Source: Pseudobdellovibrio exovorus JSS
GTDB lineage: Bacteria; Bdellovibrionota; Bdellovibrionia; Bdellovibrionales; Bdellovibrionaceae
Assembly: GCF_000348725.1 (NCBI RefSeq)
Contig: NC_020813.1
Coordinates: 1,650,248 to 1,714,247 of the forward strand
Direction of reading: 5' to 3'
DNA length: 64,000 bases
A model generated the notes under the pieces. It had not been told where the DNA came from. It saw nothing but the letters and a program-made list of their open reading frames with translations, and ran no database searches. Position 1 is the stretch's first letter, and each line of letters begins with the position of its first letter. The translations under genes were made by a program, and so were the position numbers. This document shows, piece after piece, positions 1 to 64,000 of this stretch.

Positions 1-44
1 TTTTTACACTTTATTTCTGTGAAAAAAAAGTATTGAATCTGAAT

Positions 45-1166
45 ATGTCTATACATCGCAAAACAATCGGTATTTTAGGCGGCGGACAATTAGCTCGCAT
101 GCTGGTTTTAAAGGCTCACCAAATGGGGCTGCACACAATCGTTTTAGCTGAAAAAGCCACAGACCCCGCCGTTAAAGTCTGCACTCGCTGGGTTAAAGGA
201 AAGTTGGACTCAACCAAAGATGTGCGTCTTATGGCTCGCCTGACCGATGTTCTGACATTTGAAAGCGATTTAATTCCAGCTGCCTTTTTAAAAAAGTCTC
301 TACACGATTACCGCTCTGTTAAAATTTTCCCAAGTCTTTCGTGTTTAGCTCATTTTCAAGATCGCCTTCTTCAAAAAGAATGGCTCCACGATTATGGATT
401 GCCCACAGTTGAACATATTAAAATCCACTCACGCGATGAAATTGACCTTGCCTTTGAAGCCTTTCAACATAGAGTCGTTTTTAAGAAACGCACTGGCAGC
501 TACGATGGAAATCAAACATTTACAGTTCGCAATATGCCAGAGCTCAAAGCTTTTCGTAAAACGATCAAAGGTGACGAGATTAATTACATCATCGAACCTG
601 TGGTTAATTTCAAATCTGAAAAGGCTTTGATCTTTGCCCGTAGTCTAACAGGCGAGATCGTTCATCTGCCGATGATTCAATCCGTACAAAATAACAATCA
701 ATGTGATTATGTAGTCGGCCCAGCCTCACACCCTGCCGAAAAGAAACTGCGCGATGGCATAGCCCACTTTTTAAATGATATTAATTACGTAGGTGTTATT
801 ACTTTTGAACTCTTTGATTTAGGATCAGAGCTAGTGATCAATGAAATCGTTCCGCGGGTTCATAACACAGGCCACTTTTCACAGGACGCCTTAAGTGTGG
901 ATCAATTTGAATTGCACCTGCGCTGTATCCTTGGCATGCCATTACCAGAAGTGAAGTCTCGCTTCCCTGCTTTTGTGATGGTCAATCTACTGGGGAAATC
1001 AGCTCGTGTTCCCTTAATCAAAAAATTCCCAACGGGTTCTTTACATTGGTATGATAAACCCACGAGCCGTGCTCGCCGAAAAATGGGCCATGTTAACTAT
1101 GTGGGGCGCAGTAAGAATGAACTCTTGAAGACAGCGCTTAGTGAACGACGCGCGATCTTAATTTAA
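45..1166 (+). CDS. purK: 5-(carboxyamino)imidazole ribonucleotide synthase PurK
   Basis: ATP-grasp enzyme of purine synthesis that carboxylates AIR to N5-CAIR using ATP and bicarbonate in the cytoplasm. The N-terminus carries the PurK dinucleotide-like motif IGILGGGQLARML. The central ATP-grasp part includes FKKRTGSYDGNQ, and the C-terminal part has the family motif NEIVPRVHNTGHFSQDA. About 373 aa, normal for PurK. The frame also offers a TTG at 33, but ATG 45 puts the start a few residues before the conserved motif; neither has a clear Shine-Dalgarno (SD) site. PurE is not in the window and may lie upstream of its left edge. Family assignment is sure; only the start is open. Confidence 0.93.
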   Translation: MSIHRKTIGILGGGQLARMLVLKAHQMGLHTIVLAEKATDPAVKVCTRWVKGKLDSTKDVRLMARLTDVLTFESDLIPAAFLKKSLHDYRSVKIFPSLSCLAHFQDRLLQKEWLHDYGLPTVEHIKIHSRDEIDLAFEAFQHRVVFKKRTGSYDGNQTFTVRNMPELKAFRKTIKGDEINYIIEPVVNFKSEKALIFARSLTGEIVHLPMIQSVQNNNQCDYVVGPASHPAEKKLRDGIAHFLNDINYVGVITFELFDLGSELVINEIVPRVHNTGHFSQDALSVDQFELHLRCILGMPLPEVKSRFPAFVMVNLLGKSARVPLIKKFPTGSLHWYDKPTSRARRKMGHVNYVGRSKNELLKTALSERRAILI

Positions 1167-1177
1167 AAATTAAAGTT

Positions 1178-1705
1178 CTAATTTTTTTGTTGAGCTGTTG
1201 AAGCTGATGGAGCAACAGCTAACACGCGACGAGCCACTTCAAAGAAAATCATTGATGACATCAAATCACCAATAAGCTGATTACGATAAAATGGAAGCCC
1301 CATAACATAACAATCTTTCAATCCTTGCAGTGTCAGAGGATATAAAGTCCCAGAATACCAAACCGCGAAATTCGTGATTAAATAAAATAAAGCACTGCCT
1401 AAAAGAGCACAGCCAAAAACTTTGTAGCGAGCCGAATCAACCTTAAGCAAAAAGCCTAAAGCGACCACTAAGAAATATGAAAAATACACCGCAGGCATTT
1501 GCGCATGGAAGCCAATAACCGCATCACTGACCAACAAAACCATCAACATTAAAACTACAGAGATTTTTTTATCCGCAAAGTAGGCACCTGCTAATAAGAA
1601 AGCCCCTCCCAGCACCGTAAAGTTCCAATAGTGTGAAACCCAACGGGATAGAATGGCCATTAGAAACAAGGTAGCAAATACAATAATTGACGTTTTATTT
1701 TTCAT
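1178..1705 (-). CDS. Small polytopic membrane protein (DUF6580-like)
   Basis: A 175-aa hydrophobic protein with about five predicted membrane segments. Phrases such as NFTVLGGAFLLAGAYFADK, SDAVIGFHAQMP and TNFAVWYSGTLYP resemble the DUF6580 family, whose fold has been likened to ECF-transporter S components; that link is family knowledge recalled, not tested here. ATG 1705 is preceded by AGGA. It lies 23 nt after the acs stop on the same strand, so it is probably co-transcribed with acs. Substrate and function are unknown. No energy-coupling ATPase genes lie nearby. Confidence 0.7.
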   Translation of the reverse strand: MKNKTSIIVFATLFLMAILSRWVSHYWNFTVLGGAFLLAGAYFADKKISVVLMLMVLLVSDAVIGFHAQMPAVYFSYFLVVALGFLLKVDSARYKVFGCALLGSALFYLITNFAVWYSGTLYPLTLQGLKDCYVMGLPFYRNQLIGDLMSSMIFFEVARRVLAVAPSASTAQQKN

Positions 1706-1728
1706 AATTTTGTCCTAACTGGCACATC

Positions 1729-3603
1729 CTACTTGTTTGAGCGATTTTCGACAAGATCTTTAACCACCGAAGGATCAGCTAATGTACTGGTGTCCCCTAA
1801 GCTCTCGATTTGATTTTCAGCAATTTTACGCAGAATACGTCGCATAATTTTACCTGATCGCGTTTTAGGTAGTCCCGGAGCCCATTGAATAATATCCGGA
1901 GTCGCAATAGGACCAATCACATGACGTACATGCTGACGAAGCTCTGCCTTTAGCTCTTCTGTTGGAGTCACTCCATTCTTCAGAGTGATATAGGCGTAAA
2001 TTCCCTGTCCCTTGATATCATGTGGATATCCCACAACGGCGGCCTCGGAAACACGGGCGTCGCTCACGAAGGCAGACTCAACCTCGGCTGTTCCTAAACG
2101 ATGTCCCGATATATTTAAAACATCATCCACTCGGCCCGTGATCCAATAGTCCCCATCCGCATCACGGCGACAACCATCACCTGTAAAATAATAACCTGCA
2201 AATGCTGAAAAATAAGTTTCTTCAAATCTCGCATGGTCTCGATACACCGTTCTCATTTGGCCGGGCCAAGATTCTTTAATCACCAAGAGTCCTTCCGCAG
2301 CTCCCGTTAAAATCTTACCTTCTGTATCTAAAATTTCTGGGTAAATCCCCGCAAGAGGACGTGTCGCAGCCCCAGGCTTTAAAACTTCTGGGTAAGTGGT
2401 TCCATCTTCAGAAGCACAGGCTGAAATTAAAATCCCTCCGGTCTCGGTCTGCCACCATGTATCGACCACAGGACAACGTCCATCACCCACCACACGCTGA
2501 TACCAACTCCACGCTTCTGGATTGATCGGCTCACCAACGGACCCTAATAAGCGTAATGATTTTCTAGAAAATTTCTTAACAGGCTCTTCCCCTTCACGCA
2601 TCAAAGCGCGAATAGCTGTCGGAGCCGTATAAAAGATATTCACTTGATGTTTGTCTATCACCTGCCAAAAACGCGAAACATCTGGATAGCTAGGAATGCC
2701 TTCAAAAACTAATGTGGTGGCACGATTCGCCAATGGACCATAGACAATGTAGCTGTGCCCTGTAATCCATCCCACATCGGCTGTACACCAATAGACCTCA
2801 CCTGCACGATAGCCAAATACTTTTTCATGTGTGTAGGCAGCGTAAACTAAATAACCACCTGTGGTGTGTAACACCCCTTTCGGTTTTCCAGTAGAACCTG
2901 ATGTGTACAAAATAAATAATGGATCTTCAGCCTTCATTGGTTCAGGAGCACAAACATCGGAAACCTGAGCTGACTCCTCATGATACCAAACATCCACCTG
3001 TGAGGTCCATGCGATATCAGCACCCGTGCGTTTCACCACAACCACTTTACTGACAGAATTTTTACCTTTTGCAGAAAGTAATTCTAGCGCCTCATCTATA
3101 TTCTTTTTTAATTCTATTTTTTTACCACCGCGAAGTCCCTCGTCCGCCGTAATGACAATATTGCTGTCGCAGTCTTCGATACGATTTGCAATTGAGTCCG
3201 CCGAAAATCCCGCAAAGACAACAGAGTGAACAGCGCCAATACGTGTACACGCTAACATGGCATAGACTGCTTCTACAATCATCGGAAGGTAGAGTGTTAC
3301 ACGATCGCCTTTTTTTACGCCTTGTTTTTTCAATACGTTGGCAAAACGATTCACTTGAATTGAAAGTTCTGCATAAGTGATTTTTTTAGAAGCCTCTGCT
3401 GGGTTATCCGGTTCCCAAATCAAAGCCACTTCGTTTGCATGTTGAGGTAAATGACGATCAACACAATTATAACTTACATTTAATTCGCCATCAGCAAACC
3501 ACTGGATAGAAACCGGCTTATGAAAGCTGTAATCTCCGGCCACTGTGGGTTTTTTAAGCCAATCTATTCTTTCAGAAACTTCTAACCAATCTATTTTCGA
3601 CAT
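1729..3603 (-). CDS. acs: Acetyl-CoA synthetase (AMP-forming)
   Basis: Activates acetate to acetyl-CoA through acetyl-AMP in the cytoplasm. Motifs in order: the P-loop-like [18 protein letters not shown], the adenylate-binding WWQTETGG, and near the C-terminus [14 protein letters not shown] with the lysine that is acetylated in Acs enzymes. At 624 aa from ATG 3603 it is slightly shorter than E. coli Acs. The frame stays open upstream to 3681, but a perfect terminator hairpin at 3635-3666 lies in that stretch, so the ATG at 3603 giving [13 protein letters not shown] is the likely start. No clear SD site precedes it. It may share a transcript with the membrane protein at 1178-1705. Confidence 0.95.
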
Positions 3604-3630
3604 ACTTAAAGTGTAAGGAGTTTGTCCAAA

Positions 3631-3666
3631 TAAAAAAAGACCTATCGAGTTATCGATAGGTCTTTT
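3631..3666 (-). terminator. Rho-independent terminator after dnaK
   Basis: A perfect 14-bp inverted repeat has arms at 3635-3648 and 3653-3666, a GTTA loop and core GACCTATCGA. Read leftwards it is followed by a run of T. It closes the dnaK transcript before acs and rules out the longer acs frame. Confidence 0.9.
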
Positions 3667-3707
3667 CAATCCTGCCTTCAATCGAAAGCTATTTATTTGC
3701 TTATAGA

Positions 3708-5624
3708 TTAGTTGACGTCTTTGAAGTCAGCATCGATCACGTCGTCGCCAGACTTCTTCTCGCCAGCTCCGGCATCAGCCGCACCTTCTGCACCCTGAGC
3801 CCCTGGTTGCGCCGCAGACGCTTTATAAAGCTCTTCTGTAATCTTATGAGACGAAGTTTGTAACTTCTCGAAGGCAGCCTTTAACTCAGCTGTTGTCGCT
3901 TCTTTATTCTCTAAGACTTTTTTCGCATCGGCGATCATCTCTTTTACGCTATTTTGGTCTGCTTCTGGTAATTTTGAGCCCGATTCATTTACCAACTTCT
4001 CAGTTTGGTAAACCAAGTTATCTAGGTTATTACGGGCCTGTACCGCTTCTGCTTTTTCTTTATCCGCATCCGCTTGTAACTCAGCTTCTTTAACTAGATT
4101 TTTAATCTCGTCTTCACTTAAACCAGACTGAGCCGTGATCTTGATGTTTTGAGTTTTACCTGAAGCTGTATCTTTAGCTGAAACATTCAAAATACCATTC
4201 GCATCCAAATCAAATGTCACCTCGATCTGAGGAACACCACGCGGAGCCGCTGGAATTCCTGACAACTCGAAACGACCTAATGATTTATTATCGCCAGCCA
4301 TTTTTCTTTCACCTTGCAGGACATGGATATCCACACCTGGTTGGTTGTCAGCCGCTGTCGAGAAAACCTGAGTTTTCTTAGACGGGATTGTCGTGTTTCT
4401 TTCGATCAATGTCGTCATCACACCGCCAAGAGTTTCAATACCCAATGACAATGGCGTTACGTCTAACAACAATACGTCTTTAACATCACCAGCTAAAACA
4501 CCACCCTGAACAGCAGCACCTACAGCGACCACTTCATCTGGGTTTACTGTGCGATTCGGCTCTTTACCGAAGAATTCTTTTACTGCTTTTTGGATCGCAG
4601 GGATACGAGTCGAACCACCCACCAATACCACTTCGTCAATATCAGATGTTTTCATACCCGCATCAGCTAAAGCTTTTTTACATGGTTCAATTGAACGCTT
4701 AACAAGATCTTCTGTCATTTGTTCAAATTTAGAACGCGACAATTTAATCTGTAAGTGTTTCGGACCTGTTTGATCAGCCGTGATAAATGGTAAGTTGATA
4801 TCTGACTCTTGCGCTGTTGAAAGTTCAATTTTCGCTTTTTCAGCTGCTTCTTTCAAACGTTGAAGTGCCATTTTATCATTTTTAAGATCAATACCCTGAT
4901 CTTTTTTAAATTCAGAGATCAACCATTCTAAAATAGTTGTATCGAAGTTATCACCACCCAAGTGAGTATCACCATGAGTTGATTTCACCTCAACAACACC
5001 TTCACCGACTTCTAGAACAGACACGTCAAATGTACCGCCACCGAAGTCATAGATAATGATCTTCTGATCTTTTTTCTTATCCAATCCGTAGGCTAATGCC
5101 GCCGCAGTTGGCTCATTGATAATACGACGAACATTCAACCCTGCGATACGACCCGCATCTTTCGTTGCTTGTCTTTGTGCATCGTTAAAGTATGCAGGAA
5201 CTGTGATCACGGCATCTGTCACTTCCGCACCTAGGTAATCTTCAGCTACTTTTTTCAATTTAGCTAAAACACCCGCTCCGATTTCCTCAGGAGAAGCTAG
5301 TTTATCACCTTGAATTTTGAAGGCACAGTCAGCTCCGCCGTTTTTAGAAACGACATTGTACGGAACTAATTTGATCTCTTCTTGAACTTCTTCAAACTTA
5401 CGACCTATAAAACGTTTAGCTGAGTAGATTGTATTTTCAGGATTTGTAACAGCCTGACGTTTTGCAATCTGACCAACAAGACGCTCACCATCTTTTGTAA
5501 ATGCCACAACCGAAGGCGTTGTTCTTGCACCTTCTTCGTTAACTAAAACTTTAGGCTCTCCGCCTTCCATGATGGCAACACATGAATTCGTGGTACCCAA
5601 GTCTATACCGATGATTTTTCCCAT
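3708..5624 (-). CDS. dnaK: Molecular chaperone DnaK (Hsp70)
   Basis: ATP-dependent Hsp70 chaperone of 638 aa that folds client proteins with DnaJ and GrpE. It starts with the signature [20 protein letters not shown]. The ATPase domain (about 1-385) shows [14 protein letters not shown] and [16 protein letters not shown]. The substrate-binding domain begins after the linker [19 protein letters not shown]. The C-terminal lid ends in a Gly/Ala-rich tail and [11 protein letters not shown] 5624 has a TAAGGAG site upstream. It follows dnaJ by 134 nt on the same strand, an inverted gene order compared with the common dnaK-dnaJ arrangement. No grpE or hrcA is in the window. Confidence 0.99.
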
Positions 5625-5758
5625 ATTTCAGTACTCCTTAATAAAAAATTAAATCAACTATCTCAGAAATGAATGTGTAGACTAATCCGAATGCGTCAAG
5701 CTAAGCCATCAAAATTATTGCGAACACGAGCTCAAATCGCTCCTATTCGGGCTCAAAT

Positions 5759-6871
5759 CTACTTAAAAAAGCCCTTCTTTTTAGCACTGACTTTAACTTT
5801 GCCGATTTCTGCCAATTCTCTGATCAGCTTCTCTTCGTCTTCGGACAGTTTTTTAGGGAATTCCACATTCAAAGTGAAATACAAATCCCCTCGGCGCGAA
5901 CCCCTTAACGAAGGCATGCCTCGGCCAGCCACTTTCAGACGATCTCCCGCCTTTGAACCGCGAGGAATTTCAAGAGTGACTTCTCCGTCTAAGACATCTG
6001 TGGTCAATTCACCACCTAATAGAAATTGGATATAAGGTACGTCTAACTGAGCAAAAAGATGATCTCCATCACGCTCAAAAATTTCATCTTCTTTCACACG
6101 AATTTCAACAAAGAGGTCTCCGTTAGGACCGCCTCTATAGCCGCCCTCACCTTCATTTGCCACTCGTAAACGTGTGCCGTTGTCGACTCCCGGTGGAATC
6201 GTCACTTTGATTTTACGTTTAACACCAACACGGCCTTTACCGCGACAACCAGAACACGGAGTCTCAATCACTTCACCTGAACCTTGGCAATTATGACAGG
6301 TCGTCGCCATCGTGAAAAAGCCCTGCTGTCTGACAACTTGTCCTGAGCCACGGCATACGGGACATGTTGTGGCACTTGAACCCTTTGCGGCTCCACTGCC
6401 ATTACAGTCATCGCAATTCGCCTCTGTATCAAACTCGATCTGAGCTTCTTTACCCGAGATCACTTCTTCTAATTCTATCTCGGTGATAAAGCGCAGGTCT
6501 GAACCTTTACGTACAGAATTTCTTGAACGTGAACGTCCGCCACCTTGCTGTGAAAAACCACCGCCGAAGATATCTCCGAAAATGTCTCCGAATTGTGAAA
6601 AGATATCGTTCATATCGTGGAAGCCACCGCCGCCTCCACCGCCTTGGAAAGCTTGGTGACCAAAGCGATCGTATCTGGCTTTTTTTTCGCCATCACTCAG
6701 CACTTCATAGGCCTCAGCCGCTTCTTTGAATTTGTCTTCTGCTACTTTATCCCCAGGGTTTCGATCAGGGTGATATTGCATAGCCAATTTGCGATAGGCT
6801 TTTTTAATAGTATCCGCATCGGCCGAACGATCGACCCCCAAGATTTCGTAATAATCGCGTTTTGAAGACAT
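5759..6871 (-). CDS. dnaJ: Chaperone protein DnaJ
   Basis: Full-length Hsp40 co-chaperone (370 aa) that delivers substrates to DnaK and stimulates its ATPase. The N-terminal J domain carries the HPD motif in [10 protein letters not shown] Gly-rich linker with GGGGGGGF follows. Four CxxCxGxG zinc repeats ([32 protein letters not shown]) follow, then the C-terminal substrate domain. It lies upstream of dnaK on the same strand. I see no obvious sigma-32 or CIRCE element upstream. Confidence 0.98.
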
Positions 6872-6960
6872 AATGGCTAAAATATGGATTCTTTTAGCAA
6901 AAGGTCAAGGCCGACCTCAGGAATGCTAAAAATAAAAGCTCTGTTTTGAAGAAGTCGCTC

Positions 6961-7653
6961 TTATTCGCCGTCTTTTTTAGTTTTTTTTCCTGCCTTTGAG
7001 GACGCTTTCGAGGCTTCAATTTTTTTCTGTAATTTCTCGATCCAACGAGGATCTTTTTCAAGGTCAATGAGCTGCCGCAATATCTCTTCGGCTTTGATAT
7101 TATCACCACCTTCACTGGCTAAGCGGCCCGCCATACTTCTTACCCATTCCGGAGCACCATTATTGGCCGCAGCTAAATACAAGTCAGCCGCTTTGGATTT
7201 ATCTTGCTCTTCATACAAAGCATGATAGCCAGCAGCATAAAGCAAAGGCCATTCCTGAGGGAAAACCTTAACGCCCTTATCGAAGATAATGGAAGCCCCC
7301 ATATAATCCGAAATAAGTACCGTTAGAGATAAAGCTCCATAATAGTAGGCCTCTTTAAAATATTTATCGAGCTCAACCACCATATTCACAACATCAAACA
7401 GCCATGAGCGCCCTTTGCACTCTTGCTCATTTAAAGGTTGATTACAGTGATCAAAGTCTTGAACCGCTCGTAACCAAAAAGAATCTGACGCTTGGTGCGC
7501 AAATCCAGCACTTAAATATTTTAATTCTATAGGGGGAGCAATGTAGTCAGCTCTTTTTATTGGGTTCGGTTCTGGCAAAGACAATTCCATAGCCCAGCAC
7601 AATAAGGCTAATACCACTAGAACAATATTAAATGAGTAAGAGGTCAGTTTCAT
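6961..7653 (-). CDS. Membrane-anchored TPR-like protein, function unknown
   Basis: A 230-aa protein with one N-terminal hydrophobic segment (about 8-25) and a helical periplasmic part that reads like two or three TPR-type repeats, for example WPLLYAAGYHALYEEQDKSK and PEWVRSMAGRLASEGGDN. The tail is Lys-rich and probably coiled coil. Four cysteines are spread through the middle. It lies between dnaJ and pilA, on the same strand as both, separated from pilA by that gene's terminator. I do not recognise an orthologue with a known role; an envelope scaffold or a pilus-associated protein is possible but unsupported. Confidence 0.75.
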   Translation of the reverse strand: MKLTSYSFNIVLVVLALLCWAMELSLPEPNPIKRADYIAPPIELKYLSAGFAHQASDSFWLRAVQDFDHCNQPLNEQECKGRSWLFDVVNMVVELDKYFKEAYYYGALSLTVLISDYMGASIIFDKGVKVFPQEWPLLYAAGYHALYEEQDKSKAADLYLAAANNGAPEWVRSMAGRLASEGGDNIKAEEILRQLIDLEKDPRWIEKLQKKIEASKASSKAGKKTKKDGE

Positions 7654-7730
7654 GAGGTCTCTGTCACCAATTCGTCTTTCGATCCTATGTTCCCATAAAA
7701 AATGACATCTGGTCTATAAAATATCTACAA

Positions 7731-7760
7731 AATAAAAACGGCCGTGTTTTCACACAGCCG
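7731..7760 (-). terminator. Terminator after pilA
   Basis: On the minus strand a 9-bp stem (arms 7752-7760 and 7739-7747, one G-U pair) with a GAAA loop is followed by GTTTTTATTTT. It lies about 30 nt after the pilA stop. Confidence 0.85.
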
Positions 7761-7789
7761 CTTCATCATACTTGTCGTATAAAATTATA

Positions 7790-8368
7790 TTATAAGATAC
7801 CTGGAGTTGAGTTACTCACTAGTTTTTGTTGGTCGATTGTCCAACCATCTAGTGGAGCCGTACCCACGTTGGCATTCGGATCACCGATCGCCATAGCACG
7901 GAAGGCCTGAGAACCAGCCGTTGAAACACAAGAGCTTGTTGTTCCACCAAGAGTTCTTGATGCTGGAACAAACGCAAACTGCGCTTGGAAGGCTGTCGCC
8001 GGATTCACAGCAGAACCATCAGACCATGTATTGGTCGCATTCACTGTTTCTGAAGGCGCACCACCAGCAGTACTGTAGTTCGTACAAGCAGTTGCAGCAA
8101 AACCAGTTACATATCTCAAACCACGACCAGTCACACCAAATCCAATATTTTTCAGATCCACTGAATAGTTATTGAACTCAGCAATGAAACTTTGCTCAGC
8201 TGTATAAATAGCAGCTAAAGAGCTCTTCGCCTCAGATTGACGAGCCTTCGCTTGGAATTTTGAATATTGCGGAACACCGATCGCCGCTAATACACCCATG
8301 ATCGCCACGACGACCATCAGCTCAATTAACGAGAAACCTTTTTGATTTGTAATCATGCTCTTACTCAT
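7790..8368 (-). CDS. pilA: Type IV major pilin PilA
   Basis: A 192-aa type IVa pilin. The prepilin peptidase site is in NQKG-FSLIELMVVVAIMG, with the conserved Glu at +5, then a hydrophobic helix to about residue 40. The globular part holds Cys residues near 91 and 148, which could form a disulfide, and is Thr/Ala/Ser-rich. The leader is 11 residues. ATG 8368 has GGAG spaced correctly. It is monocistronic: a strong promoter lies upstream and a terminator downstream. In Bdellovibrio bacteriovorus the pilin is needed for prey invasion; that is literature knowledge, not shown here. Confidence 0.95.
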   Translation of the reverse strand: MSKSMITNQKGFSLIELMVVVAIMGVLAAIGVPQYSKFQAKARQSEAKSSLAAIYTAEQSFIAEFNNYSVDLKNIGFGVTGRGLRYVTGFAATACTNYSTAGGAPSETVNATNTWSDGSAVNPATAFQAQFAFVPASRTLGGTTSSCVSTAGSQAFRAMAIGDPNANVGTAPLDGWTIDQQKLVSNSTPGIL

Positions 8369-8421
8369 TTCAGAGACTCCTTTTTATAAGTTACGTACCA
8401 CTTCTTTTTCACAACACTATT

Positions 8422-8451
8422 ATTATAGCCACCAGCTTTCTATAAGTGCAA
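8422..8451 (-). promoter_or_regulatory. Sigma-70-type promoter of pilA
   Basis: Read leftwards: TTGCAC (8446-8451), an 18-bp spacer, then a perfect TATAAT (8422-8427), about 55 nt upstream of the pilA ATG. The match is strong and implies high constitutive transcription. No sigma-54 GG-N10-GC element was seen, unlike the sigma-54-driven pilA genes of some other bacteria. Confidence 0.75.
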
Positions 8452-8510
8452 GATTTTGTTTAAATCTAGATTTCCCTATTTCATTTTGAGATTTCGTTTA
8501 TAATATAACT

Positions 8511-8825
8511 ATGTCTAACCGACCATCTGACCACACATCACTAGACCTTGATATGGAAAGCCTCACGCAAGAGCCGAAACTCTATCGTGTGCTTCTTCAC
8601 AATGACGACTACACTCCCATGGATTTTGTTATATTTGTGTTAAAAAAATTTTTTACGAAAAGCGAAGATGAAGCCTTCAAAATTATGCTCGATGTTCACA
8701 ACAAAGGTGTTGGACTTGCCGGAGTCTACTCTTTTGAAGTTGCAGAAACAAAAGTCATGCAAGTGAATCAATTTTCTAAAAACAATCAGCATCCACTCAA
8801 AACAAGTATGGAAGAGGAGGACTAA
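8511..8825 (+). CDS. clpS: ClpS adaptor for ClpA
   Basis: A 104-aa N-end-rule adaptor that hands N-degron substrates to ClpAP. It shows the substrate pocket signature [17 protein letters not shown] and the later [11 protein letters not shown] disordered 25-residue N-terminal tail precedes the fold. Its stop codon abuts the clpA ATG, and clpA's SD site (GAGGAGG) lies inside the last clpS codons, so the two are translationally coupled. No SD precedes clpS itself; a TATAAT at 8499-8504 ends 6 nt before the ATG, so the message may be leaderless. Confidence 0.97.
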
Positions 8826-11105
8826 ATGCTCTCAAAGGAACTTGATAAACGCTTAGGTAAAGCTATTGATTTAGCATTTAAAAAGAATCACGAATTTGTC
8901 ACGCTGGAGCATTTACTTCACTCTTTAGTGGAGTCACCGCTTGTTATTGAAATATTAGAAAAGCTCGGCGTCACCCCAACAGAAATCAAAAAAGAACTCG
9001 AAACGCATTTACAAAAAAACCCGACCATGACCGACGAACAAAAAGAAGCTTTCGGAGTTAAGGAAAACTGGAAGCCAGATCTCGCTGTTTCTCTGCATCG
9101 CGTATTTGAACGCGCCGCTCTTCAGTTACAGGGAGCTGGAAAAGCTGAAATTCATGAAGGTCACGTCTTAATTTCTTTACTAGAAGAAAAGAAATCATTT
9201 GCCACTTATTGCTTAGAAAAATTCAATGTCACACAATTCGAAGTGATTTCGATTGTCAGCCATGAACTTTCAAGCGGACCGGTTAAGGGCTTAAAAGATG
9301 AGGACTCTCAAAATACCAACGAAGGTAGCGCCAAGTCTTCAGCCCTAGATGATTTCGCTGTCAATCTTAACGAGTACGTCCAATCAGGAAAAAAAGATCC
9401 CCTCATTGGCAGAGACGATCTTTTACAAAAAATGATCCAAACTCTTGGACGACGCACGAAGAATAATCCACTTCTTATCGGCGACTCAGGTGTCGGTAAA
9501 ACGGCGATTGCCGAAGGTCTAGCTGAAAAAATTGTAGCCGGACAAGTTCCTGATTTCTTAAAAGATAAAATCATCTACTCTGTAGATTTAGGTTCTCTGC
9601 TCGCCGGGGCCAAATATCGCGGTGACTTCGAAGGACGTTTAAAAAACATTCTGAAAGAAACACAGGAAAGAAAAAACATTATTCTTTTCATTGATGAAAT
9701 TCACACCATCGTGGGCGCTGGGGCTATCTCGGGAGGCTCGATGGATGCCTCGAATCTGCTGAAGCCAGCTTTAGCCAAAGGCACACTTTCTTGTATTGGA
9801 GCGACCACATTTCAAGAGTATCGACAGCACTTTGAAAAAGATCGCGCACTCACTCGTCGCTTTCAACGCCTTGATGTCAGCGAACCCACAGCAGAGGACA
9901 CTCTAAAAATCATTCAAGGCCTTAAGAAAAAGTATGAAGAGTTCCACCAAGTCACTTACAGTGATGAAAGCTTGAAAGCCTGCATAGAGCTTTCGCAAAA
10001 ATATCTAATGAACAGTAAACTTCCAGACAAAGCCATTGATTTAATGGATGAAGTGGGAAGCCATGTAAAGCTGAACTCACAGGATCGCCACATCGAAGCC
10101 CGCCACGTGACTGAAGTTGTCAGCAGATTGGCTGGCATTCCTACTGTTGAAGTGTCACAGGATGATTTACGAAGCCTAAAAGATTTAGACAAAAAATTAA
10201 AATCCGTAGTTTTCGGTCAAGATGAAGCCATTGATGTTTTAGTACGCGCTATTAAATTTGCTCGCAGTGGATTAGATGCCAAAGATAAACCATGGGGTTC
10301 CTTCCTCTTCGCCGGCCCGACAGGTGTGGGTAAAACCGAAGTTTGCAAACAACTCGCACGTTTATTAGGTATTCAGTTCCAGCGCTTCGACATGAGTGAA
10401 TATATGGAAAAGCATAGTATCTCACGCCTAGTTGGAGCTCCTCCCGGATATGTGGGCTATGAACAAGGTGGACAGCTAACGGAACAAATACAAAAACATC
10501 CTTATTCTTTAATTCTACTGGACGAAATCGAAAAAGCTCATTCAGATATTTACAGTATCTTATTGCAAGTCATGGATGGGGGCCGCTTAACTGATGGCAA
10601 CGGACGCACAGTGGACTTTAAAAATACACTGATTGTTTTGACAACAAATGCTGGAGCCGCAGATGTGGCCAAAGGATCTATTGGCCTTTCAGCTCCGGAT
10701 AGATCAGGAGTCAGTGCTGAGGCCATTAAAAAAACATTCTCGCCTGAATTTATTAATCGCTTAGACCAGATTGTCTACTTCAACTCTTTGACTCCTGAAT
10801 TAATTTTTAAAGTGGTTGAAAAGTTTTTATCTGATCTGCGTCTGACCTTAGCTCACAAAAAAGTCGATTTACAGTTTACCGACGATGTCGTTCAACATCT
10901 AGCCGATAAAGGATTCGATCCTATCTATGGCGCCCGCCCTGTCGCGCGCAAGATAGATCAACTGATCAAAAATCAATTGGTAGACGAATTACTTTTTGGA
11001 AAACTCAAAAATGGCGGGAAAGTCCTTGTAGATATGAAGAAGGATGAGTTGAGCTTTGAGTTCAAGCCCCTGAATGTAAAACAAAAGGAAAGTGTAAAAG
11101 CATGA
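8826..11105 (+). CDS. clpA: ClpA, AAA+ unfoldase of ClpAP
   Basis: A 759-aa Clp ATPase that unfolds proteins and feeds them to ClpP. It has an N-domain (1-150) and a first AAA+ module with Walker [19 protein letters not shown] and Walker [16 protein letters not shown]. The second module has [19 protein letters not shown] and [11 protein letters not shown], plus the ClpA/B region [11 protein letters not shown]. There is no ClpB-type middle coiled coil, and it pairs with clpS, which fixes it as ClpA. The 3' end overlaps slt by 4 nt (ATGA). Confidence 0.97.
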
Positions 11106-12883
11106 GACCGGTTTTACCTGTAATTTTCATGCTTCTATTTTCGGTGTCTACGCCATCACTTATCTACGCACAGTCGTCTGATGATGTCCCTGTGCTGCTC
11201 AGTATGAAGTGTGACGACTTAATTGAAAAAGCAAAAGAGGACTCTTTTGCTTTGAAAACACTGGCCGCTATCCGCGCCCTTTCGCGCTGTGCTGATTTCA
11301 CATTTGATCTCAGTAAGATTTCTGCTTTAGAACGCCAACTTTATTCAGCTGAAATAAAACCGCTTGAAGCCAGCCCCGAACAAATTCTTACAGCTCTATT
11401 AACCGCTGATGATATTGCTAAAAAAATTAAAACAGAAAAAGAAGCTGCTACTAAATATGAGCTCTATAAACAGTTACGCCTACAGCACCGTAAAACAGGC
11501 AATAAAACTGCAGCTCAAAAAGCCTCAACCGAACTTCATCAGTGGGCCTTACAATATTATAAAAAACATAAGAAAGAACCAATAGCCTACACGGCCCTGT
11601 ATGAAGGCTCGCAGCTAGCTGTTCGCGATTTATGGACTGCTGGAAATACGAAAGAGGCTCAAACCATTATTAATGCTGCCTTAGGACAGTTACAAAAAAC
11701 TCACTCTGTGGCCGAGCTGTTATTTCTTAAAGGACGTATTGCCGAAGAGTCGAAACAAAGCAAAATAGCAGTGACTCAATACACTCTGACCGAAGAAGAT
11801 ATCAAAAAGCACAACCCAAAAGGGCTTAGCTTTAATACGGACCGACTCCTTTGGCTTAAAGCATGGATTCTTTATAAAGATAAAAACTTCGAAGAGGCCG
11901 AGCAAGCTTTTGCTCATTTAGTGAATAGCACCCAAGACTCGTCCGAAAGATCACGTGCTCTGTTTTTTCAAGCTCGCTGTCTGAAGCAGCTCGATCAACA
12001 AGTCCAATATAAAATTCTGATGGAATCTATTCCGGATCAGGATTTCTTCGGTTACTACAGCCTTGTTTCTTATCACGAGCTGGGAAAAAAGCTTCCCGCA
12101 TTAAAAGATATTAAACCCGAATATTCCTTACGCTATGACTTAAAACTCAACTTCTTATCCAGTGAAAATCGCCAACTCTTTAAAGACCTTTTAAAATATA
12201 AAGAGTTCGCCTTGGCTGAAAAAGCCAGTGGTCTTCTTGCCGCAACTCCCAATGAAGAGATGAATATGGCTCTTTATCTGGCTAAAAACCATGACATCTT
12301 CCTACCTATCTTTCGTTCGTTTTCACGCCTGAATAATAATGAAAAAATCGACCTTTTTATGAATTATCCAGAGCTTATTTTTCCACAGCTTCACAAATCA
12401 CAGGTAAATGAAATGGCTAAAAAAACGGAGCTGCCTGCTTCTTTAATTTATGCCATCATCAAACAGGAGTCGGCATTTAATCCGAAAGCCCGAAGTGGTG
12501 CGAATGCTCTGGGGCTCATGCAAGTTATTCCGAATCTGGCACAGCAATTAGCTAAAAAGTTTGATGTCCCCTACAGCAAAGCTGAAGACCTCTACAATCC
12601 TAAGATCAATATCCCATTAGGGAGCTATGAACTTATGGAGCAGGTTAAAAAACAAAATGGACAGCTCACTTACGTGGCCGCTGCCTACAATGCGGGGCCT
12701 AATGCTCTGGCTGGTTGGCTGAAGAATCGCAATCGCGACGACATTCTAGAGTTCATCGAAGAAATTCCTTATGAAGAGACGCGGACTTACGTTAAATTGA
12801 TCGCCCGTAATCAGCTGTTTTATCAAAGAATCTCAAATCGAGACAAGGAACAGTCTTTCCCAAGTGAATTTTTGAATAATTAA
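11102..12883 (+). CDS. slt: Soluble lytic murein transglycosylase (Slt family)
   Basis: A 593-aa periplasmic enzyme that cleaves the MurNAc-GlcNAc bond to give 1,6-anhydro ends. A Sec signal peptide ends near LIYAQS (residue 24). A long alpha-helical superhelical region with TPR-like repeats fills 30-430. The C-terminal goose-type SLT domain has IIKQESAFNPKARSGANALG with catalytic Glu456, GLMQVIP and AAYNAGPNAL. It overlaps clpA by 4 nt, so it belongs to the clpS-clpA unit, an unusual pairing of a cytoplasmic protease and a wall hydrolase. In a predator it could act on self or prey wall; this is inference. Confidence 0.93.
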   Translation: MRPVLPVIFMLLFSVSTPSLIYAQSSDDVPVLLSMKCDDLIEKAKEDSFALKTLAAIRALSRCADFTFDLSKISALERQLYSAEIKPLEASPEQILTALLTADDIAKKIKTEKEAATKYELYKQLRLQHRKTGNKTAAQKASTELHQWALQYYKKHKKEPIAYTALYEGSQLAVRDLWTAGNTKEAQTIINAALGQLQKTHSVAELLFLKGRIAEESKQSKIAVTQYTLTEEDIKKHNPKGLSFNTDRLLWLKAWILYKDKNFEEAEQAFAHLVNSTQDSSERSRALFFQARCLKQLDQQVQYKILMESIPDQDFFGYYSLVSYHELGKKLPALKDIKPEYSLRYDLKLNFLSSENRQLFKDLLKYKEFALAEKASGLLAATPNEEMNMALYLAKNHDIFLPIFRSFSRLNNNEKIDLFMNYPELIFPQLHKSQVNEMAKKTELPASLIYAIIKQESAFNPKARSGANALGLMQVIPNLAQQLAKKFDVPYSKAEDLYNPKINIPLGSYELMEQVKKQNGQLTYVAAAYNAGPNALAGWLKNRNRDDILEFIEEIPYEETRTYVKLIARNQLFYQRISNRDKEQSFPSEFLNN

Positions 12884-12926
12884 AATCTTCTTAAGACAGC
12901 TATCCGTTCGTCCGAATAGATGCTGT

Positions 12927-14351
12927 ATGAAGAAGATTTTCAATCCTTTGGTGGCCATCAACACCCTGTTTATTGCTCTTTGCATCGGTGCATTTCTTTA
13001 TTCGCAATATAATTCAGATTCTGGTTTTGGGCGCCAAACTCAGTCCGCTAAGAAGACCACTGGGAAAAATGGCTCTGCCGCTTCTTCTTCAGAGCGTGAC
13101 CTCGAGCTGGGATCAGTTAAGAATCAAACCGATAAAGTTTCCGATGAACCCTCAGCACTTTTTAATGACCCTGCTATTAAACAGGCTTGGGGACTTAAAA
13201 AATCCGATGCTGCCCGTGCATGGTCAGTGACTCAAGGGACAAAAGACACCATCGTCGCGATTATTGATACGGGAATTGATATCAATCACGAAGATTTAAA
13301 AAATAATCTTTGGGTTAATCCTGGCGAAAGCGGTACAGATGAACGTGGTCGCGATAAAGCCAGCAATGGCGTTGATGATGATGGCAACGGATTTATCGAC
13401 GACGTTCACGGCTGGAATTTTGTATCGAATAATAATAAGTTAGATGATAACCATGGGCACGGCACTCATATTGCCGGTATCGTTGGAGCCGAAGCTTCTA
13501 ATGGCAAAGGGATCAGCGGTGTTGCTCCGAATGTCAGCTTAATGGTCATCAAGTATTTCGATCCAAAAGTACCTAATACAGATAACTTAAAAAATACGAT
13601 CGCCTCTATTCACTACGCTATTAAAATGGGGGCCCATATCATCAACTACTCAGGTGGTGGTACAGATTACTCCAAAGAAGAATATGATGCTGTCGCTGAA
13701 GCAGAACGCAAAGGCATTCTGTTTGTGGCCGCTGCTGGTAATGAAAGATCCAATTCAGATCATCATCCCTACTACCCTGCGGATTATGGTTTGAAGAATA
13801 TCATTTCGGTTACAGCTATTGACCCCACAACAGAAGTTTTACCTTCTTCAAACTATGGCGTTAAAACTGTGGATATAGCAGCTCCCGGCCAAAATATCCT
13901 CTCGTGTCTACCTAATAACTCTTATGGTTTAATGACAGGAACTTCGCAAGCGACGGCCTTCGTTTCAGGAGCCGCCGCTTTAGTTATGTCCCACAAAGAT
14001 CAATACTTCAAAGCGGCAGAAGTAAAAAATTATATCTTAGCTACCGGAGACCCTTCGACTTCCCTGCTAGCCAAGACCAAAACGTCACGACAGCTCAACC
14101 TATTTAAGTCTTTGACGATCTTGGGCGGAGAAACTGGTCTATCAGGCACTGCTCGAGCTCAGGTTCAAGATAGCTTCCCTTCAGATAGCAACCGCCGTGG
14201 CACGAGTTCGGACCCCAACATGGAATCCGTCAGTAGCGTAGCTCACTTCGGACAAGAGCTTCTGCACAGTATCGAATCACAAAAAGAGCGAAAACGTCCA
14301 AGCGCACAGCCTCGTTTAGGTAGCGGACAACCCGCTGCGAATGAAAACTAA
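12927..14351 (+). CDS. Subtilisin-like serine protease (S8), membrane-anchored or exported
   Basis: A 474-aa peptidase S8. An N-terminal hydrophobic segment (about 8-27) acts as signal anchor or signal peptide. A short pro-like spacer is followed by the catalytic core: Asp114 in IIDTGIDINHEDL, His178 in HGHGTHIAGIVG and Ser340 in GTSQATAFVSGAAAL. An Asp/Gly/Asn-rich loop at about 147-160 (GVDDDGNGFIDDVHGWNF) is the typical calcium-associated insertion. The C-terminal 90 residues are Ser/Arg-rich and low in structure. It lies 43 nt after slt and ends in a strong terminator. The substrate is unknown; a secreted prey-digesting protease is plausible. Confidence 0.93.
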   Translation: MKKIFNPLVAINTLFIALCIGAFLYSQYNSDSGFGRQTQSAKKTTGKNGSAASSSERDLELGSVKNQTDKVSDEPSALFNDPAIKQAWGLKKSDAARAWSVTQGTKDTIVAIIDTGIDINHEDLKNNLWVNPGESGTDERGRDKASNGVDDDGNGFIDDVHGWNFVSNNNKLDDNHGHGTHIAGIVGAEASNGKGISGVAPNVSLMVIKYFDPKVPNTDNLKNTIASIHYAIKMGAHIINYSGGGTDYSKEEYDAVAEAERKGILFVAAAGNERSNSDHHPYYPADYGLKNIISVTAIDPTTEVLPSSNYGVKTVDIAAPGQNILSCLPNNSYGLMTGTSQATAFVSGAAALVMSHKDQYFKAAEVKNYILATGDPSTSLLAKTKTSRQLNLFKSLTILGGETGLSGTARAQVQDSFPSDSNRRGTSSDPNMESVSSVAHFGQELLHSIESQKERKRPSAQPRLGSGQPAANEN

Positions 14352-14390
14352 TCCTGACTTATTAATATAAAAAGTTTAAAGGCTAAAACG

Positions 14391-14422
14391 AAAAAACCGA
14401 TCTTTTCAGATCGGTTTTTTTT
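14391..14422. terminator. Bidirectional terminator between the S8 protease and zinc-ribbon genes
   Basis: A CCGATCT/AGATCGG stem (14397-14403 with 14408-14414) is flanked by A6 on the left and T8 on the right, so it can stop transcription from both convergent genes. Confidence 0.92.
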
Positions 14423-14468
14423 AGTTTTATTCAGATGTATAAGTTCAAATAAGCGCTAGTAAGCTAAA

Positions 14469-15242
14469 TTATAACTTCAGATCAGACTTACTATTAGAAA
14501 ATAATCCAATACCAAATGCTAAAACAGTTAACATCATCACCAAACCATTAAAGTTCGGGAATGTCGGGACAAACTTATTATAGATTAATGAAGCCATACC
14601 AACAGCTCCTAAACCCATAAATACCCATTGCATTTTCGACATTGGAGGTGTCGTCTGAGCTTTAGCTTTTTCGTTAGCCGGTTGTTGTACCGCTTTCAAC
14701 TGTTGCTCAAGACGTAATTCAATCTGTCTTAAATACTGCTTACATAAAGAATCATAACCTAATGTCTTTTGTAAGTCTGAATACTTTTGAAATGCAAAAT
14801 TAAGAGCCATCTTACGATGACACTCATTTAAGAACTCCTGATGAAGAGAATCTTGGTCAAATCCCTGCATCACTCGTTTCCAGATTTGGTTGAGTTCAAA
14901 TAGAGCTGGGCTTTCCAACTTTTGCAGCTCCAGATACTTAGAGCCTAGAACTCCACACGTTGGACATTCATCACTTTTATGTGGCTTTAATGATGAGCAT
15001 TTTGGACAGCTATCAAACTGCACAGGCTCCTGAACCATTGAAGCAACATACAGACCGAAGTCATCGCATCTGTTGTGCAATAGAAATGCTTTGTTACAGT
15101 CTGAACAGTCGAACTCCGGTTCACTCCCCTCAAAAACGTCAGTGCTCGTGCGATAGAGCTTTTGACAATGAGGACAGCGAAAGCGTACTTCCTGTTCACT
15201 TAGCCGATTTAATTCCTGAGAATTATTAAGTTCCATATTCAT
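14469..15242 (-). CDS. Zinc-ribbon protein with two C-terminal membrane segments
   Basis: A 257-aa protein from ATG 15242, chosen because GGGGGAAG lies at SD distance; an in-frame extension to 15311 would run into the divergent lnt gene. It has two zinc-ribbon-like Cys pairs: one spanning CPHCQKLYR to CSDCNKAF (MJ0042-type look), and one in CPKCSSLKPHKSDECPTCG. A helical middle section follows, then two hydrophobic segments at about 206-226 and 231-251. It probably sits in the inner membrane with the ribbons in the cytoplasm. I do not know its function. Confidence 0.75.
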   Translation of the reverse strand: MNMELNNSQELNRLSEQEVRFRCPHCQKLYRTSTDVFEGSEPEFDCSDCNKAFLLHNRCDDFGLYVASMVQEPVQFDSCPKCSSLKPHKSDECPTCGVLGSKYLELQKLESPALFELNQIWKRVMQGFDQDSLHQEFLNECHRKMALNFAFQKYSDLQKTLGYDSLCKQYLRQIELRLEQQLKAVQQPANEKAKAQTTPPMSKMQWVFMGLGAVGMASLIYNKFVPTFPNFNGLVMMLTVLAFGIGLFSNSKSDLKL

Positions 15243-15285
15243 CTGCGTCTTCCCCCGAATAACAGAATGTGATACTGATATCAGC

Positions 15286-16908
15286 ATGACTAAAGTTTTG
15301 AACTTTTTCAAGGGTATTCCTGCATTTTTTTTATTGTCAGCTCTAAGCGGGGTCCTGATTGGTACTTCTTACATTCCATTTAATGGATGGGCACTCCTCT
15401 TCTGCTTCATACCTCTGTGGATCGCAACCCTTCAACTTCTTGGCTCTGGCGCCACTCTGAAAAAGGTATTTTTAGCAGGATGGATGAGCCAATTTATCCT
15501 GACACTCATTGGTTTCAACTGGATTTATTATGTCTCGACAGAGTTTGGCCATCTTCATCCAGCTATTGCGACTCTTGCCCTTTTGCTTTTTGCAGCGCTC
15601 ATGCACCTTTACATTCCCTTTTCACTGGTGATCAGTGTGGCTCTGATACGCTTTTTCGCCATCTCGAACCGCTTTGCACACTACCTCATTTTGGCTCTTA
15701 GCTTAGCTCTACTCGAAAGAATTTGGCCGAGCATCTTTGAATGGAATTTGGCTTATACATTCCTGTGGATCAAATGGCCTCTTTATCAATGGGCGGACAC
15801 TGTTGGTTTTTGGGGACTCTCGACATGGCTTCTGGTGATTCAAGCTGTTCTTGCCTACGGTCTGAGTCTTTATCGTTCACAAAAAAACAAAGCTCTTGTG
15901 ACCATTGCCAGTACACTGATTCTTGTCGCCTTATTGAACCTCACTGGTCACCTTAAAAAAAATTACTGGTCTAAAACAGACAGCACCGTTCGTATTGCTG
16001 TGGCGCAAGGAAATATTGGAAACGCCGAAAAGCTGCATTCGGAAATGCGCTCGCAGTACCACACCCATATCCGCCAAATTTATACTTCTTTGACTACAGA
16101 CTTACTTCAAGAACAACCCGCTGATGCGATTATCTGGCCAGAAACAGCCCTGCCCTTTGCCCTTGACCCTGACTACCACGGACGTCGCGAACAACAAGCT
16201 CTATTTGATAGCATCACTCAGTGGAACATACCCGTCATCACTGGTGGCTACTCTGTTAGCTCAGAAAAAATAGATCACCTAGGATATCCACTCACGCGCA
16301 ATGCTATTTTCTATCTATCACCTCAAGCGAGCTTCTCGGATGCCCCTTACTATAAAACGAATCTGTTAGCCTTCGGCGAGTACATGCCATTCGGGGAACA
16401 ATTTCCCATCCTCTATAAACTTTTACCTTTCGTCGGCGTCTACGAAAAAGGCTCCGGCCCGATCGTGGCGGATGTTGCAACTCAAAACCAAACTCTAAAA
16501 CTAGGTCCACAAATTTGCTATGACTCTTTAGTTCCATCATTTACGCGCCACTTGGCTAAAAACGGCGCTCAAATTGTTTTCAATGTTACAAATGATTCGT
16601 GGTTTGGATGGTGGGCAGAACCCTATCAACATGGCTGGATGACTTTGGCACGCGCTATTGAAGTGCGTAGACCCATGGTGCGCTCAACCAACACCGGAAT
16701 TTCAACGGCTATCTTAGCTGATGGCACTCTTTTAGAACAGTCTCCGATCAACAAGTCTTGGGCGCATACGTTTAATATTCCTTACAAGCAAAATCCTCAA
16801 TTGAGCCTCTACACCCGCTTCGGTCACCTTGACTGGGTTCTATGGAGCTTAATTTTAATTACTACTATTACTCTATATCAAAATAAAGGTCGCCATGTTC
16901 GAAGTTAA
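15286..16908 (+). CDS. lnt: Apolipoprotein N-acyltransferase
   Basis: Inner-membrane enzyme (540 aa) that adds the third acyl chain to the N-terminal Cys of lipoproteins. About six membrane segments fill residues 10-225. The nitrilase-like periplasmic domain follows with the catalytic triad visible as Glu286 (IIWPETALPF), Lys357 (YYKTNLLAFGEYMPFG) and Cys411 (GPQICYDSL). A last hydrophobic segment ends the protein. It overlaps mutS2 by 14 nt. The many lipobox proteins in this window are consistent with a full triacylation pathway. Confidence 0.96.
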   Translation: MTKVLNFFKGIPAFFLLSALSGVLIGTSYIPFNGWALLFCFIPLWIATLQLLGSGATLKKVFLAGWMSQFILTLIGFNWIYYVSTEFGHLHPAIATLALLLFAALMHLYIPFSLVISVALIRFFAISNRFAHYLILALSLALLERIWPSIFEWNLAYTFLWIKWPLYQWADTVGFWGLSTWLLVIQAVLAYGLSLYRSQKNKALVTIASTLILVALLNLTGHLKKNYWSKTDSTVRIAVAQGNIGNAEKLHSEMRSQYHTHIRQIYTSLTTDLLQEQPADAIIWPETALPFALDPDYHGRREQQALFDSITQWNIPVITGGYSVSSEKIDHLGYPLTRNAIFYLSPQASFSDAPYYKTNLLAFGEYMPFGEQFPILYKLLPFVGVYEKGSGPIVADVATQNQTLKLGPQICYDSLVPSFTRHLAKNGAQIVFNVTNDSWFGWWAEPYQHGWMTLARAIEVRRPMVRSTNTGISTAILADGTLLEQSPINKSWAHTFNIPYKQNPQLSLYTRFGHLDWVLWSLILITTITLYQNKGRHVRS

Positions 16909-19228
16909 AAATTTAGACTGGACAGAAATTTTAGAAAAAATTAAATCTTTTGCTACTAGCGAAATCGCGCGTGAAGTGATTAATGGCACACGCCATCTGG
17001 CTTCTGCGGTAGAGGCTGAAAAAAGTTTCAATGAAATCACTTCCGCTCAATTTGTTATTCAATCAGGCGTTCGCCCTCACATGGAAAGCTTGGACTTATT
17101 TGAGCTGTGGATTTCACGTGTTAAGAAAAAAGCTGTACTTAAAACCCTAGAACTAAAAGATATCCGCCACTTCTGTCTTGAAAGTATTGCTTTAACAGAA
17201 GCCTTAAAACTACAAGATACCGATTGGGCCCACGAGCAACTCAACTCTTTGATGCAAGCCGAGGAGCCCCTATCGGCTATTGATAATCTGATGACCGCCA
17301 GCGGAGACATCCGCATGGATGCTTCAGAACGACTCTTCCGCCTATCCAAAGAGAAAGAAAATCTAGCTCGCCAAATTCAAACCCACATGGATAAGCTGGT
17401 ACGCGATCACAAGGTCGAACATATGCTACAAGAAAAGTATGTAACCACTCGTGAAGGCCGCTGGGTTATTCCAGTTAAAGGTGGTATGCAGCACTTTGTC
17501 TCGGGCGTGATTCATGGCAGTTCACAAACAAAACAAACTGTCTACATGGAGCCAGAGACTGTTATTCCAATGAATAATCGTCTGCGCCAAGTTGAAGTAG
17601 AAATCGAAGATGAAATTGAAAGACTGCTGACTGAAATCTCGGACTACATGTCGACATTGGCCCTTGATTTTGAACGCACACGCCAAACGCTTTACACCTG
17701 TGATGTTCTTTTTGCGAAAGCCCAGCTTTCAGCCCTACTAGAAGCGAATAGCTGTACCTTCGATAATTCAAAAATGGAGTTAAAAGAACTCTCTCACCCG
17801 CTTTTGAAACTTTCGGGAAAACCGGTTGTAACGAATACAGTTCTTTTAAACGAGCAAAAATATATTTTAATTCTTTCTGGACCCAATGCCGGAGGAAAAA
17901 CAGTTTTACTTAAATCTATCGGACTGGCAGCTCAAATGGCCCGCTGTGGTCTTCCTATTTGCGCGGCCGAGGGATCAACCTTGCCCTTCTTCCAAGAAGT
18001 GGTGACTGGCATTGGTGATTCGCAAAGCGTAGATGAAGATTTAAGTACATTCGCCGCGCATCTTAAAATTTTAGACCGAGCTTCACATCTTAAAGGGTTG
18101 CACAATTTGATTCTGATTGATGAGATCTGTGGCTCGACCGATCCCGAAGAGGGTTCTGCCTTAGCCAGAGCCTTTATTGAAAAATATGCGGCAAATCAGG
18201 TCTTCGGCATCATCACATCCCATTTAAGTCCACTCAAAATGGGCTGGAAAGAAAGTGATCCTATTTTAAACGGAAGTTTAGAATACGATACGACTGTCGG
18301 AAAACCGACCTATCAGTTTCTTTCTGGAATTCCCGGTGAATCTTTAGCGATTCAAACTGCCAAACGCGTTGGCGTCTCAACTGAGATCGTGCAATCAGCC
18401 GTTGAGAAACTGACCCCAGAAGCACGTGCCCGTCAAAGCAAGATGAATGAACTGGAAAGTCTGAAAAAAGATATCGTTCTTTTGCAAGAGAACCTGAAAC
18501 AACAACTTAAAAAGTCGCAGAAGTTGCAACAGGAGTATGAGCAAAAGATCCAGTTGTTTGAAAAAGAAAAAGATAACAAATTAGCTCAGACTCTTAAAAA
18601 AGTAACATCCACTGTAGAGGAAGCTATCGCCACGGCAAAGGCAGGCTCTGCTATCGATAAGCATCGCCAATTGCAAGAGATCAAGTATAATCTACCTGAA
18701 ATCGTTAAAGCTAAGCCTGTGCAATCTTCTGGTCCACAGATCAAGTCAGCAGAGGAGTTTGGCAAAAACTTCCCTGCCGGAACGAAAGTCTTTGTGCCCT
18801 CGTTAAATCAAGATGGCATCATTCAATCCACTCCGAATGCGCGCGGTGAGGTCTTAGTTCTATCTCAATCAGTGCGACTACAAGTTCTATGGTCCGAATT
18901 AAAGCCTGCAGCCAAAGCCGCTAATCCGACTCACAATCTGGTCAGAAAAAGTGGACAGGTTCAAGTGAGCTTTGCCGACACAGACCGCACGTTGGATTTG
19001 CGTGGTAAAACTGTCGATGAAGCCATTTCGCAGTTAGAGATCGCCTTAGATCGCGCCACCGAATTGAATGAAGATCGTCTTAAAATCATCCATGGCCATG
19101 GTACCGAGACCTTAAAAAAATCAGTTCGCACATACTTATCCCGCTCGGTTTACGTCAAGAAATGGAAAGCCGGAACCTCTGAAACCGGAGGTGATGGCGT
19201 CACGTGGGTAGAACTAGGCCAGCTCTAA
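16895..19228 (+). CDS. mutS2: Endonuclease MutS2
   Basis: A 777-aa MutS-family protein without the mismatch-recognition domain. MutS2 proteins are linked to suppression of recombination and, in Bacillus, to rescue of collided ribosomes. It has a core helical region (1-300), an ATPase with Walker A GPNAGGKTVLLKSIG and Walker B LILIDEICGSTDPEEGSA, a coiled coil (about 505-580) and a C-terminal Smr nuclease domain with LDLRGKTVDEA and IIHGHGTETLKK. It overlaps lnt by 14 nt, so the two are one transcription unit ended by the terminator at 19257. Confidence 0.96.
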   Translation: MFEVKNLDWTEILEKIKSFATSEIAREVINGTRHLASAVEAEKSFNEITSAQFVIQSGVRPHMESLDLFELWISRVKKKAVLKTLELKDIRHFCLESIALTEALKLQDTDWAHEQLNSLMQAEEPLSAIDNLMTASGDIRMDASERLFRLSKEKENLARQIQTHMDKLVRDHKVEHMLQEKYVTTREGRWVIPVKGGMQHFVSGVIHGSSQTKQTVYMEPETVIPMNNRLRQVEVEIEDEIERLLTEISDYMSTLALDFERTRQTLYTCDVLFAKAQLSALLEANSCTFDNSKMELKELSHPLLKLSGKPVVTNTVLLNEQKYILILSGPNAGGKTVLLKSIGLAAQMARCGLPICAAEGSTLPFFQEVVTGIGDSQSVDEDLSTFAAHLKILDRASHLKGLHNLILIDEICGSTDPEEGSALARAFIEKYAANQVFGIITSHLSPLKMGWKESDPILNGSLEYDTTVGKPTYQFLSGIPGESLAIQTAKRVGVSTEIVQSAVEKLTPEARARQSKMNELESLKKDIVLLQENLKQQLKKSQKLQQEYEQKIQLFEKEKDNKLAQTLKKVTSTVEEAIATAKAGSAIDKHRQLQEIKYNLPEIVKAKPVQSSGPQIKSAEEFGKNFPAGTKVFVPSLNQDGIIQSTPNARGEVLVLSQSVRLQVLWSELKPAAKAANPTHNLVRKSGQVQVSFADTDRTLDLRGKTVDEAISQLEIALDRATELNEDRLKIIHGHGTETLKKSVRTYLSRSVYVKKWKAGTSETGGDGVTWVELGQL

Positions 19229-19256
19229 GATACCCGTCCACCACCCCAAACTGTCT

Positions 19257-19287
19257 GAGCTTTTGACAACCGTCATAAGCTCTTTTT
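19257..19287 (+). terminator. Terminator after lnt-mutS2
   Basis: Arms 19257-19267 and 19272-19282 pair over 11 positions with one mismatch, loop AACC, followed by T5. Confidence 0.85.
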
Positions 19288-19431
19288 CAGCTGTTTCAGC
19301 CTGAGATTTCCCTTGAAAGGAGTGTCTCAAGTCGACTGAATGAAAAGCATCCTATGCTTTTTCAATGGCGTTCTCATTCTGACATATGGCAATCCCCTTG
19401 CATTACTAGTCTGTATATCCAAGGGGGATTT

Positions 19432-20124
19432 ATGAAAACAACAAAAACACTTACTGTAGTATTGTCAGGATTAATCCTAGCTCTATTCACTTCGTGCAGC
19501 GCTTCGAAGTTAAGTGAACCAAATGCCCCATCTAACTCAAGTGCACTTAATGTCAGTTCTCAAAAGCCTATGGCTAGTTGTAATCGCAAAACAGACAACC
19601 ACTTTAGCTTCGACCTTTCTGTCTACACAGATGGTAGCGGTCAAATCAATTACGACTGGATCAAACTTAAATTCCGCTATTTATCATCTGATGTGACACA
19701 ATCTGGTTACACCCTTCGTTTTTATAAATGGAGAATGATTGGCAGCACTTCACAATTAGACAGCACTCCTCTTAATTTCGCGTCTTACAATATTTCATCA
19801 GGTCAATCTTCTGCCAATACAGCAAATACTGTTTTAGCAAATCAGATCTCGACACAAACTGGTTTGTACATTCAATTACGTGACGATGCTCAAAATCCTT
19901 ATCAGGCTTTAAAAGTCGTTGCTTATAAATCAGATGGAACTGTTTTAGCTCAAACAGATGTTTTGATTCCTCAGTTTGCTGCGAGCCCTGCTGATTATCA
20001 GTTTGATAACAATGGCAATGCACGCGCTAACAATTTAATCCAAATGCACCCATTAGCTAATACAAATGTGTCGCAGTGGACTACCGCACAAATGCAACAG
20101 TACTTCAGCGCTTACTGCTTCTAA
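19432..20124 (+). CDS. Predicted lipoprotein, function unknown
   Basis: A 230-aa lipoprotein. ATG 19432 is chosen over an in-frame start at 19354 because AAGGGGG sits at SD distance and a typical lipoprotein signal peptide begins there, ending in the lipobox LFTSC. The mature part is Ser/Thr/Asn/Gln-rich with alternating hydrophobic residues suggesting a beta-sandwich, for example WIKLKFRYLSSDV and LYIQLRDDAQNPYQALKVV. I recognise no family. It stands alone between the mutS2 terminator and a convergent hypothetical gene. Confidence 0.8.
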   Translation: MKTTKTLTVVLSGLILALFTSCSASKLSEPNAPSNSSALNVSSQKPMASCNRKTDNHFSFDLSVYTDGSGQINYDWIKLKFRYLSSDVTQSGYTLRFYKWRMIGSTSQLDSTPLNFASYNISSGQSSANTANTVLANQISTQTGLYIQLRDDAQNPYQALKVVAYKSDGTVLAQTDVLIPQFAASPADYQFDNNGNARANNLIQMHPLANTNVSQWTTAQMQQYFSAYCF

Positions 20125-20140
20125 ACGGCAATAACTAAAA

Positions 20141-21097
20141 CTAGTGGCTAGATTCCGTAGCCACTTCTTCTGCTTCCAGATTCTCGCCCTGACGATAGCG
20201 GTCCACCAAAGTGGTATCATTAGTAGGAAACGAAAATAATAAAGAATTCACCTGAGCTTCCGTATCTTCTTCTGTCACTACAATGTAGTGCAAATCTTCC
20301 ACACCCATGTCTGTAAACTCTTTAATAAAAGTTACGAGTACATACCCCGTAGAGTCCACCTTCCTCCAAATTTCATCCGGAGACTCAATTGTGGCATCAC
20401 GGCAGTCTGTAAAGTCACGAAACTTATCCGGTGGGATATCTTTATCACCGCGGACCTTCAGCATAGATTCCAGTAAACCGATGGCTAAATAGTCACCCTC
20501 TAATAAAGAGTCCCCATCAATGGCCGCAAACTGAATAGCTTCTAACTTTTTGTGGAAGATGATTTCATTTTTGCGAAAAGCTTCTAAAAGGCGATTATCT
20601 TTAGTCGGAAAGTGCATAAATACAAAAGTAGGATAATTATCTTCTGTATTGATATACACAACGGCAATGTAATGAAAGACCTGCTGTTTCGTTTCAAAAG
20701 TTCTAATCAGCGTGTGAACTGTCAGATCTTCAAAGGTCGTCTCATCCATCCAGATTTCTTCTGGCTCATCCAATGTTTCTTCCAAAAGAGATTCGTATTC
20801 TTGATGTTCGATCATCGAAAAGTCAGCATTTGCATTGTAATTATTTTGAAAAAGAGTCTCGTATTCTTTTATAGGAATAGAAAAGTAACCAAATAATGTC
20901 TTATCATTTTCAAAGATCAATCCCTGCTTTTCATCGATAATAATCAATTCTTTCTCTTGAACTTTTTTTGCGGCTTTATGAGGCTGAGCTTTCCGCTTAG
21001 ATGCTGACGGAGTCGCCGCTTTTTTCATTTTGATTTTGATGTTTTTACTTTTTTTAGAATTGATATTTTTGTTTAATTTACTAGCAACTTTACTCAC
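20141..21097 (-). CDS. Protein with a duplicated domain of unknown function
   Basis: A 318-aa cytoplasmic-looking protein. GTG 21097 is chosen because GAGGGG lies at SD distance; the frame extends to 21175 but without an SD. The first 50 residues are very Lys-rich (basic tail, possible nucleic-acid contact). The rest contains two related units of about 75 residues. Each starts with E-x-P-x-EIW, passes through HYI-x-VV, an acidic stretch and F-x-FPT-x-D-x-x-L, and ends at an Arg (about 110-184 and 236-305). The E-P-EIW pattern faintly recalls nuclease-like domains found in phage proteins, but I cannot confirm this. Family not recognised. Confidence 0.75.
   Translation of the reverse strand: MSKVASKLNKNINSKKSKNIKIKMKKAATPSASKRKAQPHKAAKKVQEKELIIIDEKQGLIFENDKTLFGYFSIPIKEYETLFQNNYNANADFSMIEHQEYESLLEETLDEPEEIWMDETTFEDLTVHTLIRTFETKQQVFHYIAVVYINTEDNYPTFVFMHFPTKDNRLLEAFRKNEIIFHKKLEAIQFAAIDGDSLLEGDYLAIGLLESMLKVRGDKDIPPDKFRDFTDCRDATIESPDEIWRKVDSTGYVLVTFIKEFTDMGVEDLHYIVVTEEDTEAQVNSLLFSFPTNDTTLVDRYRQGENLEAEEVATESSH
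20143..20165. terminator. Hairpin between convergent genes
   Basis: AGTGGCTA (20143-20150) and TAGCCACT (20158-20165) form a perfect 8-bp stem overlapping the end of the leftward gene. Leftwards it is followed by a T-rich stretch (AGTTTTAGTT), so it may serve as terminator for that gene and, less well, for the lipoprotein. Confidence 0.6.
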
Positions 21098-21240
21098 TCG
21101 GTTACCCCTCTGCACAAATACTAGCTCAAAAATTAAATCAAAGCATCTGTACATGGTTATGACTGATGAAGTCATTGTCGCTTATGATAGACATAAGCCC
21201 CCTGCTCGCTCAGTCTGAACCTAATAAAAAGGATGTGCCT

Positions 21241-21570
21241 TTGTCTAAAATCGAAGTCTACTTAGACGAACAACAGATCAGTAATCTTAAGTCTATTCTG
21301 ACTCAGTCTGAGTTTGGCATTCACATTCTTTTCGATAACGACTTAATCAGTAAAGCCTTCCAAGAAGCTTGCACAGAAGAAGAGTTTTTCGCTATCGAAA
21401 ATATCAAAAAAGTTCAAGAGGACATCCTCACTTTACTTCAGTACAAAACTTTAAATGATAAGCGTAACTTCATTCACTCGCTGAGTGAGTCCGAGCAACA
21501 TAGAATCGTTCGCGCTTATTTTTACATTATCGAAAATAACCTCAGAACTCAGCAGCGCTTACCCCACTAA
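21241..21570 (+). CDS. Hypothetical protein
   Basis: A helical, charged protein of 109 aa from TTG 21241, which has AAAGGA at 7 nt spacing and gives MSKIEVYLDEQQ. In-frame ATGs at 21166 and 21184 lack an SD site. It has no signal peptide, membrane segment or Cys in the first 50 residues, and contains several EE/KK helices, such as EEFFAIENIKKVQEDILTLL. It is divergent from the duplicated-domain gene, with about 140 nt between the chosen starts. I do not recognise it. Confidence 0.65.
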   Translation: MSKIEVYLDEQQISNLKSILTQSEFGIHILFDNDLISKAFQEACTEEEFFAIENIKKVQEDILTLLQYKTLNDKRNFIHSLSESEQHRIVRAYFYIIENNLRTQQRLPH

Positions 21571-21654
21571 GCCCACGAACTCCACTTTAAAAGCACCTCA
21601 AACACCTTCAAAAGGTGGGCTTTAATTCTAGCTTTTTTCAGCCGATAAGAACTT

Positions 21655-21945
21655 ATGCATGGAGTTCTATCTGCGTTTATTTTAGCGCTCGCTCTCAATC
21701 TATTGAGTCTAAAGACTCATGCAGAATATCGCGTATTTGTCCTGCATATTCAGGATCAAGCCACCGAAAGCACACGCCAAGTTCAAAGCACTTTAGATCC
21801 CGAACAGTACAAAAGTGTCTACCCTTTAAAACCCAGTGAAATCATCACCTATGTGGACACTTGGCGCTGCCGTGGGCGCACCGACTTCTTCAAAGAGCAC
21901 TGCCCAAACCCTAAAACCCGTGAGCCCGCTGAAGCTCAGGACTAA
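21655..21945 (+). CDS. Small exported protein
   Basis: A 96-aa protein with a signal peptide (about 1-23, ending LKTHAEYRV). The mature part is about 73 residues with two Cys (RCRG and HCPN) that could form a disulfide. A basic-aromatic stretch TYVDTWRCRGRTDFFKEHC lies near the end, and the acidic tail is EPAEAQD. The SD site is weak. No known family. It lies in the run of orphan genes between 21 and 23 kb. Confidence 0.65.
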   Translation: MHGVLSAFILALALNLLSLKTHAEYRVFVLHIQDQATESTRQVQSTLDPEQYKSVYPLKPSEIITYVDTWRCRGRTDFFKEHCPNPKTREPAEAQD

Positions 21946-22037
21946 GGGCTAGAGATTCATACCAGCCTAAGCCCAGAACTGAATATCCATTTTTGATTCT
22001 TAAACACTTTGTATCTCTTTTTGATACACTTAGTTCT

Positions 22038-22397
22038 ATGGCAGATTCAATCCAATCAAAAAGAAATCAACAGGCTACTTACTTACGACAAATCCAACAA
22101 GAGCGCGCGTCTAAAAGACGTGAACTTTTAGAGGCTCAAAAAGAAGATATGAAAAGCGTACGTGACTACTACGCTGATCAAAATAAACGCCTTGATCAAG
22201 ATACAGCAGCAGCCGTGAACCATATCAAAGAAGAATCACGTATCATGGCGAGCGAAGAAAAAGCTCAACGTGTAGCTAAAGCTCAAGCTGAAATGGAAAG
22301 AAAAAATACAGAGCGTGCGACCCGCCTGCAAGCACAACACGAAGCCAATGCAGAAGTCGACAAACTTAAAAAAAAAGCCTCGGAAATCAAGAGCTGA
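22038..22397 (+). CDS. Coiled-coil protein, possible -1 frameshift gene (zero-frame product)
   Basis: A 119-aa Lys/Glu/Ala/Gln-rich protein, almost all predicted coiled coil, from ATG 22038 (MADSIQSKRNQQ). The ATG has no SD; a TACACT at 22025-22030 ends 7 nt before it, so the message may be leaderless. The frame extends upstream to 21993 without support. Near its end a run of nine A (22368-22376) precedes an open -1 frame of 78 codons. With a -1 slip the product would be 191 aa. Function unknown. Confidence 0.65.
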   Translation: MADSIQSKRNQQATYLRQIQQERASKRRELLEAQKEDMKSVRDYYADQNKRLDQDTAAAVNHIKEESRIMASEEKAQRVAKAQAEMERKNTERATRLQAQHEANAEVDKLKKKASEIKS

Positions 22398-22612
22398 GTC
22401 CAAATCACTCAGCTAAACTTCAATCCGTAACTTCAACATCTCAAAAGCCAGCTTCTATTTCAACCGAAGCTGCCGCATCTGATTCCCCATCCGAAACTAA
22501 ACAGCAAGAGATGGCTCAGGTCTTACAAGAGGTCCTCAATAAGCTAGGAGCCGCAGCTCAGCAGTCGTCTCAACCAGCTCAGCGCACATTATTCGCTAAG
22601 TTTTCAGAGTGA
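22370..22612 (+). other. Open -1 frame extending the coiled-coil gene
   Basis: After the A9 run the -1 frame reads without a stop to TGA 22610-22612. It encodes a Ser/Thr/Gln-rich linker followed by a helical segment (MAQVLQEVLNKLGAAAQQ) and the end QRTLFAKFSE. There is no in-frame ATG until 22511 and no SD there, so independent translation looks unlikely. Composition looks coding. Alternatives are an indel in the homopolymer, in the genome or in the sequence, that breaks a longer gene. Confidence 0.5.
22392..22414 (+). repeat. 8-bp hairpin after the A9 run
   Basis: AGCTGAGT (22392-22399) and ACTCAGCT (22407-22414) are perfect inverted arms with a 7-nt loop. The left arm contains the zero-frame stop codon, and the hairpin starts 15 nt after the A9 run. 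There is no T-tract, so it is not a normal terminator. Confidence 0.6.
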
Positions 22613-22617
22613 TTTTT

Positions 22618-22633
22618 AGAGTCATATGACTCT
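22618..22633. repeat. 16-bp perfect palindrome
   Basis: AGAGTCATATGACTCT lies 5 nt after the -1 frame stop and 16 nt before the terminator. It could be a dimeric-protein site or an added stem at the mRNA 3' end; no function is shown. Confidence 0.5.
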
Positions 22634-22648
22634 GCAACTTGATAAAAG

Positions 22649-22675
22649 AAAAAGGCGTCGGTGTGACGCCTTTTT
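22649..22675. terminator. Bidirectional terminator
   Basis: GGCGTC (22654-22659) and GACGCC (22665-22670), loop GGTGT, flanked by A5 and T5. It separates the coiled-coil gene from the convergent small gene at 22715. Its position after 22612 supports the -1 frame being part of the transcript. Confidence 0.92.
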
Positions 22676-22714
22676 AATAAAAAATATTTTGATCTTGGTA
22701 ACTAGCAATCAGAA

Positions 22715-22939
22715 CTAATCTGCAATGTGCTGTAAAATCTCTTTCAACATAAATTGGCGTTTGTTAGACAACTCATCTAGTTGATCTAACTGTTGGTGAA
22801 TTTGTTGAATCAAATTGATCTTCACAGCCGTTTGATCAGCCATTTCATTGTAAGCCACCATATCAGCAAAAGCTAAATCTGAAGCCATATCTTCTGAGGT
22901 AATTTCAACTTGGTTTTCGATCTGCATATTTTCTTTCAT
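22715..22939 (-). CDS. Small helical hypothetical protein
   Basis: A 74-aa acidic protein (MKENMQIENQVEITSEDMAS...) with a long C-terminal amphipathic helix carrying several Gln/Leu heptads (NLIQQIHQQLDQLDELSNK). ATG 22939 is preceded by AGGTGA. It has no signal peptide or Cys. It lies downstream of the matrixin-like lipoprotein gene on the same strand with about 70 nt between. Family unknown; a small coiled-coil adaptor or chaperone is possible. Confidence 0.6.
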   Translation of the reverse strand: MKENMQIENQVEITSEDMASDLAFADMVAYNEMADQTAVKINLIQQIHQQLDQLDELSNKRQFMLKEILQHIAD

Positions 22940-23007
22940 AACTCACCTGTTATACTTTCCACTACTTGTTCTGATTCAACTTCTGTTTCTACTTCTACTT
23001 TCAAACT

Positions 23008-23670
23008 CTACTTGTACTCACACGACAATGACTCTTGGTCTACCGCCGCCAAAGCGACACGATCGCTATAGGCCGCCAGATGTGTGGCCATAACGGTTTC
23101 CCCTTCACGGTGTTTTAAACCTAGAAAGTGACCTAACTCATGCAGTATAAGTGCTTCGAAACTATAACCTTCACTCAAAGATATACCTGACGAAGAAACT
23201 CCGTAAGATCCTACCAATTGTTGAGGACTTTGATCGTAGTAACTGAAGTCGTGGGCGTTGATACGAATATCCGCCTCTTGAATCTGATCACCTGCCCAGT
23301 AGACAGATGTTCGACCCTGCTCAGACGTTCTATCTGACTCCCATTCGGATAAAAAGTAAATAGCATTTTTCTTATCCCTAGACGGGGTATCTTCTATCTG
23401 TGAAGAATCTTCAAATACCTCGAACAATTTACGGCCAGCAGTTGTTTCCCACGTGGCAACAGCACGATAAACTGCAGGGCGTAAACTTTCTGGAACTGAT
23501 TTATGTAAAATAAGTGGAATTGGAAGATTCTTTTTCCAAGAAATGCGCTGACCATAGATATTTTGTACAAAGCCACAGTCCTTCTGTTGTCGCGGCGCGC
23601 AAGCTCCCAACACAGTAGAGACTGCAAAAAAGAAAACCGCCATTGATGCCTTTGTGATCATTTTTTTCAT
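23008..23670 (-). CDS. Matrixin-like zinc metalloprotease lipoprotein
   Basis: A 220-aa predicted lipoprotein with lipobox LGAC (Cys24) and a compact metzincin-type catalytic domain. The zinc motif is HELGHFLGLKH (His177, Glu178, His181, His187), followed by a Met-turn candidate VMATH at 194. The domain opens with a matrixin-like line, ESLRPAVYRAVATWETTAG. There is no propeptide or hemopexin domain. It would sit on the outer or inner membrane facing the periplasm or outside. The substrate is unknown; in a predator, prey or matrix protein is one option. Confidence 0.85.
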   Translation of the reverse strand: MKKMITKASMAVFFFAVSTVLGACAPRQQKDCGFVQNIYGQRISWKKNLPIPLILHKSVPESLRPAVYRAVATWETTAGRKLFEVFEDSSQIEDTPSRDKKNAIYFLSEWESDRTSEQGRTSVYWAGDQIQEADIRINAHDFSYYDQSPQQLVGSYGVSSSGISLSEGYSFEALILHELGHFLGLKHREGETVMATHLAAYSDRVALAAVDQESLSCEYK

Positions 23671-24101
23671 TTCAATTTATCTATTATCAAAAATATGACC
23701 AAAAAAATGGGCTCATCTCGTCTATACGTGAGTACGATGTACTATACTGAGACACATGACGTAAAAGTGATAAAAGAGACTTTTCTCGACACGGCGTTGT
23801 CTAAAGTTTTGTTATAGCGTCTATTAGGCGTATTTTTGACCCGCTACAAAATAAAAAATCACAAGTAATTTCAATATATTAGACATCAAAAAAGCTAACC
23901 AAAAAATCTCTTATTTTCACCATTATTTTTTCTAAATTGTCGTTCGTCCGAGTGTGTACGAAAGTGAGTCAAGTCTTTCACTCCACCACGATCGTGGACC
24001 CCTAATGAGTGATACCATCCTACCTAAAACTTCCTTCGCTGGAAGGGGCAAACACCCCGGTCTCCAGCCCGCGCGCGTTAAAAGAGGACAGCTCCTCTTT
24101 T
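23671..24101. other. Long intergenic region upstream of the isocitrate dehydrogenase gene
   Basis: This 430-nt stretch holds promoter-length AT-rich DNA between 23820 and 23940 and no good long ORF. Its right end is structured: a 12-bp palindrome CCACGATCGTGG at 23986-23997, then two hairpins at 24038-24101 and a 36-codon frame from ATG 24005. No tRNA or known riboswitch is recognised. Promoters for both divergent neighbours must lie here, but no clean -35/-10 pair was found. Confidence 0.6.
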
Positions 24102-24115
24102 ATGCCGCAGAATGA
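24005..24115 (+). other. Short ORF overlapping the leader (possible leader peptide)
   Basis: A 36-codon frame starts MSDTILPKTSFAG and ends LLFYAAE, with the stop at 24113-24115 inside the first codons of the dehydrogenase gene (ATG 24102). It spans both leader hairpins. Its start has no clear SD, and there is no run of one amino acid typical of attenuators, so it may be chance. Confidence 0.25.
24038..24101 (+). promoter_or_regulatory. Structured mRNA leader of the isocitrate dehydrogenase gene
   Basis: Hairpin 1: GCTGGA (24038-24043) with TCCAGC (24063-24068), enclosing GGGG/CCCC. Hairpin 2: AAAAGAGGA (24080-24088) with TCCTCTTTT (24093-24101), a perfect 9-bp stem with a 4-nt loop ending right before ATG 24102. 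The only SD-like sequence (GAGGA, 24084-24088) lies inside hairpin 2, so folding would hide it. Control of initiation is inferred. Confidence 0.5.
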
Positions 24116-25121
24116 TGTCATGCATAAGATAACAGTCATACCGGGTGACGGAATCGGCCCGGAAATCACAGCACAGGTTCTAAGAGTCTTAAAACACGTT
24201 AACGCCCCTTTCAGTTATGAAGAGGCTGCCGCAGGCGAAATCGCCCTCAACACAATGGGAAGCTTATTACCCGAGTCGACACTTGAATCGATTGCTCGCA
24301 ATAAGCTGGCTATTAAAGGCCCGACAACCACACCAGTGGGCGGAGGACACAAGTCCATCAATGTGAGCCTCAGACAGAAGTTTGATCTTTACGCTAACGT
24401 TCGCCCTGTGCGCACGCTGCCTAACGTCCCTTGTGTAGGACAAGACGTTAATCTGACTATCGTACGCGAAAACACCGAGGATCTTTACGCCGGTATCGAA
24501 CGTATGGTGGATGACCACACAGCAGAAAGTATCAAACGCATCACGTATAAGGGTTCAGAGCGTATTGCTCGTTATGGCTATGAGTTAGCGCAAAAAACTC
24601 AACGTAAAAAAGTCGCCATCGTCCATAAAGCCAATATCATGAAAATGTCTGATGGGTTGTTTTTAAAAACCTCTCTACAAGTAGGACAAGAATTTCCACA
24701 AATTGAAACTCGTGACGTCATTGTAGACAATGCCTGTATGCAATTGGTTACGAAACCACAACAGTTTGAAGTGATTGTAACACAAAATCTTTATGGCGAT
24801 ATTTTATCAGATCTTTGTGCGGGTTTAGTTGGTGGTTTGGGAGTGGTTCCTGGAGCCAATATCGGTCGTGACATCGCTGTGTTTGAAGCGGTTCATGGAT
24901 CAGCGCCAGACATTGCCGGACAAAACAAAGCCAACCCAACAGCATTACTTCAATCTGCTGTGATGATGCTGGAACATGTAGGCGAATTAAAATTAGCTCA
25001 AGACATTATGGCCGCACTTATCAAAACTTTAGGTGATGCCAATGCTCGTACAGCTGACTTAGGTGGACATGGAAACACGGTCACCTTTACAGACGCTATT
25101 ATTCAAAATTTAGGTCGTTAA
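24102..25121 (+). CDS. Isocitrate dehydrogenase, NAD-dependent type
   Basis: A 339-aa decarboxylating dehydrogenase of the isocitrate/isopropylmalate family. It has ITVIPGDGIGPE, the isocitrate-type KGPTTTPVGGGHKSINVSLRQ, RENTEDLYAG, IVHKANIMKMSDG, NLYGDILSDLCAGL and the cofactor loop FEAVHGSAPDIAGQNKANP. These fit NAD isocitrate dehydrogenase (mitochondrial IDH3-like) better than LeuB, which lacks GGGHKSINV. Starts at 24102 and 24120 (MHKITVIPGDG) are both possible; 24102 is closest to a GAGGA. It has a structured leader and is followed 25 nt later by a lipoprotein gene. Confidence 0.9.
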   Translation: MPQNDVMHKITVIPGDGIGPEITAQVLRVLKHVNAPFSYEEAAAGEIALNTMGSLLPESTLESIARNKLAIKGPTTTPVGGGHKSINVSLRQKFDLYANVRPVRTLPNVPCVGQDVNLTIVRENTEDLYAGIERMVDDHTAESIKRITYKGSERIARYGYELAQKTQRKKVAIVHKANIMKMSDGLFLKTSLQVGQEFPQIETRDVIVDNACMQLVTKPQQFEVIVTQNLYGDILSDLCAGLVGGLGVVPGANIGRDIAVFEAVHGSAPDIAGQNKANPTALLQSAVMMLEHVGELKLAQDIMAALIKTLGDANARTADLGGHGNTVTFTDAIIQNLGR

Positions 25122-25146
25122 TGAGGTCATCACGTAAGGAGGCCAG

Positions 25147-25704
25147 ATGAAATTAAAACAATATATCGGTTTTGCAGCTTTGCTACTAAGTGTAGAAATG
25201 CTTTTCACTGCTTGCAGCAGCAATCCGAACAAAGCTCGCGATATCGAAACCAAGATGGAAAACTCTTCTGAGGTTACAGGTGACACCAGCTTGGGCATAA
25301 AAGATGGTATGATGGTGGTACAAAAGAAAGTTCAGATGAACGAAGAGCTTCGCCGCCTTCAATATGAAGTCTATGAACTTGAAGACCGTGTTTACGGGAA
25401 TCGCAAGTATGGCTCTTTAGGGCTTTATGGTGTTCTGCGCGACTGCCGCTTGCAACTATCTGATCCAAAAAATGGTGGCGATGGCAAATTAAAATGGACA
25501 GAACCTATCGATCGCGTCACTGAAAAAGAAGAAGAATTCAAAATCGGAATCGACGAAGAGAAAAAATTAGTCGGCGTTTCTGAAGAGTTTTTAGCTGATC
25601 GTATTAAACGTTTTAAAGGCTACAAAACTATTCTTGATAAACGTCAAGACGAGTACGAAGAAAAAGTCGCTATCTGCAAAGCTGAACTGAAATCTAAACA
25701 GTAG
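25147..25704 (+). CDS. Coiled-coil lipoprotein, function unknown
   Basis: A 185-aa lipoprotein with signal peptide and lipobox LFTAC (Cys25). The mature part is charged and helical (NEELRRLQYEVYELEDRVYG, DRIKRFKGYKTILDKRQDEY), mostly coiled coil, with two Cys (DCRLQLS and ICKAEL) that may pair. AAGGAGG precedes the ATG at ideal spacing, so it should be well expressed. It follows isocitrate dehydrogenase by 25 nt and may share its transcript. Family not recognised; a Braun-type or efflux-associated lipoprotein is conceivable. Confidence 0.8.
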   Translation: MKLKQYIGFAALLLSVEMLFTACSSNPNKARDIETKMENSSEVTGDTSLGIKDGMMVVQKKVQMNEELRRLQYEVYELEDRVYGNRKYGSLGLYGVLRDCRLQLSDPKNGGDGKLKWTEPIDRVTEKEEEFKIGIDEEKKLVGVSEEFLADRIKRFKGYKTILDKRQDEYEEKVAICKAELKSKQ

Positions 25705-25719
25705 GTTTCACTTGATTGT

Positions 25720-25755
25720 GTGGGCGCGGTGAAAAACTAGCACACCAGCGCCCCA
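25720..25755. repeat. GC-rich inverted repeat after the lipoprotein gene
   Basis: GGGCGC and GCGCCC arms enclose about 20 nt between the convergent lipoprotein and hslO genes. There is no T-tract, so it is at best a weak terminator or an mRNA end protector. Confidence 0.35.
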
Positions 25756-25792
25756 AATACAATTCCCATTGCTTTCGGCAAAAGGGTTATCC

Positions 25793-26686
25793 TCAGTGCA
25801 AAGGCTTTTTATTTACGCGGTCACGAATTTCAACGACTTCATCCATGGTGAAGACATAGGGTTTACCACACATTTGGCAAGTCACTTCTGGCTCTTCGTT
25901 TTTATTCACCATATCTTGCAGATCTTCTTCACCTAAAATCGTTAATGCTTCCGCCACTCTTTCTTTAGAGCATGGGCAGAAGTATTTAATTTCGTGTTCA
26001 TGCTCTAACTGCATGAAATCAATGCCTTCCATGAAAGGACGGATTAAATCTTCTGGAGTTCCCCCATCACGTAGCACAGACGATACACTTGGCTTCTGTT
26101 TTTCAGAATTCTTTTGCAACAGATCCACCATCGCTTCATCTACACCTGGCATCACTTCAATAATAAATCCACCGGCTTTTTGTACTTGTCCCTGTTGATC
26201 CAAATAAATCCCCAAAGATACAATCGAACGAATCTGATGTGACTGATGCAAATAGTGAGCAATATCATCACCGATTTCACCCGTAACCAGTTCAACCATC
26301 CCTTGAAAGGGTTGTTTTTGAAAAGGGACATGACGAGCCACTGTTAAAGTTCCCTTTCCTAAAGCTTCGGATAATTTTAGTCCGCCATCATAACTTTCAG
26401 GTTCAAATTGAGGATGTGGAGTATAGGCGCGGATATTCCCTTCAAAATCAGCCTCGGCATAAATACTTTTTAAAGATCCACTGCCACGGAATAACAATCC
26501 AATTTGCTGTTTATCCTTTAGCTGACTTGCCAAAAGAAGAGCACCCACCATTGCTTTACCAACACCTGATGCAGCAACAGGAAATGCGTTATGGAGTTTT
26601 TGCATCTCGGCCACGACATCAGTGGCATCTACAGATGCGATACGGAGTGTAAAATCATGCGATACGAAACGTTGAACTTTAGCCAT
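25793..26686 (-). CDS. hslO: Hsp33 redox-regulated chaperone
   Basis: A 297-aa holdase activated by oxidation. The start is ATG 26686 (MAKVQRFVSHDFTLR); the frame runs to a TTG at 26701. The N-domain contains GDDIAHYLHQSHQIRSIVSLG. The C-terminal zinc switch has CPCSKERVAEAL and CQMCGKPYVF, giving the CxC plus CxxC set. It stands alone on the minus strand, divergent from the histidine phosphatase gene. It protects proteins under oxidative and heat stress in the cytoplasm. Confidence 0.96.
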   Translation of the reverse strand: MAKVQRFVSHDFTLRIASVDATDVVAEMQKLHNAFPVAASGVGKAMVGALLLASQLKDKQQIGLLFRGSGSLKSIYAEADFEGNIRAYTPHPQFEPESYDGGLKLSEALGKGTLTVARHVPFQKQPFQGMVELVTGEIGDDIAHYLHQSHQIRSIVSLGIYLDQQGQVQKAGGFIIEVMPGVDEAMVDLLQKNSEKQKPSVSSVLRDGGTPEDLIRPFMEGIDFMQLEHEHEIKYFCPCSKERVAEALTILGEEDLQDMVNKNEEPEVTCQMCGKPYVFTMDEVVEIRDRVNKKPLH

Positions 26687-26743
26687 AGCACAACTTATCA
26701 AATCGCTTGGGTTGACTCAACAAATAAGCTAAGCTGAGACACT

Positions 26744-27235
26744 ATGAAGTGCGTCCTGTTTCGACACGCCCACAAGGGTATTATGCCTTTTGAAGATCCA
26801 GAGTTGAGCCTACAGGGGTTCGAACAAGCGGCTCGCCTGATGGATGAAGTGACGCTGTCTCGCCTGCCAATCCCAACCCTGCTTTATGTGTCCCCAAAAC
26901 GCCGCACATCGCAGACACTCTACCCTCTGAGCAAAATGCATCATCTTAACCTACAAGTATGTCCAGAGCTTGATCAACACTCTCACAGTGAAAGCCTGCA
27001 GGAATTCCGTCAACGCATTCAGAAATGGCTCGATGAGGTCAGCGCGACCACAGACAAAAATGCGGTTATATTTATGTGCACACATTACGATTGGATCGAA
27101 GAGGCCATGTCCTTGATCAACTGTGATCGGGATTTGAACACATTTGAGTTTTCGCACTGGCACCCCACTCAGTATGTTGTTTTTGATATACAGGATGATC
27201 TTTGGAAATTTGTACGCAAAGGAACTGCAAAATGA
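26744..27235 (+). CDS. Histidine phosphatase superfamily protein (SixA/PGAM-like)
   Basis: A 163-aa single-domain member of the phosphoglycerate-mutase-like fold. The catalytic RHG-type motif is present as LFRHAHKG, so the usual Gly is replaced by Ala. SPKRRTSQT supplies the second Arg, and MCTHYDWIEE supplies the second catalytic His. Length fits SixA-type phosphohistidine phosphatases, but the RHA variant leaves activity open. The 3' end overlaps the FAH-family gene by 4 nt (ATGA), so they are translationally coupled. Substrate unknown. Confidence 0.8.
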   Translation: MKCVLFRHAHKGIMPFEDPELSLQGFEQAARLMDEVTLSRLPIPTLLYVSPKRRTSQTLYPLSKMHHLNLQVCPELDQHSHSESLQEFRQRIQKWLDEVSATTDKNAVIFMCTHYDWIEEAMSLINCDRDLNTFEFSHWHPTQYVVFDIQDDLWKFVRKGTAK

Positions 27236-27852
27236 GCTCACAGAATTCAAATAATATCTCACGTAATATTTGGGCCGTCGGACGCAACTATGCCAATCAT
27301 GCCCGTGAACTCAATAACGAGATTCCGACGACGCCAGTTTTCTTTTTGAAATCTGGGAACTGTTTAGAAACAAACTCTGTGATTCACTTACCGACATGGT
27401 CCGCTGAAGTCCACTATGAACTGGAACTGGCACTGTGGCTTGATGAAAACCTCAGCTACAGCCATTTTACTTTAGCCTTAGATTTGACCGCACGTGATGC
27501 CCAAAATCAGGCAAAAGCCAAAGGCCTTCCATGGACACTGGCTAAATCTTTCAAAGGTTCCTGCCCCATTGCCCCGTGGGTAAACCTACAAGAGATTGAG
27601 TCCCTCGACAGCTTGAATTTTGAGCTTTTTATAAACAAACGTTCCGTTCAAAGAGGCCAAAGCCAAGATATGATTTTTAAGCCGCAGGAACTGCTAGAAT
27701 ACGCGAAAAACCACTTCCCTATCACTGCACACGACATCCTTTTAACGGGCACCCCTGAAGGTGTTGGAGCCCTACGTAGTGGCGACAGTTTGGATGCCAT
27801 TTTACAGAGTGAGGACCGCGAGATTTTAACTTGCCATTGGGACGTCATTTAG
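27232..27852 (+). CDS. Fumarylacetoacetate hydrolase family protein
   Basis: A 206-aa FAH-fold enzyme starting at ATG 27232, coupled to the upstream gene. Visible signatures are the opening IWAVGRNYANHARELN, the metal-ligand segment EVHYELELALWL (E-x-E), DLTARDAQNQAKAKGLPWTLAKSFKGSCPIAPW and the C-terminal DILLTGTPEGVGALRSGD. Close relatives act on oxaloacetate, acylpyruvate or catechol breakdown products, with Mg2+ as cofactor. The putA gene follows 45 nt later, but no direct link is evident. Confidence 0.88.
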   Translation: MSSQNSNNISRNIWAVGRNYANHARELNNEIPTTPVFFLKSGNCLETNSVIHLPTWSAEVHYELELALWLDENLSYSHFTLALDLTARDAQNQAKAKGLPWTLAKSFKGSCPIAPWVNLQEIESLDSLNFELFINKRSVQRGQSQDMIFKPQELLEYAKNHFPITAHDILLTGTPEGVGALRSGDSLDAILQSEDREILTCHWDVI

Positions 27853-27897
27853 AGCAAGATTCACCCCGAAATCACAATCATATTTTGGGGGATGTTC

Positions 27898-30846
27898 ATG
27901 CAGGACACGCAAAGCAAAATTTTATCATTAGGCGAAGAGATTCTTAAAAAAATTGAATCTCAATCTAAGGCTTCTTTGTTCTCTAAAGATTTCTGGTACG
28001 GCTCTATCATGGAATGGAGCATGAAAAACGATAAGTTCAAAACGAATATGTTTCGCTTTGTGGACGTATTACCTGCTTTAAATTCTGGTGACGATGTCGC
28101 TAAGCACTTAAAAGAATACTTCTCGGAAGGTGGCAAAACTGAATTGCCAGCTGTCTTCAATGTCGGACTGGGTTTAGGTTCATTGGCCCCAGGCTTGATG
28201 GCTGGTGCGATCAAAAAAAACGTCACCTCAATGGCAAAGATGTTCATCACCGGAGAAAATCCACAGGACGCGCTAACTGTTCTGAAGAAAGCTCGTAAAA
28301 ATAATTTAACTTTCACAGTTGATATCTTAGGTGAAGCGACTCTTTCTGAAAAAGAGGCGATGGATTACCAACGCCGTTATTTAGAACTGATCGAATGGCT
28401 CGCAAAAGACGCGGCGACATGGAATGAGATTCCACAATTAGATCGCGATGCGGATGGATCTATTCCAAAAGTGAATGTCTCTGTAAAAATGTCAGCTCTG
28501 TATTCTCAGATCAATGACAAAGCATGGAATGAAACTAAAACTATCCTGAAAGATCGTCTACGCCCTGTCTTTAAAAAAGGTATGGACCTAGGAGTCTTTA
28601 TCAATTTGGATATGGAGCACTATGGAGTTAAACACCTCACTGTAGAAGTCTTCAAAGAATTAATTAACGAACCGGAATTACGTTCGTATCGTTTCTTCGG
28701 TTGTGTGGTTCAGGCTTACTTGCGTGACTCTTTCCAAGATATTAAAGACCTGACAGAATTCGCCCGTGAGCGCGGAGTTCCATTCACTATACGTCTTGTT
28801 AAAGGTGCTTACTGGGATTCTGAAACCATCGAAGCCAAACAAAAAGATTGGCCAATTCCCGTCTACACCATCAAGGCTGAAAGTGATGCGAACTATGAAG
28901 TTTGTGCCAGTTACTTATTAGAAAATTATAAACACATCCGCGTAGCACTGGCGTCACACAACGTACGTAGCTTATCAGCGGCTTTAGTTAAAGCTGAGCA
29001 ACTAGGTCTTCCTAAAAATGCTTTTGAAATCCAAATGCTTTATGGAATGGCTGAGCCGATTAAAAAAACATTCGCTGACATGGGCTACCGCGTGCGTGAG
29101 TATGCTCCGGTCGGGGAATTGATTCCAGGAATGGCCTACCTTGTTCGTCGTCTTCTTGAAAATACATCTAATGAATCATGGCTGCGTGGCAAGTTTGCTG
29201 AAGACAAAACACCTGCGGAACTTCTAAAAGATCCGTCAGTGGGTTTAACACCAACGTCCCCACTGCCAGTAAAAAAAGAAGGTTTGTTTTATAACGAAGC
29301 CCTATTGGATTTTGCCGTGGCTGAAGTTCGTCAGCAAACTTTAGCGGCTTTAGATCAACTGCGCCGCCAGTTACCAGTAAAGGTTTTACCTGTTGTTGCT
29401 GGGCAGGCCTTAACAACTGAAAAAATCTATCAGCGTAAAAATCCATCTTTGATTTCACAAACTGTTGCTGAAGTTCAAATGGCAGATAACGCTATGGCTG
29501 AAAAAGCAATTCAGGCTGCACACAAAGCTTACGCTTCTTGGAAGAAAGTCAGTGCCACTGAACGCGCGGCTATTTTGGATAAAGCTGCAGATCTGATGCT
29601 GAAAAAACGCTATCAGTTAATGGCCACGCAAGTTTTAGAAGTTGGAAAACCGTGGGCTGAAGCTGATGGTGATATCTGTGAAGCTATTGACTTTTTACGT
29701 TACTACGCACGCCACATGCGTGAACTCGCTCACCCATTACGCGTAGGACACGCCCCTGGTGAAATCAGCCAATACATTTACAAACCTCGTGGTGTCGTCA
29801 CCGTGATTGCTCCATGGAACTTCCCACTGGCGATCCTTGCTGGACAAGTGACAGCCGCGATTGTCACTGGAAACACAGTGGTGATGAAGCCTGCAGAACA
29901 AAGTTCATTAGTCGCTCAAGGTCTTTTTGATATTCTAAAAGAAGCCGGATTACCGACGTCTGTAGTTGAGTTTTTACCTGGATATGGTGAAGAAGTTGGT
30001 GACTACCTTGTTAAACATCCATTAACGACAACAATTGCATTCACAGGTTCTAAAGCTGTAGGTCTTATGATCCTGAAAAATGCCGCTGAGGTGAAAGCCG
30101 GACAGCAACACGTCAAACGCTGCATTATCGAAATGGGTGGAAAAAATGCCCTAATCATCGATAACGATGCCGATCTAGATGAAGCCGTTGATGCGGTTCT
30201 TTACTCAGCTTTTGGGTTTTCAGGACAAAAATGCTCAGCCGCTTCACGCGTGATTGTATTAGATGAAGTTTATGAAAAATTCACTGAACGCCTTGTTGAA
30301 GCTGCACGCTCAATTAAAATTGCCTCTAGTGAAAATCCTGATGCTTATCTTGGACCTGTTGTAGACGAAGAGGCTTACACGCGTTTGATGAATACTATCC
30401 AACAAGCTGAGCAGAAATACACAGTCCTTTTCAAAGGCGAATCTCCTGTCGGAGGATACTATGCCCCGATCACAATTTTAGGAAATGTTCAGGCTAATGA
30501 CGATGTCGCTCAAAATGAATTTTTTGGTCCTATCATGGCTTTAGTCAAAGCACGCGACTTAGATCATGCTATCGAAATTGCGAATTCTACTGAGTATGCT
30601 TTAACAGGCGGGTTGTTTTCACGTTCACCTGCTAATATTGAAAAAGTAAAAAAAGAATTAGAAGTTGGTAACATGTACATCAACCGCGGTATCACAGGTG
30701 CTATGGTGGAACGCCATCCCTTTGGTGGTTTTAAAATGTCAGGCATCGGATCAAAAACAGGTGGACCAGACTATTTAAGACAGTTCATGGAGCCCATCGT
30801 TGTAACTGAGAACACGATGAGACGCGGCTTTGCTCCTGAAGAATAA
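27898..30846 (+). CDS. putA: Bifunctional proline dehydrogenase / P5C dehydrogenase PutA
   Basis: A 982-aa short PutA. The N-terminal FAD proline dehydrogenase domain (about 80-470) includes INLDMEHYGVKHLTVEV and TIRLVKGAYWDSET. The aldehyde dehydrogenase domain (about 490-970) has WNFPLAILAGQV, IAFTGSKAVGLMI, the Glu motif IEMGGKNALIID and the catalytic Cys in GFSGQKCSAASRV. It lacks the N-terminal ribbon-helix-helix of regulatory PutAs. Proline is converted to glutamate and the intermediate is channelled. GGGGG precedes ATG 27898; an ATG at 27892 abuts it too closely. The 3' end overlaps the convergent rhomboid gene by 72 nt. Confidence 0.96.
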   Translation: MQDTQSKILSLGEEILKKIESQSKASLFSKDFWYGSIMEWSMKNDKFKTNMFRFVDVLPALNSGDDVAKHLKEYFSEGGKTELPAVFNVGLGLGSLAPGLMAGAIKKNVTSMAKMFITGENPQDALTVLKKARKNNLTFTVDILGEATLSEKEAMDYQRRYLELIEWLAKDAATWNEIPQLDRDADGSIPKVNVSVKMSALYSQINDKAWNETKTILKDRLRPVFKKGMDLGVFINLDMEHYGVKHLTVEVFKELINEPELRSYRFFGCVVQAYLRDSFQDIKDLTEFARERGVPFTIRLVKGAYWDSETIEAKQKDWPIPVYTIKAESDANYEVCASYLLENYKHIRVALASHNVRSLSAALVKAEQLGLPKNAFEIQMLYGMAEPIKKTFADMGYRVREYAPVGELIPGMAYLVRRLLENTSNESWLRGKFAEDKTPAELLKDPSVGLTPTSPLPVKKEGLFYNEALLDFAVAEVRQQTLAALDQLRRQLPVKVLPVVAGQALTTEKIYQRKNPSLISQTVAEVQMADNAMAEKAIQAAHKAYASWKKVSATERAAILDKAADLMLKKRYQLMATQVLEVGKPWAEADGDICEAIDFLRYYARHMRELAHPLRVGHAPGEISQYIYKPRGVVTVIAPWNFPLAILAGQVTAAIVTGNTVVMKPAEQSSLVAQGLFDILKEAGLPTSVVEFLPGYGEEVGDYLVKHPLTTTIAFTGSKAVGLMILKNAAEVKAGQQHVKRCIIEMGGKNALIIDNDADLDEAVDAVLYSAFGFSGQKCSAASRVIVLDEVYEKFTERLVEAARSIKIASSENPDAYLGPVVDEEAYTRLMNTIQQAEQKYTVLFKGESPVGGYYAPITILGNVQANDDVAQNEFFGPIMALVKARDLDHAIEIANSTEYALTGGLFSRSPANIEKVKKELEVGNMYINRGITGAMVERHPFGGFKMSGIGSKTGGPDYLRQFMEPIVVTENTMRRGFAPEE

Positions 30847-31722
30847 GTAAAAGGTTCCCAAGGCAAATCCCATCAATGCCCCACCAACGTGTGCTGAAAC
30901 GGCCACGTTGGCGGCTACTCCAGTGGGTTCCCACAAAAGAGTCACAAAGTCCGAGATTAGAAAAACGGGAAACAGAAAAAATACCGGTAAATAAATTTGC
31001 CCATAACCATTTTTGACCGGAGCAATCAAATAACCCCACGGCATCAATCGGTTTCCATTAGTCGCCAGTAAGAAACTCATAAGTCCACTGGCGGCTGCAC
31101 TCGCGCCGACAACAGCCATGCCACCTGTTTTATCAACAAGCAAAAAGGCCACGCCTCCAGCGAATCCTGAGAATAGATACACCGTCATCAACCATGTTTC
31201 ACTGACACGCTTTTCAAGGTATCGCAATAACATAAAGATCACGAGCATATTACCTAACAAATGCATAAAGGACCCATGAATAAACTGATAGGTCACCCAA
31301 GACCATGGCGATAACTCGAAAGAACTTAAACCAAATTGATACTGAACTGAATTCAAATAGCTTTTATAAAATCCGGAAATAACTTCGCGATTTTCTGCGA
31401 TCTGAACTTGGTCTCCTGTAAACGGATACGTTTCTACTCGCTTCCAAAAACGTTCGTCTTTAAGAGCTGAAAAATAAATTTGCGCAGCACTGCCCTTTAG
31501 ATTTTTGACTTCTACAGGATCTAAGGTTTGAACATACATCTCGGCAACAGAGTTTTTAAATTTTTCATCATTGAGTATCTGTAAAGTATCTCGTGCCGGC
31601 CAAGAATCATAAATAATCGCAGTCACAACATAAAGAGTTATATTTAAAATCAAAACGGCCCATGAAAGGCTCCATTCCGGTTTCTTTAAATTAAGCTCTT
31701 TAAAATCACCTGGAAAAATCAC
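30775..31722 (-). CDS. Rhomboid-family intramembrane protein
   Basis: A 315-aa polytopic protein with one N-terminal segment, a soluble loop of about 110 residues, then a six-helix rhomboid core. Motifs: WVTYQFIHGSFMHLLGNMLV (conserved HxxxxHLxxN), the nucleophile region GMAVVGASAAASG with Ser in GAS (canonical GxSG is altered to GASA), and the catalytic His in VSAHVGGALMGFALG. A Ser-His dyad therefore looks intact. The last 72 nt are antisense to the end of putA. The start overlaps the end of the RDD gene by 4 nt, so they form one operon. Confidence 0.88.
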   Translation of the reverse strand: MIFPGDFKELNLKKPEWSLSWAVLILNITLYVVTAIIYDSWPARDTLQILNDEKFKNSVAEMYVQTLDPVEVKNLKGSAAQIYFSALKDERFWKRVETYPFTGDQVQIAENREVISGFYKSYLNSVQYQFGLSSFELSPWSWVTYQFIHGSFMHLLGNMLVIFMLLRYLEKRVSETWLMTVYLFSGFAGGVAFLLVDKTGGMAVVGASAAASGLMSFLLATNGNRLMPWGYLIAPVKNGYGQIYLPVFFLFPVFLISDFVTLLWEPTGVAANVAVSAHVGGALMGFALGTFYLFFRSKAASHRVLSYNDGLHELS

Positions 31723-32957
31723 ATACTCTCCAGTAGATCTAATATTTTTTGGTTTGCACTTTCTGTATTAATAATATCTTCGACTTTATCTTCAGATGAA
31801 AAGCTCGCAGGGACACGACGTGGCTGTTGCTGTGAACTCATCTGCCATAACAGTTCAGAAATTTGATACTTCCTCACCTGTTTGATATGTTGATGACGGG
31901 CCACGTGTTTGAAGTTTTCTGCTAACTCCGTATCTTTATCTAAAAGAATCCCCACTTCATAGCGTAAGACATCAGATAAGATATCCTTTCCTACAAGGCT
32001 ACTGTAGAGCTTTTCGGTCTCGTCATATTGAAAAGCTCTGGCGACCCGACAACCTAAAGACAGTTTATCATAGTCCTCTTCAGACTCGTTCACACACGCT
32101 TGGTTCTTATATAACAGCTCTTTCGCATCATCGACGGCCGTCAAAGATTTTGCATAATACGCCAAACTCGTATCACCTTTTTTCTGCCTCCAAAGGACAA
32201 AATCAGACTCCCTGTCTAGGCACTCGTCTGACAATTGGTTAACGATATTCATCGCGATCGCTACAGGTAATCTTTCTGTAGCAGGAACATCTGCCATAGC
32301 TTCACAAAAGAAAGACTGCTCTTTAAAGGCGTTGAAACTTAGGTTTCGATCTACTATTTTTTCGTAATTCTGCCAGATCATGGCCGAAAACAGAAAACCC
32401 ACAAACAAACTCAACGTCACGGTGAATGACTGCCAATAGCGGTATTCTTTTTCAAAACCCAAATGGACTTCACTGTCTTTACGACTCACCACAGTGACAT
32501 CAGCAATGCGATCATAAAAAGTTCTTCTAGATCTATTTGTCATGACAGACAAGAATGGTATAGCCAGAAACAAAAAGCTGAACCAGAAACCTATTTGCCT
32601 TAAAAGAATCCGAAAGAATATGAAACTGTCTGATTCGCCAAAGTCGAACTGAATTTTCAAAAAGAATTGTCCCGGAGTCGCCTTGGCCACCGCCACGAAT
32701 AAACTCTGTAGCACGCTGAAATAGATGACATAGACAAACGATGCCAAAATAAAAAATAGAAAGTTTTCCGGTGCTAAGGGATGGGATCTCCAAAAATCAA
32801 AACCATTTCGAAATGTCAGATACAGAAAAAATAACACAAAAGGTGATAACACCAAGTAATCAATAACAAATGAAAAAAATCGATCCATCAAATGTGCTGG
32901 AGCAAATTTAACTTTACGTGGAGTGCCTTGTTCAGAAGAAAAATCAGGAAATACCAT
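31719..32957 (-). CDS. RDD-family membrane protein with C-terminal soluble domain
   Basis: A 412-aa protein. The N-terminal RDD domain (about 20-160) has FAPAHLMDRFFSFVIDYLVLS, ATPGQFFLKIQF and RTFYDRIADVTVVSRK. A further membrane helix lies near 180-198. The remaining 210 residues are soluble, helical and Cys-containing (CEAMADVP, CLDRES, CVNESEED, CRVARAF), perhaps TPR-like in the periplasm. No SD is seen, and a perfect 12-bp inverted repeat ends one base before the ATG. It is coupled to the rhomboid gene. Role unknown. Confidence 0.85.
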   Translation of the reverse strand: MVFPDFSSEQGTPRKVKFAPAHLMDRFFSFVIDYLVLSPFVLFFLYLTFRNGFDFWRSHPLAPENFLFFILASFVYVIYFSVLQSLFVAVAKATPGQFFLKIQFDFGESDSFIFFRILLRQIGFWFSFLFLAIPFLSVMTNRSRRTFYDRIADVTVVSRKDSEVHLGFEKEYRYWQSFTVTLSLFVGFLFSAMIWQNYEKIVDRNLSFNAFKEQSFFCEAMADVPATERLPVAIAMNIVNQLSDECLDRESDFVLWRQKKGDTSLAYYAKSLTAVDDAKELLYKNQACVNESEEDYDKLSLGCRVARAFQYDETEKLYSSLVGKDILSDVLRYEVGILLDKDTELAENFKHVARHQHIKQVRKYQISELLWQMSSQQQPRRVPASFSSEDKVEDIINTESANQKILDLLESM

Positions 32958-32996
32958 ACTGTTTTATCGGCACAATGAATGCGGCGATAAAACAGT
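32958..32996 (-). promoter_or_regulatory. 12-bp inverted repeat abutting the RDD start codon
   Basis: Arms ACTGTTTTATCG (32958-32969) and CGATAAAACAGT (32985-32996) with a 15-nt loop lie between the stop of the upstream gene (33020) and the ATG at 32957. No T-tract follows, so a plain terminator is unlikely; translation control or RNA processing is possible. Confidence 0.6.
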
Positions 32997-33019
32997 TTCA
33001 CTACTATTATTTTTATTTT

Positions 33020-33535
33020 TTACTGAATCTCGATATTGAGCACGCGACCTTGGTCGTTACGCTCGATGCTGACTTTGCCAATCTCTTGGCCTTGGCTATT
33101 TTTGAGTAAAATATTTTCGTGCTGAGCATCTGAATTTACAACTTCATACGACTGAGCATCTTTGAATACAGAACCATGTTGTTTGATCAACTGATCTGTT
33201 TTTAGAGTCACTGGAGTTTGATTTGGTAAAAGTGCAATTTTAAGCAACTTACCATTCACCACGCTGGCTTCGTACTTACCTTCTAGGGCTCCGAAAAGCA
33301 GCTTTTCCTGTAAGTTTGGTTTTTTACCAATAAGAATTTTTCCAGATGGGTCTTGAGCCACTGTTTTTGCTAACTCTTGCTCCCATTTGATTTGTTCTGG
33401 CTGAAATCGTTCACCAACATTAGCAACGCCACGATTTTGTTCTTGAGAAGAGTTTTGGATCACTAATTCGTTCACAGCAACAGCACCCGCTACCACCATA
33501 AACAATGTCAGACCGATCTTTTTTCTTTGATTCAT
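33020..33535 (-). CDS. Exported protein, function unknown
   Basis: A 171-aa protein with one N-terminal hydrophobic segment (about 7-24) that works as signal anchor or signal peptide, then a 145-residue periplasmic part. That part is rich in Gln and Asn, with alternating beta-like segments (LFGALEGKYEASVVNGKLLK, ILLKNSQGQEIGKVSIERN). It has no Cys or catalytic motif that I can see. It is upstream of the RDD-rhomboid pair on the same strand, but the 12-bp inverted repeat intervenes. Family not recognised. Confidence 0.7.
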   Translation of the reverse strand: MNQRKKIGLTLFMVVAGAVAVNELVIQNSSQEQNRGVANVGERFQPEQIKWEQELAKTVAQDPSGKILIGKKPNLQEKLLFGALEGKYEASVVNGKLLKIALLPNQTPVTLKTDQLIKQHGSVFKDAQSYEVVNSDAQHENILLKNSQGQEIGKVSIERNDQGRVLNIEIQ

Positions 33536-33589
33536 ACAATCATTCTACCTTATCTCAATTCAAAATACGAGTCGCATTTCTTCAGTTGA

Positions 33590-33623
33590 TACAAAAAGAA
33601 ACGGCCCGACAAACAGCGGGCCG
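33590..33623 (-). terminator. Terminator after the Fis-type regulator
   Basis: CGGCCCG (33602-33608) and CGGGCCG (33617-33623) form a perfect 7-bp GC stem. Leftwards it is followed by TTTCTTTTTG. Confidence 0.85.
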
Positions 33624-33652
33624 CATCTTAAACTGCTAAATGATCTAAGCGA

Positions 33653-34090
33653 TTAAGCTGCAACCACTTTGCGTCGACGTGCTTGGGAGGGGTCGATGTG
33701 ATACTGTTTAACTTTTCTGTAAAGAGTCGCGCGGCCAATACCTAGAGCTTTTGCAGCTTCAGTTAGGTTACCTTTATACTGCGTGATAGCAGCTTCGATA
33801 GCCTTAGCCTCGATATCTTCCATTTTTTGTACTTTAACCGTCTCTGTTTGAGGAGTTGGGAAAGCCACAACGTTACTGCCGGCAGTTTCTACCGTCACAG
33901 GATTTGTACCAGTAGATAATGATGGTACGCCATTAACTAATTGCGAACGGAAAAATGGGTTATCTAATCCCTCTCTCCACTGCTGGCCCGAGTAAGTATA
34001 AAAACTCACATCCTGACCTTCACATGATTTTTTCACTTTTTCTGCAACCTCAGGGTTTTCACTTACGATGTAGACAAACGAACGAGCCAT
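33653..34090 (-). CDS. Fis-type DNA-binding regulator with receiver-like remnant
   Basis: A 145-aa protein. The C-terminal third (about 93-131) is a Fis helix-turn-helix, AAITQYKGNLTEAAKALGIG then RATLYRKVKQY, as found at the end of NtrC-type activators. The first 35 residues (SFVYIVSENPEVAEKVKKSC) look like the opening strand-helix of a receiver domain without the phospho-acceptor Asp, and the AAA+ module is absent. A basic tail ARRRKVVAA ends the protein. GGAGGAGG precedes the ATG. A perfect 11-bp direct repeat lies about 120-145 nt upstream. It may be a small nucleoid or promoter-binding factor; targets are unknown. Confidence 0.8.
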   Translation of the reverse strand: MARSFVYIVSENPEVAEKVKKSCEGQDVSFYTYSGQQWREGLDNPFFRSQLVNGVPSLSTGTNPVTVETAGSNVVAFPTPQTETVKVQKMEDIEAKAIEAAITQYKGNLTEAAKALGIGRATLYRKVKQYHIDPSQARRRKVVAA

Positions 34091-34206
34091 ATGGCCTCCT
34101 CCTCAATATTTAAAATGAATCAAGTGACTCACAATGAATGTATCGGTTTGATAACCAGAAAAGATGAGGGCCAGTTTGCAAAATAATTTATTTTTATAGA
34201 ATTTTG

Positions 34207-34232
34207 TTGATACGTCTTATATTGATACGTCT
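34207..34232. promoter_or_regulatory. 11-bp direct repeat upstream of the Fis-type gene
   Basis: TTGATACGTCT occurs perfectly at 34207-34217 and 34222-34232, with a period of 15 bp. It lies at the end of the PAP2 gene and 117 nt upstream of the regulator's ATG. It may be an operator; the binder is unknown. Confidence 0.5.
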
Positions 34233-34950
34233 AAAACGAATATACGTAGTTTAAGCCCTGATACCCTTGACTTAGGACGGGAGTCAGCCTTCCGTAACTA
34301 CGACTACTGCTTATGGTAGCTTCGCTCGGTTCGTAGGCCGCGCGTCCCATTAGAAAACCAATAAAGGCCCCTGCTACCACATCGCTAGCCCAATGCATAT
34401 CATCCGCCATGCGGGATAACCCCACTCCCACCGCTAAAGGATAAGCTATAACGGCTGCCTTCCACCCATAAGCATAAGAGACACTGGTCGCCGTAGCGAA
34501 AGCTGTCGCCGTATGCCCAGAGGGAAAAGACTCATAGCGATTTTTATTCCCTGGCCGTGGTCGACCAAATGAGTACTTCATCAGTGTCGTTGTTGTCGTT
34601 TGCCATGCAAGGGCGCGCACATGGCTTTGCCAATTTTCAGAGTTATCATCAAAGAAATACTGTAGACCGATAATCGTAGCACCAGCGGCACCACTTCCTA
34701 AAACTAAATCTCCAAGAGCTGACACAGAACGTGGCATCTTCTGATGTTGCTTCCACTCTTCACGATAGCGATTATCTTGTGGTTCTGTGGCTACAGACGC
34801 GAAGGTCCCCATAACCAATACACTCAATGAGGTCTGATCTGTCAGTCGACCCCATACTCGATCAATATTTTTTTCTTTAAATGTCGGCAGCTCTTCCGCA
34901 TGAAGATTTGCTGTAAGAAATAAGATGAAGAACAAAAAAAATGAGCGCAT
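34231..34950 (-). CDS. PAP2-family phosphatase, exported
   Basis: A 239-aa protein with a signal peptide (MRSFFLFFILFLTANLHAEE) and the three acid-phosphatase motifs KYSFGRPRPG, PSGHTATAFA and SRMADDMHWASDVVAGAFIG. The mature part keeps a hydrophobic character, so it may be membrane-associated in the periplasm. Such enzymes dephosphorylate phosphatidate, undecaprenyl-PP or lipid A; the substrate is not decidable here. The start codon lies inside a terminator hairpin and no SD is visible. Confidence 0.88.
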   Translation of the reverse strand: MRSFFLFFILFLTANLHAEELPTFKEKNIDRVWGRLTDQTSLSVLVMGTFASVATEPQDNRYREEWKQHQKMPRSVSALGDLVLGSGAAGATIIGLQYFFDDNSENWQSHVRALAWQTTTTTLMKYSFGRPRPGNKNRYESFPSGHTATAFATATSVSYAYGWKAAVIAYPLAVGVGLSRMADDMHWASDVVAGAFIGFLMGRAAYEPSEATISSSRSYGRLTPVLSQGYQGLNYVYSF

Positions 34951-34970
34951 AAAAAATTATGCGCTCATTT
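34930..34970 (-). terminator. Terminator hairpin overlapping the PAP2 start codon
   Basis: Perfect 14-bp inverted arms at 34939-34952 and 34957-34970, loop AAAA, core ATGAGCGCAT. Leftwards a run of T follows, which is also codons 4-6 of the PAP2 gene. It lies 33 nt after the stop of the acidic protein gene. Confidence 0.85.
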
Positions 34971-35002
34971 CAATAAGCAAGTCTATGTTGTTTTACTAAA
35001 AA

Positions 35003-35575
35003 CTATCTTCTGCCAGATTTAATCTTAACTTGTAGTTTTGAAATTAAGTGTACGGCCATTTTTTCTTGAACCTTACACATTTTCAACTCATCACGACGAT
35101 AAGATCTTTGAGACGGAGTCAAAGTACCTGTTTCAAGCTCCATCTCGTAATCCATTTTGCTAGCGCGGATACCTTCTAGCTCTTTAGATTGTTGTTTGAA
35201 TAATTTCGTTACTCCACTTACTGGAGCTACTTCAATCCACTCTTCTTTTTGACGATACCAAGAAACCATACGTAAAAAGCGAGCTTTGTTTTTAGCTAAT
35301 GTAAATTGAGGAAATGAAGCCTCATTCAAATCTAAAATATTATCTACAGCATCAAAATCAAAATCGTTTTCTTCATCGAAATTGAACCCACCAGCTTGAG
35401 CTAACTTTTCCAGCTCTAAAGCGGCTTCAGCCTCTTCACGTGCTCTTAAAGACTCACTTGATTCATCATCAGAGTCTAAATCGTCATTATCCGTGTCAAT
35501 TTCACGCTCGATTTTTTTAAACTCTTTTTCGTCTACATTTTTATTGATCGCTGCCGTAATATCAGTCGTGGACAT
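35003..35575 (-). CDS. Acidic two-part hypothetical protein
   Basis: A 190-aa cytoplasmic protein. The N-terminal half is strongly acidic and probably disordered (IEREIDTDNDDLDSDDESSE, then FNFDEENDFDFDAVDNI). The C-terminal half is basic and helical (ARFLRMVSWYRQKEEWIEVA to the end KLQVKIKSGRR). GGGGGAG lies at SD distance before ATG 35575. A strong terminator follows. The acidic-basic split suggests a protein-binding or nucleic-acid role, but no family is recognised. Confidence 0.75.
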   Translation of the reverse strand: MSTTDITAAINKNVDEKEFKKIEREIDTDNDDLDSDDESSESLRAREEAEAALELEKLAQAGGFNFDEENDFDFDAVDNILDLNEASFPQFTLAKNKARFLRMVSWYRQKEEWIEVAPVSGVTKLFKQQSKELEGIRASKMDYEMELETGTLTPSQRSYRRDELKMCKVQEKMAVHLISKLQVKIKSGRR

Positions 35576-35804
35576 ATAATCTCCCCCGTTTTGAAAAGAA
35601 GACCCTTTATACTCTATTTGACCTCATGTCGCAATATGTCAAACCAGTTTTAATTGTTTAACGTGTAAAAAATTTAAATTTTAGCGACTTCCTTTGTTGC
35701 AAGGCCTGTCGTCTCTATCTAGAGTATTCAAACTAGTGATGGACAGTGCTAGGTGAGGCGCTGTGGATATATAGAGCTTGGATAAAAGCTACTATGGAGG
35801 GGAT

Positions 35805-36671
35805 ATGAAGTCTTTCTTTCTTAAGTTTGTATTTATTTTAGGGTTCCTTTGCACGGCTCTAGCAGCTAAAGCTCAAGATGTAGTTGTCCTCGTGCCTGGT
35901 TTTTTCAACTCTTTAGCTCCTGAGTACTTTTCTAACGAAATTATCAGTTCGTTTAAAAATAAGGGTTTTAAGGTTTACATTCCAACTGGCTTTAATCCCG
36001 TTGGGACTATTGAAGATAATGGTTCACGACTGGAAAAATTCTTAGCTCAAGTTGAAAAAGCTGAAAACAAACGAGTCTCTTTCAATTTAGTAAGCCACAG
36101 TGCTGGCGGTTTTTACTCGTTATATGTAGCTAATAGACAGCAGTTCACTATTAAAAACATCGTGACTATCTCGACACCATTTCAAGGCGTCGATTTTGTT
36201 ACTAAATGGCTTGAAGACTCGACGCTCTTCAGAGCTTTAACTGAGCTGGCTCACCTCGACAGCTTAAAACAACTCACTCCTCAAGGAGTTAAAGCGTTCA
36301 TTAGCTCTGTTCGCATCCAACCCGAGACCAAAATTCTAGCTTTCGGAGGCTTCCAAAAGAAGTCCCTTGATATTTGGAATGCACGCTATATCTCAGCACC
36401 TATGCGCATTAGCAGTCATTTTACAAATGGTGATTCTGACGGAATCGTCAGCTATAGCTCATCTATGGGGCTTGGCCATATTATGACAACTCAAGGGAAA
36501 TCAGCGGTGCAACTACGTCACCCCAACTACCCTCTTTCATTAGATCACTGGGAACAAGTCCTCGATAGCCATGCCTTCTTACTGTTAGGTATTCGTAACC
36601 CTAGCTACATTCAAAAAGAACAAAAACGCTTTTACACAGGAATCGCAGACTACTTACTGAAACAGCAGTAG
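35805..36671 (+). CDS. Secreted triacylglycerol lipase-like alpha/beta hydrolase
   Basis: A 288-aa exported hydrolase with a signal peptide ending near ALAAKAQDV. GGAGGGG precedes ATG 35805, which rules out an in-frame start at 35778. The oxyanion-side motif VVVLVPGFFNSLAPEYF, nucleophile elbow LVSHSAGGFYS, acid loop GDSDGIVSYSSSMGLG and late His in LSLDHWEQV match the bacterial lipase layout (family I-like). It is followed 13 nt later by a glycosyltransferase gene in a four-gene rightward run. Lipid hydrolysis outside the cytoplasm is expected; the natural substrate could be prey membrane lipid (inference). Confidence 0.85.
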   Translation: MKSFFLKFVFILGFLCTALAAKAQDVVVLVPGFFNSLAPEYFSNEIISSFKNKGFKVYIPTGFNPVGTIEDNGSRLEKFLAQVEKAENKRVSFNLVSHSAGGFYSLYVANRQQFTIKNIVTISTPFQGVDFVTKWLEDSTLFRALTELAHLDSLKQLTPQGVKAFISSVRIQPETKILAFGGFQKKSLDIWNARYISAPMRISSHFTNGDSDGIVSYSSSMGLGHIMTTQGKSAVQLRHPNYPLSLDHWEQVLDSHAFLLLGIRNPSYIQKEQKRFYTGIADYLLKQQ

Positions 36672-36684
36672 GTCTTCTTAAGAA

Positions 36685-38136
36685 ATGAGCTTTTCTTCTG
36701 CACTGAAACAAAACTGGTTCTTTTGGCTTGGCCTATTCCTTATCACTCTGCTGAGATTACGCGTTGCCAGTCAGTTTGGTCTTGGTGTTGACGAAGCCCA
36801 CTATGCACTTTACGGACAATATTTAGATTGGAGCTACTTCGACCATCCCCCACTCGTAGGATGGACGCAGGCCTTATTTCAGTTGTTACCAATTAATCCA
36901 CTGGTGCAGGTTCGCCTAGCTGCCATTCTGATTGCTATTCTGACCTCCAAACTGGCATTGGATTATCTTTTATCTAAAAACATTCCACGTCACTTAGCTG
37001 CTTTATCTGTATTGGCTCTCAACCTCACACCGATGTTTAACGCCATGTCGATTGCTTTACTGCCAGATACTCTTTTAATGCCGCTAACCTTTTTAATCAT
37101 TACAAGCACAGAGAATATTTTACGTGCGACCAACCTTAAGAATTGGTGTTTACTGGGGTTGTGGTTAGGGCTTGCCGGATTAGCAAAATACACCTCGGTT
37201 GTATATATCTTGGCTTTAGTTTTGACTTTTGCTTACAACAAAAAACTCAAAGAACTACTGAATTATCGCCTCTGGATTGGAGTTCTGATTTCATTTGTTC
37301 TAATTGCTCCTATTCTTTATTGGAATATCCAAAATGATTTTGCCAGCTTCCAGTATCAAGCAGATCATGTTTTAAAAATAGATACTCAAATGCTTTCCAA
37401 CTTCGCTAGCTCAGTAGCTGTTCAAATGGTCAGCTGGGGTATTGGACCATTTTGGGCAGCCTTAATCCTTCACGTCATTTTATTAAGAAAATTCAAACAA
37501 TATCCGCAGCTGCAAACAAGTTTGATTTTTGCATCAGTTTTCTTGGGGTTCTTTATTTATGTTTCTTTGGCAGAAGTCCTTTTACCTCACTGGATGCTCA
37601 TCTACTTTATTTTAATGATCCCTGTGGCCTACAGTTTGATCGCACAAAATGACCGCTGGAAAAAGCTGAATATTCTAGGAGCTTCTTTTTCGGCTGTGCT
37701 AACTTTAGCTTTATTGTTCGAGCTTGGATTTAAACTTCTTCCTGCTAAATGGATGGCTGGTGCTTACGAAGGCATCTATGGCTGGGAAGAAATTATGAGT
37801 GGTGCCTCTGAAAAACTAAATGAAATCTCTGCAGAGAAAAAAGGCCTCGCCGTCATGAATTGGACACTGGGAAGTCGCGCCATGTATTACAACAAAACCG
37901 ATACACCTGTTTTTGTTATTGATAGCCGACAAGACCAATTTGATATTTGGATGCCCGAAGCACCACTTAATTATGACTTAATTGTAGTCATTGAATCTCG
38001 CAAAAAAGACGAGCACACATCCCATTTAAATTGCAGTGAGTTGACTCTAGTTGGTCAGAAGACATCCGTTCTGAAAAATGTACCCGTTAATGAGTTTTTG
38101 TACTATCATTGTGCAAACTTCTTAGGTTATAAATAG
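36685..38136 (+). CDS. GT39/ArnT-like membrane glycosyltransferase
   Basis: A 483-aa polytopic transferase using a polyprenyl-phosphate sugar donor on the periplasmic side. The first loop carries the acidic motif GVDEAHYALYGQYLDWSYFD followed by HPPLVGW, the PMT_2/GT39 signature. About ten to eleven membrane helices follow, and a short C-terminal periplasmic domain. It starts 13 nt after the lipase gene. Homologues modify lipid A, other glycolipids or proteins. Acceptor and sugar are unknown. Confidence 0.88.
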   Translation: MSFSSALKQNWFFWLGLFLITLLRLRVASQFGLGVDEAHYALYGQYLDWSYFDHPPLVGWTQALFQLLPINPLVQVRLAAILIAILTSKLALDYLLSKNIPRHLAALSVLALNLTPMFNAMSIALLPDTLLMPLTFLIITSTENILRATNLKNWCLLGLWLGLAGLAKYTSVVYILALVLTFAYNKKLKELLNYRLWIGVLISFVLIAPILYWNIQNDFASFQYQADHVLKIDTQMLSNFASSVAVQMVSWGIGPFWAALILHVILLRKFKQYPQLQTSLIFASVFLGFFIYVSLAEVLLPHWMLIYFILMIPVAYSLIAQNDRWKKLNILGASFSAVLTLALLFELGFKLLPAKWMAGAYEGIYGWEEIMSGASEKLNEISAEKKGLAVMNWTLGSRAMYYNKTDTPVFVIDSRQDQFDIWMPEAPLNYDLIVVIESRKKDEHTSHLNCSELTLVGQKTSVLKNVPVNEFLYYHCANFLGYK

Positions 38137-38169
38137 ATTGAATTTACATTAACGACGGCAAGGTTCACC

Positions 38170-39375
38170 ATGAAGATCGAAACGATGCGAAAGATCGATT
38201 ATGGGGTCGGAATCCCTCTGACCTTTTTGATCACCCTGTTTAAATTTCTTTTTCCTATTAGAAAATTAAGTTCCCCTGTTCCAAAAAAAGTACTTTTTAT
38301 TGAACTTTCAGAAATGGGCAGTGCTATTTTAGCTGACCCGTGTATGCAACGGGCAAAGAACAAGTATCAGGCTGAAATCTTTTTCGTTATTTTCAAGCGC
38401 AATAAAGCTAGCTTAGACTTTCTAAAATCTGTCGATGAAAAGAATATCTTCACTATTGAAGACTCTTCTTTGTTTCGTATTATTGCCGACTCTATCCGTC
38501 TTTTCTTTTGGTGTGAAAAAAATAAGATCGATGTCACTATTGACCTTGAGCTTTTTTCAAGAGCTACAGCTTTACTGTCGTTCTTAACTCGTAGCCCAAT
38601 TAAAACTGGTTTTCATAATTATCATGGTGAAGGACTTTACCGCGGAGACTTCCTTAATCGCAAAGTCAGTTATAATCCGCATATTCACATCGCTAAAAAC
38701 TTTGTCGCTTTGGTGGATGCTTCCTTTACGCAAGAACCACAAGTTCCCTATTTAAAAACAGCCATTAGTGACGACGAAATTAAAATTCGCCAAGTGCCTG
38801 TGCCTCAGGACAAGATAGAACGAGTTCAGAAAGCTATTCGCGAACTTTATCCTGAATACACTCCTGAGCAAAAAATCTTACTAGTGAACCCAAATGCCAG
38901 TGAGTTTTTACCACAGCGTAAGTGGCCTTTAAATAACTACACTGAATTGATTCGCCTTGTATTAGCTCAACATCCTGACTATATCGTTTTGATGACAGGA
39001 TCGCCGCAAGAACGTCCTGAAATTCAAACCATAGAAGATGCTGTTCAAAGTAAGCGCTGCCATAATTTTGCAGGCAAAGTGGCATTCAATGAACTCACCG
39101 CTCTTTACACCTTATCCCGAGTACTGATCACCAATGACTCAGGGCCTGGACACTTTTCAAGTGTGACACCTATTAAATCGTTTGTGTTTTTTGGGCCAGA
39201 GACCCCTGCACTTTATGGCTCTTTAGGTAATACGACGCCTCTATACGCTGGCTTTGCATGCTCTCCGTGTGTGAGTGCTTATAATCATCGTAAAACACCA
39301 TGCAGTGATAACCAGTGCCTAAAAGTACTGACTCCTGATTTGATTTACCAAAAACTACAGCCTTCCCTAACATGA
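38170..39375 (+). CDS. Glycosyltransferase family 9 (heptosyltransferase-like)
   Basis: A 401-aa GT-B enzyme. The N-domain has KKVLFIELSEMGSAILADPC, a variant of the usual GD-Nrm. The C-domain has LLVNPNASEFLPQRKWPLNN, VLMTGSPQERPEI and the nucleotide-sugar motif LITNDSGPGHFSSVTPIKSF. A Cys cluster near the end (CSPCVSAYNHRKTPCSDNQC) fits the heptosyltransferase C-terminus. It probably adds heptose or a related sugar to the LPS core or another glycan from the cytoplasm. The 3' end overlaps the next gene by 4 nt (ATGA). Confidence 0.88.
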   Translation: MKIETMRKIDYGVGIPLTFLITLFKFLFPIRKLSSPVPKKVLFIELSEMGSAILADPCMQRAKNKYQAEIFFVIFKRNKASLDFLKSVDEKNIFTIEDSSLFRIIADSIRLFFWCEKNKIDVTIDLELFSRATALLSFLTRSPIKTGFHNYHGEGLYRGDFLNRKVSYNPHIHIAKNFVALVDASFTQEPQVPYLKTAISDDEIKIRQVPVPQDKIERVQKAIRELYPEYTPEQKILLVNPNASEFLPQRKWPLNNYTELIRLVLAQHPDYIVLMTGSPQERPEIQTIEDAVQSKRCHNFAGKVAFNELTALYTLSRVLITNDSGPGHFSSVTPIKSFVFFGPETPALYGSLGNTTPLYAGFACSPCVSAYNHRKTPCSDNQCLKVLTPDLIYQKLQPSLT

Positions 39376-40322
39376 GTTTAAACTTATTACTGGCGTCTTT
39401 TGTAATATGGATTGCTACAACTCATGTGGCCTCTGCACAAATGCGCCGCGATCCCCTGTATATCGACAACATTGTGGTTGGAGACAGCGATGTGCGTGGG
39501 CTCGATTTTGGTTTTGGCCTTATCCCACCAGTTAAATTTGGCAACATCCTGTGGATCAATTCGTTTTCTGGTCACCAGTGGGAGCTCAACGAAGTTCGTA
39601 ATTTGCCATTAGATCAAATTAGATTTTCGCAGTACCGCTACTCACCTATGTTGGTTGCTCCTCTAGCAGAGGGAGCCAGTATGTCCTTTGGCCTACCTAT
39701 GACTTTCGCCGCCTTAGAGCATGAGCCACGACTACGTAACGACTCGTACTTTAATAATATCTTTGTAGCCTACAGTCGTCGTTCAGAGGCTGATGATGCC
39801 ACGTGGTCTTTGGGTTTTGTTGTCTTAGACAAATCAAAACGCCGTCATATCTTTCCCACAGGAAGCTACAGCTATGCCAGCGATGATCGTAAATGGCGCT
39901 TTGCTTTTGGTTTCCCGTTCATAGCCATTACTTACTTTTTAAATGAATACGCCGAGTTCGGTACTTTTCTAGGACGCGACACCTCTTTAAACTACATTCC
40001 TGACGATCATCCATTGGCTCCACAAGGTCGCTATCTTGATCAAGAACATACAGCAGTAGGTATTGCTTCACGCTTCTATCTTCCACACAACATGAAGCTT
40101 AATATTATTTTAGGAAGTATGTTCCGTGGACGTTATCGCTTTATGGATAGCGACTACAACGAAACTCTTCGCCTAAAAGACTACGAAGATCTGAGTTATT
40201 TAAGAGTGGGACTGGCTTGGGGAATAACTAAACCCGCTGCTAAAAAATCAGACTCTAAAGCTGAGGACTGCACACCAGATAAAGATTGTACAATTCGTTC
40301 CGAAGCAAAGCCATCTCCGTAA
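39372..40322 (+). CDS. Outer-membrane-like beta-barrel protein, function unknown
   Basis: A 316-aa exported protein with a signal peptide (about 1-22, ending VASAQM). The mature sequence is rich in aromatic residues with alternating hydrophobic strands (VGIASRFYLPHNMKLNIILG, WRFAFGFPFIAITYFLNEYA), suggesting an outer-membrane beta barrel of about ten or more strands. Its final 30 residues are a hydrophilic Cys/Lys/Asp tail. It is coupled to the GT9 gene. I do not recognise a precise family; it resembles hypothetical barrels annotated in predatory and other delta-type bacteria. Confidence 0.7.
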   Translation: MSLNLLLASFVIWIATTHVASAQMRRDPLYIDNIVVGDSDVRGLDFGFGLIPPVKFGNILWINSFSGHQWELNEVRNLPLDQIRFSQYRYSPMLVAPLAEGASMSFGLPMTFAALEHEPRLRNDSYFNNIFVAYSRRSEADDATWSLGFVVLDKSKRRHIFPTGSYSYASDDRKWRFAFGFPFIAITYFLNEYAEFGTFLGRDTSLNYIPDDHPLAPQGRYLDQEHTAVGIASRFYLPHNMKLNIILGSMFRGRYRFMDSDYNETLRLKDYEDLSYLRVGLAWGITKPAAKKSDSKAEDCTPDKDCTIRSEAKPSP

Positions 40323-40338
40323 TTAGTAATTACTAATT
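40321..40338. repeat. 18-bp palindrome spanning both convergent stop codons
   Basis: AATTAGTAATTACTAATT is a perfect palindrome covering the stop codons of the barrel gene and hemH. It is followed by TTTT on the right, so it may be a bidirectional terminator of low GC. Confidence 0.5.
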
Positions 40339-41262
40339 TTGAAGCTCTTGTCGTAATCCTTGCACCAACATATCCGAATCATTCAGGCAGGGAATAAGTT
40401 CAAATGACTCACCCCCATGGGCTAAAAATTCTTTACGTAGCTCAAGGCCGATTTCTTCAAGGGTTTCTAAACAGTCTGCAACAAAGGAAGGACAGGCCAC
40501 TTTTAAATGACGGATGCCTGACCCTACCAATCTGAGCATCATCTCTTCCGTGGATGGCTCTAACCACTTTTTAGGTCCTAAGCGGCTTTGAAAAGCTGTC
40601 GAAACCTGTGATTCAGATAGGCCTAATTTCCGGCGAACATCTGCTGATGTCTGATAACACTGTTGTTGGTAAGATATCCCTTTATCCATATCCTGAGACT
40701 TCGGTAACCCGTGATAAGAAAGCAACAGATGATCTTGTGAAGTCAAAGAGGAACCAATCTGGTGGGACAAGGCCTCAATATACCATTCACGTTGATAGAA
40801 AGGTGGAAGAACTTGAACCTTTAAATGCGAAGCCACCTCTGACATCCTGTCAATGGCACTTCCCACAGTGGCCCGAGCATGGTGTGGATATAAAGGCAAA
40901 TAGACGATTCTTTCTGCATCTTGAGGCACCTGCGAAAAAGCATCAGCTAACGAAGGACTTCCGTACCTCATCCCGACAAGAACCTCCCAGTCAGAAGGCA
41001 ATGCTTGCTGAAGTTTTTTTTGTAGGCGCTCTGTATACACGGCTAAGGGCGACCCGCTGTCCATCCAAATTTTCTGATACTTCGCTGCTGAAGCACTTTT
41101 TCTACGGGGTACAATCAGGCCCTTCACTAAGAGATCTCGAAATGGACGAGGTAATGTAATCACGTTGGGGTCCATCAGAAACTCTTTAAGATATTCACCA
41201 ACGGCTTCTGCTGTTGGTTCATCGGGAGTCCCCAGTTGATTTAAGATTAAATACTTCTTCAT
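40333..41262 (-). CDS. hemH: Ferrochelatase
   Basis: The last heme step: inserts Fe2+ into protoporphyrin IX. The 309-aa protein has the N-terminal LNQLGTPDEP, GSPLAVYTERLQKKL, VGMRYGSPSL, the catalytic-His segment LLLSYHGLPKSQ and the late CPSFVADCLETLEEI. It is slightly short for the family. The two Cys in that late motif could suggest an iron-sulfur or metal link, but this is common in ferrochelatases without a cluster. It overlaps hemY by 4 nt and closes the operon. Confidence 0.96.
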   Translation of the reverse strand: MKKYLILNQLGTPDEPTAEAVGEYLKEFLMDPNVITLPRPFRDLLVKGLIVPRRKSASAAKYQKIWMDSGSPLAVYTERLQKKLQQALPSDWEVLVGMRYGSPSLADAFSQVPQDAERIVYLPLYPHHARATVGSAIDRMSEVASHLKVQVLPPFYQREWYIEALSHQIGSSLTSQDHLLLSYHGLPKSQDMDKGISYQQQCYQTSADVRRKLGLSESQVSTAFQSRLGPKKWLEPSTEEMMLRLVGSGIRHLKVACPSFVADCLETLEEIGLELRKEFLAHGGESFELIPCLNDSDMLVQGLRQELQN

Positions 41263-42512
41263 TCTGCAATCTCTTCCCGAATCACATCAGCTAATTTTAG
41301 ATTACGACCTAAAATTTTTCCTAAGCCAATAGCCCCTAAATAATTTCCAGTAAGATAAACCGGAGACTTCGCCTCTGATACACGCATACGGTTTTTTAAA
41401 AGATCACTATTTAGCACCTTCTTCAGCTCAAACCCATACAGTGGTAAAGCCTTCGGCCATCGTGTTACCTTTTTAAATTCAGGTTCATCGTGGTATTGAA
41501 GCATTTGCTTACGATCTGAAAGAACATGCTGAACTAATTCATCCTCGGTCAGTGCTGGCGATGCCTGATGAGGCACAATCCAGCTTTCACTTTGTAAAGA
41601 ACCCCGCCCCGCAAAAATATCTGTGTTAAATAATACCCCGAGGGAATTAAACCCCTGCTCTCGAGGAAAAAGACAGCCAAAACCCTGTAGGGGTTTTTCT
41701 TTTTTAAAGCCCATCACCACGACATCTAAACCCACCGCTGGAACTTGCGCTAAAGACTCTGACAACTGTGGTGCTACTGACTTTAAGAGCTGTGACGAAT
41801 TTAGATACGACGTCGCCACCACTACCGCTGCAAACTTCTTCTGTAAATCTGAAATTTCAACCTGCTGCTGATAGTGAAAAACTACTCTCTGCAATTTCAA
41901 ATATTTTTCTAAAGACTCGATTACTGTATAAAGACCATTCTCGGAAGAAATACTGCCGCGCAATTGGCCTTTAGGAATTTTAATTTGTGGTTTTAAAACT
42001 CCACCAATAACTAAATCAGCGGATAAGTGCGCAGCTCCCACTCCGTAAATACCTTGCAAAGCAGGAGTTAAAAGGTTCTGGGTAAAACTATGACCAAAAC
42101 AGCGTATCCCCCAATCAGCCACAGTTTCATCAGCAAATGGATGAAGCTTATTGGTCAACTTAGCTTTTAATAGACGACTAGCACTTTGGACTATTTCTAA
42201 AAGTGTTAGCGGCAATCGTTGTGGTTTGTTACGGAAAATCCAGCGCTTATTTGAACGGAACCCAGCCACAAGAGGTTTTAAACCTAAATCTTGAAACAGG
42301 GTTTCCACATGCTGGTTTGACAAAAGAGCATTCGCAGCACTCTCTGCCAAAATGGCCTCTTTTCGATCGGTAAAAATCAAGCCCCCACTGCGTGAAGAGG
42401 ACTCGAAAATCTCGCAAGAAATCCCTTGCTTCGAGAGCGCCCACGCTAAAGTCATTCCAGAAAAACCAGAACCGATAATAGCAACTGATGGGGGCGCTTT
42501 TGTTTCGCTCAT
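41259..42512 (-). CDS. hemG: Protoporphyrinogen oxidase, HemY/PPOX type
   Basis: FAD enzyme of 417 aa that oxidises protoporphyrinogen IX or, in some families, an earlier porphyrinogen. The dinucleotide motif is AIIGSGFSGMTLAWALSKQG with FESSSRSGGLIFTD. The C-terminal flavin contact LTGNYLGAIGLGKILG is present. The type is the oxygen-using HemY (symbol hemG in many genomes) rather than the flavodoxin-like HemG of E. coli. It overlaps both hemN and hemH by 4 nt, so it is tightly coupled. Confidence 0.93.
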   Translation of the reverse strand: MSETKAPPSVAIIGSGFSGMTLAWALSKQGISCEIFESSSRSGGLIFTDRKEAILAESAANALLSNQHVETLFQDLGLKPLVAGFRSNKRWIFRNKPQRLPLTLLEIVQSASRLLKAKLTNKLHPFADETVADWGIRCFGHSFTQNLLTPALQGIYGVGAAHLSADLVIGGVLKPQIKIPKGQLRGSISSENGLYTVIESLEKYLKLQRVVFHYQQQVEISDLQKKFAAVVVATSYLNSSQLLKSVAPQLSESLAQVPAVGLDVVVMGFKKEKPLQGFGCLFPREQGFNSLGVLFNTDIFAGRGSLQSESWIVPHQASPALTEDELVQHVLSDRKQMLQYHDEPEFKKVTRWPKALPLYGFELKKVLNSDLLKNRMRVSEAKSPVYLTGNYLGAIGLGKILGRNLKLADVIREEIAE

Positions 42513-43849
42513 AAAGATTTAGAAAACACCTGTGTTTGTGGTTTTTGACGTTTCAATCTTTCATCAAAGAACAAACATGCATTTCTAAGGAATGGTTTCC
42601 CTTTTTCAGTCATTTGCAATTGCAATCCATTGATTTGCACTAAATCATCTAAGATCATTTCTTTTAGAAAATCCTCAGCCGCCTGTTTTTGCTCTTGGTC
42701 CAATTCAACAGTTCCATTAGTCATGAATTGCAAAATTTGAACACGCCTAGAGCGATCCTCTTCACTCAGAATATGCCCACGATGGGTTGGAATGTCCTGC
42801 TGCTCCACTCTTTGTTGGTAAGTAGCAAAAACTTTTTCATTTTGATGGAAGCTATAAGGCGTTTCACTAATACTGCTGACGCCGAGGCCAAGTAAAAGAT
42901 CCGTTTTCTGATCTGTATACCCCATAAAATTGCGGTGCAGTTTTTTCTGTAACAAGGCCTGACTTAATGAATCTGTCGGTAATGCAAAGTGATCCATACC
43001 CACTTCAACATAACCTGCTGCTATCAGCTCGCGACGAGCTAACTCATAAAGATCACGTTTAGCTTTACCCGTTGGTAAGTCTTCATCTTTAAATAGTCTT
43101 TGAGCGGGTTTAATCCAAGGAACTAAAGCAAAACTATATAAAGCAATTCTATCTGGGCGTAACTGTACCGTTTTCTGAACTGTATCAAGCATCGTTTCAG
43201 GTGTCTGCTTGGCTAATCCGTAGATAAGATCAAAATTTACAGAACGATATCCTAGGCGACGAGCTTCTGATGTGATTTTTTCTGTGATCTCGTAAGGTTG
43301 AATGCGGTTTACTAATCTTTGCACTTCTGGATTGAAATCTTGCACACCAAGGCTGACTCGATCAAACCCCAACTCTTTTAAAACGATAAGCTGCTCTGTC
43401 GTTGTACGACGAGGGTCCACCTCAATAGAGCCTTCAAAATTATCAGCTAACTTAACTTGACTGAGTATAGGTTTAAGTAATTTCACTAAGTTCTCAGGAG
43501 ACAAAAATGTCGGAGTTCCACCACCAATGTGCAAATGCTTAAGTGCCTTTTGACCTAATGCTGGCACCTGAGACAAATAGGTTTGCCACTCTTTTAAGAT
43601 CAACTCAGCATAGGGTTCTTCGCGACGATGATCTTTTGTAATGATTGTATTACACCCACAAAATGTACAAAGAGACTCGCAATACGGAACATGCATGTAC
43701 ATCGCCCATGAACTCTGCGAATCCGAAAGCGTCTGTTTCAAATGCTCAATCCACAAATCTGTACTGGGTGCTTCTTCCCAATAGGGAACTGTCGGATACG
43801 AGGTGTATCTTGGAGCTGGTATATCGTATTTAGCAAACAGATGATTCAC
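42509..43849 (-). CDS. hemN: Oxygen-independent coproporphyrinogen III oxidase
   Basis: Radical SAM enzyme (446 aa) that decarboxylates coproporphyrinogen III. The motif YMHVPYCESLCTFCGCNTII carries the CxxxCxxC plus the extra Cys typical of true HemN, which separates it from heme chaperone HemW. GGGTPTFLSPE and SVNFDLIYGLAKQT are also typical. The C-terminal HemN domain is present (YTDQKTDLLLGLGVSSIS). It overlaps hemE and hemY by 4 nt each. No oxygen-dependent HemF is in this locus. Confidence 0.97.
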   Translation of the reverse strand: MNHLFAKYDIPAPRYTSYPTVPYWEEAPSTDLWIEHLKQTLSDSQSSWAMYMHVPYCESLCTFCGCNTIITKDHRREEPYAELILKEWQTYLSQVPALGQKALKHLHIGGGTPTFLSPENLVKLLKPILSQVKLADNFEGSIEVDPRRTTTEQLIVLKELGFDRVSLGVQDFNPEVQRLVNRIQPYEITEKITSEARRLGYRSVNFDLIYGLAKQTPETMLDTVQKTVQLRPDRIALYSFALVPWIKPAQRLFKDEDLPTGKAKRDLYELARRELIAAGYVEVGMDHFALPTDSLSQALLQKKLHRNFMGYTDQKTDLLLGLGVSSISETPYSFHQNEKVFATYQQRVEQQDIPTHRGHILSEEDRSRRVQILQFMTNGTVELDQEQKQAAEDFLKEMILDDLVQINGLQLQMTEKGKPFLRNACLFFDERLKRQKPQTQVFSKSL

Positions 43850-44871
43850 GATAACGTCTTCCTTACTGTGTCTACAAATAGTCTAACATTAGCTTCTGGT
43901 GTTTTAGGCAAAACTCCATGACCTAGCCCGCATACCCATCCCTTACGCTCTTCCACTGTTAGATCTTGATAAGTACGCAAGTAACTATCTAATTCTTTTT
44001 TAAATTCAGAAGTTTCTAAGTGAAGTAAAGATTGGTCAAAATTCCCTTGTACAAATCCAGAACGATTATTTTTTAAGATTTGTGGTAAATTCCATCGGTG
44101 ATCAAAGCCTCTTCCCGCAAATGGAATTTTTTGAAAGGCTTCCGAAGTAAAATGGTCTGCTGTAGTTCCCTTAGAGTAATATCCCAAACGCTGAGGGAAA
44201 GCCTGTGCTAATTTAGCTAGTTCAGGAACAATGATCTCATTGTACAGACGAGGTGATAACTCTCCGGCTGCCGTATCAAACAACATCACCACATCGGCAC
44301 CACCTTCAAATTGCAGACGTATATTTTCAATCAAAAATGGCGTCATCATCTCAGTAAACTTGGACCATAAATTGGGGATCGCCGTTTTCGCTTTAATTAA
44401 TGAACCAGCATGGGTTCCCTCAACTGCATAAACAAACAGAGTCCATGGGCCGCCAACAAAGCCAATTAGGCCTTTATTTTTGTCTAATCTTTCACGTGTC
44501 AGTGACATCGCTTTCTTTTGAAATTCCATTTCTGGCAATGCTTCTTTCCAAGGTTTAAGCTTCGAAATATTTTCGATCGTTAAATGAAAACCTAATTGAG
44601 GTCCTTGATCCGTATAATCTAAACCTTGCCCAAATGCTTTTAATGGAAATAATAAGTCACTGAATAAAATCGCCGCATCAAAATCAAAATCTTGAATAGG
44701 TCCCATTGCCACTTCTGCTGCTAATTCCGGAACCATACAAAGCTCCATGAACGTATGTTTGGCTTTCAACGCTTGGTAGTGTTGGTGATAACGTCCAGCC
44801 TGTCTCATCATCCAAACTGGTGGAGTCTTTACAGTCTTACCTGCTAATGTATCTAGAAATAACTGACTCAT
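43846..44871 (-). CDS. hemE: Uroporphyrinogen decarboxylase
   Basis: Converts uroporphyrinogen III to coproporphyrinogen III. The 341-aa protein has PPVWMMRQAGRYHQHYQALK, the invariant Arg-rich start, DFDFDAAILFSDLLFP with catalytic Asp, and the later VQGNFDQSLLH and GLGHGVLPKTPEANV. GAGGAG precedes ATG 44871. It lies 50 nt downstream of the response regulator gene, the longest gap inside the operon, and overlaps hemN by 4 nt. Confidence 0.97.
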   Translation of the reverse strand: MSQLFLDTLAGKTVKTPPVWMMRQAGRYHQHYQALKAKHTFMELCMVPELAAEVAMGPIQDFDFDAAILFSDLLFPLKAFGQGLDYTDQGPQLGFHLTIENISKLKPWKEALPEMEFQKKAMSLTRERLDKNKGLIGFVGGPWTLFVYAVEGTHAGSLIKAKTAIPNLWSKFTEMMTPFLIENIRLQFEGGADVVMLFDTAAGELSPRLYNEIIVPELAKLAQAFPQRLGYYSKGTTADHFTSEAFQKIPFAGRGFDHRWNLPQILKNNRSGFVQGNFDQSLLHLETSEFKKELDSYLRTYQDLTVEERKGWVCGLGHGVLPKTPEANVRLFVDTVRKTLS

Positions 44872-44920
44872 GTTGCTGTCTCCTCTATTAAAAAACTCAC
44901 TTCAATGCTTTATACACAGG

Positions 44921-45601
44921 TTATGTCCCAGCAATAACCCACTGATAGCCGACCCCTCGTACAGAGCGAATTAACTTTTCATCCGCATCTGAAATCGTAT
45001 TGCGTAATCTGGCTATGGCATTGTCTATTGTGCGTGGACTTAAATCTTTATCCTGTCCCCATACTTTATTGATGATTTCATCACGACTGACGACTCGCGG
45101 GGCCTGTTCAACCAAAAGTTTCAAAATCATCATATCTTTCACTGGTGGATACTCGATATGGCCGTTTTTCAAGTGTACCGAATATCCCTGCAAATCAATG
45201 GAACAATGCTCTAAATCAATTTTTTGTGCTGTGCTCACGTGAGCATCCAGCACATGTTTCACACGAATCATGACTTCTTTTAAATGAAATGGCTTCGGAA
45301 TAAACTCTTCGGCTCCCGCTTCGTAACCTCGCAGACGAGTTTCTGGGTCACCCTGTGCCGTTAAAAATATAAAATGTGGGTTTCCTGATGAAATATTCTT
45401 CAAATTTTCAGCAATGTTAAAACCATTACCATCTGGTAAGCCCACATCTAAAATCAATAGGTCGTATGTGTTTTTTTTCAAAGCCTCAAAAGCAGAAGAC
45501 TGTGTTTTAACCCAGTCCACATCATACTCAATTTGCAGGCGCTCTTTTAAGATATCACCTAGTGTTAGTTCATCTTCGACTAAAAGGATTTTCTTACGCA
45601 T
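44921..45601 (-). CDS. OmpR/PhoB-family response regulator in the heme operon
   Basis: A 226-aa two-domain regulator. The receiver domain has KILLVEDELTLGD, phospho-acceptor Asp52 in LLILDVGLPDGNG, FLTAQGD and the conserved Lys in EFIPKPFHLKE. The winged helix has RVVSRDEIINKVWG, LSPRTIDNAIARLR and RSVRGVGYQWV. The start is ATG 45601 with GGGAAG; the frame continues to 45664 inside the kinase gene without support. It overlaps the kinase stop by 8 nt. Likely targets include the hemA/hemB intergenic repeats at 50170-50208 (inference). Confidence 0.95.
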   Translation of the reverse strand: MRKKILLVEDELTLGDILKERLQIEYDVDWVKTQSSAFEALKKNTYDLLILDVGLPDGNGFNIAENLKNISSGNPHFIFLTAQGDPETRLRGYEAGAEEFIPKPFHLKEVMIRVKHVLDAHVSTAQKIDLEHCSIDLQGYSVHLKNGHIEYPPVKDMMILKLLVEQAPRVVSRDEIINKVWGQDKDLSPRTIDNAIARLRNTISDADEKLIRSVRGVGYQWVIAGT

Positions 45602-46484
45602 TTTTCTTCCCCTGCTGTGAAGAAGATGCTGGCAACACGACGTCAACCTTAAAGCCCTGATCACTTTTTCTAAACAAAATTTGACCGCGCATTCGCTCTA
45701 TCAGATCTTTTGTTAAATAAAGACCAAGTCCATTGCCCTGTTCGCTACGAGCCTTAAGAAGACGTGAGCCTAACTGACGATGATCGCCTTTGTAGCCCTG
45801 TCCATTGTCTGAAATTTCAATGTGCCAATTATTTTTATCTAAACGTGGGCTGATATCGACACGATTCGCTTTGCCATGTAACCACGCATTTTGGAATAGA
45901 TTTCTAAAAATACTCTTTAGCGCCTGTCCATCCGCAACCACAACAGCATCTTGATGTAGTTTAATTTCTAAATCAGGCCATTCCACGCGCAAAAAGCCAA
46001 TCACTGAACTCAACTTGATTTCTTGGGTTAATAGTTTTTGTGATCCCTCACGCGCTACCCATAGCGAATTTTCTAATTGTAAGTCTAAACGACTGACTTC
46101 CTCTAAAAGCTTTTGAAACTCGGGGCTTTCCGCTTTTTCAGCCATCACTTCAGTACGAAGTCTTAGTCTTGTTAATGAGGTTTTTAAATCATGTGCAAAA
46201 TTTGAAAAGAAATTACGTAGTTTTTGATTACGGCTTTTTTCTTTATACGTGAACATCACTAGCATGAAGCCACCACAGAAAACTGCTGAAACCAAAACAG
46301 CACCTTCCCATATTAACATTCTTTGTAGGCTTTCAAATTTATGCTGATTCAAAACACTGGTCATCAGTTCGAGTTGTTCCAGTGAAAACATCCACCACCA
46401 AACAACTAAAGAGAATGTAAAAATAAACCAAAATAAAGAAAGCCCGAGTTTCCATCTTTCGATTCGTACAGCTTTCTCTATCAT
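45594..46484 (-). CDS. Membrane sensor histidine kinase in the heme operon
   Basis: A 296-aa kinase with two membrane helices (about 14-34 and 59-79) and only about 25 periplasmic residues between, so it probably senses in or near the membrane rather than with a periplasmic domain. His98 lies in NFAHDLKTSLTRLRLR. The ATPase part has the N box LKSIFRNLFQNAWLHG, ISDNGQGYKGD and GNGLGLYLTKDLIERM. There is no HAMP, PAS or heme-binding motif that I can see. It is 2 nt after hemL and overlaps the response regulator gene. Confidence 0.95.
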   Translation of the reverse strand: MIEKAVRIERWKLGLSLFWFIFTFSLVVWWWMFSLEQLELMTSVLNQHKFESLQRMLIWEGAVLVSAVFCGGFMLVMFTYKEKSRNQKLRNFFSNFAHDLKTSLTRLRLRTEVMAEKAESPEFQKLLEEVSRLDLQLENSLWVAREGSQKLLTQEIKLSSVIGFLRVEWPDLEIKLHQDAVVVADGQALKSIFRNLFQNAWLHGKANRVDISPRLDKNNWHIEISDNGQGYKGDHRQLGSRLLKARSEQGNGLGLYLTKDLIERMRGQILFRKSDQGFKVDVVLPASSSQQGKKNA

Positions 46485-46486
46485 GA

Positions 46487-47758
46487 CTATAATCCTTTAA
46501 TTACATCAGTAAGAATTGTCGCCGCTTCAGTTAAAATTTCATCTGTATGTGCCAAAGATAAAAATCCAACTTCGTAAGCATTAGGAGCCAAATAAACTCC
46601 ACGCTCTAATCCCTGCAAGAAGACTTTGTTAAAGCTTTCTTTTTGAGTTGCGGGAATCTGGTCTACACGGCGTAGTGGAGTCTCTGTTTTTTGATGGAAC
46701 CAGAACAAGCTTCCCTGACGAATAAACTGTAAGTTTTTTTCTGCCATGGCATCTGTTAACTGCTTTTCAAAAAACTCACCTTTTTTATCTAGCTGAGTCC
46801 AACCCTGTTCGCGTTCCATTTTTTGTAATGTTCTAAGACCAGCTCTCATTCCCACAGGGTTGGCACTTAAAGTTCCGGCTTGATACACAGGCCCATTGGG
46901 AGCAACTAAATCCATGTATTCTTTTTTTCCACCGTAACATCCAACAGGGAATCCCCCACCGATAACTTTTCCATAGGTCACAAGATCTGGCTGAATCCCT
47001 AGGATCTGTGCCATACCACCTAAAGCCATACGGAAGCCCGAAATCACTTCATCGAAAATTAAAAGGACTTGGTGTTGTTTGGCTAAATCCGCCACTTTTT
47101 GCAAAAATTCTTTTCTTTGAATTAATAATCCGTAATTAGCTGGCAACGGTTCAATAATCACTGCAGCTAAATCTTTACCATGAAGAGTAAATACCTCTTC
47201 CAAAAGCGTTTCATCGTCTAGAGGGCACACGACTGTGCTTTCAGCCATACGGGCCGAAATTCCAGCACTTGAAGACGCGGCTATGCCGGCAAGACCACTT
47301 CCTGCTTTAACCAGTAAGGAATCCGCATGACCATGATAACAACCTTCGAATTTTAATATTTTTTCTTTACCCGTAACCGCACGCGCCACGCGTAGAGCGC
47401 TCATAACCGCCTCTGTGCCCGAAGACACAAAACGCAGTTTTTCAACCCAAGGAATACGTGAAGTGATCCACTCAGCTAATTCCAAGCTGTAAGGTTCACA
47501 GGCTCCGAAGCTCCACGCGGTGCCGATCATCTCGCGCACTTCGGCTTCCACTTCTGCATCACGATGACCTAAAACAAGTGGACCAAAGCTTTGACAGAAG
47601 TCGATGTACTTCTTGCCTTCAACGCTCCACAAATAAGGCCCTTGAGCAGATTTAAAGAAAACAGGTTCACGTCCCATTCCTGCAAAACTACGTACAGGTG
47701 AATGCACTCCCCCTGGGGCCACTTTTTTAGATCGTTCGAAGTACTCTTTTGAATTCAC
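46487..47758 (-). CDS. hemL: Glutamate-1-semialdehyde 2,1-aminomutase
   Basis: PLP enzyme of 423 aa giving 5-aminolevulinate in the C5 pathway. [16 protein letters not shown] opens it, [18 protein letters not shown] and [10 protein letters not shown] follow, and the PLP lysine is in [16 protein letters not shown]. The start is a GTG at 47758 with GGAG upstream. It sits between hemCD and the kinase gene, 2 nt before the latter. Confidence 0.97.
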
Positions 47759-47777
47759 TTTTTTCTCCAGTAGATTT

Positions 47778-49223
47778 TTAATTCAATAATTCGACAAACA
47801 GTCTTTCATCTGACCCCAAGCGCTGGCGTAGAACTTCATAAGTTCGCCCCGGACCGCAGATATGAAAGGCTTTCTGAATATCGGGAACCTGAGATACAGC
47901 TAAATCAAACTCTTGCGGACTCGTCCAGATAAATGCTGTGTTTTCAGTCTTGATGTTCTGCGAAATCAGACTTAGCGACAGATCATAAGCTGCAATTGTC
48001 TGCTTATCGCCATAACCCGCCTGTGAAAGGGAATGACTTAAGCGTCCCCACTTCAGAGGTTCAACAAAGAAATGTTCAATTCGTAAATCTTCCACTTCCC
48101 CTAAGGACTCACTGCTACCATGAACCCATACGCCACGAGCGGCCAACTTTTTCCACGTCTCGCAACCAGCGGTCCAGACAATACCTTTAAATTCATGATT
48201 TAAGGTCCACGCATCCGCTTTCGCGACATAGAGCGCATCCAAATGTTGCACATCGGGTGTAGGACGTTCTTTTCGCTCAGCTTGAAATTCTAAACGTGTT
48301 CGTTGAACATTCGCAGGCAATGCTTTGTCAGTAACTAAAACTTTTTCAAAGATACTTTGCCCATCAGGAGTTAAGCCTCGGACAATTTTCACATCGCCAT
48401 ACGAGCGCTTCAGATAGCTCATACCTAAAGCCAAGTGACATCCACCACCAAAAGCTTGAAGAATTTGACGTTCTTTTTCGACAGCGGAAAAAGTGGCTTC
48501 GCAATTGATCGTCTTAAGAAGATCAGCCACATCCGAACGCCCCTGTTTAATTTCGACGGCTAATGCCCCTTGTGCGGCAGCATTTGGATCGTAACTTAAA
48601 GGCAGAACCATCCAATCAGACGTATTGAGGGTTTCGCGCAAAAAATCGCGTGTTTCAGGGAACTTGTCTCCATCCAAAAGACGATCTAAGGCCGCTTTCG
48701 CCAAAACCAGTCCGTCTATACTGTCATCTGCTAACCATTTACGAACACGTGTCGGAATGTTCCCACGTACACTTTCAAACTCTAATTTTTCTACGTTAGA
48801 TGGCAACGCCCACGAAAAAAAATCTTTCAGATTATGAATACGTCTTGGGGACGACGAGAAAAATTTTAGATTTTTTTTCTGGCGCGATGATTTTTTGAAT
48901 AATAAAAAATCCCGTTGATCAGCCCGTGGCAAAGTGGCCGCAATGTAGGTATCAGGTTTTTCCTGTGTCGGTAAATCCTTCCACGAGTGAACTACCATTT
49001 CAGTTTTTTCTTCAACCAAGTCTAAATAGAAGTCCTCAGTGAAAACTCCTTTTTCTGGCATCTTCCAAAGTGGGTTCTGTAAGTTTTTATCTCCGAGGGA
49101 TTCGCGAAACAGGTACTCTACTTCTAATTGAGGGTTTGCCTTTTGCAGAGCTTCGCCGACTTGATACGCTTGGTAGCGTGCCAATTCGCTTTGTCGAGCC
49201 GATATTCTAAGTTTTGTTTTCAT
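47778..49223 (-). CDS. hemC: Fused porphobilinogen deaminase / HemD-like uroporphyrinogen III synthase
   Basis: A 481-aa two-part protein. Residues 1-310 are HemC, which builds hydroxymethylbilane: [16 protein letters not shown], the catalytic-Asp loop [12 protein letters not shown] (Asp83), SPRRIHNL, and the dipyrromethane-cofactor Cys262 in [10 protein letters not shown]. Residues about 328-481 resemble a diverged Hem[17 protein letters not shown], a linker [28 protein letters not shown] and [17 protein letters not shown]. The HemD half is about 150 residues, shorter than the usual 240. No other hemD is in the locus, so this half must close the ring or a copy lies elsewhere. Confidence 0.85.
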
Positions 49224-49228
49224 AAGAA

Positions 49229-50158
49229 CTACAGATCATCCCAACCAAAAGGACGAATCTGTGCTCGCGCGTTTTCTTCAGCCTTCCAGTTCTCAATTCG
49301 AGTGTAGGCTCGACTGATGTGGTTTTGAATTTCCTGACGTTGGCTTTCGACTTCCGTGGCGAAATGATCTAAATGAGAATAATGTGCAATCTGTACCGAA
49401 GGGATAAAAGCCATTGAGTCATGGCGGAAATCATAAACTGCAAGCTGGGCATTCGTTGGCTGTGCGCCCATCCACTTTTGCAATGAGCTGTGGGTTAATG
49501 GTGCTGCCACTACCACCACTGATGAAAGTGGTGTAGCAGAATCCATCGGAAGCACTTCAAGAGCCTGTGCACCAAAAGATTTCTGTTTTACCTTTTCAAC
49601 GTCACGACACCAAATGCGGTAAGAGTATTTTTTTTGAATCCAAGGGATCATCTCTTCAACTAACTGCCCTGCTCCGATAAAATCAATAACCACAGGCTCT
49701 GTTTGAACTTTAGCCAACGCACGATCAGTTAGTTTTTTTCTTAAAAGCGATCCGTAGCTTTGAGATCCCATTCCGCATAGAGCTTCGTCTCTGACTTTTT
49801 TTACAACAGAGTAAATATGTTGAATGCGCGGAGAAAATTTATTTTTAAAATCTTGGTCCTCAAGGTTTTGCCACCAGTTTTTAAACTGACCAAAGACTTC
49901 TGTTTCGCCAACCAACGGACTTTTTAAACCGCAAAGAACTTCAATTAAAAACTCTTCGGCATCTAAACCCTGATAAAGCTCATCTGTTTCCGACAAAGAA
50001 AAATCACGACCATAGATTTCTTCTGAAAAGAAAATTTGACGTCGACAAGTTTCCCACATTAAAAAAGATGGATCTTGTGAAACATCCACGCCCTGAAAGC
50101 TATAAGCAGCCGGACGAGACATTTTATGAGAACGATGTACTATAACAAGATCAGACAT
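49229..50158 (-). CDS. hemA: Compact, divergent glutamyl-tRNA reductase
   Basis: A 309-aa protein, against about 420 in typical HemA. The catalytic Cys38 is kept in MWETCRRQIFF, where the family has S-T-C-N-R. GLKSPLVGETEVFGQFKNWW matches the conserved L-G-E-x-Q-I-x-G-Q region, VIDFIGAGQLVEEM is the NADPH-binding start, and the end has a helical segment like a shortened dimerisation domain. It begins the leftward heme operon, 87 nt from divergent hemB. Its place next to hemC, hemL and hemB supports the call; activity of the shortened form is not shown. Confidence 0.8.
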   Translation of the reverse strand: MSDLVIVHRSHKMSRPAAYSFQGVDVSQDPSFLMWETCRRQIFFSEEIYGRDFSLSETDELYQGLDAEEFLIEVLCGLKSPLVGETEVFGQFKNWWQNLEDQDFKNKFSPRIQHIYSVVKKVRDEALCGMGSQSYGSLLRKKLTDRALAKVQTEPVVIDFIGAGQLVEEMIPWIQKKYSYRIWCRDVEKVKQKSFGAQALEVLPMDSATPLSSVVVVAAPLTHSSLQKWMGAQPTNAQLAVYDFRHDSMAFIPSVQIAHYSHLDHFATEVESQRQEIQNHISRAYTRIENWKAEENARAQIRPFGWDDL

Positions 50159-50169
50159 AGGATCGACAT

Positions 50170-50208
50170 TATCATGTAGCTTTCATTAAAGTGTCACATC
50201 TTTGTCAT
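50170..50208. promoter_or_regulatory. Four tandem TNTCA half-sites, 11-bp period, in the hemA/hemB intergenic region
   Basis: TATCAT at 50170, TTTCAT at 50181, TGTCAC at 50192 and TGTCAT at 50203 have exactly 11 bp between repeat starts. OmpR/PhoB-family regulators bind tandem direct repeats with about one helical turn period, and PhoB itself uses TGTCA repeats 11 bp apart. The array lies between the hemA ATG (50158) and the hemB ATG (50245), so it could control both directions. Confidence 0.65.
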
Positions 50209-50244
50209 GAAATTGAAAAAATAACTTTAAAAGTGGAGTTCTTT

Positions 50245-51222
50245 ATGAAACTGACTCAAAGACCAAGACGAAACAGAAAAAACCAACAAATTCGCGACCT
50301 TACAGCGGAAACACACCTTCTTCCACAACACCTTATTTATCCGGTTTTTGTCTGCGAAGGCAGCAATGTAGAATCACCGATTAAAACATTAGCAGGTCAG
50401 TCGCGCTGGAGCCCCGATTTACTATCTAAAAAAGTAGCTCAGTGGAAGAAGCTTGGACTTACTCATTTTGCTCTTTTTCCGCAAATTTCAGAAGACAAAA
50501 AAAACTCCCGCGGTACAGAAGCCCTAAATGATAATGGTTTGCTACCGAATACAATTAAGCGTCTGAAAGATGACCACGCAGATATTTGCCTTATCACCGA
50601 TGTGGCTTTAGATCCTTTTTCTTCTGATGGACATGATGGCATCGTTGAAAACGGCCGCATTCTCAATGACGAGTCTGTTGAGATTCTTGCCGAGATGTCT
50701 TTGAAACAGGCGGAATGGGGAACGGACTGGGTCGCTCCATCCGACATGATGGATGGGCGCATTGGTGCGATTCGAAAAAAACTCGATCAAACAGGTTACA
50801 CAGAAACAAACATTTTAGCCTACACGGCTAAATACGCATCTTCCTTTTATGGACCTTTTCGGGATGCTCTTCAGTCGGCTCCTAAGTTCGGCGATAAAAA
50901 AACTTACCAAATGGACCCTCGCAATATCAAAGAGGCCGTGCGCGAAGCCAAGTTAGATTTATCTGAAGGTGCGGACATGATCATGGTAAAACCTGGGTTA
51001 CCTTATCTTGATGTCATCGCTCGCTTAAAGCGTATTTCTGATGTTCCCGTCGCGGCTTATAATGTCAGCGGAGAATATGCCATGATTAAAGCGGCCGCGG
51101 CCGCTGGAGCTTTGGATGAAAATCGTGCGATTCTTGAAGTTATGACTTCATTCCGTCGCGCTGGTTCCGATGCCATTTTAACCTACTTTGCACCTCAGGT
51201 AGCGGAGCTTTTGCGTCAGTAA
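50245..51222 (+). CDS. hemB: Delta-aminolevulinic acid dehydratase (porphobilinogen synthase)
   Basis: Joins two 5-aminolevulinate molecules to porphobilinogen. The 325-aa form starts at ATG 50245, with GTGGAG at SD distance; an upstream in-frame start at 50191 lies over the regulatory repeats. It has LIYPVFVCEGSNVESPI, the metal region DVALDPFSSDGHDGIV with Asp/Ser in place of the zinc cysteines (Mg/K-type enzyme), Schiff-base lysines in YTAKYASSFYGPFRDA and MIMVKPGLPYLD, and EVMTSFRRAGSD. It is divergent from the heme operon. Confidence 0.96.
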   Translation: MKLTQRPRRNRKNQQIRDLTAETHLLPQHLIYPVFVCEGSNVESPIKTLAGQSRWSPDLLSKKVAQWKKLGLTHFALFPQISEDKKNSRGTEALNDNGLLPNTIKRLKDDHADICLITDVALDPFSSDGHDGIVENGRILNDESVEILAEMSLKQAEWGTDWVAPSDMMDGRIGAIRKKLDQTGYTETNILAYTAKYASSFYGPFRDALQSAPKFGDKKTYQMDPRNIKEAVREAKLDLSEGADMIMVKPGLPYLDVIARLKRISDVPVAAYNVSGEYAMIKAAAAAGALDENRAILEVMTSFRRAGSDAILTYFAPQVAELLRQ

Positions 51223-51300
51223 ATCGCTTCAGCAATCAACGCAGGTGGACTCTACGTATCAGGACTTCTCGGACTCTGAAACTGTCTGTAGACTTCTTTG

Positions 51301-53160
51301 ATGATCTTTTCAAAACGCGCTTTGCACGCGCTGAAATATATACTCGCCATCCTCCCTGTCGGAGCGGTGTTATTTTCAGCGAAAGCGTATATCGATTACC
51401 GTCAAGAAGAGATCCGCCGCCAACAAATCGAAAAAGATACTTTTTTTTCTCCTGCAGTTTTTCGCGTAGATGAGGAAAATATTGGATGCCGCGCTCTTAT
51501 CGATAACTATTGTGCCAGTCTCTACGGAAAAGACGCCGCCGGAAATTTAAAAATTGAAGATGGCAAAAAAACGCGTGTCACGTTACAAGGGAAAACCACT
51601 AACAATTTCGACACTGCCACTTTTGCCTATAATCGCGCCCGCCTTCAACGCCGTGGCCGTCTTCCCAAAGATCTACGCGAAGCCTTAGTAAAACGTGAGT
51701 TCTATCCGAAAATTGAAAAACTTCTGACTCGCCCTTCTAGAAAAAAAATGCCTATAGAAGAAAGTATCTATTTTTTTGATTTAGAAAATGAAGTCGATCG
51801 TATTTGGAATAACGCCATTGAAGAAACAGTAACAAGACGCTTAAGCCAGAAATTCCAAGGTCTCTACCTTGTCATGGATGACGAAATGTCACAGGAAATT
51901 GAGCTAGAACGCCGCCGCCTTCGCTATCGTGTTTGGTCTGAGATTTCAGTGGCTCTTTGGAAAGATCAACCGAATTGGAATAGTGTTTTAGAAGACTTTG
52001 CTAAGCTAAAGACCTCTTTTAATCGTGCTATCCAACAAATGAATATCTCGGATGAGCTTAAAAGTGAGTGGACAACAAAAATCAAAAAGGTTCGCCTAAC
52101 ACTTCCTGGTCAAAGTGTTGTGACAGCCAATAACACCTGCATTTCCACATCGCAAAATGCCTATTACTATCCCTACCAAAATACACTGACTGTTTGTGCG
52201 GGATACTTTAATGGCGGACAACAAATCCAAACTCTGGCCCATGAGTTGGCCCACGCCTTGGATTTCAACTCACGCTTAATCGACTTTCAACAGAGCAACG
52301 AATTTGTTGGACGCATACGCCACCTTAAAGACATGGTCTGCGGAAAAACTAATTTCCAGTGTGAAGATTGGACGCAGTTCCGCGCTAGCTTTCCACAGGA
52401 AGTCTTATCGCTGTCCCAGTATCAGCCAGAACTTCCTGAGTTCCACAGTTGTCTACAAAAAAGCAAACCTTCACGTGAGATCACACCCACTGTCATTGAA
52501 CAGAAAGCTGAGCGAATCACACGGGCACGTTTTTCTGATTTGACCAGTAACTCTGCTTTCTTAAGAATGATCTCTGAAAAACTGCCTTCTGCCGATGGAG
52601 CCGAAGCTGTCCCGAACAACTCTTTCTTAAATCCCTGCTCATCCCATCTTTGGGATTCAGATAATTTTCAAGTGGATTCAGAACTTACCAGCCTTATCTT
52701 TTTTACCGCAACTTATCGCTGCGAAGGAAATTCTGATCCAAAGTTTTTACGCAGCTCAATTGAAGAATCAAAACGCATGACTCAGACATTGATGCTTTCT
52801 GTACTCAAAAGTGAAGGCTCCTTTTCATCCCGTTCGGAACTACAGAGCGAACACTATTCATCGCCATCCGGTGAACGCTTTGCCGATCGTATGGCGAGCT
52901 ATGCTGTGGCAGATTATTTAAAACAGTATCCAACTCTGTCTCAGGTACGCAGTGCCTACTTAGCTTCAAGTTTTTGGCTTTGTGATAAGCCTTCTTTAAA
53001 AAAATCCAACTATCACCACTATCAATCTTTGCGCGATCTGATTATAGATCGGGCACCTCATCGCGAAAATGATGAAAGACTACTGGATTGGCTCAGCCCA
53101 GCATTGGTCAACAGACTTTCATGTCAGCCAGAATTCACAGATTTGGGTTGCTCACCATAA
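51301..53160 (+). CDS. Exported HExxH zincin-like protein, family unknown
   Basis: A 619-aa protein with an N-terminal hydrophobic anchor (about 12-30). The middle contains NTLTVCAGYFNGGQQIQTLA followed by HELAHALDFNSRL, with His315, Glu316 and His319. Far downstream SGERFADRMASYA (Glu526, Asp530) recalls the third ligand motif E-x-x-x-D of gluzincins such as M13 peptidases, though the gap of about 205 residues is far larger than in M13. Many Cys residues suggest disulfides and a periplasmic or outer location. The gene stands alone after hemB. No known family was recognised. Confidence 0.8.
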   Translation: MIFSKRALHALKYILAILPVGAVLFSAKAYIDYRQEEIRRQQIEKDTFFSPAVFRVDEENIGCRALIDNYCASLYGKDAAGNLKIEDGKKTRVTLQGKTTNNFDTATFAYNRARLQRRGRLPKDLREALVKREFYPKIEKLLTRPSRKKMPIEESIYFFDLENEVDRIWNNAIEETVTRRLSQKFQGLYLVMDDEMSQEIELERRRLRYRVWSEISVALWKDQPNWNSVLEDFAKLKTSFNRAIQQMNISDELKSEWTTKIKKVRLTLPGQSVVTANNTCISTSQNAYYYPYQNTLTVCAGYFNGGQQIQTLAHELAHALDFNSRLIDFQQSNEFVGRIRHLKDMVCGKTNFQCEDWTQFRASFPQEVLSLSQYQPELPEFHSCLQKSKPSREITPTVIEQKAERITRARFSDLTSNSAFLRMISEKLPSADGAEAVPNNSFLNPCSSHLWDSDNFQVDSELTSLIFFTATYRCEGNSDPKFLRSSIEESKRMTQTLMLSVLKSEGSFSSRSELQSEHYSSPSGERFADRMASYAVADYLKQYPTLSQVRSAYLASSFWLCDKPSLKKSNYHHYQSLRDLIIDRAPHRENDERLLDWLSPALVNRLSCQPEFTDLGCSP

Positions 53161-53198
53161 AAACTGACCATAGAATTATGGCTCAATCAGGAGGCACC

Positions 53199-53528
53199 AT
53201 GAAATCTATTATCTCTTTCTTTGCTGTTGTGGCATTAAGCTATTCAGCTCACGCTTTTAAAGATGGCAGCTATAACTGCCGTAGCGAAAAATCTGGCTAC
53301 GAAGTTAACTACGAAATCAAAAGCATTTCTTTCAATGGCATCGTTATGCCACATCTTGAAGTGACTCAAGTTCACCCAGCAAACCCAGAAGATCCAACTT
53401 CAACTGAAAAAGTTTATGTAACTAAAGGGTTAGCCACTCAGTTTCTTGGTCAGGGTGGAAGCGAAATTCTTGGTTTAGGCGCTTTACGCGTTGAAATGAA
53501 GAATGGCCGTCCTTCTTGCGTTAAATAA
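53199..53528 (+). CDS. Small exported protein, function unknown
   Basis: A 109-aa protein with signal peptide (about 1-19, ending YSAHAFKDG). The mature 90 residues have two Cys (YNCRSEK and the last-but-two residue in RPSCVK) that may pair, with beta-type patterning. AGGAGG precedes ATG 53199; the frame runs upstream into the zincin gene without support. It is followed by a strong terminator. It is probably an abundant periplasmic or secreted protein; no family known. Confidence 0.78.
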   Translation: MKSIISFFAVVALSYSAHAFKDGSYNCRSEKSGYEVNYEIKSISFNGIVMPHLEVTQVHPANPEDPTSTEKVYVTKGLATQFLGQGGSEILGLGALRVEMKNGRPSCVK

Positions 53529-53880
53529 GTTAAATAAATTTAACAGCACGTTCGCCCGATGCTCTTAGTCGGGCGAATTTTCTCTATCTCGAATATAATA
53601 GGGTTTTATCTATTATAACTCTTCCAGATCGCTTCTTTTTACATTTGATAGTCAAATCCGCATTTTTGAGTTATACTGATCAAATGTTTGGAAATGGTAT
53701 TCACTTTATTAATAAGACACTACCCTGCTTGCTAAATCGCAAGCGTCAGGTTCTGTCTGCCTTTCCACCTGCGCAGTACTAATCACGACAGAATCTCTTA
53801 GCCCCTTATAAACACAACTAAATTTTAAAATCATAACCTCCAGCCTACTTACATAAAGGCTGATAGAAAGGACTTCACAA
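53529..53880. other. 352-nt gap between the exported protein and rnk-like genes
   Basis: It contains the terminator at 53551-53583, AT-rich DNA to about 53690, a 32-codon frame from ATG 53684 with no SD that ends at 53782, an inverted repeat GCTTGC/GCAAGC near 53730, and a CAGCCT/AGGCTG hairpin near 53842-53863 just before the rnk SD site. I see no RNA gene or clear promoter pair. Confidence 0.55.
53551..53583 (+). terminator. Terminator after the small exported protein
   Basis: TTCGCCCGA (53551-53559) and TCGGGCGAA (53569-53577) form a perfect 9-bp stem with a 9-nt loop, followed by TTTTCTCT. Confidence 0.9.
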
Positions 53881-54252
53881 ATGAACACAGAAAATCTTTT
53901 AATAAAAAAAACAGACTTCGAAAAAATCTCTCACCTTGTCAGTCAAAACAACAGTGACTTAGCCGCATTACTAGATGAAGAGCTACAACGCGCGTCTATC
54001 GTAGAAGATGGAGAACTTCCTGTGGATGTGGCTTCAATGAATTCAACAATTAGCTTTGTCGATTTAGATGCTAAGAAAGAACAAACAGTCACGTTGGTAT
54101 ATCCACACGAAGCCAGTTTAGAAGAAAACAAAGTTTCTATCTTAGCTCCTATCGGAGCTGCTTTAATTGGGTTGCGCGTTGGACAAAGTATTAAATGGCC
54201 TTTACCTAATGGTAAGAATAGAAACCTTCAAGTCACCGCGGTGAACAGCTAA
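53881..54252 (+). CDS. Rnk / GreA-C-terminal-domain-like transcription factor
   Basis: A 123-aa protein matching the Rnk layout: a short N-terminal helical part (about 1-45, LLDEELQRASIVED) and a FKBP-like GreA/GreB C-terminal domain. The latter has VASMNSTISFVDLDAKK, TLVYPHEASLEENKVSILAP and GAALIGLRVGQSIKWPLP. The N-terminal arm is too short for a GreA coiled coil, so transcript cleavage is unlikely; Rnk binds RNA polymerase and was named as regulator of nucleoside diphosphate kinase. AAAGGA lies upstream of the ATG. Confidence 0.88.
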   Translation: MNTENLLIKKTDFEKISHLVSQNNSDLAALLDEELQRASIVEDGELPVDVASMNSTISFVDLDAKKEQTVTLVYPHEASLEENKVSILAPIGAALIGLRVGQSIKWPLPNGKNRNLQVTAVNS

Positions 54253-54341
54253 CATTCGTTCTAAAATGAAGCGAGTCTTCGATCTCGTTTGTAAACATTT
54301 TTTTGTATGATACTCTTTAAATACCAATTTAAGGAGTATCA

Positions 54342-55436
54342 ATGAAAAAGACCATCTATCGCTCGAACGTCAGTTACATTTCATCTTCAGCACTTATACT
54401 TTTTATTACATTTCTTTCCGTCACTTCCAGTATAGCCCCACTACAAGCACAGGCTTGTAGTCGCTTTGTCTATCATGGGGTTAACTCTCAAATTATCACG
54501 GCACGCTCTATGGACTGGAAGGAAGACATAGCTTCCGATATTTGGATATTACCTCGTGGGATTGCCCGTAATGGCCAAGCCGGACCCAACTCTATAAAAT
54601 GGACCGCCAAGTACGGAAGTGTTGTCACCACCGCTTACGATATCGCCACAACAGATGGCTTGAATGAAAAAGGACTTGTTGCCAATTTACTTTGGTTAGC
54701 CGACTCAGAGTATCCTAAGCCTGATAAGAACAAACCTGCCATGGCGATCTCGCTTTGGGCTCAGTATATTTTAGATAACTACGCCACAGTCAAAGAAGCC
54801 GTTACCGCCCTACAAGCAGAACCCTTTCACGTCTACACGGCAGAAGTTCCTGGGCAAAAACGTCTGGCCACACTTCACCTTTCTATTTCTGACTCTTCTG
54901 GCGATAGCGCGATTATCGAATACATTGGCGGGAAGCAAGTCATTCACCACAATCGTCAATATCAAGTCATGACCAATGAACCTACCTATGAAAAACAATT
55001 AGCGATACAAGACTACTGGAAAGAGGTGGATGGAATCGCTATGTTGCCAGGTACAAGTCGTCCCGCCGACCGCTTCGCACGCGCCAGTTTCTACGTCAGC
55101 GCCATCCCAAAAAGTAAAGATCCAGAGGAAGCTTTAGCCAGTGTCTTTGGAGTTATTCGCAACGTATCCGTGCCACTGGGGATCAGTACCCCTAATAGAC
55201 CTAATATCTCTTCGACTCGCTGGAGAAGCGTCGTCGATCATAAACGCCTTTTATATTTCTTCGAATCTGTTATGACTCCGAATGTTTTCTGGGTTGATCT
55301 AAAACAAGTGGATTTTTCAGCAGATAAAGGAAAAGTTAAAAAGCTGAGCTTAGGAAAAAATCAACGTACTATCTACGCAGGCAATGCAACTTCATCTTTT
55401 CAAAACTCAGCGCCATTTAAGTTTTTAGGACTTTAA
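54342..55436 (+). CDS. Linear amide C-N hydrolase of the choloylglycine/penicillin V acylase family, exported
   Basis: A 364-aa Ntn hydrolase. A long signal sequence ends at LQAQA, and the next residue is the nucleophile Cys of CSRFVYHG, which becomes N-terminal after cleavage. ITARSMDWKED, the DGLNEKGLVANLLWL block and MTNEPTYEKQL fit the family. Known members hydrolyse bile-salt conjugates, penicillin V or acyl-homoserine lactones. In a predator without bile contact, lactone or peptide-lipid substrates are more likely (inference). AAGGAG precedes the ATG and a terminator follows. Confidence 0.88.
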   Translation: MKKTIYRSNVSYISSSALILFITFLSVTSSIAPLQAQACSRFVYHGVNSQIITARSMDWKEDIASDIWILPRGIARNGQAGPNSIKWTAKYGSVVTTAYDIATTDGLNEKGLVANLLWLADSEYPKPDKNKPAMAISLWAQYILDNYATVKEAVTALQAEPFHVYTAEVPGQKRLATLHLSISDSSGDSAIIEYIGGKQVIHHNRQYQVMTNEPTYEKQLAIQDYWKEVDGIAMLPGTSRPADRFARASFYVSAIPKSKDPEEALASVFGVIRNVSVPLGISTPNRPNISSTRWRSVVDHKRLLYFFESVMTPNVFWVDLKQVDFSADKGKVKKLSLGKNQRTIYAGNATSSFQNSAPFKFLGL

Positions 55437-55441
55437 TAATA

Positions 55442-55470
55442 AAAGGGGAGTTCTCACTCCCCTTTATCTT
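55442..55470 (+). terminator. Terminator after the amide hydrolase gene
   Basis: AAAGGGGAGT (55442-55451) and ACTCCCCTTT (55456-55465) form a perfect 10-bp stem with loop TCTC. It lies between this gene and the convergent glyoxalase gene and could serve both. Confidence 0.9.
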
Positions 55471-55475
55471 TCTGA

Positions 55476-55967
55476 TTAAAGCAACCCGGGTTGAACAATT
55501 TCAACCCAGTAATTATCTGGATCTTTGATAAATGCGATATTCTTCATACCGCCTTCACCCAATCGTTTTTGAAATGGAACATTCAGTGACTCGAATCTTT
55601 CACAAGCAGTCTTAATATCTGGGACACTGACACAGATATGTCCGAAACCACGAGGCTCGGTATTTCCATTATGGTAAGGAGTTTCCGGTTGATCTTCCGT
55701 TCCCCAATTGTGAGTTAGCTCTAAAACTGACTCGCGCGAATTTGTATAGCGCGCTCTTTCTACATCACCTTCCGGCAACTTTGTTCCTTCTGGTAGATAA
55801 GCTAAAAAGTACAACGAGAATTTCCAGTCTGGAAAATCAATTTTGCGGATAAGACTCATACCTAAAATGCGATTATAAAAGTCTAATGACACTTTAGGGT
55901 CACGCACACGCAACATTGTATGATTGAAAACATAACCTTTTGTTGCCGGATCTATTTTTTGTTCCAT
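55476..55967 (-). CDS. gloA: Lactoylglutathione lyase (glyoxalase I)
   Basis: A 163-aa enzyme that converts the methylglyoxal-glutathione hemithioacetal to lactoylglutathione. It has FNHTMLRVRDPKVSLDFYNR, SLYFLAYLPEG, VLELTHNWGTE with metal-ligand Glu, GFGHICVSVPDI with His and DPDNYWVEIVQPG with the last Glu. ATG 55967 has GAGG upstream. The frame continues to 56069 through the tRNA gene and is not coding there. The length equals the eukaryote-like GloA with an insertion around residue 90-110. Confidence 0.95.
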   Translation of the reverse strand: MEQKIDPATKGYVFNHTMLRVRDPKVSLDFYNRILGMSLIRKIDFPDWKFSLYFLAYLPEGTKLPEGDVERARYTNSRESVLELTHNWGTEDQPETPYHNGNTEPRGFGHICVSVPDIKTACERFESLNVPFQKRLGEGGMKNIAFIKDPDNYWVEIVQPGLL

Positions 55968-56007
55968 ATAAAACCTCACAGGTAATACAAAATATTTAAA
56001 AAAGAAT

Positions 56008-56083
56008 TGGTGCAGTCGGCAGGACTCGAACCTGCAACCTACCGGTTCGAAGCCGGGAATTCTATCCATTGAACTACGACTGC
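56008..56083 (-). tRNA. tRNA-Arg (anticodon UCG)
   Basis: A 76-nt cloverleaf read leftwards. Acceptor arms GCAGTCG/CGACTGC, D arm GTTC/GAAT, anticodon loop CTTCGAA giving TCG, T arm GCAGG TTCGAGT CCTGC, and encoded CCA at the 3' end. The anticodon stem has one mismatch at its base (C-U). Reads CGA codons. Confidence 0.95.
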
Positions 56084-56114
56084 ACTGTAGGTAAAGATGT
56101 TGTCTAAGACTATT

Positions 56115-56762
56115 CTAATCGTCCAACCAAATCAACTTGTTCGGAACTGGATTGGCCTCACATGCTTCATTTTTAGGAAAATGAGGCTCCAAAGTATTCT
56201 TCAAATGCTCAATAGCTCGTAATAATCCCTGCTCAAAGTCATGTTTTTTAAAGTAACTTTGCAAGACCCCTAAAAGCTCGGCATCTAACTTTTCCATTTG
56301 TTGAAAGCCCCCCATATGGGGCTCGTGAAAGATAATAATTTGTTTTTCCATAATGGAAATATACAACAACAGCGCTTTTTTATTTTTGAGTTGATGCAAT
56401 CCCTGACGATAGAAAAATAGCTCGGCTTTTTCTTGTGCCTGACGTTTTCTTTCTTTTTTAGTGATAAAAAATCTATCTACGAGATCCGACTTGTCCAAAA
56501 GAACTCCAAATATAAACGCCACAAAAGGAGCCGCAATATAAAATGGAGTTCTTGAAGTCCATGAATCATGTAAGTGCCATGCGAAGACAAAGTCCACAAG
56601 TCCGATGAAAAGAACTAAAAACAATAATGATAGTACCCATGAGATATGTTCCACATAGGAAGACTTTTTAGCAATCACAGGAACAAATTCAAAGTCCACG
56701 GACTTTTCAAAGTCTTCAATCGCCTTTTCAATTAATGCAGAATTGATATTTTGAATTCTCAT
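56115..56762 (-). CDS. TPM-domain-like membrane protein
   Basis: A 215-aa protein with two membrane helices (about 42-63 and 73-93) and a C-terminal soluble part that looks like a TPM domain (KNKKALLLYISIMEKQIIIF, GVLQSYFKKHDFEQGLLRAI). The short Met-Arg-Ile-Gln start is right after the previous gene's TAG, so it is coupled to it. Homologous pairs of one Gly-rich and one membrane TPM protein follow lemA in many genomes. Function in that set is not settled. Confidence 0.82.
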   Translation of the reverse strand: MRIQNINSALIEKAIEDFEKSVDFEFVPVIAKKSSYVEHISWVLSLLFLVLFIGLVDFVFAWHLHDSWTSRTPFYIAAPFVAFIFGVLLDKSDLVDRFFITKKERKRQAQEKAELFFYRQGLHQLKNKKALLLYISIMEKQIIIFHEPHMGGFQQMEKLDAELLGVLQSYFKKHDFEQGLLRAIEHLKNTLEPHFPKNEACEANPVPNKLIWLDD

Positions 56763-57482
56763 CTACCAACCTCCACTGGCGCCTCCGCCAGAAGAACGGC
56801 CACCGCCTCCGGACCAGCCGCCTCCGCCGCCACCACCACGGCCGCCACTCATAGCACTGAAAAGAATGTACAAAGCCAAACTTGGATTAAAAATAAAGAT
56901 CAATATCCAGATTCCGATAATAATAAAAATAATCCACGAACCGCCCTTGCCTTTTTCACTGGCCTGCTGAGCCTCTTGCACACTGGCTTTTAAGGCGGGA
57001 TCATCATTCCCTATATAATGTTGTAAGGTGGCAACACCTTGAACAACGCCTAAAGAGTATTCTCCTCTTTGAAAAAAGGGACGTACAACATCCGAAATAA
57101 TTCGTTTGGCGATGACATCGGGAACATCACCTTCTAGCCCCTGCCCCACCTCAATACGCATACGTTTTTCATTTGGCGCGATAAGGAACAATAGGCCTTT
57201 ATCTGTCTTTTCATCACCCAACTTCCAATTGTCAAAAATTTGAATAGCCACATTTTCAATAGGCTCATCTTGCAAGGATTTTGTGATGTAGACTTGTAAT
57301 TGTACCCGCTGATCTTGTCGTAATTGATGTAAAGACTTTTCAAGCTGAGCTTTAGTTGAAGCATTCAGTAGGCCCACTTCGTCTATAACAGGACCTGTTA
57401 AGCGAGGAACCTCGAAAGAGTCAGCGTGAAAGCTGACTCCGAAAACAAATAAAAAAGCTAACGCTAAATTTCTAACTGTCAC
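56763..57482 (-). CDS. YgcG-type TPM-domain protein with Gly-rich tail
   Basis: A 239-aa exported membrane protein. The signal peptide (about 1-22) is followed by a TPM domain (VIDEVGLLNASTKAQLEKSL, KGLLFLIAPNEKRMRIEVGQ). One membrane helix (SWIIFIIIGIWILIFIF) and a tail of Gly/Ser repeats ending GGASGGW follow. The start is GTG 57482 with weak SD. It lies 11 nt after lemA. The TPM fold is linked to acid phosphatase or to photosystem assembly in other organisms; here it is probably an envelope assembly partner of LemA. Confidence 0.88.
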   Translation of the reverse strand: MTVRNLALAFLFVFGVSFHADSFEVPRLTGPVIDEVGLLNASTKAQLEKSLHQLRQDQRVQLQVYITKSLQDEPIENVAIQIFDNWKLGDEKTDKGLLFLIAPNEKRMRIEVGQGLEGDVPDVIAKRIISDVVRPFFQRGEYSLGVVQGVATLQHYIGNDDPALKASVQEAQQASEKGKGGSWIIFIIIGIWILIFIFNPSLALYILFSAMSGGRGGGGGGGWSGGGGRSSGGGASGGW

Positions 57483-57493
57483 TGCTCGTGAGA

Positions 57494-58078
57494 TTAGAAT
57501 TTAACTTCAGGTGGTTTTTCGTTCTGAGCTCTTTCTTCATCAGAAACATCCCACTGAGGCATTTTTTCAAAACGATAAACAATTGAGTTTGTCCAGCTCG
57601 TAGGCGGCACAGTTACTAAATTGTTAAAAGTTTTAATCGCTTCAATATAGCGATTGCGCGCTACTGTAATACGATTTTCAGTTCCCTCAAGTTGAGCCTG
57701 TAAATCACGAAAGTTAGCATCCGCTTTCAACTGAGGATAGTTTTCGCTGATCATCATCAGTTTACCCAAAGCCGCTGACAACTCACCTTGTGCTTTGGTG
57801 TAGCTCGCTAATTTTTCAGGTGTCAGATTAGAAGCATCTACTGTGATCTGAGTTGCTTTAGCACGAGCTTCAGTTACTCCGGTCAAAGTCTCTTTTTCAT
57901 GGCGAGCATAACCTTGAACTGTATTCACTAAGTTCGGGATTAAATCCGCACGACGTTTATATTGATTCGTGATTTCAGCTACTGTTGCCTCAACTTCATT
58001 TTTTTGAGTTGGGATGCTTTGAAACCCACAAGACGTTAAAAACAAAACAGCCATACCTGCCAGAAGAACATTTTTCAT
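57494..58078 (-). CDS. lemA: LemA-family lipoprotein
   Basis: A 194-aa predicted lipoprotein with lipobox LTSC, followed by the four-helix LemA domain. Motifs: NQYKRRADLIPNLVNTVQGY, TGVTEARAKATQI, LMMISENYPQLKADANFRDL, and VARNRYIEAIKTFNNLV. GGAGG precedes ATG 58078; an upstream extension to 58270 is not supported. First gene of the lemA-TPM-TPM operon, divergent from the RNA-modification fusion gene. Confidence 0.93.
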   Translation of the reverse strand: MKNVLLAGMAVLFLTSCGFQSIPTQKNEVEATVAEITNQYKRRADLIPNLVNTVQGYARHEKETLTGVTEARAKATQITVDASNLTPEKLASYTKAQGELSAALGKLMMISENYPQLKADANFRDLQAQLEGTENRITVARNRYIEAIKTFNNLVTVPPTSWTNSIVYRFEKMPQWDVSDEERAQNEKPPEVKF

Positions 58079-58165
58079 AGGACCTCCAATAGAGTCGTTA
58101 CAAGAGTGGTTATCATATCCAATAAGCCCATGACCTACAATAAATACCATGGTATTTCTGATATC

Positions 58166-59719
58166 ATGCAGCTTCGCTACACAGAACATGAGAACTTTTT
58201 GGCTTTTGACAAGCCCTATGACTTCAGAACCCACCAAGTGGCTGATGGTCAGTTCGGTTTTGTGGAACATGTAGCTGAAAAACTCTCTAAAAGCCTATTT
58301 GTTGTACACCGCTTGGACAAAGGGACCTCAGGCCTGATTCTATTTGCAACAACGAAAGAAGCGGCTGCCAATATCTCGCAATTATTTGAAAAACATCTGA
58401 TTAAGAAAACCTACTATTTTTTAACACATGCTTCCCTTGCGGAACATCAGTTCACGATTAACTCACATATCGAAAAGCAAAATGGGACCTATTTCAATAT
58501 AGAAGATAAAGAAGCTAACTCAGAGACTGAATTCCAATTCATTCAAGCTGTGGGAACAAACTTTCTGTGGGCGGCTAAGCCCAAAACAGGAAAGCCTCAT
58601 CAAATTCGTCTTCACGCCGAAAAAGCAGGGATTCCTATTTTAGGAGACGCCGAACATGGCGGTCGCCCCTTCCACAGATTAGCGCTTCACGCGAAAGAGT
58701 TGAAGTTCACTTTAGATGGTAAGACCTTTGAGGTGACCTCCGAACTTCCCCCGATTTTTCAAAAAGAATTCAACACAACACTGGAAGCTCTGCTCTATGA
58801 AAATTGGCACAAGCGCCAAATACTTTACCATATTCCAGAAAATGAAAGCTATCGCCTGCTTCATTTAGAAAGTACAGATATCCGCGCAGACGTCTTCTCG
58901 GAGCGTCTTTGGGTCTACGACTACACTCATGACGGCATCACTTCAGAGGAACAGGATGCCATCCAAAGTTTTTCTAAAGAAAAAAACTTACAACCGATCA
59001 TCCGCCACATGCTCAACCGCGGCCAAGGTGTTGGTGGTTTGGAACAAAGCACCCTTCACAACTCTAGCGCCAATACAAACTGGGTCGCACAAGAAGAAAG
59101 TGTATGTTACCACTTACGCACCGACTCAGGATTTTCCCCAGGACTTTTTTTAGATCAGCGCGAGAATCGTATTTGGGTAAAACAAAATAGTTCAAATAAG
59201 TCCGTCTTAAATCTGTTCTGTTATACTTCTGGTTTTTCGGTAAATGCGGCTTTAGGTAAGGCGAAGCAAGTCACAAGTGTGGATGTCAGCGCTAAGTTTT
59301 TAAATTGGAGTCGTGAAAACTTCCAACTTAATGAAATTGATCCTCAAAAGCATGAATTCTTTGCTCAAGACAGCCTTGTCTTTTTAAAAGGCTCTGTAAA
59401 ACGAGGACGCAAATGGGACCTTATTATTTGCGACCCACCATCATTTGGTAGATCTAAAGAGTCCGTTTGGAAACTAGAGCGAGACCTTCCTGAACTTGCC
59501 TCTAGCCTCATTCAATGTCTAAATAAAAACGGAAAAATTCTTTTTACGTGCAATCTAGAAAAGAAAACTCGCCAAGATATTATTCAGCTATTTCAAAAGG
59601 GCTTAAAAAATAAAAAACAATGGAACTTCGATAGACTGCCACTGTTAAGTCTGGATTATGAGTTAACAGATGACCGCGTAAATCTAATGAAGGGTTTTTT
59701 CGTCTTACAGAGCCAGTAG
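58166..59719 (+). CDS. RluA-type pseudouridine synthase fused to RlmI-like rRNA methyltransferase
   Basis: A 517-aa two-enzyme protein. The N-terminal part (about 1-220) is a pseudouridine synthase with HENFLAFDKPYDFRTHQV, catalytic Asp51 in VVHRLDKGTSGLILFAT, and KTGKPHQIRLHAEKAGIPIL. The C-terminal part (about 225-517) is class I SAM methyltransferase of the RlmI/RlmK type: LDQRENR, SVLNLFCYTSGFSVNAALGK, VDVSAKFLNWSRENFQLN and IICDPPSFGRSKES. ATG 58166 gives the family's usual opening; the frame extends to a GTG at 58106, both without SD. The N-terminal PUA-like domain of RlmI seems absent. Probable target: 23S rRNA. Confidence 0.88.
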   Translation: MQLRYTEHENFLAFDKPYDFRTHQVADGQFGFVEHVAEKLSKSLFVVHRLDKGTSGLILFATTKEAAANISQLFEKHLIKKTYYFLTHASLAEHQFTINSHIEKQNGTYFNIEDKEANSETEFQFIQAVGTNFLWAAKPKTGKPHQIRLHAEKAGIPILGDAEHGGRPFHRLALHAKELKFTLDGKTFEVTSELPPIFQKEFNTTLEALLYENWHKRQILYHIPENESYRLLHLESTDIRADVFSERLWVYDYTHDGITSEEQDAIQSFSKEKNLQPIIRHMLNRGQGVGGLEQSTLHNSSANTNWVAQEESVCYHLRTDSGFSPGLFLDQRENRIWVKQNSSNKSVLNLFCYTSGFSVNAALGKAKQVTSVDVSAKFLNWSRENFQLNEIDPQKHEFFAQDSLVFLKGSVKRGRKWDLIICDPPSFGRSKESVWKLERDLPELASSLIQCLNKNGKILFTCNLEKKTRQDIIQLFQKGLKNKKQWNFDRLPLLSLDYELTDDRVNLMKGFFVLQSQ

Positions 59720-59732
59720 CATGAGTAAACTT

Positions 59733-60434
59733 TTATTTGGCTAAATGTGACTTAAGAATATCCTCAGCAGAATCCAAAGTCCGCAAAGCATAATGAGCTT
59801 TTAAAATCTCGATCTGTTCTGGAGTGACATCCTGTACTTGACCGCGACGACGAAGGCGATCCTGATAAATCTGATATAAGCAAAGAGCTCCCGCAACCGA
59901 GATATTAAAGCTCTGTACAAAACCCGGCATTGGAATAATCACACGCTCGTCTGCTGCCTCTAGAATTTCAGGAGAAACCCCACTTTTTTCATTCCCCAAA
60001 ACCAAGGCCAACGGAGACGTGAAGTCCACTTCATGGATGGGTTTAGAGGCCTCTAGCGAGGTTACACAAATACGGATTTTATTTTTTTTGGCGAAATCGA
60101 TATAATCGCGAGTCGTCTTCCACTTCTTAACTTCAACCCATTTATCTGCACCTTGAGTTACTCGATTAGCTTCTTTGAATTTTTCAAAAGTTTCAATGAC
60201 ATGAAAATTTGAAAAACCTAAACCCTCGGCTGTACGCATAACCGCGCTGATGTTACCGCGGTCATAAATGCTTTCGAGCACTACGGAAATATCAAAGCAG
60301 CGCCCCGCTGTTACGCGCTCGATCTTTTGACGACGTTCTTCTGTCAATAGAGGATACACGTGCTGTAGAACATCCTCTGTCGTTACACGCAGATTATTTT
60401 GCTTTAGTTGAATCTCACGGTTTAACGGAAACAC
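59733..60434 (-). CDS. TrmH/SpoU-family RNA 2'-O-methyltransferase
   Basis: A 233-aa SPOUT methylase. Motifs: ISAVMRTAEGLGFSNFHVIE (the N-x-x-x-x-x-R-T motif), NRVTQGADKWVEVKKW, LALVLGNEKSGVSPE and VIIPMPGFVQSFNISVAGAL. The pattern GFVQSFNISVAG fits TrmH, which makes Gm18 in tRNA, better than rRNA RlmB. The start GTG 60434 overlaps the last base of the acyl-CoA dehydrogenase stop. Coupled to that gene. Confidence 0.9.
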   Translation of the reverse strand: MFPLNREIQLKQNNLRVTTEDVLQHVYPLLTEERRQKIERVTAGRCFDISVVLESIYDRGNISAVMRTAEGLGFSNFHVIETFEKFKEANRVTQGADKWVEVKKWKTTRDYIDFAKKNKIRICVTSLEASKPIHEVDFTSPLALVLGNEKSGVSPEILEAADERVIIPMPGFVQSFNISVAGALCLYQIYQDRLRRRGQVQDVTPEQIEILKAHYALRTLDSAEDILKSHLAK

Positions 60435-61627
60435 TAAAAACCTGACTTCGCCAGATCACGTGTAATGTTCTTTTGGTGAGCCTCTAAGGTTCCACCACCG
60501 ATTTCTAATAGCTTGGCATCTCTCCAAAGTCTTTCCACGGTGTATTCACCTACGTAGCCATAACCACCTAAAACTTGGATAGCGCGGTCGGCAACATTTT
60601 TACTCATTGTCGTCGCCACTAGTTTGGCTCCATCCGAATCTAAGCGATTGCCTTCTTTGTTTAGATCCATTTTTCGAGCCGTCTCATAGACGTAAACCTG
60701 CGCGGCTTTGAATTCGGCATAAGAGTCTGCAATATACTTTTGAATCTGTCCGAAGAAGTTCAATGGTTTTCCAAAAGCACTTCTTTCTGTCGCGTATTTA
60801 TTCATAATCTCGATTGAACGGCGGGCAATACCTAAACCCATAGCTGCTAAACCGATACGCTCGATCTCGAGGTTACGCATCATGTGGTGCATAGAGTCCC
60901 CTTCAGAACCCACAAGACGATCCGCAGGGATTTTACAATTTTCAAAAACTAGCTCGGCTGTGTTAGATCCACGCATTCCTAATTTGTCGCCAATTTTCTG
61001 ACCTACATAAAAACCCACGTCGTTTTTTTCAACGATAAATGTTGAGATCAAAGCGCGACCATTTTTTTCGCCAGTCTTGGCATACACCCAAACGAAATCA
61101 CAAGCCGTTTTACTGTCATCGATAGCACCATTTGTGATCCACATCTTACGGCCATTCAGCACATAATGATCACCCTGCTTCACCGCAGTCGTCTTCATGC
61201 CTAAAACATCTGTTCCGTAATCAGGTTCAGACATCGCCATGGCACCGATTAAACTGCCATCGCTTAAACCCGGAAGATATTTCTTCTTTTGCTCTTCCGA
61301 ACCATTCACCGCCAAGTTATTAACAGCCAATAAAGTATGTGCTAAGTACGCAAGACAGAAACCCGGATCACTCGCTGACAACTCTTCATGAGCAATAACA
61401 GCCGCAGTCGCATCCATACCTGATCCGCCATACTGCTCAGGAACAGTAATACCCAATAAACCCAGTTCGCTTAATTTTTTAAATAAATCTACATTGAATT
61501 TTTCTTCGCGATCAAACTGGTGAGCCTGAGGTTCCACTTCAGCCTGAACAAAGCTTTTCACCATATCACGCAACATTTTGTGTTCTTCGGTCGGATTCAA
61601 AAGGTCGAACGTTTTCCAGTTATTCAT
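60434..61627 (-). CDS. Acyl-CoA dehydrogenase, isovaleryl-CoA-type active site
   Basis: A 397-aa FAD enzyme. MAMSEPDYGTDVLGMKTTAV and MWITNGAI bind flavin and substrate; YGYVGEYTVERLWRDAK and LLEIGGGTLEAHQKN end it. The usual catalytic Glu of the E-G-T motif is Gly (IGGGT), as in isovaleryl-CoA dehydrogenase, where an earlier Glu does the job. A matching Glu is present in LEIERIGLAAMGLG. Branched-chain acyl-CoA, such as isovaleryl-CoA from leucine, is therefore a fair guess. AAGGAA precedes the ATG. First of two coupled genes. Confidence 0.9.
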   Translation of the reverse strand: MNNWKTFDLLNPTEEHKMLRDMVKSFVQAEVEPQAHQFDREEKFNVDLFKKLSELGLLGITVPEQYGGSGMDATAAVIAHEELSASDPGFCLAYLAHTLLAVNNLAVNGSEEQKKKYLPGLSDGSLIGAMAMSEPDYGTDVLGMKTTAVKQGDHYVLNGRKMWITNGAIDDSKTACDFVWVYAKTGEKNGRALISTFIVEKNDVGFYVGQKIGDKLGMRGSNTAELVFENCKIPADRLVGSEGDSMHHMMRNLEIERIGLAAMGLGIARRSIEIMNKYATERSAFGKPLNFFGQIQKYIADSYAEFKAAQVYVYETARKMDLNKEGNRLDSDGAKLVATTMSKNVADRAIQVLGGYGYVGEYTVERLWRDAKLLEIGGGTLEAHQKNITRDLAKSGF

Positions 61628-61744
61628 TAGATATTCCTTACGTTACCTGCTTAGTTTTTAAGAGGGCTTGACTCTATCAGTTTTGTTGGTTCAGATAAAG
61701 TTTTTTAAACCACTTTTAAGATACCATGTAAAGAGGTTGTGCCC

Positions 61745-62878
61745 ATGAAAGCATCAATATTAGCCGTCGGAACAGAACTGACCACAGGGCAAATTACAAA
61801 TCGTAATGCCGTCACCCTTTCCGAGAAGCTCACCTCATTTGGTATCGTCATTAATAGCCATTTAACAGTAGCTGATAACCGCGAAACGATTTTATCTGCA
61901 TTACAGTTCCTTGAAACTCAATCCGATTTAATTTTCATAACTGGTGGCCTTGGCCCCACGTCAGACGACTTCACACGGGATGTTGTTGCGGATTGGGCAC
62001 AGGTCAAAATGGTCTTTGACGAGACCTCATGGCAGCATATCACCCAACGGCTGACCAACCGCGGATTTCAAGTCCGTGAAATGCAAAAACAGCAATGCTA
62101 CTTCCCTGAAGACAGTCGCATCCTCTATAACGTTGAAGGCACGGCCAACGGCTTTCAATTTGATGTTCTGAAAAATTCTGGAAAAAAAACAGTCTTTGTT
62201 CTACCAGGGCCTCCACGTGAAATTGCCGCTATCTGGAGAGACCATCTGAATGAAACTCTAACTGAGTTGATGTCTGGCACTCCCAAAATTATTATTCGCT
62301 CATGGGACACATTAGGCTTAGGCGAATCCGATATTGCCAGTCGCGTGGAAGAAGTTCTTAAAGATCGCCCTAGTTCACCATCACTTGAAATCGGCTATCG
62401 CGTACATCACCCTTACTGTGAAGTAAAATTATCTTATTCTGAAAAAGACAAAGCCGTATGGGAACCATGGGTCAAAAAAGTCGATGCTGTTTTAGATGAT
62501 GTCACCATCACAAGAGATTTTGCTGATATTTTTTCTCCGATTGTCGAGCGCCTTTCAAATAGAGACTTTACTTTCTATGATTTCGCTAGCCATGGGAATC
62601 TGCACTTCAGATTAAGTCCGCATTTGAAATCGATTTCAAACTGGAGTTTCAAACAGAATCTTACGGCTCCGTCTGTGGATCTTTTTGATCACGAAGATGA
62701 CTTCCTTGCCTTACTTCCCTATAATGACCTGAGCTGTATCCTCTTGTACTCAGTGGATGGACAAAGGTACCAAAAGCAGATTGAGCCCCCCCTTAAATCC
62801 CCCCTGATGCAAGAAAGACGCTACCAATACTACGCTGAGATCGCATTAATTGAACTTGGGAAGCCTTCTCTTCAGTAG
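61745..62878 (+). CDS. CinA-like protein with degenerate C-terminal domain
   Basis: A 377-aa protein. The N-terminal MoaB/MogA-type domain (1-165) has KASILAVGTELTTGQITNRN, LIFITGGLGPTSDDFTRDVV and VFVLPGPPREI. A middle domain (about 170-255) is typical of CinA. The last 110 residues align in position with the CinA deamidase domain, but its usual G-x-x-G-P motifs are missing, so nicotinamide-nucleotide deamidase activity is doubtful. The first domain may act as ADP-ribose or CoA pyrophosphatase. AGAGG lies before ATG 61745. Confidence 0.85.
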   Translation: MKASILAVGTELTTGQITNRNAVTLSEKLTSFGIVINSHLTVADNRETILSALQFLETQSDLIFITGGLGPTSDDFTRDVVADWAQVKMVFDETSWQHITQRLTNRGFQVREMQKQQCYFPEDSRILYNVEGTANGFQFDVLKNSGKKTVFVLPGPPREIAAIWRDHLNETLTELMSGTPKIIIRSWDTLGLGESDIASRVEEVLKDRPSSPSLEIGYRVHHPYCEVKLSYSEKDKAVWEPWVKKVDAVLDDVTITRDFADIFSPIVERLSNRDFTFYDFASHGNLHFRLSPHLKSISNWSFKQNLTAPSVDLFDHEDDFLALLPYNDLSCILLYSVDGQRYQKQIEPPLKSPLMQERRYQYYAEIALIELGKPSLQ

Positions 62879-62984
62879 AGTTTTTACACTTCTACATTGC
62901 TCTTGCCATCGTCTTTAAATCTCATTTAATCTAATAGTGGCTTTTTGTAGAGCTCCGGTTCTGCCAGAAGTCATCAACTTAATC

Positions 62985-63012
62985 TTTTAATGAGTTTAGA
63001 ATTCATTAAGAG
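62985..63012. repeat. Inverted repeat upstream of glnN
   Basis: TTAATGA and TCATTAA arms separated by 9 nt lie 20-45 nt before the glutamine synthetase ATG, overlapping where an operator or leader hairpin would be. No NtrC or sigma-54 consensus is clear. Confidence 0.4.
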
Positions 63013-63030
63013 CCCACATAAGGAGTTCCT

Positions 63031-64000
63031 ATGAACAACACGACGTCGTCTTCGTCAACGACTCAACAATCGCGTGCGAGCGCTTTTTTAGCCTCAGTCG
63101 AAACACCCACCCGCAAAGTAGAAAAAATTAAAGATCATTTCGGAAAAGAAATTCCGATATCTGAATACTTTGGCTGTATGACATTTGGCCTTGCACAGAT
63201 GCGCGAAAAACTTCCTAAAGATGACTACACTCATCTGATGCGCACTTTAGATCAAAGCAAAAAACTTCCTAAAGACACCGCTGAATCTATTGCCTCCGCT
63301 GTAAAAGAATGGGCTGTTTCAAAAGGTGTAACTCACTTCTGTCACTGGTTCCAACCGATGACAGGTTCAACCGCTGAAAAACACGATGCCTTTATTTCAA
63401 TTCAACATGCACACCATTCTGAATTACGAGTGATCGAAAGATTTACTGGTTCACAGTTAATCCAAGGTGAACCTGATGCTTCTTCGTTTCCATCTGGTGG
63501 TATGCGCTCGACATTCGAAGCGCGTGGCTACACGGCATGGGATCCCACATCGCCATTATTTATTGTTGAAGAGGAAAACGGAAAAACTCTTTGTATTCCA
63601 ACTGTTTTCTTCGGCTATCACGGGCAAGCTCTAGATAACAAAACTCCGCTTTTACGCTCTGTCGATACGCTTTCAAAAGACGCTGTAGACTTCCTAAAAC
63701 TTTTAGGCGACGTCGATGTGAAAAAAGTTTCTCCTACTTTAGGTGTCGAGCAAGAATACTTTTTAATTGATAAAAAGTTTGCAGCTCTAAGACCGGATTT
63801 ATTATTAAGCGGCCGTACTTTACTAGGTGCCTCGTCAGCACGTGGCCAACAATTAGAAGATCACTATTTCGGTTCAATTCCTTCACGCATTAAATCGTTT
63901 ATGCAAGAAGTGGAATTTGAACTGTACAAGCTCGGTATTCCTGTTAAAACTCGCCATAATGAAGTGGCACCGGCACAGTTCGAATTAGCGCCGATCTTCG
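63031..64000 (+). CDS. glnN: Glutamine synthetase type III, 5' part (runs off the window)
   Basis: The first 323 codons of GSIII, which joins glutamate and ammonia using ATP. ATG 63031 has AAGGAG in front. Recognised parts: [73 protein letters not shown] and [17 protein letters not shown]. These are specific to the long (about 720 aa) type III enzyme and not to GlnA. The Ser/Thr-rich N-terminal tail is variable in the family. The frame is open to the last base; the rest lies outside. Confidence 0.96.

Follow-up and report, generated by a model that had tools for sequence, protein, structure and literature searches.

A probable HemR operator (hem-box) upstream of the HemKR-containing heme operon of Pseudobdellovibrio exovorus, conserved across Bdellovibrionota

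Introduction

Which regulator reads the array of short direct repeats between the divergent genes hemA and hemB of Pseudobdellovibrio exovorus JSS, and which of the two genes does the array serve? The repeats lie within a stretch of 64,000 nucleotides (NC_020813.1, positions 1,650,248 to 1,714,247; hereafter the window) of a genome that consists of one contig of 2,657,893 bases. An original prediction, made from the letters of the window, had described four TNTCA direct repeats with an exact 11-bp period in the 86-bp hemA/hemB gap. It had taken them as half-sites, the last two closest to a TGTCA core, for an OmpR/PhoB-family regulator encoded in the leftward operon (44921-45601), and the whole as a self-regulating heme switch.

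A two-component system of this kind is known from Leptospira, where phosphorylated HemR binds TGACA[N6]TGACA 5′ of heme genes and has been proposed to activate the heme biosynthesis genes (PMC11426443). The Leptospira HemKR pair and its hem-box are also the subject of Morero 2014 (10.1111/mmi.12763, as cited in PMC11426443). In L. biflexa, 5-aminolevulinic acid elicits the phosphatase activity of HemK, which leads to shutdown (PMC11426443). For B. bacteriovorus, the linkage of such a pair with genes for heme synthesis was remarked on in 2008 as data not shown (Louvel 2008, PMC2266917). Our survey, confined to the open-access literature, turned up no account of this box from Bdellovibrionota.

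Results

Direct reading of the sequence confirms the predicted geometry. TATCA (50170-50174), TTTCA (50181-50185), TGTCA (50192-50196) and TGTCA (50203-50207), here numbered copies 1 to 4, follow one another in steps of exactly 11 bp within the 86-bp intergenic gap (50159-50244), with hemA on the minus strand on one side and hemB on the plus strand on the other. Across the 64 kb of the window the four-fold TNTCA pattern is found a single time, and none of 100 dinucleotide-shuffled sequences contained it. A stricter pattern, TNTCA-TNTCA-TGTCA-TGTCA, is present as one copy per genome in 23 of 66 family genomes, which fall in 2 of 20 genera, and its listed locations are just 5′ of hemB, at the hemA/hemB locus; the reversed control pattern gave no matches in the 66 family genomes. 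The four-fold array is thus far beyond chance. Its conservation is uneven, with copies 3 and 4 found phylum-wide and copies 1 and 2 found together only in two genera.

To the left of the array, closely packed genes on one strand form a heme operon that carries a histidine kinase and a response regulator in its middle:

49229..50158, minus strand: hemA, a short, divergent glutamyl-tRNA reductase of 309 aa, the first gene of the operon
47778..49223, minus strand: hemCD, porphobilinogen deaminase extended by an additional C-terminal part (39% identity over 516 columns to the bifunctional protein of Leptospira)
46487..47758, minus strand: hemL, glutamate-1-semialdehyde aminomutase (63% identity to Leptospira hemL)
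45594..46484, minus strand: hemK-like histidine kinase of 296 aa, with H98 and T102 aligned to those of HemK
44921..45601, minus strand: hemR-like response regulator of the OmpR/PhoB family, 226 aa, the candidate hem-box binder
43846..44871, minus strand: hemE, uroporphyrinogen decarboxylase (54% identity to Leptospira hemE)
42509..43849, minus strand: hemN, coproporphyrinogen III oxidase (56% identity to Leptospira hemN)
41259..42512, minus strand: probable hemG/hemY protoporphyrinogen oxidase, from its position between hemN and hemH and an FAD-binding-like N-terminus
40333..41262, minus strand: hemH, ferrochelatase, the last gene of the block (PF00762, E 5.2e-91)
50245..51222, plus strand: hemB, the divergent neighbour, dispensable for the presence of the box

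HemA is very divergent, with a partial GlutR_N match only and a score of 36.8 bits against the NCBIfam hemA cut-off of 209.6. Its Leptospira counterpart (L265:3355-4224), which is 28% identical to the product of 49229-50158, is annotated as a hypothetical protein.

The regulator combines a receiver domain with Trans_reg_C, and the kinase combines HisKA with HATPase_c. For comparison we used the heme locus of an L. interrogans record, NZ_CP020413.2 (L265), taken from the plasmid collection; the record is filed as plasmid unnamed1, and we take it to be the second chromosome of L. interrogans. A search of the source genome, which encodes eight full OmpR-type response regulators and one further Trans_reg_C protein, with the L. 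interrogans response regulator returned the operon's regulator at E 5.8e-62 and the next protein at 1.4e-25. With the L. interrogans kinase as query, the operon's kinase likewise came first (E 1.1e-42), ahead of a second-best protein at 6.1e-12. The regulator is about 50% identical to L. interrogans HemR over its full length (50-51%), and its phosphoacceptor D52 is invariant. The kinase is 33% identical to HemK, with H98, the phospho-acceptor, and T102, the phosphatase residue, both aligned (the numbering agrees with that published for L. biflexa HemK). The closest solved structure by sequence, PDB 4q7e, is titled as the non-phosphorylated HemR receiver domain of Leptospira biflexa. The predicted receiver of the operon's regulator superimposes on it at 1.5 A over 121 columns with 52% identity, in an alignment-based model of pLDDT 91.5 (a single-sequence prediction was poor, at pLDDT 46.6, and was discarded). 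Because the L. interrogans regulator and kinase each single out one clear match in the genome, both in this operon, and because of the likeness to 4q7e, the gene order and the aligned H98 and T102, we assign the operon's pair to the HemKR system.

On the hemA strand, copies 3 and 4 read TGACA-N6-TGACA, which is identical to the published HemR hem-box. The elements of the intergenic region, all on the minus strand, are as follows:

50192..50207: hem-box core (copies 3 and 4), TGACAAAGATGTGACA on the hemA strand, spanning roughly -49 to -34 relative to the start codon of hemA
50181..50185: copy 2, TGAAA, a weaker, putative third half-site
50170..50174: copy 1, TGATA, coinciding with the TGn and TA of a predicted extended -10
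50166..50171: -10-like hexamer TAATGT, which fits the conserved TANNNT and is separated from the box by 20 nt and from the hemA ATG by 7 nt
50168-50173: alternative -10 register, GATAAT, with a spacer of 18

We then gathered the hemA 5′ flanks that adjoin HemKR from the family, order, class and phylum. Across Bdellovibrionota the box stands directly 5′ of hemA in exact form in 66 of 70 flanks and with one mismatch in the other 4; these include one duplicate record pair, so that 69 distinct flanks were used for positional counts. A further 17 flanks, picked from lower-scoring regulators, contributed 8 exact boxes and 1 with one mismatch. By its own terms, the original prediction would have fallen if relatives with the kinase-regulator pair had lost the 11-bp period; the period is kept in all 70 flanks. 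It also persists in family f17, where most of the genomes sampled have a degenerate distal half-site, CTACA or similar, and keep the proximal TGACA, the 11-bp step and the HemKR pair. Loci with such a decayed distal half-site (CTACA/ATACA) are L271-L274, L280, L283 and L284, and in genus g93 (L250, L252, L253) the half-site variant CGACA is found. Among the matches listed, a HemR search of genome contigs returned mostly unrelated OmpR-type regulators, with few useful Oligoflexia and related MAGs.

When the flanks are aligned on the box, the sole other strong signal is TANNNT at nt 21-26 after it (T 88%, A 96%, final T 71%), and the first start codon of hemA usually follows 6-9 nt past this hexamer. 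A weaker TG signal lies at nt 18-19, where TG occurs in 12 of the 53 flanks without a third half-site against a background of 4.4% (P 2.6e-6, an optimistic value given that the loci are related). We infer a hemA promoter with an extended -10, a long spacer of 20 nt and an activator in place of the -35 contact. The short distance to the start codon suggests that hemA mRNA is leaderless, or nearly so, and made from a HemR-dependent promoter. With a spacer of 20 nt, copy 1 lies where TGn-TA must fall, and it is better explained as part of the extended -10 than as a half-site.

Much of this region could also be read as an ordinary sigma-70 promoter, in which TGACA (50192) is the -35, GATAAT the -10 and the repeat spacing is incidental. 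GTGACA-18-GATAAT is indeed the best promoter-like site in the region, with 10 of 12 matches, and the proximal TGACA and copy 1 coincide with its -35 and -10 regions, respectively. However, a plain promoter has no use for the distal TGACA, and this half-site is equally conserved and always 11 bp away. The phylum-wide -10 sits 20 nt past TGACA, a longer spacing than a normal -35/-10 pair allows. A sigma-70 promoter would account for part of the conservation but not for the box, and we consider this reading very unlikely.

The same core has a second possible reader. On the hemB strand, TGTCA-N6-TGTCA equals the E. coli Pho-box core, and PhoB bound at this position would couple phosphate status to heme synthesis. 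The regulator does score against PhoB models, as do all members of its family, but reaches only 136.2 bits against the cut-off of 296.2 for the PhoB equivalog TIGR02154, and zero proteins in the genome lie above that cut-off. The linked regulator is instead a clear HemR ortholog, and the box tracks the hemA-HemKR operon across the phylum. Moreover, the TGTCA reading points away from hemA, opposite to the usual orientation of a Pho box relative to its promoter. There are six exact matches to the box in the source genome, and only the one at the hem locus also has the conserved -10 spacing. Control by PhoB is therefore extremely improbable.

Of the five other matches, two lie within genes (L002, L003), one overlaps the 5′ end of an ORF (L006), one falls in none of the closed ORFs that its locus lists (L004), and one is 5′ of a lipoprotein-like ORF and lacks the conserved -10 spacing (L001).

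We next asked which of the divergent genes the box belongs to. In genus g19, hemB is unlinked and lacks a box, and the hemA operon, with HemKR, has one. Four family clusters have hemB downstream of hemA and codirectional with it; there too the box stands 5′ of hemA, in one case with a single mismatch. Among relatives the distance from the box to hemB varies widely, and a search by eye for a conserved hemB promoter at a set position relative to the box found none. The box therefore follows the operon of hemA and the kinase-regulator pair, and it belongs to hemA and not to hemB, since the unlinked hemB genes have none.

These observations also bear on whether all four half-sites work together as an operator for two HemR dimers that switches hemA and hemB alike. 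All four copies are kept in the 23 family genomes of two genera described above, and copy 2 shows 84% identity when this genus is set against genus g4 (presumably Bdellovibrio proper, judging from gene content and known lineages), where the neighbouring bases reach about 25%. Yet most of the phylum has HemKR and the core box but lacks copies 1 and 2, the TGn-TA of the extended -10 accounts for copy 1, and neither the unlinked hemB genes nor the variable distance to hemB fits a shared operator. We regard a two-dimer switch as rather unlikely. The functional pair would thus be the last two copies, rather than four comparable half-sites. Copy 2, with TGANA at this position in 16 of 69 distinct flanks and conserved mainly in this genus and Bdellovibrio, may be a real, lineage-restricted third half-site.

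HemR is present in 37 of 37 searched family genomes that carry hemB and in 0 of the 14 that lack it; the best HemR E values are 3.5e-94 or stronger in the former and 2.6e-43 or weaker in the latter. This co-occurrence is supporting and not decisive, because physical linkage explains part of it.

The 14 family genomes in which searches found neither hemB nor HemR are all at least 90% complete (G012, G030, G031, G032, G034, G040, G041, G042, G045, G046, G048, G050, G056 and G065). Their existence suggests that heme synthesis has been lost more than once in the family, perhaps with heme obtained from prey or the environment.

Discussion

The repeat is very probably a HemR operator, or hem-box, through which a HemKR-type system controls its own heme operon. 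Orthology to HemR and the conserved box make the regulator encoded at 44921-45601 the best candidate for its binding protein, much as first proposed. Of the self-regulating heme switch, the self-regulated heme operon stands as the best reading, and the notion of a switch between hemA and hemB is set aside, as unlinked hemB genes lack the box.

By this model, HemR, once phosphorylated, would occupy TGACA-N6-TGACA as a tandem dimer that covers the hemA -35 region. From there it would activate a promoter that is leaderless, or nearly so, and has its -10 at an unusually long distance, 20 nt downstream. Activation would cover the operon, including hemR's own gene; since HemK and HemR are encoded in the same operon, the system would therefore be auto-activating. 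A porphyrin precursor would then turn HemK into a phosphatase that dephosphorylates HemR and shuts the operon down, a signal step that we carry over from L. biflexa. As the hem-box core is the reverse complement of the Pho-box core, other OmpR-family regulators could bind it as well.

In Bdellovibrio and this genus, the hem-box might have been extended to a graded, two-way promoter, in which HemR at the strong distal pair would activate hemA. At higher levels of phosphorylated HemR, the weak third and fourth half-sites, which cover the spacer and -10, would fill as well, and HemR would repress its own operon. We offer this as a speculative elaboration that is on balance unlikely; if true, the graded promoter would place a built-in ceiling on heme synthesis.

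The regulon may be small. In L. biflexa the heme oxygenase gene hmuO is a repressed target of the system, and the source genome contains no PF01126 match to a heme oxygenase, so the published repressed target is missing here. The absence of hmuO limits the regulon in this organism and leaves its HemKR membership intact. With no heme oxygenase and no second exact box at the conserved spacing, the regulon may comprise just the heme operon.

These results extend HemKR, known from Leptospira, to a second phylum that includes the predatory Bdellovibrio. As the cis-site, the promoter layout and the gene order are conserved, Bdellovibrio heme synthesis gains a concrete candidate regulator. About 70 natural variants of one operator also outline a promoter grammar of box, 20-nt spacer, extended -10 and close start codon.

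Comparison with known systems places the locus closest to Leptospira HemKR. The L. interrogans operon runs in the order of a HemA-like ORF (annotated as hypothetical), hemCD, hemB, hemL, histidine kinase, response regulator, hemE, hemN and hemG. As here, the orthologous kinase and regulator stand between hemL and hemE, and the product of hemCD, which is bifunctional in Leptospira, has a further C-terminal part. The same box, AATGACACTTCTTTGACA, occupies the equivalent place 5′ of hemA in the same orientation, at a similar distance to an extended -10 (box, N19, TATAGT). The two loci differ in that hemB is inside the operon in L. interrogans and divergent here, in the spacer (19 nt there and 20 nt here), and in the two weaker half-sites by which, unlike in Leptospira, the repeat continues across spacer and -10. 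In L. biflexa the pair lies outside the hem cluster, so linkage to the hem operon is typical and not required. The hemA operon of that species showed no significant change in the hemKR deletion and was induced there under iron limitation; control of hemA in L. biflexa is accordingly composite. E. coli PhoB at its Pho box, an example of class II activation, shares the tandem 11-bp half-sites in the -35 region and the winged-helix regulator, whereas the regulator here falls below the PhoB equivalog cut-off. That hemA, hemCD, HemKR and the box are common to Spirochaetota and Bdellovibrionota suggests that the operon moved, or was kept, as a unit, and the HemKR/hem-box arrangement of P. exovorus is most likely a conserved new example of the Leptospira switch and not a new system.
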